A stretch of DNA of 21,064 bases from a virus. The stretch spans positions 1 through 21,064 of IMG/VR virus record IMGVR_UViG_3300025383_000126; one strand, given 5' to 3'. Positions 1 through 21,064 of the stretch are shown piece by piece. The first letter of the stretch is position 1; every line of letters begins with the position of its first letter. The position numbers and the translations under genes were made by a program. Below the pieces are notes generated by a model. It did not search any database. It saw nothing but the letters and a program-made list of their open reading frames with translations, and was not told where the DNA came from.

Positions 1-4
1 CATT

Positions 5-301
5 ATGGCTCAACACGTTCGTGGCGACTCTTCTCCTAACGAGCGAGGCTTCTACACCACGGACACATTTAAGATCGTGGTAGCCGTGGCCGATCTCAAT
101 CGCCTGCTCCCAGACATGATTGCTAACCCAACCAACCACGTAAAAGACCACGTGATATTTAACCAAATTGTCTTTCGCCCTATGCAAGTTAACCCTCTAG
201 GACGATACGCCGAACGGTATAGTGTGGTCCAGATTGACTGCAATCAAATCAACCCTGAGGAATTGCAGAACTATCCACAATTCCAAGACTACGCAAATTA
301 G
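5..301 (+). CDS. Hypothetical protein at left edge (possibly 5'-truncated)
   Basis: Unrecognised 98-residue protein. Reading from the ATG at position 5 gives a mixed alpha/beta-type composition with no signal peptide, membrane segment or metal motif. The N-terminal part includes a hydrophobic strand-like stretch (FKIVVAVADLNRLL) and the C-terminal part is rich in N, Q and Y. Only four bases precede the ATG, so no ribosome binding site can be seen, and the true start could lie outside the window. The stop is 11 bases before the next gene, which has its own AAAGG site. Its position just upstream of accessory small genes and neck/tail genes suggests it ends the head-gene block, but this is inference. 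The reading frame is open throughout and fits its neighbours in strand and spacing. Confidence 0.7.
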   Translation: MAQHVRGDSSPNERGFYTTDTFKIVVAVADLNRLLPDMIANPTNHVKDHVIFNQIVFRPMQVNPLGRYAERYSVVQIDCNQINPEELQNYPQFQDYAN

Positions 302-312
302 AAAGGCGTGCC

Positions 313-582
313 ATGTCAGACGAGACAACAACACCTGCAGTTGATACAACCGCTCCAGCAGCGGATGCAACTGCGACAGACGCAACAACAGCACCAGCAG
401 CAGATGCAACCGATGCACCAGCAGCGGATGCACCAGCAGCAGATGCTCCTGTAGCAGATGCTCCTGTAGCAGATGATGCAGCAGCAGATGATTCAGACGC
501 AGATGATGCCGATGATGAAGATGATGAAGATATTGACTTCGACGACTTCGATGACGAAGACGACGAGGATGACGCTGAATAA
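313..582 (+). CDS. Highly acidic Ala/Asp-rich low-complexity protein
   Basis: An 89-residue protein of two parts. Residues 1-55 are Thr/Ala/Pro/Asp repeats (AADA, APVAD units). Residues 56-89 are almost purely Asp/Glu with Phe and Ile (IDFDDFDDEDDEDD). It has almost no basic residues, so it must be a strongly negative, disordered polypeptide. An AAAGG ribosome binding site lies just upstream of the ATG. A 15-bp perfect tandem repeat at 442-456/457-471 shows the repeats can grow by slippage. It sits directly before a run of strongly basic tiny proteins, so it might act as a charge partner, DNA mimic, or head-associated or scaffold-like tail. None of these roles is shown by sequence. Confidence 0.85.
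   Translation: MSDETTTPAVDTTAPAADATATDATTAPAADATDAPAADAPAADAPVADAPVADDAAADDSDADDADDEDDEDIDFDDFDDEDDEDDAE
442..471 (+). repeat. 15-bp perfect tandem repeat in acidic gene
   Basis: The unit gatgctcctgtagca occurs twice back to back (442-456 and 457-471), encoding the repeated peptide DAPVA. It lies within a longer, degenerate GCA-GAT-rich tract (about 350-500) and keeps the reading frame. Confidence 0.9.
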
Positions 583-594
583 GAAAGGCTAACA

Positions 595-756
595 ATGGCT
601 AAGAAGGCAGCCCCTAAAAAGGGTAAGGTGGAAAAGGTAATGGCCGAATACAAGGCTGGAACTTTGCACTCTGGATCAAAGACTGGTCCAGTAGTGACAT
701 CTCGCCGCCAAGCCTTGGCCATCGGAATTAGCGAAGCAAAGAAGGTTAATAAGTAA
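595..756 (+). CDS. Small basic protein, DUF6496-like
   Basis: A 53-residue protein with a lysine-rich start (MAKKAAPKKGK). A compact conserved-looking core follows: KVMAEYKAGTLHSGSKTG, then VTSRRQALAIGISEAKK. This matches from memory the pattern of the DUF6496 family (KVM-E-K-G-L-SGS..., then QA-AI-SEA-K) found in phages and bacteria; a profile search was not possible. Its role is unknown. A GAAAGG site lies about seven bases before the ATG at 595, and the gene follows the acidic protein by 12 bases. Its stop codon lies inside the 5' arm of a strong hairpin (753-791). It is the first gene of the tiny basic-protein run. Confidence 0.85.
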   Translation: MAKKAAPKKGKVEKVMAEYKAGTLHSGSKTGPVVTSRRQALAIGISEAKKVNK

Positions 757-791
757 GTGGTGTTATCTAAGTTACAACCCGCACCACTTAC
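753..791 (+). promoter_or_regulatory. 10-bp perfect intercistronic hairpin
   Basis: gtaagtggtg (753-762) and caccacttac (782-791) are exact reverse complements, with a 19-base loop. The 5' arm contains the TAA of the preceding gene. No T-run follows, so it does not look like a rho-independent terminator. It may be an mRNA processing or stabilising structure between the first and second tiny genes. Confidence 0.6.
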
Positions 792-819
792 GTATCCTAA
801 TGGAGGTGGATTAAAAACC

Positions 820-954
820 ATGGCAAATAAGAAGCCAGAATCACATAGGCTAGAAGTAGAAGCCCTTGCTAAAAAGCATGAGGCTGAGATGGCTAAACTC
901 AAAGAGAAACATGCCAAGATGACTGCACCTATGGGGGCAAAAAAGAATGGCTAA
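820..954 (+). CDS. Small charged helical protein
   Basis: A 44-residue protein (MANKKPESHRLEVEAL...). Residues 10-35 are a heptad-like run of Glu, Lys, Ala, Leu and His, expected to be one long charged helix or coiled coil; the end is GAKKNG. The start was placed at the ATG at 820 because GGAGG lies just upstream (802-806) and the protein then begins MANKK like its neighbours. An in-frame GTG at 757 would add 21 unrelated residues and fall in the hairpin arm. The end overlaps the next gene by eight bases, implying coupled translation. No family was recognised. Confidence 0.8.
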   Translation: MANKKPESHRLEVEALAKKHEAEMAKLKEKHAKMTAPMGAKKNG

Positions 955-1141
955 GACCATCAAGATTAAAGGCGAAGGCCATACAATTAAGAAGAACAAA
1001 AAGGGCGATGTCATTGTTGACCATGCAGGTAACAAGGGCAAGTATGACAAAATTGACCTAACCAAGAAGACAAAGGGTAAAGTCAAGACCATCGACCAAG
1101 GCGTAAAAGCCACTAAAGATTGGCATAAGAAAAATGGCTAA
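947..1141 (+). CDS. Small lysine-rich protein (KIKGEGHTIKK type)
   Basis: A 64-residue, strongly basic protein. The sequence reads MAKTIKIKGEGHTIKKNKKG, then DVIVDHAGNKGKYDKIDL, then a lysine-rich end with TIDQGVKATKDWHKKNG. The beta-strand-like start and DVIVDH motif suggest a small folded unit rather than pure disorder. Similar short proteins occur in other environmental phages as far as I recall, but I know no function. It overlaps both neighbours by eight bases, and its ribosome binding region lies inside the preceding gene. A nucleic-acid or DNA-packaging role is possible from charge alone, which is weak evidence. Confidence 0.85.
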   Translation: MAKTIKIKGEGHTIKKNKKGDVIVDHAGNKGKYDKIDLTKKTKGKVKTIDQGVKATKDWHKKNG

Positions 1142-1298
1142 AGCAAAGTTAGGTTCAGGAGCCCGCTTCAAGAAAGTTGAAGAAGAGGCAAAGAAGTCTG
1201 GTGCTAAGAATCCTGCTGCAGTTGCAGCGGCTGCTGGCATGAAGAAATATGGTAAGGCTAAAATGGAGAAGATGGCGCAGGCTGGAAAGAAGAAGTAA
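1134..1298 (+). CDS. Small basic Ala/Lys-rich protein
   Basis: A 54-residue protein (MAKAKLGSGARFKK...) with a central alanine run (NPAAVAAAAGMKKYG) and a lysine-rich end (MAQAGKKK). The pattern of a short amphipathic helix, an Ala-rich hinge and a second helix ending in GKKK resembles small phage and bacterial proteins that recur in such arrays. It starts eight bases before the previous gene's stop, so it is probably coupled. It is too short for many gene callers, but fits the frame, spacing and style of the run. Function is unknown; the Ala/Lys composition recalls H1-like DNA-binding tails, which is only an analogy. Confidence 0.8.
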   Translation: MAKAKLGSGARFKKVEEEAKKSGAKNPAAVAAAAGMKKYGKAKMEKMAQAGKKK

Positions 1299-1299
1299 C

Positions 1300-1602
1300 A
1301 TGGCTAAAACACCAGCATGGCAAAGATCTGAAGGACAAAATAAAAAAGGCGGATTAAACGCCAAAGGTCGTGCATCTCTTAAAGCGCAGGGTCACGATAT
1401 TAAGGCTCCTGTAAAAAAAGGTGACAATCCTCGTCGTGCATCATTCCTGGCTCGCATGGGCGGAATGCCAGGTCCAGAGCGCAAGCCTAATGGTGAGCCA
1501 ACACGTTTGCTATTATCTCTTCAGGCTTGGGGTGCATCCTCAAAGGCTGATGCCAAAAGCAAAGCAGCCGCTATCTCAAAGAGGAATAAAAATGGCAAGT
1601 AA
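1300..1602 (+). CDS. Small basic protein, DUF6321-like
   Basis: A 100-residue protein, the largest of the run. Visible blocks are WQRSEGQNKKGGLNAKGRAS at residues 6-25, NPRRASFLARMGGMPGPE near 43-60, and NGEPTRLLLSLQAWGASS near 63-80. A lysine-rich tail follows. These blocks match my memory of the DUF6321 family of phage proteins (EGKN-GGLNAKGRAS; NPRR-SF-ARM-GM-GP; PTR-LSL-AWG). The ATG at 1300 was chosen because the family begins close to the WQR motif; an upstream in-frame ATG at 1249 lies wholly inside the preceding gene. It begins one base after that gene's stop. No enzymatic role is known to me. Confidence 0.88.
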   Translation: MAKTPAWQRSEGQNKKGGLNAKGRASLKAQGHDIKAPVKKGDNPRRASFLARMGGMPGPERKPNGEPTRLLLSLQAWGASSKADAKSKAAAISKRNKNGK

Positions 1603-1738
1603 GAAGACAGACCCTTGTTGGGATGGCTACACTCAAGTTGGTATGAAGATGAAGAATGGTAAGAAAGTACCGAACTGTGTTCCAGATCGTTCTGGCAGGA
1701 TTCCAAACTCAAAACCTAGAAAGAAAGTGAGCAAGTAG
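1592..1738 (+). CDS. Small basic protein with CWDGY and NCVP motifs
   Basis: A 48-residue protein. DPCWDGYTQVGMKMKNGKK is followed by VPNCVPDRS and a basic end (KPRKKVSK). The two cysteines (C9, C29) flank a short beta-hairpin-like unit. The same CWDGY-QVGMK-KNGK-VPNCVP pattern is familiar from short proteins and protein tails of marine and freshwater phages, but its function is unknown to me. The ATG at 1592 overlaps the preceding gene by 11 bases and is preceded by AGGAAT. The stop abuts the next gene's ATG directly. Confidence 0.87.
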   Translation: MASKKTDPCWDGYTQVGMKMKNGKKVPNCVPDRSGRIPNSKPRKKVSK

Positions 1739-1846
1739 ATGTGTCTCAAGTGTGGTTGTGGCTGTGCCAAGGGCAAGCCAGCAAAAGGATGTAAGTGCAC
1801 CTGTGCATCATGCAAGGCTGCTCGTGCTTCTAAGAAGGCCAAGTAA
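1739..1846 (+). CDS. Cysteine-rich 35-aa microprotein (metal-binding candidate)
   Basis: A 35-residue ORF beginning MCLKCGCGCAKG and continuing GCKCTCASCKAARASKKAK. It holds eight cysteines (positions 2, 5, 7, 9, 18, 20, 22 and 25), mostly as CxC or CxxC, in its first 25 residues, followed by a basic tail. The spacing resembles a small metallothionein or a compact zinc-cluster module. The ATG follows the previous TAG without a gap, and its TAA overlaps the next ATG by one base (TAATG). That perfect fit in the operon is the main support for it being a gene. Metal binding is inferred from cysteine density. Confidence 0.78.
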   Translation: MCLKCGCGCAKGKPAKGCKCTCASCKAARASKKAK

Positions 1847-2004
1847 TGGCTGACGGTCTATCTCCTAAGCAGAAGAAGATCGCTGCTATGGGCGGTAATC
1901 CAAAGAAGATTGATGCTGCAGATTTTGCTGCTCTCCGTAAGGGCAAGAAAGCGTCAGCGCCTAAAAATCCTAAGATGATTACCAATCGTAAGAAGGGCAT
2001 GTAA
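1846..2004 (+). CDS. Small basic protein (MADGLSPKQKKIAAMGG type)
   Basis: A 52-residue lysine-rich protein. MADGLSPKQKKIAAMGGNP is followed by KKIDAADFAALRKGKK and a basic end with NPKMITNRKKGM. The SPKQKKIAAMGGNP-KID-ADF-LRK layout is like short proteins seen in other phages' small-gene arrays; no function is known to me. It is joined to both neighbours by TAATG overlaps, so translation is probably coupled. It shares an SPKQK motif with the next gene (SPKQKAAFEKAD), which may mean a common origin or a common binding surface. Confidence 0.82.
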   Translation: MADGLSPKQKKIAAMGGNPKKIDAADFAALRKGKKASAPKNPKMITNRKKGM

Positions 2005-2183
2005 TGGCTAAAAAGATGTCAGATGCTGCTCAAGATGCCAAGGTAATGAAGGGTATGTCTCCAAAGCAAAAGGCGGCCTTTGAAAAGGCTGACAAGAAGA
2101 TGGATAAGAAGAAGCCATCTCGTGCAGCGGATGAAAAGATGGACAAGGCTCTAGCCAAGAAGATCAAGAAAGAAAAGAAGTAA
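2004..2183 (+). CDS. Small basic helical protein, last of the array
   Basis: A 59-residue protein made almost entirely of Lys, Ala, Met, Asp and Glu: MAKKMSDAAQDAKVMKGMSP, then KQKAAFEKADKKMDKKKPSR, ending AKKIKKEKK. It is expected to form charged helices. It begins at a TAATG overlap with the previous gene and ends six bases before a strong terminator, so it closes the tiny-gene unit. It shares the SPKQK motif with its upstream neighbour. Function is unknown; nucleic-acid binding is only suggested by charge. Confidence 0.82.
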   Translation: MAKKMSDAAQDAKVMKGMSPKQKAAFEKADKKMDKKKPSRAADEKMDKALAKKIKKEKK

Positions 2184-2188
2184 GACTT

Positions 2189-2216
2189 AGCCCCACGAAA
2201 GTGGGGCTTTTTCTTT
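2189..2216 (+). terminator. Rho-independent terminator
   Basis: agccccac (2189-2196) and gtggggct (2201-2208) form a perfect 8-bp GC-rich stem closed by a GAAA tetraloop. TTTTTCTTT follows immediately. It sits six bases after the stop of the last tiny gene and separates that unit from the tail operon. Confidence 0.93.
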
Positions 2217-2228
2217 ATCATTGCAACA

Positions 2229-2252
2229 TCAGGTAACCGCTGCGGTTCCTGA
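2229..2252 (+). promoter_or_regulatory. Stable hairpin in leader of the tail genes
   Basis: tcagg (2229-2233) pairs with cctga (2248-2252), and aaccg (2235-2239) with cggtt (2243-2247). This leaves one bulged T and a CTG loop. No T-run follows. It lies between the terminator and the first gene of the next unit, where an operator or mRNA leader structure would be expected; aaccgctgcggtt is also a 13-bp odd palindrome. The role is not shown. Confidence 0.5.
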
Positions 2253-2286
2253 CCACTGTTCCCGCAGGTTGCGAAAAGGGGTTGTG

Positions 2287-2460
2287 ATGGCACATAAGCC
2301 ATGGTACGAACAAGTTGCTGAAATGAACAATCAGCATGAACGTGAAGAGTTCATGCGGGGTATGTTCGGCTTTCGTCCTAAAGAAAAACAGCCAATCTTC
2401 GCAGCACTACTCGCAGGTTATATCGGCGGTAAAGTTGCGAAGGGCAAAAAGAAGAAGTGA
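2287..2460 (+). CDS. Small hypothetical protein with Gly/Ala hydrophobic tail
   Basis: A 57-residue protein. MAHKPWYEQVAEMNNQHERE begins a charged helical half, followed by FMRGMFGFRPKEKQ. A hydrophobic stretch near residues 38-49 (PIFAALLAGYIGG) then precedes the basic end KVAKGKKKK. The start was placed at the ATG at 2287, preceded by AAAAGGGG; an in-frame TTG at 2221 lies within the leader hairpin region and is unlikely. It is the first gene after the terminator and overlaps the next gene by four bases. The hydrophobic segment is too short for a confident membrane span. No family was recognised. Confidence 0.78.
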   Translation: MAHKPWYEQVAEMNNQHEREEFMRGMFGFRPKEKQPIFAALLAGYIGGKVAKGKKKK

Positions 2461-2774
2461 CAAGCCCACACCACATCTCAGTACACCACGCAGCCCGCGA
2501 TACCTCTCGCTACATGTCAGCCCAACTTCGTGCAGAAGCACGAGCATCAGGCTGGCCTCATAACATTGTCCGTGGACTTCATGTCCGCTACACCCCTAAT
2601 GATGGCTTTACTGCCCACGTCCATCCTGACCATTTTGATGAGGCGCAAGATCTTGAGTACGGCACTCCAGGAACTCGACCAACTTATGCTATTCGCCGTT
2701 TTTCAAATCGCCTTAGCGAATCTGAAGAGTTTCTTACTGAGCGCATTTTTGCCCATCTAGGGGGCGGATTATGA
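2457..2774 (+). CDS. HK97 gp10-like neck / tail completion protein
   Basis: A 105-residue protein starting at GTG 2457 inside the previous stop (GTGA overlap). The N-terminal half has a helix with SRYMSAQLRAEARASGWP. The middle carries VRYTPNDGFTAHV, and the second half has the block LEYGTPGTRPTYAIRRF near residues 67-83. A short 'E-Y-G-T...rP...' block after a helix and beta strands is typical of the HK97-gp10/tail-completion family that joins head and tail, and the gene sits at the usual place, just before the tail terminator and sheath. Similarity is by motif and context only. An ATGA overlap links it to the next gene. Confidence 0.65.
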   Translation: MTSPHHISVHHAARDTSRYMSAQLRAEARASGWPHNIVRGLHVRYTPNDGFTAHVHPDHFDEAQDLEYGTPGTRPTYAIRRFSNRLSESEEFLTERIFAHLGGGL

Positions 2775-3439
2775 CTTTCCTTCTTTCAGAGGATGAGGCT
2801 CTTCGCAATCTCCTCAAGGGCATGAAGGTAACCGATCAGAAGTCCAACGCACAAGGTGCAAGCACCCGCGATGTGGGCGTATGGTTTGGACAACCTTCTC
2901 AAGAAATTAGAGACCAGACTTACCCATACATCACCATTGATATGGTGGACGTTTCTGAGGACTTCAGCCGTTCTATGCGTGGACTGGTTAAACCAGACTA
3001 TCTTCCAGACCCAAGCAAGTTACCTGACAACACAACTGTTTATGATCCAGAGACCAACGACTGGTATATCCATGTACCTATTCCAGTCAACATTGACTAT
3101 CAAGTAACAACGTATGCACGTGAGCCTCGCCATGACCGCGAGATCCTCTCACAACTTATGTACACCAGACTACCCCTGCGATTTGGTGTGCTACAACCTA
3201 ACGACAACACAGTTCGTCGTCTTGATGTTCTGGATATCTCAAAGCGAGATATTACAGAAGCAGGTAAGCGTTTATTCGTAAACGCATTTACGGTGCGAAT
3301 CTCCAGTGAGATCGCGCCAGAACTATACACGGCAGTCTATAAGGCACTCGAAGTCGATATGACAGGCTATAAAGATCAAGTCCGAGGTGGAACTGATCCT
3401 AACTTTACGCCTATTGATCCGATCACAATAACGAACTAA
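2771..3439 (+). CDS. Probable tail terminator / neck protein
   Basis: A 222-residue protein located between the gp10-like gene and the sheath, the position normally held by a tail terminator or sheath-capping protein. It has an N-terminal helix (SEDEALRNLLKGM), beta-rich sequence with YPYITIDMVDVSED near residues 53-66, and a central block IHVPIPVNIDYQVTTYAREP followed by DREILSQLMYTRLPLRFG. The 'YPYITI...IPVNIDYQVTTYARE...HD-EI...' layout fits phage tail terminator-like proteins, where a strand is followed by a helix choosing 'R-P'. The ATG overlaps the preceding stop by four bases. Family membership is inferred from context more than from diagnostic residues. Confidence 0.6.
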   Translation: MTFLLSEDEALRNLLKGMKVTDQKSNAQGASTRDVGVWFGQPSQEIRDQTYPYITIDMVDVSEDFSRSMRGLVKPDYLPDPSKLPDNTTVYDPETNDWYIHVPIPVNIDYQVTTYAREPRHDREILSQLMYTRLPLRFGVLQPNDNTVRRLDVLDISKRDITEAGKRLFVNAFTVRISSEIAPELYTAVYKALEVDMTGYKDQVRGGTDPNFTPIDPITITN

Positions 3440-3473
3440 TACGGAACCCACCCACAACAAGACAGGAGAAAGA

Positions 3474-5012
3474 ATGACTTACGGTCGTCCAGGTGTCTAC
3501 CTAACAGAGACACTACTTCCAGCACCTCTCGCACAGGGAGTTGCCACAAGTGCTGCTGGTGCAGTTGCTGCGCCATTTGCACAAGGTCCTGAGATTGTGA
3601 CTCGCGTTCAATCTTGGACAGAATTTACATCAAAGTTTGGTGGCTACAACGCTGCATTCCCTGCAGTCTTTGGCGTCGCTCAATTCTTTAATAACGGTGG
3701 ACGTGAACTCTACGTCAAGCGCATCCTTCACAGTGATGCCGCAGCCGCTACAGTCTCAGTAGAGACATCAGGCAATGCAGTAGTTGCTACCTTTACAGCA
3801 AAGAACCGTGGTGCAGATGGCAACAACCTCCGCATCAATGTCAAGGCTGGAACAGTTGCAAGCACCTACACAGTTGAGGTCTATAAAGAGGGTGTTGCAG
3901 GAACTGCGATGAACATCACCAACGATGTACTTCTAGAGCGCTACGAAAACCTCGTATTCTCAGATCCAACATCATCAAGTTATGCTGGAACTGTCATTAA
4001 CAATACTGCAGGCTCTTCAGTCACAGTAAGCGCGTTGGCTTCAGGTACACCTGTTCTTACAGTCTATCCACTCACAGGTGGAGCAGATGGATCAGCAGTT
4101 GTTGCTGGAGACTTCACATCGTATGCAGCAACAAGTGCATCAGTGTGGAATGAGTTCTCATCCCTTAATCGTGCTCTCGTTATGTTTATCCCACAGATCA
4201 ACGACATCCTTGTCTCTGGTCAAGTTGGCGTTATCAACGATGCAATCTCATGGGCGCAGTCAAACAATGGCTTCTTTGTTGCAGAAACTCCTGCTGGAAA
4301 GTCAGCAGATGAAGCAATCGTTTACGCACAGGGTTTGACAGCAAGCAGCAATGCCGCTGTCTACTATCCAAATACTTACATTGCTGATCCAATTGGTCGT
4401 GGTAGCGGAGCAATTCGTTTGATCGGTCCATCTGCAGCAGTTGCTGGCTTGTACTTGAACACCGATGCTACACGCAGCGTGGCCAAGGCTCCAGCAGGTA
4501 TGAACTTCCCTCTTGCTGGTGTTATCTCCGTAGAAAAAGCATTTACCTCTACAGAACTTGATAACCTAAATCTAGGCTTGCCTACAGCAGGCACTGGTTC
4601 AGTTGCTCCAGTCAACGCCATCCGTCAACTTCCAGGTGCTGGAATTGTTGTCATGGGTGCTCGTACACTTCTTCAAGATGGAACAGCAAACAAGTATGTC
4701 AACATGCGCCGTTCACTCATCTACGTTGAGCAGAACTTAAAGAACATCGCACAGTTTGCAGTCTTTGAGAATAACGATGAACGTCTATGGGCTCGTATTA
4801 CAAGCACATTTAGTTCATTCCTTAATGACTACCGTAATCAGGGTGGACTTCGTGGTGGAACCCCAGCCCAGTCTTATTACGTTCTCTGCAACGCAACAAA
4901 CAACACAGCATCATCTATTCAAAACGGTATAGTCAACATCCAAGTTGGCGTTGCCCTTGAATATCCTGCTGAGTTCGTAGTAATCAACCTCAGTCAAATG
5001 ACCATGGCGTAA
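3474..5012 (+). CDS. Contractile tail sheath protein
   Basis: A 512-residue protein, within the usual sheath range. It opens with the typical YGRPGVYLTE start. It continues with a domain holding FAQGPEIVTRVQSWTEFTSK (residues 36-55) and FFNNGGRELYVKRI, the hallmark of the sheath N-terminal region. A beta-rich insert spans about 90-210. The C-terminal sheath core includes VMGARTLLQDGTANKYVNMR, then LRGGTPAQSYYVLCNATNNT and YPAEFVVINL. Sheath subunits surround the tube and contract to drive it through the host envelope. It has a strong AGGAGA site and rather uniform codons (many AAC, ATC, TTC), as expected for a protein made in many copies. The tube gene follows after 18 bases. Confidence 0.95.
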   Translation: MTYGRPGVYLTETLLPAPLAQGVATSAAGAVAAPFAQGPEIVTRVQSWTEFTSKFGGYNAAFPAVFGVAQFFNNGGRELYVKRILHSDAAAATVSVETSGNAVVATFTAKNRGADGNNLRINVKAGTVASTYTVEVYKEGVAGTAMNITNDVLLERYENLVFSDPTSSSYAGTVINNTAGSSVTVSALASGTPVLTVYPLTGGADGSAVVAGDFTSYAATSASVWNEFSSLNRALVMFIPQINDILVSGQVGVINDAISWAQSNNGFFVAETPAGKSADEAIVYAQGLTASSNAAVYYPNTYIADPIGRGSGAIRLIGPSAAVAGLYLNTDATRSVAKAPAGMNFPLAGVISVEKAFTSTELDNLNLGLPTAGTGSVAPVNAIRQLPGAGIVVMGARTLLQDGTANKYVNMRRSLIYVEQNLKNIAQFAVFENNDERLWARITSTFSSFLNDYRNQGGLRGGTPAQSYYVLCNATNNTASSIQNGIVNIQVGVALEYPAEFVVINLSQMTMA

Positions 5013-5030
5013 TCCAGAAGGAGATCATAG

Positions 5031-5747
5031 ATGCCAACAATTAATAATAACCGATCATCGCTTGCGACCGATCCGTTACGCAACTTTAGGTACCTAGTTA
5101 CCTTCACACCACTTACAAATGTTAATGGAACAGCAAACACTAACACGGCTATGACTAACCTTGCTACGCCTCCAGTATCATTTGGTTTTACCTCTATCTC
5201 AGGAATGTCTATCACAACTGATTCAATTCCTTACCGTGAGGGTGGTTACAACACCACCGTTCACCAGATCCCTGGTCAGACAACTTTTGCTCCAATCACA
5301 TTCCAGCGTGGAGTGATCCTTGGAACAAGCACCAACTGGGACTGGATGAAGAACCTCTTCGCCACAGTTCAAGGTGGAGGATCGTCTCGCGCTGCGGGAG
5401 ATAACTTCCGTTGCGATATCGAGATCAAGGTATTGGCTCACCCAGTTCCAACAGGTGCAGTAGTAGATGCAACTGGCGGCACACCTGCAACACAGTCAGC
5501 AACTGACGTTGTTGCGATGCGCTTCATGGTCTACAACGCATGGCCAACATCTGTCTCATACTCAGATCTCAACGCTGGTGACAACGCGCTGCTCGTAGAG
5601 CAGATGTCTGTTGTTCACGAAGGCTTTGATATCTCATGGGGAGATAAAGTAAGTGAGTCTGCTGACCCATTTGGTACAGGACCAGGAACATCAGCAGCAA
5701 CTAAGAACACTGGTAACGGTGGCGTAGGCGCTGCACTTTCTCAGTAA
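5031..5747 (+). CDS. Tail tube protein (gp19-like)
   Basis: A 238-residue protein directly after the sheath. Diagnostic blocks are DPLRNFRYLVTFTPL (residues 15-29), the conserved SGMSITTDSIPYREGGYNTT with HQIPGQTTFAPITFQRGV (about 58-96), and a tryptophan-rich WDWMKNLF helix. A C-terminal block has MRFMVYNAWPTSVSYSDLNA and VEQMSVVHEGFDI. These match the T4 gp19-type tube family, whose subunits stack as hexameric rings. The C-terminal 35 residues are Gly/Ser/Thr-rich and probably flexible. An AAGGAG site precedes the ATG. The sheath-tube-chaperone-tape measure order is the standard myovirus layout. Confidence 0.93.
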   Translation: MPTINNNRSSLATDPLRNFRYLVTFTPLTNVNGTANTNTAMTNLATPPVSFGFTSISGMSITTDSIPYREGGYNTTVHQIPGQTTFAPITFQRGVILGTSTNWDWMKNLFATVQGGGSSRAAGDNFRCDIEIKVLAHPVPTGAVVDATGGTPATQSATDVVAMRFMVYNAWPTSVSYSDLNAGDNALLVEQMSVVHEGFDISWGDKVSESADPFGTGPGTSAATKNTGNGGVGAALSQ

Positions 5748-5766
5748 CAACTAACAAAGGAATATA

Positions 5767-6576
5767 ATGTCGCAAACAATTAGTGCAGTCTCTAATCCAG
5801 ACTTGGCAAACAACTTAGTGAAAGACGCTCTTAAAGAGGTCTCTACAGAACTAGAACCAACAATAGTTCCTCCTTCGGATACAACTGTACAACTTCCTGG
5901 CGGTTACATTACAACCGCTGGGGAGTTGCTACAGACCGCAGAGGTTCGAGAGTTAACTGGTCGAGATGAGGAAGCAATTTCTAAGGCCTCTAACGTTGGA
6001 AAAGCCCTTCTAACTATCTTAGAACGTGGAACCGTCAAAGTTGGAGACTTAAAGGCTGATGACAAGATTCTTGATCACATGCTTACAGGTGACCGTGAGG
6101 CAATTCTTCTAGGAATCCTTAAGGCAACGTTTGGAACAACTACAGATATGTCAATTTTCTGTGGTGGTTGCAATGACTTTAAGAATGTAACTGTAGATAT
6201 CAACGAAGATATCAAGACAAAGATTCTTACAGATCCTATTGGAGACAGAATTTTTACAGTCAGCGGTAAGGCTGGAGATATTGAGGTACAACTTCCAACT
6301 GGAATCGCCCAAAAAGAATTGATCAATAATGCAGATAAAACTCCTGCAGAGATGAACACAATTCTTCTTGAGAAGACAGTCTTGAAGATTAACAACTCAC
6401 CCGTCTACAGCAAGATCCAGGTTCAGAACCTACCTGTTGTAGATCGCAAAAAGATTATTGAAGAGATCAATCAGCGTGTTCCTGGTCCACAATTTGATGA
6501 TGTGACTATGGAATGCCCAGATTGTGGAAGTGAGGTAACGATATCCATTAACTTGGGTACGTTGTTTCAGTTCTAA
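5767..6576 (+). CDS. Tail/baseplate assembly chaperone, zinc-ribbon type (T4 gp26-like)
   Basis: A 269-residue protein between tube and tape measure, where tail assembly chaperones lie. The N-terminal third has LPGGYITTAGELLQTAEVRE followed by LTGRDEEAISKA, a block I associate with the T4-baseplate (gp26-like) family of myovirus assembly factors. Two CxxC pairs, C132/C135 (CGGC) and C250/C253 (CPDC), would together hold one zinc ion, closing a large beta-rich insert into a ribbon. The ending NLGTLFQF is followed by a TAA. A second ORF in the +1 frame overlaps its last codons and has the look of the chaperone's extension. An AAAGGA site lies before the ATG. Confidence 0.8.
   Translation: MSQTISAVSNPDLANNLVKDALKEVSTELEPTIVPPSDTTVQLPGGYITTAGELLQTAEVRELTGRDEEAISKASNVGKALLTILERGTVKVGDLKADDKILDHMLTGDREAILLGILKATFGTTTDMSIFCGGCNDFKNVTVDINEDIKTKILTDPIGDRIFTVSGKAGDIEVQLPTGIAQKELINNADKTPAEMNTILLEKTVLKINNSPVYSKIQVQNLPVVDRKKIIEEINQRVPGPQFDDVTMECPDCGSEVTISINLGTLFQF
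6565..6568 (+). promoter_or_regulatory. Candidate +1 frameshift site (TTT C)
   Basis: Within the 35-base window where both chaperone frames are open (6539-6573), ttt-c is the only codon that can re-pair fully after a +1 slip (UUU to UUC, both Phe). It lies three codons before the TAA stop. The proposed junction is ...GTLF-SSNIVPYVQLF. This is a sequence-based proposal without experimental support. Confidence 0.45.
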
Positions 6577-6580
6577 CATA

Positions 6581-6733
6581 GTGCCGTATGTTCAGTTGTT
6601 TGCTGAATGGGCGGCCATATCGGAGATATACGGTAGTTGGACATTGACTGAGATCAAGGAGATGTCCTCTAGAGAAAGAAAGAATTGGCTAGAACTAGCC
6701 AAGGCAAGAGCGATAAGGAGTCCAGATGGCTAG
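6581..6733 (+). CDS. Second tail-chaperone ORF, probably expressed by +1 frameshift or coupling
   Basis: The +1 frame relative to the preceding chaperone is open from 6539 to the TAG at 6731-6733. From GTG 6581 it encodes 50 residues: VPYVQLFAEWAAISEIYGSW, then TLTEIKEMSSRERKNWLELA, then KARAIRSPDG. The 'W....SEI...W...EI--M---ER--WL-LA' pattern is that of the short second chaperone ORF of many phages. No ribosome binding site precedes GTG 6581. A slippery TTT-C (6565-6568, ttg ttt cag) would let Phe-tRNA slip +1 from UUU to UUC and fuse both ORFs; alternatively, ribosomes may restart at the GTG four bases after the stop. It overlaps the tape measure start by eight bases. Confidence 0.75.
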   Translation: MPYVQLFAEWAAISEIYGSWTLTEIKEMSSRERKNWLELAKARAIRSPDG

Positions 6734-9407
6734 TATGGTGACAAGCGTCAAGTCACTTAACGACGCCCTAAAAGACACGCTCAAAACTCTCAACGAGATC
6801 AATGACACGATCAAGCATATTTCTGCTCCTGCTCAAACAGCAGCAGACTCTATGCGCAAAACCATTACAAAAAATGGTCAAAGAAATCTAACCAAGGGTA
6901 GCAAAGTTGCCCTAGGTACAGACGGTGCCAACTTTACACAGGCTGGTGGTGCTTCTGCAGAAAGTAGAGTTCCTGCTTCTCAACCACAATCTGCTGCACA
7001 GGCTCAAAAGGCAAGCAATGTAAACATGCCATGGATGTCTCCTACTTTGGCAAAGTTCAGCATTGCTGGTGGAGTGGCCCAAGCGGGAGCAGGAGTTGTT
7101 GGTGCAGGTTATGCGCTTGGTCCTGATTTAGGCGCAACAATTTCTCGTGCATCAAACTATTACGCAGTATCTCAATACTCCACAACTGGTCTTGGCTATA
7201 AGCAAATTCAAACTTCTACTTTGGGTGCTTTAGGAAACGGTTTTGGAAGAGGCGTATCAGGGATAGGAGAAGATGCGGCAGCCGCTGCAATTCTTACCCA
7301 ACAGTATGGTTATGCTCCAGGAAGTAGCCCATACCTACAAACTATGCGTGAAGTTGGTGGAGCGTACCGTCAATTTAATCTTGGTAATGCAGCGGCCGCT
7401 CAAGCAATTGGTGGTTTCCAGACTGGAGCAATGGGTGCAAACCTTTACCAATATGGTATTTCTCAGTTTGATAAAAGTGGAAATCCATTATCTGAATCTG
7501 ATATTGCTAAACAACTCTTTAATCGTATTTTTCAAGGACGTGGTCAAGGTAACGTCAAAGGAGTTCAACAATCCTTACAGTACGGACTTGCTGGTGCAGA
7601 CCTTAGCGCTTTAGGATTCTCTGCTGATCAACAACAACTTCTTCGTGCTCAGTTCTTAGCGTTGGCTCAAAACAAAAACGCAGATCTTTCAAAAATGTCT
7701 GGTGCAGGAAACCCAAATGCAGCAGGACAACAGATCATTACATCTCAAACTAATTTGATGCAAGCATCTCAAGACTCTATGATCAAGGGATACCAGGCTG
7801 CTGCAACTACTATTACTGCAGTAAATAAGGAGATGGCACAATTTGGACAATCGGTTATTCAAGCAAAAGCCTACATGCAAGGTCTTGGACAAACTGGTTT
7901 AGGTGGTGCTCTTACCTCTCTTATTGGCGGGTTTACCATGGGAGTAAAGAACATTGCAGAAGGTATGGCGGCCCTTGCTGCTGCTGAAGCAATTGGTATG
8001 CCTCTTGGTAAAGGAGGAACTAAGTTACTAAGTGCTGGACGTGGCGCTCTTTCTTTGATTAAAGGTGCTGCAACTAGGGTAGTTGCTCCTGCTGCAGTTG
8101 GATTAGGGGTTGGCGCTGCAGGAAAACAACTTGGTAAAGCACTGCACGTTAATAGCGGTGTAACACGTGCTGCGTCTGGTTTGGCGGCTGCTGGTGCTGG
8201 TGCTGCAACTGGTGCGGGAATTGGTTCAATATTTGCTCCAGAAACTCTTGGTCTTAGCATTGTTGCTGGTGGAATTATTGGCGGTATTGCTGGACTATTT
8301 AGTGGTGGAAGTTCATACGGAGGTTTTGGCGCATCGTTTGGTGCAAAAGGTGGTGCATACTCTGCAACCCCTGCAAACACCAGTGCTCTTCACCCCAACT
8401 CAGGACAAAGCAATAAACAAACTTTAAGTTCCCCTATTCCTGGAACAGCACCAACAACCATGTATGGTGCTAAAGATCCTGGCATGTGGAATGGAGCAAA
8501 GAACTATCACACAGGTGATGACTACGCTGTTCCTGTAGGAACATCTGTAAAGGCTGTGGCTGATGGTGTTGTCTTTGACGATTCTCCTGGAGCAGATTTT
8601 GGTGTCTATGTACAGATTGACCATGGAAATGGCTATCAAACTTTGTATGGTCACTTACAAAGTAAGTCAGTAAAACTAGGTCAAACAGTTGTTGCTGGTC
8701 AAGAAATTGGTAAATCTGGTCAATCAGGAAATGTTACTGGTCCACACTTACACTTTGAAGTTCGCAAAGGACATAACAATCCAGTAGACCCAGCGTCATT
8801 CTTGACTGGTACAGGTGGAACAAAACAGACTGTATCTGGAAGCACAGTAACTGCTCCTGGAACAATTCTTGGAACAGGAAGTCAACAAGATTGGGCAAAA
8901 CAATTCCTAACAAACTTAGGAAAACCTGTTACAAAACAAAACCTTGCTGCTGTAACAACTTGGATGGCGTTTGAAGGAGGGCAGTGGCATAACTCTGCTC
9001 ACTATAACCCACTTAACACAACACAACCAGCATCAGGTGCTGTAGACATCAACAGTGTTGGCGTAAAATCTTACGCAGATTTTAATCAAGGAATGCAAGC
9101 CACTATTGAAACCATTAATAATGGTCGTTACAAGTCTATTTTAAGCGCTCTCTCTTCAGGGAATAACACTGCAGGAGTATTGCGGGCTGTAAACCACTCT
9201 CCATGGGGAACACATATTCCTGGTTATGGTGGTGGTACATCTGGATTTGGTGCCTCTATGCCGTCTTCTGGACAAGGTGGGTCTACTAATGTTCAAATCA
9301 CAGTGAACATCGCTCAAGCATCGCAAGATGAAGCAGTAAAGTTTGCAAAGAAAGTACAAAGTATTCTTGAAGAAAACAACAGCATCTCTATGATGGGAAC
9401 TAGGTAA
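6726..9407 (+). CDS. Tape measure protein with M23 peptidase and lysozyme-like domains
   Basis: An 893-residue protein with an AAGGAG site. The N-terminal 60 residues are helical; about 110-530 is Ala/Gly/Gln-rich with hydrophobic segments (AAAGLGVGAAGK type), typical of a tape measure that sets tail length. Residues about 575-695 form an M23 metallopeptidase: H595 and D599 in HTGDDYAV, H643 in YGHL, and H674/H676 in PHLHFE, so the zinc and catalytic positions are intact. Residues about 725-830 resemble a lysozyme-like domain of actinophage tail proteins: W746, E750 in WMAFEGG, NPLNTT near 761, GVKSYADFNQG. These enzymes would open peptidoglycan during DNA injection. The end is helical. It overlaps the chaperone extension and joins the next gene through TAATG. 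Confidence 0.93.
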   Translation: MASMVTSVKSLNDALKDTLKTLNEINDTIKHISAPAQTAADSMRKTITKNGQRNLTKGSKVALGTDGANFTQAGGASAESRVPASQPQSAAQAQKASNVNMPWMSPTLAKFSIAGGVAQAGAGVVGAGYALGPDLGATISRASNYYAVSQYSTTGLGYKQIQTSTLGALGNGFGRGVSGIGEDAAAAAILTQQYGYAPGSSPYLQTMREVGGAYRQFNLGNAAAAQAIGGFQTGAMGANLYQYGISQFDKSGNPLSESDIAKQLFNRIFQGRGQGNVKGVQQSLQYGLAGADLSALGFSADQQQLLRAQFLALAQNKNADLSKMSGAGNPNAAGQQIITSQTNLMQASQDSMIKGYQAAATTITAVNKEMAQFGQSVIQAKAYMQGLGQTGLGGALTSLIGGFTMGVKNIAEGMAALAAAEAIGMPLGKGGTKLLSAGRGALSLIKGAATRVVAPAAVGLGVGAAGKQLGKALHVNSGVTRAASGLAAAGAGAATGAGIGSIFAPETLGLSIVAGGIIGGIAGLFSGGSSYGGFGASFGAKGGAYSATPANTSALHPNSGQSNKQTLSSPIPGTAPTTMYGAKDPGMWNGAKNYHTGDDYAVPVGTSVKAVADGVVFDDSPGADFGVYVQIDHGNGYQTLYGHLQSKSVKLGQTVVAGQEIGKSGQSGNVTGPHLHFEVRKGHNNPVDPASFLTGTGGTKQTVSGSTVTAPGTILGTGSQQDWAKQFLTNLGKPVTKQNLAAVTTWMAFEGGQWHNSAHYNPLNTTQPASGAVDINSVGVKSYADFNQGMQATIETINNGRYKSILSALSSGNNTAGVLRAVNHSPWGTHIPGYGGGTSGFGASMPSSGQGGSTNVQITVNIAQASQDEAVKFAKKVQSILEENNSISMMGTR

Positions 9408-10762
9408 TGGCTACAAATAAAAAGATCCCACTATCATCTGCTCAACTTGCTGCTAATCAAGACATTATCAATGCAGATTATCAAGCGCAAATTACTCAAA
9501 AAGTAACATATGATGCTGCTGTAAAAAAAGTTGCTACTTTAAAAGACAAACTTTATAATCAAAATAAATATTTGCAAACTACATACAATCTTTATTTAGC
9601 ACTGTTGTATGAGTACGATGTTTACGAGCCTGTAAATCACCCTAAAGGACATGTAGATATTTTAACTCTTAGTTCGTCTGTTCAAAAACAAATTCAAGAT
9701 GCGTACACAAAATGGCAAGCAGTTGTTGCCGAAGTTAAACAGACTGGTAATGATTTGTTGGCAGCAGATAAAGACGTAGTTACTGCTCAAAACACTTTAA
9801 ACCAAGATAAAGCAGCACTAGCGGCTGCGGTTAAAGCCAACGCTGCAGGAAAACCTGCTCCAGCAGTTGGTTCTTCTGGTGCTGGAAACCCTCCTGGAGG
9901 TAATCCCCCATCAGTTATTGGAGACCCAAAACCTTACACATATAACGCTCCAATGACCTCTTCTTCTTATTTGAAGTTTGGTCCTCAAGTACTGTCTGCT
10001 AAAAATGACATGTTAATTACCGATCCAGGAGCATGGGATCATGCTCAATCAGCATGGCAACCAGACAAAGATGGAAAGTTTAAAGGTGCAAAAGGCGCTA
10101 TTCAAATGAGCCAAAGTTTAGCAGCAGATGCCAGCGTGTTAACTAAAAAAACTGCAGCATCAGGTCTTGCTACTGACACAACTCCTTATGGTTTTAAATT
10201 CTTATACAACCCAACATCTGTTGGAATGTCTTGGGGTATTGTAGAAAGTTTTTCTCCTCAATTTGAACAGTCAGGTCAAGATATAGCAACCGCAATTGGT
10301 AATGGGTTACTTGCAAGTACAGTTACTTTTTCTTTAATTCTTAACCGCATTGAAGATATGATGTACATAAAAGATAGCACTGGAGAATTCTTAACTAGAA
10401 ATACTTCTCCATATCCTTATACAGTGAATTCTTCAGAACGCGGTTTAATTTACGATCGTGGAACTATGTATGATCTTGAATATTTGTTTAGAGCAACTGG
10501 TGGGTATAACTCTCAATACAAATCAAGTGTTGGAAACATAGTAACAGCAGATAAAGGTTGGTTGATGCCTATTCCTGTCGAGTTGCATTTGGGAGCAAAC
10601 TTACGCTATTTAGTAAGAGTTTCATCTTTAGATATTAACCATGCTATTTTTAATGAACGAATGGTACCTATATTTACAACTGTAAATATAACCTGTACTC
10701 GTTACTATGACAATCAAGTGTTATACAGCGCAGCATCAACAGCAGCGGCAGGTGGAAGATAA
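9407..10762 (+). CDS. Baseplate/tube adaptor, CIS-tube-like
   Basis: A 451-residue protein. Residues 1-145 are predicted long helices or coiled coil (Gln/Lys/Ala-rich, with LKDKLYNQNKYLQTTYNLYL). A Pro/Gly linker (about 148-175) follows. The C-terminal half has YGFKFLYNPTSVGMSWGIVE near residues 262-281, then TVTFSLILNRIEDM, and ends with LRYLVRVSSLDINHAIFNER and VPIFTTVNITCTRYYD. 'F-F-NP-S...(V/T)-SL-LN...V-S-DI-(H/Y)-F...P--T-VNIT' is the layout of the contractile-injection-system tube adaptor (Afp7/Pvc7 N-terminal domain). The LysM part, fused in those systems, is here a separate next gene. Codons are AT-rich compared with sheath and tube. TAATG overlaps link both sides. Confidence 0.65.
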   Translation: MATNKKIPLSSAQLAANQDIINADYQAQITQKVTYDAAVKKVATLKDKLYNQNKYLQTTYNLYLALLYEYDVYEPVNHPKGHVDILTLSSSVQKQIQDAYTKWQAVVAEVKQTGNDLLAADKDVVTAQNTLNQDKAALAAAVKANAAGKPAPAVGSSGAGNPPGGNPPSVIGDPKPYTYNAPMTSSSYLKFGPQVLSAKNDMLITDPGAWDHAQSAWQPDKDGKFKGAKGAIQMSQSLAADASVLTKKTAASGLATDTTPYGFKFLYNPTSVGMSWGIVESFSPQFEQSGQDIATAIGNGLLASTVTFSLILNRIEDMMYIKDSTGEFLTRNTSPYPYTVNSSERGLIYDRGTMYDLEYLFRATGGYNSQYKSSVGNIVTADKGWLMPIPVELHLGANLRYLVRVSSLDINHAIFNERMVPIFTTVNITCTRYYDNQVLYSAASTAAAGGR

Positions 10763-11052
10763 TGTATGTAGATAGTAGATACGCAAACCCTATTACAACC
10801 CCTGAAGGGGTAATCCCAAAAGCATGGGATGCTCACCGTCAGGCATACCACATTATGATCTTGCGTAATTGGCCTACCTATGCAACCAAATTTTACACTT
10901 ATGAGTGGAAAGATGGAGATCGTTTAGATCTTATTGCTAATAAATTTTTAGGTAATCCACAATTTTGGTGGAAAATTATGGACCTTAATCCAGAGGTAAT
11001 AAACCCTACTCAAATATCTGCTGGAACATTACTGAGGTTACCAAATGCTTGA
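10762..11052 (+). CDS. LysM-domain baseplate protein
   Basis: A 96-residue protein with one LysM-like domain at about residues 45-96: YEWKDGDRLDLIANKFLGNP, then QFWWKIMDLNPEVINPTQIS and AGTLLRLPNA. The pattern 'GDRLDLIA-KFLGN-WW-I---NP-I-P--I--G--LR-P' is characteristic of phage baseplate LysM (gp53/Afp7 C-terminal type). In tails this module sits at the junction of tube and hub rather than acting as a free peptidoglycan binder. The N-terminal 40 residues (YVDSRYANPITTPEGVIPKA) are likely an extended arm. It starts in the preceding stop (TAATG) and overlaps the hub gene by eight bases. Confidence 0.9.
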   Translation: MYVDSRYANPITTPEGVIPKAWDAHRQAYHIMILRNWPTYATKFYTYEWKDGDRLDLIANKFLGNPQFWWKIMDLNPEVINPTQISAGTLLRLPNA

Positions 11053-12295
11053 TCCTGAACGTCAAGGAAAATTTTCTAATACTTATGAGGTTGTGTTTCC
11101 TGATTATCCAAGTTTCAACACGCAACCAAGAAAAGTTACTCTTACTCAACACATAAACAGCCATGATGTTGTTGTGTTAAGGTTTCAGTATTTTAGTACC
11201 TTAGTTGTTAACTCTTTTAAGACAGGAACACCAGTTCAAATATCTTGGAGAAACGACAAAGTTAACAAAACTTTTATTGGTTATGTTTCCCATGTCCAAT
11301 ACCCAACAACACAAGTTCTTAATAGATACGTAGAAATTATTTGTGTAGGTGGTTCTTATCCTCTAAAAGAAGAGACATCTAAAATTTGGGTGAACACTAC
11401 GGCATCTCAAGTTGCTACAGAAATTGCTAAAAAGTTTTATTTAAAGCCGCTAGTTACTCCAAGCACAGTAAAACTTAGTCAGATATCTATGGCTGGACAT
11501 ACGTATTGGGAAAAACTTGTGGAACTAGCAAATAAAATTGGCTATGGAGTACAAGTATTGGGAACAGAACTTCACTTTCATCCTATAGATACAATGATTG
11601 ACCAATTCATGACAACTATTCCAGTCATGTCTTTTCTAGACCCTTTTACCAACGCAACATCCATATTTGATGTTCAAACTTTAGATTCTTTTGAATCTAA
11701 GTTGGGTGATTACGTTGAAAAGCATTCAAATAACAGAACAAATAAAATAGTAGCAGGAGTTGATCCTGTCACAGGAAAAGTTTACAAAACTAAATCTTCT
11801 CCGCACACAGTTGGTTCTGCAATTCGCGCTAATACAAAAGCGCCTTTGTTTTCAAAGATTGAGTCTGGAGTTGTTGCAAATAGTGACGCTATGACAAAAG
11901 CCTTGGCTGATGCAAAAGCGCAACTATCTCGTCTATCAATCCCAGGTAAAGGTACTGGACAAGGAGATCCAAGAATTTCTCCATGGGGAACTATTGAAGT
12001 AAGAAATACAGGGGGTAATTCAGACGGGTTCTGGATTGTTACTTCCGCAAAACATGAAATGACTATTGATGGAAAATACACGGTGGACTTTTCTTGTGCT
12101 ACAGACGGCGTGGGAACAAACAAGCCAAGTGCTACAAGGCCATCCTCTGCAGGAACTGTTCCAACAATTAACCTTAATTACCCTACAGCAGGAACCAACC
12201 CATCTAATTCCTATACACTGAGTACTGCTACAGCCCTTATAGACCAAACAAACACGGGCTTTAATATTGTTCCAAGAAGATGGGTAGGTGTTTGA
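11045..12295 (+). CDS. Baseplate hub protein, gpD/gp27-like
   Basis: A 416-residue protein. The first 110 residues are beta-rich, with TGTPVQISWRNDKVNKTFIG and YVSHVQYP, then YVEIICVGGSYPLKEETSKI, matching the hub barrel of late-control gpD/gp27. A helix-rich block with ASQVATEIAKKFYLKPLVTP and HTYWEKLVELANKIGYGVQ (about 118-180) is typical of the domain just before the second barrel. The middle contains DSFESKLGDYVEKHSNN, and the end carries the second barrel (GFWIVTSAKHEMTIDGKYTV). Three copies would form a ring beneath the tube on which the spike sits. It starts by eight-base overlap and ends in an ATGA overlap with the gp25-like gene. Confidence 0.87.
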   Translation: MLDPERQGKFSNTYEVVFPDYPSFNTQPRKVTLTQHINSHDVVVLRFQYFSTLVVNSFKTGTPVQISWRNDKVNKTFIGYVSHVQYPTTQVLNRYVEIICVGGSYPLKEETSKIWVNTTASQVATEIAKKFYLKPLVTPSTVKLSQISMAGHTYWEKLVELANKIGYGVQVLGTELHFHPIDTMIDQFMTTIPVMSFLDPFTNATSIFDVQTLDSFESKLGDYVEKHSNNRTNKIVAGVDPVTGKVYKTKSSPHTVGSAIRANTKAPLFSKIESGVVANSDAMTKALADAKAQLSRLSIPGKGTGQGDPRISPWGTIEVRNTGGNSDGFWIVTSAKHEMTIDGKYTVDFSCATDGVGTNKPSATRPSSAGTVPTINLNYPTAGTNPSNSYTLSTATALIDQTNTGFNIVPRRWVGV

Positions 12296-12699
12296 TGGCT
12301 AACGAAGTTGCTGTAACTCTTCCTTTCCATATTGATTACTCAGGACGAGTCTCCTTTACTCAAGACCAAAAAGTAATGTGGGCAGACCGAGTTAAGTCGG
12401 TCATAGGAACAGCAGTAAGAGAACGGGTAATGAGACCTACCTTTGGGACGTTAATTCCTTACGCTCTTTTTGAGTCTGAAGATGACGCGTCTACAGAAAT
12501 TAAAGTTGAAATTCAAAAAGCATTTAATTCTCAATTGCCAACTTTAGTATTAACAGATTCTACCGTAACAATTGACACATACACCAATACAATAACGGCC
12601 AACATAACTTACCAATTGCCTAACAGCACAGTAATAACAACTAATCTTGGAGTACTTTCATTAGCAGGATCTAACCCACCATACGAGGAGATATTGTGA
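12295..12699 (+). CDS. Baseplate wedge protein, gp25-like
   Basis: A 134-residue protein with the gp25/gpW wedge signature: DRVKSVIGTAVRERVMRPTF with GTLIPYALFESEDDASTEIK (about residues 29-66), followed by IQKAFNSQLPTLVLTD and beta strands. The core 'I-TA-RER-MRP-FGT-I---LFE' is diagnostic of this family, which links the sheath to the baseplate wedges. The ATG at 12295 was chosen: it forms an ATGA overlap with the hub stop and has GGTAGGTG just upstream. An in-frame ATG at 12280 would add five residues and lie inside the hub gene. The 3' end overlaps the baseplate J GTG start by four bases. Confidence 0.92.
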   Translation: MANEVAVTLPFHIDYSGRVSFTQDQKVMWADRVKSVIGTAVRERVMRPTFGTLIPYALFESEDDASTEIKVEIQKAFNSQLPTLVLTDSTVTIDTYTNTITANITYQLPNSTVITTNLGVLSLAGSNPPYEEIL

Positions 12700-14450
12700 C
12701 CACACAAATTTCTACAATACCAGTATCAGTTGACTACACTGCTAGAGACTTTTACTCTATTAAAGATAAGTTAATTGCCAGAATACAGGCGCGTATCCCT
12801 AACTGGACTGCCAGTGACCCTGCTGATTTTGGTGTTGCTTTTGTTGAGGCCATGGCTTACATGGGTGACTTGATCTCTTATTACATCGATAGAAATGCAA
12901 ACGAGAACTCTATCTACACCGCTACTCAACGAAACAGCGTTCTCAATATCGCACAGACTTTTGGTTATACGCCAGCAGGTTATCGTCAATCGTATGTAAA
13001 CTTAACTTTCTCTAACTCTGGAGATACTGACCAGATTATCTATGGAGGAACAGTAGTATCAGGGCAAGTCACCACTGGTGATGTTGTACAGACTCTGTAC
13101 TTTACAACTACCTCAGACATAACAGTTGTTGGAGGAAGTTCTAATACTGTACTTGCTAAAGAAGGTCAACTAGTAACTCTAGTTTCCCCAACAGCAATTC
13201 CTACATACGGAGAACTCATTGGTACTTCGGATGGCTCTCCAAACCAAACTTACATGCTCCTTCATTCTCCAGTAGTGGATGGAACGCTATCTCTGTACAT
13301 TCAAGACGGAGATGTGTATTCTCAATGGAACCAAGTTCAGCACATCACTGACTACGGCCCATCTGATTTGGTTTACACCACATCTTTTGACCAAAACGAC
13401 AACTTGTTTGTCACCTTTGGTGATGGTGTTTCAGGTGCTATCCCTGTTCCTTACTCTCAAATCCGTGTGGTCTATACGGTAGGTGGAGGAGATGTTGGAA
13501 ATATTGGTTCTAACATCGCTACAAACATTAGTTATGTTCCAGGACTTACAGACACTCAAGTAACTGCTCTTAAAGGAACCATCACTGTAACTAACGCAAC
13601 TGCTGCTATCGCGGGATCAAACCCAGAAAGCACAGACCAGATTAGAATTTCTGCTCCTGCGTCTTTGCGTGCGGCTAATCGCGCTGTTACATTAAAAGAC
13701 TTTGCTGACCTTGCACTAAGCGTAAACAATGTAGGAAAAGCACAAGCAACTGCTGCTGTTTGGTCTTCTGTCACTCTGTATATTGCCCCAACTAGAAACG
13801 CAGGAACAACAGATCTACAGCCTGGATTAAACTCAGATGGATCTCCATCTGCTGAATACACTACCTTGGCTAACAACGTTTCTACATATATGGCAGATAA
13901 ACTACTTATTGGAAGTTCTCTTAGTGTTCAACCACCTACATATGTAGATGCCGTTCTTTCATTAACATACTCACTTGACCCTAAGTACAAACAATCAGAT
14001 GTAACAAGTTCAATTTTGTCAACTCTATCAACCAAATATGGATACAACGCAGTATCTTTTAAAGAAACTATTTATCCTCAAGATATTGAGGCAGTAGTCA
14101 ACGGTTTAAATGGAGTTAAAACTGCACGAGTAACTGGTTTATACCGTTATGGTGTTCCTATTACATCTGCTGCTGCTTCTGGAACAGCGATTACTTACAC
14201 AACTAGCGCTCCTCATGGATTGAGTGTTGGATCAACTGTTACAGTTACTGGGTTTAGTCCCAGTGGTTACAATGTAACTTCTGCATCAGTTGCAACAGTT
14301 GCTGATTCCACGCACTTTACTGTTGCTAGTACGCAGTCCAGCGGTACTGCTACAGGAACTGGAGCCTTTACTGGGTACTCAACTCTAATAGGATCAGAAA
14401 ACGAAATTTTTAGATTCCAGGTAAGTAACATCAATATTGGAACGATGTAG
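12696..14450 (+). CDS. Baseplate J-like wedge protein with inserted beta domain
   Basis: A 584-residue baseplate J-like protein starting at GTG. The N-terminal block PVSVDYTARDFYSIKDKLIA, then DPADFGVAFVEAMAYMGDLI and SYYIDRNANENSIYTATQRN (residues 8-78), is classic. Mid-protein strands are followed by VTFGDGVSGAIPVPYSQIRV (about 245-265) and a helix with RISAPASLRAANRAVTLKDF (about 320-340). About residues 490-560 hold an extra domain (AITYTTSAPHG, VGSTVTVTGFSPSGYNV) similar to one in the gpI-like protein, placed just before the normal C-terminal strand (LIGSENEIFRF). J-type proteins form the wedge arms of contractile baseplates. The end overlaps the spike gene by one base. Confidence 0.93.
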   Translation: MTTQISTIPVSVDYTARDFYSIKDKLIARIQARIPNWTASDPADFGVAFVEAMAYMGDLISYYIDRNANENSIYTATQRNSVLNIAQTFGYTPAGYRQSYVNLTFSNSGDTDQIIYGGTVVSGQVTTGDVVQTLYFTTTSDITVVGGSSNTVLAKEGQLVTLVSPTAIPTYGELIGTSDGSPNQTYMLLHSPVVDGTLSLYIQDGDVYSQWNQVQHITDYGPSDLVYTTSFDQNDNLFVTFGDGVSGAIPVPYSQIRVVYTVGGGDVGNIGSNIATNISYVPGLTDTQVTALKGTITVTNATAAIAGSNPESTDQIRISAPASLRAANRAVTLKDFADLALSVNNVGKAQATAAVWSSVTLYIAPTRNAGTTDLQPGLNSDGSPSAEYTTLANNVSTYMADKLLIGSSLSVQPPTYVDAVLSLTYSLDPKYKQSDVTSSILSTLSTKYGYNAVSFKETIYPQDIEAVVNGLNGVKTARVTGLYRYGVPITSAAASGTAITYTTSAPHGLSVGSTVTVTGFSPSGYNVTSASVATVADSTHFTVASTQSSGTATGTGAFTGYSTLIGSENEIFRFQVSNINIGTM

Positions 14451-15607
14451 TGGATGATATTAAAAGACATTACGGAATCTATAGAGGAGTTGTTCAAGAT
14501 AACAACGACCCACAAAATCAACGTAGACTTCGTCTGTCAATCCCACAAACCACAGGGTCAGAGGTAACTGACTGGGCTTGGCCTATTGATCCTTCTAACA
14601 CGTCTTTTGACGTACCTGTTATTGGGCAAGGGGTGTGGGTTGCTTACATTGGTGGAGATCCTGAATATCCTATTTGGCTTGGTAGTTTTGGAACAAACCA
14701 AGGTAAAAATAAAAAGTTGTATTTAAAAGCGTTATCAAATGCTACAAGCCTTAACAATATTAACCATGAGATTATTCTTGTAACAAAAAATGACGGAACT
14801 CAAGAAGTAGATGTAACAGCAACATTAATTGCTCTTGCACAAAAAGAGTATTCTTTACAAACAACTTTGTACTCTTTACAAAATACTGTTCAGGGAATTA
14901 TTGCTGGACATGGAATTCAAGGTGTACAGGGAAGTTCTGGCTCTCAAGGTTCGTCAGGAACACAAGGATTACAAGGATCTTTAGGCTCTGGAACTCAAGG
15001 TGTTCAAGGTGCACAGGGAACTATCGGTACTCAAGGTGCAATGGGATCTGGAACGCAGGGATCTCAAGGACTTCAAGGTTTACAGGGTGCTCTTGGAACT
15101 CAAGGACCTTATGGATTGCAAGGCTATCAGGGATCGCAGGGAGTTCAAGGCACTCAAGGTTTTTATGGAACACAAGGTTCTTTGGGAACACAGGGAAGTC
15201 AAGGGTTACAAGGTGCTGTAGGTGCAACAGGTATTACAGGTACCCAAGGAGTTCAGGGTACAGACGGTACCCAGGGCACACAGGGTACAGATGGCGTTCA
15301 AGGCCAACAAGGTACACAGGGCACTCAAGGATTAACTGGAGCAGGAACACAGGGTTCTCAGGGAACACAAGGAAGTGTTGGAAATACTGGTTTACAGGGA
15401 ACTCTAGGAACTACTGGTTCTCAAGGCACGCAAGGCGTTCAAGGAACTCAGGGAAACTCTATCCAAGGAACTCAAGGGGTGCAGGGAGTTCAAGGATTGC
15501 AAGGCGCTATAGGTGTGGGAACTCAGGGTATACAGGGGTCAAGTGGGACATCCTCTGTAGACGTTGGAAATCTTTTTTCAGGGTTATTCTTAATAATGGG
15601 AGGATAA
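14450..15607 (+). CDS. OB-fold spike protein fused to collagen-like repeats
   Basis: A 385-residue protein from GTG 14450, with the TAG of baseplate J sharing one base. Residues 1-85 resemble the gp5/gpV OB-fold that seats the spike on the hub (YRGVVQDNNDPQNQRRLRLS, DWAWPIDPSN, GQGVWVAYIGGDPEYPIWLG). About 120-150 is a heptad-like helix (LIALAQKEYSLQTTLYSLQN) able to nucleate a trimer. About 155-365 is collagen-like Gly-X-Y with Gln very common at Y (GTQ, GVQ, GLQ). Breaks of the type G-X-G precede GTQ four times, and GNSIQG is a one-residue insertion. The end is hydrophobic (VGNLFSGLFLIMGG). A collagen stalk would replace the usual beta-helix, or act as a trimeric fibre. Confidence 0.82.
   Translation: MDDIKRHYGIYRGVVQDNNDPQNQRRLRLSIPQTTGSEVTDWAWPIDPSNTSFDVPVIGQGVWVAYIGGDPEYPIWLGSFGTNQGKNKKLYLKALSNATSLNNINHEIILVTKNDGTQEVDVTATLIALAQKEYSLQTTLYSLQNTVQGIIAGHGIQGVQGSSGSQGSSGTQGLQGSLGSGTQGVQGAQGTIGTQGAMGSGTQGSQGLQGLQGALGTQGPYGLQGYQGSQGVQGTQGFYGTQGSLGTQGSQGLQGAVGATGITGTQGVQGTDGTQGTQGTDGVQGQQGTQGTQGLTGAGTQGSQGTQGSVGNTGLQGTLGTTGSQGTQGVQGTQGNSIQGTQGVQGVQGLQGAIGVGTQGIQGSSGTSSVDVGNLFSGLFLIMGG
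14913..15545 (+). repeat. Collagen-like Gly-X-Gln coding repeats
   Basis: About 630 bases of degenerate 9-base units (ggN-NNN-caa/cag type) encode Gly-X-Y triplets, mostly GTQ, GVQ, GLQ and GSQ. The nucleotide copies differ by synonymous changes, so the tract is old rather than newly duplicated. The interior resists unique alignment and may vary in length among relatives. Confidence 0.88.
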
Positions 15608-15681
15608 TATCCTTAAGGTTCATGCAGTAAACAAAAGATAAAGACGAGAAAATACAATTCTAAGATAGGAAAGGAAGATTC

Positions 15682-16128
15682 ATGACTGCGTACTACCCAA
15701 GTAACGTGAAGAATGACTTCAGCACTAAATTGAACTTCATTACAACAGTTCAAGCCGCTGATGTTAATGATCTTCAAAGTGAAGTAAGCGCTGTTGAGTC
15801 TAACCTTGGTACAAACATTGCTACTGGTTCTGGTTGGATTGGTGTTTTTGATAAGACAACCACAAACTGGCCAACTCTAAAGGCTCGTCTTGCTAACATT
15901 GAATACGGTATCAATGAAGCCCTACTTACTGGTACACCATCAGGTGGAACCACAGGACAAGTGCTTACTAAATCTTCAGGTACAGACTACGATTATGCAT
16001 GGTCAACAATTAACGCTCTTCCTAGCCAATCAGGTCAGGCTGGAAACTACTTAACAACAGATGGATCAAACGCTTCATGGGCAACTCCTGAAGCAACAAT
16101 TAACCCACTTCTACTCATCGGAGCATAA
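15682..16128 (+). CDS. Short tail fibre / host-contact protein
   Basis: A 148-residue protein with an AGGAAAGGAAG site. The N-terminal half (VKNDFSTKLNFITTVQAADV, NDLQSEVSAVESNLG) resembles the attachment helix of many phage fibre proteins, and LKARLANIEYGINEAL adds a second helix. The C-terminal half has two degenerate fibre repeats, GQVLTKSSGTDYDYAWST and GNYLTTDGSNASWATP, with spaced Leu-Thr and Trp. It ends in a hydrophobic tail (INPLLLIGA) like that of the preceding spike. Its position between spike and gpI-like protein supports a trimeric baseplate-attached fibre. Its receptor is unknown. Confidence 0.72.
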   Translation: MTAYYPSNVKNDFSTKLNFITTVQAADVNDLQSEVSAVESNLGTNIATGSGWIGVFDKTTTNWPTLKARLANIEYGINEALLTGTPSGGTTGQVLTKSSGTDYDYAWSTINALPSQSGQAGNYLTTDGSNASWATPEATINPLLLIGA

Positions 16129-16138
16129 GGAATAATTT

Positions 16139-18358
16139 GTGGCTAATTATGGCGTAGCGGTATATGGGGAAAGTGTCTATGGTCAAACTAATCAGATACC
16201 TAACTCCGTATCACCAATGTCTATTACGGTGGTGTATCCAACTGAGGTATACGTAAACTGGCAAGCACCTTCTGGAACTTACTCTGCTATTCGCCTTGTT
16301 AGAAACCAAAATAGTCTTCCTGAAACTGCCGAAGATGGTGTGATTGTTTGGGAACAGGTATCTTCCTCAATAACAAAAACATCTTTCAACGATGGTGGCG
16401 GGATTGAAGATACCGCTGGCATACCTATTGTCCCTGGTAAACCAATTTATTACGCGATGTTTTTATTTACATCTGACAATGTGTGGGTTCCTGCTGGCGC
16501 TGTATACGATGTTGTTCCCACATCTCACGGAAGCACAGACTTATTAATTCGCTCATTGCCTAGAGTGTTCACAAGCAAAGAACAAACACCTATCGGTGAA
16601 CCAGACCCAACCTCAGACCTTTACTATTTTACTGACGGAATTGGTTTTACATTAGACGAATCTTTAACGTTTTTAGATCTTCTTCTTCCTGATCACACCA
16701 GAATTAGCACTCCAGTATCTTTACTACCTCTTGAAACACAAAATTTTGGCCTTACTCCAGAGCCTGGAATGTCTATTAAAAGCCAAAAGCAACTTGTACG
16801 TGAAGCGTTTTATCTATATTCCCGTAAAGGAACAGCAACTGGTTTAGGGACTTATGTTGAGTCGTTAACTAATTATGCCCCAACAATTACTACATCAAGT
16901 AATCTTCTTCTCAGTGTTCAGGACTCTACTTTTTATAATAGTACTGGTAATTGGATTGCTACAAACGCAACTATCTCATCAAGCAATGATGAAGCACCTG
17001 TACAACAACTAACTGACAAATATATTGACTTGAATTACTCGTGCAAAATTGTTGCTTCAGGGGCTGGCTCTATGACCTTAGGAGCAGACTCACCAATTCT
17101 TAAAGGAGTTCCTATTACTCCTGGAACTCAGTACACCCTTTCAGCACAGATAATCTCTCCTACAAGTGCTGGCTCAATTAAACCAGCCTTAAAGTTTTAC
17201 GATAAAAATGGTAAACAAATAGGATCAGATTTAACTCCAGCATCAGGTACAGCAGCAACTGGTAGTTGGGGTCAAATCACTTATTCAGCAACTACATACT
17301 CGCAATACAGTTCGGTTGTAGCAAGTGCTGTAGGAGTCTCTGGTTCCATCACTTACACAACCCCTACAACACACCAGTTTACTGTAGGGCAACACGTAAC
17401 GGTGTCTGGTTTTACTACCTCAGGATTTAACGTATCAAATGCAACAATTACTGCTGTTACTGCTACTACCTTTACAATTACAAACTCTTACACTGGAACA
17501 TCTCTTACAACAGAGTCAGGAATTGCTGTTCCAGCAACTAATAACGTTAATGCAGCATACGCTGGAATTACATTCTCTTGGTCAGCAGCAGGAACGTATT
17601 ACATTGACTGCGTGTCTTTGCAAACAGGAGGAACTGCTTCATATGATGAAGCCCGTGCTGTAGACATTCTTCTTAACCCAAACAAATCAAATCTTATTTA
17701 CAACCCATCATTTGAAAACAATGCAACAGATAACTGGACTCTTTCAGGATCTGCTTCAGTGTCTACTGTATCTGACGTGCCTTCACAGGTGTACTCAGGA
17801 AGTAAAAGTGCAAAGATTGTGGCTAGTGGTCCATGGACATTTACATCTAACCGCTCAACTATTCTTCCTGGAAAGTACTACACAGGTTCTGCGTATGTGA
17901 AGTCTTCCTCTGACATATTGCTAACTTTTATTGGTAGAGATTCCGATGGAAACATCATTGACAACGACCCATACACACAGGCAACATACGCTGACTGGAC
18001 CCGTATCTATGGTACAGATCTAACAGATGCCACTGCTACTACAGATACATACGAAATAGTGTTCTCTGGTGGTGCTGGAACTTTCTATATTGACTGCGTT
18101 CAATTTGAAAACACATTTAGGTTTAACCCCACAGTTACTCCTCACTTTGCTCCTACAGACTATATTGATGGTTCGTTACCAACATCTGTAGGGTGCGTGT
18201 GGTCAGGAACTGCTAACAATTCCCCATCTTATCTGTACATAAACAAAGACTTAAAAGTCTTGGCTTTGGCTCAAACACTTGGTGATTGGCTTCCAGAAAA
18301 CGTTTTTTGGCGTGTCCGAACCTATGCAGCAGTGGAGTACAACAACCTAACCGTGTAG
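16139..18358 (+). CDS. gpI-like baseplate protein with carbohydrate-binding-like modules
   Basis: A 739-residue protein from GTG 16139 with AAGGAAT upstream. The N-terminal 130 residues are beta-rich, with an early MANYGVAVYGESVYGQ motif. About 135-250 is a Tail_P2_I/gpI-type domain: STDLLIRSLPRVFTSKEQ, then LLPDHTRISTPVSLLPLETQ and VREAFYLYSRKGTATGLGTY. Two jelly-roll, CBM-like modules follow (about 255-500 and 520-670), both ending in a GTYYIDCV/GTFYIDCV strand; the second begins NLIYNPSFENNATDNW. An extra domain (about 398-470) interrupts the first module. The end is typical of fibre tails (ISGSLP-like VWSGTANNSPSYLYINK). It probably links baseplate to receptor-binding parts and binds surface glycans. 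Confidence 0.82.
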   Translation: MANYGVAVYGESVYGQTNQIPNSVSPMSITVVYPTEVYVNWQAPSGTYSAIRLVRNQNSLPETAEDGVIVWEQVSSSITKTSFNDGGGIEDTAGIPIVPGKPIYYAMFLFTSDNVWVPAGAVYDVVPTSHGSTDLLIRSLPRVFTSKEQTPIGEPDPTSDLYYFTDGIGFTLDESLTFLDLLLPDHTRISTPVSLLPLETQNFGLTPEPGMSIKSQKQLVREAFYLYSRKGTATGLGTYVESLTNYAPTITTSSNLLLSVQDSTFYNSTGNWIATNATISSSNDEAPVQQLTDKYIDLNYSCKIVASGAGSMTLGADSPILKGVPITPGTQYTLSAQIISPTSAGSIKPALKFYDKNGKQIGSDLTPASGTAATGSWGQITYSATTYSQYSSVVASAVGVSGSITYTTPTTHQFTVGQHVTVSGFTTSGFNVSNATITAVTATTFTITNSYTGTSLTTESGIAVPATNNVNAAYAGITFSWSAAGTYYIDCVSLQTGGTASYDEARAVDILLNPNKSNLIYNPSFENNATDNWTLSGSASVSTVSDVPSQVYSGSKSAKIVASGPWTFTSNRSTILPGKYYTGSAYVKSSSDILLTFIGRDSDGNIIDNDPYTQATYADWTRIYGTDLTDATATTDTYEIVFSGGAGTFYIDCVQFENTFRFNPTVTPHFAPTDYIDGSLPTSVGCVWSGTANNSPSYLYINKDLKVLALAQTLGDWLPENVFWRVRTYAAVEYNNLTV

Positions 18359-18367
18359 TATGCGGAC

Positions 18368-18643
18368 ATGGTCAACTTACTAATCTCCGTAATTCTTACA
18401 GGAATGGCAGTTACATACGCCATTGAGTTTTTAGATTTGATTACCTACGTAATTGTAGATAAATCGTTTCTTAATAAACTCCTACCAATGCCGTTAAGTC
18501 TTGGCGCACTTTATCTTCTCAAATATTGGGATCTTAAATTAGTTGTTGCAGTACCTGCAGCATCATTCTTATCTTTGATGATTAACAAGTACCTCAATAA
18601 GCCTGTTGTCTTTGAAGCGCGTCGACAGTTGCCACGCCTATGA
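18368..18643 (+). CDS. Small membrane protein, holin candidate
   Basis: A 91-residue protein with three hydrophobic stretches: about residues 3-18 plus 21-30 (LLISVILTGMAVTYAIEFLD), 39-53 (LPMPLSLGALYLLKYW), and 57-73 (LKLVVAVPAASFLSLMI). The C-terminus is basic (FEARRQLPRL). Length, hydrophobic segments and position at the end of the tail genes fit a holin, but no endolysin gene is next to it, so this is a guess. An out-of-frame ATG at 18360 does not give this product. It ends in an ATGA overlap with the next gene. Confidence 0.75.
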   Translation: MVNLLISVILTGMAVTYAIEFLDLITYVIVDKSFLNKLLPMPLSLGALYLLKYWDLKLVVAVPAASFLSLMINKYLNKPVVFEARRQLPRL

Positions 18644-19224
18644 GAAGAATATCGGTAGTATCTTTTCAAAACATCGATGTGACAGAAGGACTTGAAGAAC
18701 TCGTCCTTATGTATGACGATCCTTTTATTCTTTTTCCAATCACTTCTAACAAGTTATTTGTTGAAAGCGTATGGAATGTCATTAAAAAACACGGCCTAGA
18801 GTTTCACGCCTATTTCTCAGAGAACAGCGACTTTACAAATGTTGTCCTTAGCGGATCAAAGAACTTTACTAAGGTAAACAACCCCATCAAAGAGGTTGTA
18901 AAGATGATCAACATACCTGATGACGTTCTTGCCATCGTATGGGATGACAGTCCAGAGTCTCACACAGTCCTACACTCCGTAGAAGACTATGGGGCAGAGA
19001 CATGGAACATCATGGACGGATTAGATGTGATTGAGATTGACCATGGCGATCCAGACCTTGATGAGGACGAAATCCTGGAGGCGATCGAAGACACCTTCAT
19101 GAGCCTTGTGGACTTGTTGGCTGGCTACATCACCACCAAGGTGGTAACCCTGCTCACCGAAGAAGTCAACGCTCACCTGGACAACCTAGAAGGTCGCAAC
19201 GACATCGACCCGTTTGAGGAGTAG
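18640..19224 (+). CDS. Hypothetical acidic alpha/beta protein
   Basis: A 194-residue protein not recognised with confidence. The first 125 residues look like a compact alpha/beta fold, with hydrophobic strands FILFPITS, EFHAYFS and VLAIVWDD alternating with helices (SNKLFVESVWNVIKKHG). A conserved-looking block SPESHTVLHSVEDYGAETWN follows. The last 65 residues are very acidic helical sequence (DPDLDEDEILEAIEDTF, VTLLTEEVNAHLDNLEGR). No signal, membrane segment or metal pair is seen. It is joined to the membrane gene by an ATGA overlap and precedes the replication module, so it may be regulatory, but nothing shows that. Confidence 0.82.
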   Translation: MRRISVVSFQNIDVTEGLEELVLMYDDPFILFPITSNKLFVESVWNVIKKHGLEFHAYFSENSDFTNVVLSGSKNFTKVNNPIKEVVKMINIPDDVLAIVWDDSPESHTVLHSVEDYGAETWNIMDGLDVIEIDHGDPDLDEDEILEAIEDTFMSLVDLLAGYITTKVVTLLTEEVNAHLDNLEGRNDIDPFEE

Positions 19225-19227
19225 TCT

Positions 19228-19253
19228 GCGCCCGTGCAAATCCCTGAGGGCGC
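19228..19253 (+). promoter_or_regulatory. GC-only hairpin around initiator start codon
   Basis: gcgccc (19228-19233) and gggcgc (19248-19253) form a perfect 6-bp stem, with the GTG start codon (19234-19236) in the 14-base loop. The likely GAGGAG ribosome binding site (19216-19221) lies just upstream in the end of the previous gene. The structure could modulate initiation. It lacks a T-run, so it is unlikely to be a terminator. Confidence 0.5.
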
Positions 19254-20211
19254 TTATTCCGCTGACATCACCGATTACCAGTTCCGACTCCTGGCCTTTA
19301 TGTGCCTGAATTCGGGCGCTGACGGCCGTTTACAGGCCTCTGTAGCCGAGTTGGGTAGTCAGACTGGCAAATCTAGTGACAGAACCGTTAGAGATGCCAT
19401 TAAAGCCCTACAAGCCAAGGGGTTCTTGACCGTGGTCAACACCAAAAGAGCCAACGGATACAAGGGCAAGAACGTCTACCAACTGACGGTAGATTACCCA
19501 TCTGAACTGACGGTAGATTACCCATCCTCACCTGATAAGGTGATCAATAGTTCAGATAGTAATATTACAGATATACAACTAGTACCTAGTAGTAATACTA
19601 CAAATAGTAATAAATTAAAATATTCTGAATCAAAGATTCGAAGGGAAATCCTTATCCCAATGAAAGGCTACGACGATGGCGAAGATCTTGCAGGCTTTGG
19701 CCTTGTTGAGGACAGGGATGCGCCACAGCCTAAGATCCGAAAGAACGATCCAAGAACCCGTGGAAAGCGACCAGAGCATGAGTGGACTGCCATGGACGTC
19801 GCTGCTGAGTTCTCTTACAGAGTTGGCAAGAAGTTCCCACTCCTACCAGGAACAGTCAACGTCAAGCAACTCTCAGGAGCCCTTGCCAAGTTCAGAACCC
19901 AATACCAAACCACACCACTCCTAGAGTTAGAACTTCTCCGCCTCTTCATGGCGGATGAACGCAACTTTACAGACGTTGGAGATGAGGCTCCGTATTTGTA
20001 CAAGCGCTTCCTTGCATCGTTTCGAACCAAGATGAACCAAGCACGCCAGAACCTTGGTCTTCCACGGATCGCCAGCAAAGAGTTTGACGAAACTCCAAAA
20101 GCATCTGCTAGTGTCCTCACTGCCAGCGATGGTCGCACATTCCAAAACACCATGTCAGGTCGTGCACAGATGCAACGCCACGAATTGCGGCTCAAAGGAG
20201 CAAACAAATGA
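19234..20211 (+). CDS. Replication initiator, winged-helix type
   Basis: A 325-residue protein. Residues about 10-80 form a winged-helix unit: ITDYQFRLLAFMCLNSG, then ASVAELGSQTGKSSDRTVRD, then AIKALQAKGFLTVVNTKRAN with the wing reaching YQLTV. Then come a duplicated LTVDYPSE/LTVDYPSS (84-99), a Ser/Asn/Thr linker (about 100-130), and a basic hinge (KIRKNDPRTRGKRPE). The C-terminal helical domain (about 178-300) contains RLFMADERNFTDVGDEAPYL. This arrangement, followed by a DnaC-like loader, is that of phage O-type initiators, which bind origin repeats and recruit the helicase loader. The GTG start uses an upstream GAGGAG. The gene itself contains origin-like repeats and an AT-rich tract. Confidence 0.83.
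   Translation: MQIPEGAYSADITDYQFRLLAFMCLNSGADGRLQASVAELGSQTGKSSDRTVRDAIKALQAKGFLTVVNTKRANGYKGKNVYQLTVDYPSELTVDYPSSPDKVINSSDSNITDIQLVPSSNTTNSNKLKYSESKIRREILIPMKGYDDGEDLAGFGLVEDRDAPQPKIRKNDPRTRGKRPEHEWTAMDVAAEFSYRVGKKFPLLPGTVNVKQLSGALAKFRTQYQTTPLLELELLRLFMADERNFTDVGDEAPYLYKRFLASFRTKMNQARQNLGLPRIASKEFDETPKASASVLTASDGRTFQNTMSGRAQMQRHELRLKGANK
19481..19526 (+). repeat. 22-bp direct repeats (iteron candidates)
   Basis: The 22 bases at 19481-19502, beginning aactgacggtagattaccca, recur exactly at 19505-19526 with a 24-bp period. They lie inside the initiator gene and keep its frame (LTVDYPS twice). Confidence 0.93.
19528..19630 (+). other. Candidate replication origin: AT-rich tract with inverted repeats
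   Basis: Next to the iteron-like repeats lie tcacct-gata-aggtga (19528-19543), gtagt-aat-actac (19589-19601), and a very AT-rich stretch (about 19545-19630) within a sequence of Ser/Asn codons. Direct repeats beside an AT-rich, easily melted tract inside the initiator gene are the layout of lambdoid origins. The call rests on layout only. Confidence 0.55.
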
Positions 20212-20300
20212 GAGAAGTATTTGGATACGTATTAGTAGTTTTAATTACATCAGCAGCAACACACTTAATAACACGAGGAGCAACATGGCTAAGAAAGTAA
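20208..20300 (+). CDS. 30-aa membrane microprotein
   Basis: A small ORF (MREVFGYVLVVLITSAATHL, then ITRGATWLRK) with one hydrophobic segment at about residues 5-21 and basic ends, like a single-pass membrane peptide. It starts by ATGA overlap with the initiator stop; AAAGGAG lies about nine bases upstream. Its 3' end overlaps the next ATG (20285) by 16 bases, and the next gene's GAGGAGC site is inside it, so it may serve to couple translation. Function is unknown. Confidence 0.55.
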   Translation: MREVFGYVLVVLITSAATHLITRGATWLRK

Positions 20301-20563
20301 CTAAGAAGTTCACCGCAGATCTCACACTCAACACAGAACAAGGTGGAGGATGGATGGCATTTGTCTCTGTGGTAGGAGAAGATGGAACTGCTGAAATCAT
20401 TTTGTCAACTGCATGGAAAAACGCATCAGCAGGTAAGCGTTGGATTAAATCAAAGGTTCTTGAACTAACTCCTCGTAAAAGCGTGAAGATGATTGCTGGA
20501 GAGAAAGTTGACGCTGCAGGCAAAGTAGTTTCATTTGCTGGCGAACTAACCTTTAAGGCGTAA
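20285..20563 (+). CDS. Small hypothetical protein in replication module
   Basis: A 92-residue protein (MAKKVTKKFTADLTLNTEQG...) with a basic start. Alternating hydrophobic strands follow (GGWMAFVSVVGEDGTAEIIL), then a helix (WKNASAGKRWIKSKVLEL) and a strand-rich end (KVDAAGKVVSFAGELTFKA). This suggests a small alpha/beta fold. ACGAGGAGC gives a good ribosome binding site before the ATG at 20285, favoured over upstream in-frame starts inside the initiator gene. It lies between initiator and helicase loader, so a replication or single-stranded-DNA role is possible but not visible in the sequence. The stop abuts the next ATG. Confidence 0.83.
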   Translation: MAKKVTKKFTADLTLNTEQGGGWMAFVSVVGEDGTAEIILSTAWKNASAGKRWIKSKVLELTPRKSVKMIAGEKVDAAGKVVSFAGELTFKA

Positions 20564-21064
20564 ATGTACGACATCACTCAACTCTCTTCTTTGAAGAGGC
20601 ACTGGTTACTTCGCACCTCTAATATCCCAACACGATTTCTAGGCTTAGAACCTAGCGACATCATTGAAAAGGCTGGATATTTTCCAGCAGAGATCAGTGA
20701 TTGGATTGACATGGTTATTGAAGGCCAAGTCATTAAGAACATTGGGAACTTAGGAACTACTGGCGTTGGTCTTCTCCTTGACGGAGGGCCTGGTATCGGT
20801 AAGACAACTCACGCAGTTGTTGCAGCCATGGAAGTTATCCGCAGACTTCCTGATGATGATGCGGCTTTGTGCCATGCCTTTGGAATTAAGAACTCTGATT
20901 TTGGTATGAGTTTTCGCCCTATCCATTACTTAACTTACCCAGAGTTTCTCTCACTAAAGAAGTCAACCTTTGACCAGGAAACTGACCACAGTGTTACTGA
21001 CCGAATCGATGGCTTACATGGAAGATCTCGGTTTGACTGGTTAAATGTGCGAATTCTTATCATC
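20564..21064 (+). CDS. DnaC-like helicase loader (AAA+ ATPase), 3' end outside window
   Basis: The first 167 codons of a DnaC/DnaA-type ATPase. The N-terminal block has RHWLLRTSNIPTRFLGLEPS, including the 'IP-RF-G' box typical of DnaC-like loaders. A hydrophobic strand precedes the Walker A loop GGPGIGKTT (G74, with the nucleotide-binding lysine at K80). The text stops at VRILII, where the Walker B aspartates should follow. Such proteins load the replicative helicase at an origin opened by the initiator, which lies two genes upstream. The ATG at 20564 begins directly after the previous TAA. The gene runs off the right edge, so its full length and sensor motifs cannot be judged. Confidence 0.9.
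   Translation, partial: MYDITQLSSLKRHWLLRTSNIPTRFLGLEPSDIIEKAGYFPAEISDWIDMVIEGQVIKNIGNLGTTGVGLLLDGGPGIGKTTHAVVAAMEVIRRLPDDDAALCHAFGIKNSDFGMSFRPIHYLTYPEFLSLKKSTFDQETDHSVTDRIDGLHGRSRFDWLNVRILII

Follow-up and report, generated by a model that had tools for sequence, protein, structure and literature searches.

A conserved TTT-C site and predicted +1 frameshifting in phage tail assembly chaperone genes of the T4 gp26/gp51 type

Programmed frameshifting in the genes of tail assembly chaperones is a textbook case and mostly proceeds in the −1 direction. In this way phages lambda (G/GT) and P2 (E/E+E′) make two chaperones, one short and one long, from a single gene located ahead of the tape measure gene. 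T4 carries two separate genes on opposite strands for the PF12322 proteins gp26 and gp51, which is consistent with Vladimirov et al. 2022, where T4-like chaperones are reportedly made without frameshifting. In lambda, the tape measure protein is coated by the short form, and recruitment of the tube is the task of the long one (PMC5009743). Shifts into the +1 frame are rarer, as the original prediction for the locus described here had put it: the PRFect analysis of SEA-PHAGES data lists 350 forward versus 2368 backward positive slippery sites (PMC10885494). The Listeria phages PSA, A118 and A500 use +1 frameshifting in structural genes (PMC5009743), but these encode major tail and capsid proteins, not a chaperone, and the ribosome shifts at a proline codon.

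That general statement needs context, since a +1 shift at TTT-CGC has already been proposed at the same gene place for HF1-group haloviruses, which are haloarchaeal myoviruses (PMC7230728). This site is the closest precedent for the locus. HF2 and HSTV-2 likewise have two frames between the tube and tape measure genes, we find TTT-CGC near the first stop in both sequences, and the chaperone of HSTV-2 is annotated as a join. Beyond phages, UUU_CGN is the +1 motif of amalgaviruses (PMC5052127) and the +1 site of influenza A PA-X (PMC5009743).

The DNA analysed here (the window) is an IMG/VR virus record of 21,064 bases. It contains a contractile-tail module comprising a sheath gene (PF17482) and, on the plus strand, the genes considered in the following. 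A gene for a T4 gp19-like tail tube protein (5031..5747; PF06841, E 5e-24) is located directly upstream of ORF1 (5767..6576), which is followed by ORF2 (6566..6733) and by the tape measure gene with its Peptidase_M23 domain (6726..9407; PF01551, E 3.5e-30). The tape measure gene has its own ribosome binding site, AAGGAG at 6715-6720, and its ATG overlaps the end of ORF2. Two overlapping frames between the tail tube and tape measure genes are the arrangement of a G/GT pair. Two further observations concern other parts of the window. A long G-x-Q repeat (GTQGxQG) gives a collagen-like look to a 385-aa protein encoded near the end of the tail module (14450-15607, plus strand), and a series of short Lys- and Ala-rich ORFs, several starting with MAKK or MAK, occupies 595-2460 (plus strand), which is unusual for a structural module.

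The original prediction had been made from the sequence of the window and proposed a +1 frameshift joining two chaperone ORFs; its reading of the junction was confirmed except for one point. ORF1 ends at 6576 as described, with the stop codon TAA at 6574-6576. The +1 frame, said to be open from 6539 to 6733, is open from 6539 to 6730 and is closed by TAG at 6731-6733. TTT-C at 6565-6568 (ORF1 frame TTG TTT CAG TTC TAA) had been named as the sole slip site in the shared zone; it is the only +1 homotriplet site there, and two sense codons separate the slip codon from the stop. No ribosome binding site was said to precede the second ORF, and we found no Shine-Dalgarno-like sequence ahead of the GTG at 6581. 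The supposed start of the extension at this GTG (50 aa) has to be revised: the GTG is not conserved, and the sequence reads better from TTC at 6566-6568, which gives a T-like domain of 55 aa with three predicted helices. Taking TTTC as one Phe step, the predicted fusion (5767..6733) is a GT-like long form of 321 aa with the junction ...GTLF-SSNIVPYVQLF...

ORF1 (269 aa), the G-like short form, is a member of PF12322 (T4_baseplate; E 6e-10, 39.6 bits at a cut-off of 24.5) and matches phrog_150 (E 2.7e-10), the family of T4 gp26 and gp51. The PF12322 cut-off is also passed by the relatives L081, L174, L178, L085 and SP-15, while ORF1 of L180 gave no match to PF12322. The term gp26-like zinc chaperone, used in the earlier description, agrees with the Pfam score and with the cysteines: both Cys of the first CxxC pair (residues 132-135, 6160..6171) are unchanged throughout alignments of 25 and of 41 ORF1s, and those of the second pair (residues 250-253, 6514..6525) are both invariant in the 25, but only Cys253 in the 41, leaving three of four Cys invariant in the larger set. 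The kinship of ORF1 to T4 gp26 and gp51 rests on Pfam, since direct comparison of the ORF1 profile with the whole T4 proteins gave a weak result (8-9% probability). The AlphaFold2 model of ORF1 (pLDDT 91.2) has the HK97 tail assembly chaperone 2ob9 as its top PDB match (Foldseek E 0.04, probability 0.99). In VIA this pair reached Z 7.0 with an rmsd of 3.2 over 83 of 269 residues, the next row having Z 3.4; a Z of 7 is possible without kinship, and the likeness to the HK97 chaperone is credible because of the position of the gene. When compared with predicted viral proteins, the model best matched a T4-like baseplate hub assembly protein (E 7e-21).

Similarity to ORF1 was the sole criterion for gathering relatives, and the search peptides all lay outside the slip site and the junction. 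Sources were three viral-contig scans (the best 80 loci of more in each), GTDB genomes (nine loci) and named phages. At least 259 loci with an ORF1 stop yielded 172 distinct complete junctions, and 163 after nine distant ones (L085 and L178-L185) had been set aside before counting; these are described separately below. Four loci with ORF1 running off the contig end (L043, L075, L189, L259) and five with incomplete ORF2 were dropped. The loci in all junction counts are related by descent and hence phylogenetically non-independent.

An alignment of relatives had been suggested as a check on TTT-C, and the slip site proved to be kept: 162 of the 163 distinct junctions have TTT-C in frame, and one (L263) has TTT-T. 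One relative (L001) has a junction identical to that of the window and the same open +1 frame. A looser clustering with 66 representatives (pairwise identity 28-72%, median 38%) gave 65 with TTT-C and one with TTT-T. The distance from the slip codon to the ORF1 stop is 2 sense codons in 107 junctions, 3 in 49, and 1, 5, 6 or 7 in the remaining 7. Across 102 junctions with two-codon spacing the four bases of the site are identical in all 102, whereas neighbouring third positions vary. The last upstream stop in the +1 frame is located no more than 8 nt from TTT in 51 of the 163, which leaves only a few codons at the end of ORF1 for the shift. The open zone contains two or more +1 homotriplets in 66/163 junctions.

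Codon choice around the site points in the same direction. The codon ahead of TTT encodes Leu in 152/163, and most relatives carry TTG-TTT-C, TTA-TTT-C or CTG-TTT-C (115 junctions counted). The codon after TTT encodes Arg (80), Gln (62), Leu (17), Pro (3) or Phe (1), and its first base is C in 162 of 163. All 80 Arg codons at this position are CGN, although AGR accounts for 422 of 2099 Arg codons elsewhere in those ORF1s; likewise, all 17 Leu codons are CTN, with TTR making up 1160 of 4538 Leu codons elsewhere. TTC accounts for 528 of the 982 other Phe codons in these ORF1s. In ORF1s of more than 58% GC the site is TTT-C in 45/45, but TTT is used for only 9 of 296 other Phe codons (3%); for the GC-rich (>58%) cluster representatives the numbers are 23/23 at the site versus 6/119 elsewhere. 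Since the C is kept while the encoded residue varies, and TTT is kept despite GC-rich codon usage, we regard the site as a signal in the nucleotide sequence rather than a motif of the protein. It is a conserved slip site at which the P-site tRNA can re-pair at +1. The UUU_CGN sites of amalgaviruses and PA-X share the tetranucleotide and often the type of the next codon, but they belong to eukaryotic RNA viruses and unrelated proteins, and the phage site also precedes CAR, CTN and CCN. As a separate observation, the ORF1s of the 163 junctions rarely have an in-frame TTT ahead of a C at other places (17 of 445), while C opens 8701 of 41832 other codons in these genes; TTT-C looks as if avoided off-site.

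Programmed +1 frameshifting at UUU-C, giving predicted short and long chaperones of the G/GT type, is very probably the best explanation for these data: the slip site is conserved, there is no common start codon for the second ORF, and the extension is under selection. The anticodon of tRNA-Phe is GAA. The occurrence of slippage, its frequency and its role in assembly are what we infer. Most ribosomes would terminate at the TAA (6574-6576), yielding the 269-aa short form. A smaller share would shift one base forward with tRNA-Phe on UUU in the P site, re-pairing with UUC (6566-6568), and continued translation in the +1 frame would result in the 321-aa fusion. The tail assembly chaperone would thus have ORF1 as its N-terminal domain, extended at the C-terminus by ORF2. 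By analogy to the G/GT pair of lambda, a large number of short and a small number of long chaperones may assemble on the tape measure protein, the short form coating it and the long form recruiting the tube protein. UUU_Ynn is especially prone to +1 shifting in bacteria (PMC5009743).

We looked for elements that could stimulate the shift. An SD-like sequence within 20 nt upstream of the site is absent in 118/163 junctions. Downstream folding is only mildly above that of shuffled sequences (mean z −0.91, 23/100 below −2) and has no fixed place, and the segment 80 nt further on folds more strongly (mean z −1.61). In the window a hairpin follows the site (−19.2 kcal/mol, z −2.28), with the hairpins of relatives located elsewhere. 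The A-site codon is rarer than the +1 codon in no consistent way (75 loci versus 74, 14 equal). None of the three features, SD-like sequence, structure or rare A-site codon, is conserved. Stimulators help but are not obligatory, and none is evident for PA-X (PMC5009743). The efficiency of the shift may be low, as no stimulator was found, and this would suit a G/GT ratio.

ORF2 could also be translated as a separate small protein that begins just past the ORF1 stop, at the GTG at 6581 in the window, through re-initiation or translational coupling. A possible start codon is present in 58 of 115 junctions, including that of the window, and GenBank has a separate CDS at this place for LuckySocke, BRock, GiJojo and Alone3. 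The other 57 of the 115 junctions have no ATG, GTG or TTG before the conserved Trp in the +1 frame, however, and in the 58 the place of the start varies (L085 and L170, 2 of the 115, gave no Trp motif, and for them the scan covered the entire frame). The GTG at 6581 is not preceded by an SD, and re-initiation leaves both the invariant TTT-C and the use of TTT in GC-rich genomes unexplained. We therefore regard this route as improbable.

Other ways to reach or encode the fusion are less likely still. A −2 shift, as in Mu, ends in the same frame as a +1 shift, and some −2 re-pairing site is present in the open zone of 53/163 junctions. By the first-two-positions rule, however, there is none in the window and none in 110/163, and those found differ between loci, making a −2 shift very unlikely. 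Slippage of RNA polymerase, adding or removing a base so that part of the mRNA encodes the fusion, is plausible for one relative from a Lysobacter MAG (L178), which has nine Ts at the site. For the window, with a run of only three Ts, and for most relatives, with TTG, TTA or CTG ahead of TTT-C, we give it equally little credit.

Programmed +1 frameshifting implies that the downstream frame is a protein-coding sequence, and the +1 frame is indeed under protein-level selection. Its pN/pS is 0.23 over 276 pairs, compared to 1.66 and 1.04 for the other frames and 0.31 for the ORF1 control in its own frame. In 99 gap-free aligned relatives (126 nt) the +1 frame has no stop in 99/99, while the other frames have stops in 99/99 and 96/99. 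The open +1 frame is far from chance. In 54 aligned ORF2 members Trp25, Arg36, Glu37, Arg38 and Trp41 show little or no variation. Relatives with a good ribosome binding site ahead of the second ORF and no conserved slip site, or loss of the second ORF by neutral decay, had been named as observations that would speak against the frameshift; the relatives instead keep the slip site, share no start codon and show a purifying pN/pS. That ORF2 is short and its copy in the window has no family match might suggest an accidental or decaying frame, but the pN/pS, the absence of stops and the nearly invariant Trp and RER motif make this extremely unlikely.

The AlphaFold2 model of ORF2 has a mean pLDDT of 84.9, with helices at residues 5-21, 27-31 and 35-51. 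ORF2 of the window itself has no family match at E up to 1 (Pfam, phrog). The ORF2 profile matched P2 E′ in hhalign (score 27.6, E 2e-5), a score reached by 0/100 shuffles; P2 E′ was the top of 171 frames tested, the next best having 15.5. P2 E′ is a PF06528 (Phage P2 GpE) protein (E 2e-22) annotated as the −1-frameshift extension of gene E, and through it the extension is related to a known T-type extension. The cut-off of PF06528 is not reached by ORF2: the window copy gave no match, and of ten members three scored 12.7-14.2 bits against 23 and seven gave none. At E up to 5, 11 of the 54 ORF2 members are listed, the best with 0.00045. ORF2 is thus a P2 E′ relative by profile and not a PF06528 member, because single members stay below the Pfam cut-off. 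P2 E itself is PF10109, unlike ORF1. Lambda T showed no similarity to ORF2 (11/60 shuffles reach its score). T4 gp51 has about 48 residues past the shared domain, at the place of the ORF2 extension, and this tail gave a weak match to ORF2 (score 15.9, 0/100 shuffles, best unrelated frame 15.5). HSTV-2 differs in its proteins: its ORF1 has no Pfam match at E up to 1, and its +1 part scored 13.1 against ORF2, a value reached by 2/60 shuffles.

The distant relatives extend this picture. L178 (ORF1 at 4001-4699) has a PF12322 gene in which TTT-C is absent, and an extension follows in the −1 frame. This extension matches ORF2 (hhalign probability 88.8%, 0/60 shuffles), and the nine Ts possibly cause slippage of the transcript or of the ribosome. 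The extension is kept although the route of access has changed, as selection for the fusion predicts. Six other distant phages also have an open +1 frame after a PF12322-like ORF that carries TTT-C or TTT-T in frame close to its stop: Bacillus phage SP-15, Flavobacterium phage immuto, Listeria phage LIS04, Microcystis phage Mel-JY01, Streptococcus phage GXN1 and the jumbo phage LR756508. Atu_ph07 showed no clear pattern. By profile comparison with shuffles, the extensions of these distant phages show no clear kinship to ORF2, and for the +1 extensions of L085, L179, L180, L182 and L184 the likeness does not go beyond shuffles. Borderline likeness was obtained for L185 (1/60 shuffles) and for L181 and L183 (0/60 each, low probability). 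L183, jumbo phage LR756511, has a PF12322-like gene followed by a possible −1-frame extension, which is the borderline profile match.

A large group of phages, most of them unannotated, shares this arrangement. The site is present in the Streptomyces phages LuckySocke, Alone3, BRock, GiJojo and pSt2308, whose GenBank records do not join the two frames in one CDS, and the pSt2308 record is without a second CDS. A look-up of terms in the accessible text of the genome papers of GiJojo (PMC11465772) and BRock (PMC7453282) gave no frameshift. In a literature search covering mostly papers available without subscription, we found none that deals with +1 shifting in the PF12322-type chaperones of phages infecting bacteria. 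As an aside, the record of phage Mu (L269, 22000-28000) has only the first chaperone frame annotated and no joined CDS for its −2 shift.

The predicted shift stands out by its +1 direction and by a site of the simplest possible kind without evident stimulator, in a T4 gp26/gp51-type protein not expected to frameshift. Annotators can now join a gene pair that was left split or half missed in the five Streptomyces phages examined, and the relatives provide a large natural alignment for studying how UUU-C works in bacteria. The finding also links the chaperones of T4, P2 and HK97. As a tentative suggestion, to which we give less than even weight, a UUU-Y +1 shift may be the general route to the long form of PF12322-type chaperones in phages of Actinobacteria, Cyanobacteria, Bacteroidota and Bacillota. 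It would have given way now and then to a −1 shift (Lysobacter MAG, LR756511) and, in T4, to the paralogues gp26 (short) and gp51 (long); the same tetranucleotide in the chaperones of archaeal myoviruses would then be either ancestral or a striking convergence.

Follow-up and report, generated by a model that had tools for sequence, protein, structure and literature searches.

Background

Phage lambda takes DnaB, primase and polymerase from its host. Its origin lies within gene O, where four 18/19-bp iterons are joined to an AT tract of ~40 bp (PMC5043065, PMC3349717). In the lambda genome (NC_001416) the iterons end at 39118 and are followed by the AT tract, directly to the right of which positions 39158-39181 form a 10-bp stem (ATTCGTCAGA gaat TCTGGCGAAT) around a GAAT loop, one of its pairs being G-T. 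An inverted repeat at this place features in the older literature. Across the lambdoid loci that we compared, GC-rich hairpins stand to the right of the tract in P22 and HK544; two of the loci lack one, with none seen in Bas106 or KO-TP1, and in one locus it is imperfect. Those passages of the lambdoid-origin literature that we draw on here name iterons and AT tract only, with no right-hand hairpin (PMC7466680, PMC6022878). The same passages report that synonymous iteron mutations abolish replication from lambdoid and Stx-phage origins (PMC7466680), that Stx-phage origins hold six iterons (PMC7466680), and that in-frame deletions in the lambdoid AT tract inactivate the origin but not the ability of O to complement in trans (PMC6022878). 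In bacterial oriC, unwinding involves the DnaA-trio motif, 3'-[G/A]AT-5', i.e., 5'-TA[G/A]-3' (PMC10797057).

Here we analyze a 21,064-base IMG/VR virus fragment, IMGVR_UViG_3300025383_000126 (the window), and conclude that positions 19481-19639 very probably constitute a phage replication origin embedded in the linker codons of the initiator gene, on the plan of lambda ori and gene O. Like phage lambda, this virus, whose hosts are lake and sediment bacteria, appears to keep the start site for DNA copying within the coding sequence of its own start protein. A sequence-only reading of the window had proposed such a lambda-like origin; comparison of 105 relatives, together with O-like profile and structure evidence, supports that proposal as far as sequence can tell. 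The case is carried by the layout of the element, synonymous-site constraint, covariation of iterons with the recognition helix, covariation of the hairpin, and the order of replisome genes in one relative. Origins of uncultured large phages are seldom located, and here one can be placed using only sequence.

A predicted lambda-O-like initiator and its gene neighborhood

The initiator gene (19234-20211, + strand, GTG start) encodes 325 aa, divided into a winged-helix N-domain (~aa 1-87), a disordered linker (88-158) and a helical C-domain (~173-325). Profile searches matched it to PHROG 270 (E 8e-15) and to two families labeled "O-like", PHROG 391 (1.5e-9) and PHROG 678 (8.3e-9), with a Pfam HTH_36 match (3e-5) falling just short of the Pfam cut-off. 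In keeping with its long linker, the AlphaFold2 model had moderate overall confidence (pLDDT 69.9, pTM 0.36), and pLDDT dropped below 50 only at residues 88-158 and 287-291. Among the matches from a fold search of a viral library are proteins carrying the annotation lambda O N-domain, and the corresponding PDB search gave only weak winged-helix matches, the DnaD N-domain among them. By sequence, the initiator had no match among solved structures, no BLAST-level similarity to lambda O and no close match in an annotated phage collection. Taken together, the profile and structure evidence points to a lambda-O-like initiator. The DNA element at 19481-19639 encodes aa 83-136, almost exactly over the disordered linker of the model.

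The DnaC-like loader that the earlier reading placed next to the initiator is indeed present, with one small gene between: a DnaC-like AAA+ helicase loader gene begins at 20564 on the + strand and is cut by the window end at 21064 (PHROG 50, E 0.002), and the full-length relative matches the same family at E 6e-26. The intervening gene (20285-20563, 92 aa) has no Pfam or PHROGs match. Downstream of the initiator, one relative, G003, encodes among other proteins a DnaC-like loader, DnaB, a DnaG-type primase, an SNF2-type helicase, DNA polymerase A and RecA. The ends of G003 (99,750 bp) and of a further relative, G004 (97,380 bp), overlap by ~127 bases, indicating that these are probably complete circular assemblies near 100 kb. 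Elsewhere in the window, profile matches identify contractile-tail genes (sheath, baseplate), and the best-covering matches of the sheath are Streptomyces phages such as BRock. Also in the tail region, a protein (14450-15607) contains an extended stretch of collagen-like GxQG repeats, and tandem 15-24 bp repeats at 313-582 encode an acidic low-complexity Asp/Ala-rich protein.

Synonymous-site constraint across the linker

Two scans of viral contigs yielded 105 distinct complete initiator genes, 31 of them with less than 85% nucleotide identity to one another; no host genome containing a relative was found. Linker length differs between relatives, and the order of elements is common to them: repeats with (half-)palindromic cores, a CCTCAC-type box with a dyad, an AT tract ending in (A/C)AATTAAAA, and a hairpin. 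With more than 100 natural variants of the element, DNA constraint can be told apart from protein constraint.

We calculated synonymous divergence as the chance of differing codons at a shared amino acid, relative to gene-wide codon usage. Between aa 95 and 130 it averaged 0.134 of expectation, compared with 0.698 elsewhere (Mann-Whitney p ~3e-15); the next-lowest non-overlapping stretch of equal length stood at 0.464, and the edge of the constraint is abrupt after aa 133. The proposal that DNA function drives this linker had come with a named observation that would speak against it, synonymous sites free to vary among relatives, and these sites are not free. Within the tract, codon usage is extremely one-sided (Asn AAT 79/80, Leu TTA 66/75, Gln CAA 36/36, Ser AGY 108/138), and AGC is frequent where TCA or TCT would be AT-richer, which argues that selection is not for AT content alone. 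Across the 105 related genes, evolution keeps DNA signals in the linker rather than the encoded protein.

Iterons matched to the recognition helix

Two exact 22-bp repeats with a period of 24 bp, as first noticed from the window alone, occupy 19481-19502 (AACTGACGGTAGATTACCCATC) and 19505-19526 on the + strand; codon-shuffled versions of the initiator gene gave a longest such repeat of 10 bp in 60 trials. The core of each copy is itself palindromic (GGTA-gat-TACC, at 19488-19498 and 19512-19522), and these are its only two exact occurrences in the window. Most relatives carry repeats upstream of the AT tract with the same or a replaced half-site; spacing differs between relatives, and the left half is degenerate in several. 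Copy number also varies (for instance, two versus three in L003 versus L007), and initiator length changes with it. The repeats had been read as dictating the linker peptide, an interpretation borne out by relatives in which different iterons encode quite different peptides (LTVDYPS, VKNYRTS, ENYRTSH, DANVRTS).

Of the 105 genes, 65 have TTACC as the half-site closest to the tract, 34 have TGTCC and 6 have TGACC; under a simple pattern several TGnCC relatives show one clear half-site match only. This split is mirrored in the predicted recognition helix (aa 49-62 in the AlphaFold2 model, codons at 19378-19419 on the + strand): all 40 TGnCC genes have Arg at residue 54, whereas none of the 65 TTACC genes does, the residue there being Ser, Thr, Asp, Asn or Ala. 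Positions 46, 48 and 49 likewise separate most of the TTACC from the TGnCC group. On a tree built from the C-domain only, residue 54 and iteron class each require 9 changes, and the independent iteron-class contrasts on strongly supported branches number only 2, both agreeing, so that independence of the covariation is limited and module exchange is possible. N-domain and iterons may have been exchanged jointly by recombination; with or without such exchange, protein and iteron site stay matched. The relatives thereby offer a ready candidate specificity code, residue 54 versus TTACC/TGnCC.

AT tract, dyads and a phased triplet array

To the right of the iterons lies the long AT-rich tract of the earlier reading, a presumed DNA-unwinding element at 19546-19626 with 79% AT over 81 bp, a value equaled by only 14 of 20,983 81-base windows. 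Both inverted repeats named in that reading were found. The first, TCACCT-gata-AGGTGA (19528-19543), has CCTCACATGACTATAAGTCA at its place in most relatives; it is broken in several, and in L114 both sides have changed (TGACT/AGTCA to TGGCT/AGCCA). The second takes the form GTAGTA-a-TACTAC (19589-19601) inside the tract, and is present in the window and missing from most other relatives. A further dyad, ACTAG-tac-CTAGT (19578-19590), reads ATTAG-tac-CTAAT in most relatives, a change on both sides; L011 is without it, and it is single copy in 3 of 4 ~100-kb relatives. Synonymous divergence falls to ~0 over the near-invariant tract core TAGTAATAAATTAAAA (19605-19620), and (A/C)AATTAAAA is present in 105/105 genes.

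Phased 5'-TAG/TAA triplets are abundant in the tract, at 19546-19620 of the window and in its counterparts in relatives. Pooled tracts of the 31 representatives contain 168 TAG, compared with 35.9 +/- 5.3 expected from synonymous recoding with rest-of-gene codon usage and 123 +/- 6.8 expected with the tract's own codon usage, and a single phase holds about two-thirds of TAG and four-fifths of TAA. The array is broken up in most relatives. From 18463 to 20834 no DnaA box (TTATNCACA) was found even when one mismatch was allowed, so the likeness of the array to DnaA-trios stays a resemblance.

A covarying hairpin at the right edge

The sequence-only reading had drawn the element from 19481 to 19630; its start holds, and its end moves outward, the element reaching a hairpin (GAATC-aaa-GATTC, 19627-19639) directly right of the AT tract. 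With 5 bp, the stem in the window ranks among the weaker and taken alone is not significant; the evidence for the hairpin is comparative. A post-tract hairpin is present in 40/40 distinct sequences, with a stem of 4-10 bp beginning 4-10 bases past the tract, and these sequences contain 18 distinct stems, from GAATC/GATTC through GTGGCGCA/TGCGCCAC, with differing peptides. Since stem and loop lengths vary, plain MAFFT misplaces the right arms, and we therefore used best-stem, gene-scan and arm-swapping controls in place of column-based covariation. In a position-by-position scan, mean stem length peaks gene-wide at the post-tract hairpin (6.87 bp vs. 3.67 +/- 0.75), and exchanging arms among the 18 stems shortens the mean pairing from 7.06 bp to 4.59, with none of 20,000 shuffles exceeding 5.83. 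Representative single strands fold into the predicted hairpin.

By these comparisons, the hairpin is the most strongly covarying part of the candidate element. Preservation of symmetry despite sequence change favors a recognized fold over a protein-binding sequence, suggesting that the hairpin is selected for its fold and probably acts in extruded or single-stranded form. The relatives supply direct evidence for selection of a hairpin beside the AT tract, and with it a route to testing whether lambda's right-hand hairpin matters.

Alternative explanations and proposed mechanism

The iterons could instead be the initiator's operator or handcuffing sites, governing its own transcription or copy number, with replication starting elsewhere. 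Covariation of iterons and helix shows protein-site matching rather than purpose, and GC skew is uninformative, giving a start at this locus no support, as four relatives of ~97-100 kb show no switch at the initiator locus, their slopes being ruled by other trends. We nonetheless consider this explanation improbable: it leaves the constrained AT tract and covarying hairpin unexplained, its sites lie ~250 bp into the gene with no promoter-like match near, and the GGTANNNTACC palindrome is confined to the linker in G001, a relative of 100 kb. A scan for promoters and terminators returned nothing exceeding shuffles.

Still less probable is constraint acting on mRNA, with hairpin and AT tract forming an RNA element that controls, for example, an internal start at the invariant Met143. 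The hairpin would form in mRNA too, and Met143 is ATG in 31/31 representatives, yet Shine-Dalgarno-like 4-mers precede it in only 14 of these 31 and not in the window, synonymous sites just upstream (aa 134, 137, 138) vary freely, there is no Rfam match, and an RNA hairpin leaves iterons and phased TAG/TAA array unexplained. An internal start at Met143 was itself rejected, the Shine-Dalgarno-like sequence not being conserved. As for repeats and AT-rich linker being neutral products of slippage and low-complexity coding, devoid of DNA function, we give this almost no credence: the linker is predicted to be disordered and varies in length among relatives, but near-zero synonymous divergence within that disordered linker refutes neutrality, and the hairpin stems change on both sides.

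Returning to an origin within the initiator gene, we infer initiator binding, melting, replication start and a partner for the hairpin from these patterns. The winged-helix N-domain would bind the iterons, probably as a dimer on palindromic copies, and the assembled complex would open the adjoining AT tract. Next, the C-domain of the initiator, together with the DnaC-like loader, would put a DnaB-type helicase on the opened strands, to be followed by phage-encoded primase and DNA polymerase A, and the right-edge hairpin probably stabilizes the opening, bounds the bubble, or receives loader or primase. A bolder and rather doubtful extension is that an O-type winged-helix initiator reads the element in two parts, the iterons in double-stranded form and the phased TAG/TAA array in single-stranded form, in DnaA-trio fashion without DnaA, bounded by the covarying hairpin as landing site for the phage-encoded loader or primase. 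Were such two-part reading true, the right-hand hairpin would become a general third element of lambda-type origins.

Comparison with known systems

The closest likeness is to lambda: in both, an origin-like element lies where the initiator gene encodes its linker, the iterons are palindromic and have an AT tract to their right, a helicase-loader gene follows downstream, and iterons, AT tract and hairpin (39158-39181 in lambda) come in the same order. Unlike lambda, the window has two iterons of unrelated sequence rather than four, together with extra dyads and a phased TAG/TAA array, and its loader is a DnaC-like AAA+ protein, not lambda P or another P-type loader; some O-like phages, such as Bas106, likewise carry DnaC-like loaders. 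A relative further differs from lambda in encoding its own DnaB, primase, PolA and RecA; a lambda-type origin would here head a self-encoded replisome, not a host-borrowed one. The phage also differs in its contractile tail and a genome size of close to 100 kb.

As in Stx-phage origins (PMC7466680), iteron number varies and alters initiator length, but iterons there are lambda-type throughout, whereas here half-site and recognition helix switch together. Repeated 5'-TA[G/A]-3' triplets in the unwinding tract recall DnaA-trios, although no DnaA box lies by the tract, the array is mostly interrupted in relatives, and the initiator is a winged-helix protein, not DnaA. Iteron plasmid origins (RK2, F, R6K; PMC5043065, PMC10797057) similarly have repeats adjoining an AT-rich unwinding region and a winged-helix initiator; the present element differs from them in being embedded in the initiator gene, in its O-like family, and in window iterons that are palindromic, not monomer-type. 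The element is thus best described as a putative origin of the lambda type, embedded in the initiator gene of a new phage group and supplemented by a trio-like array, extra dyads and a strongly covarying hairpin.
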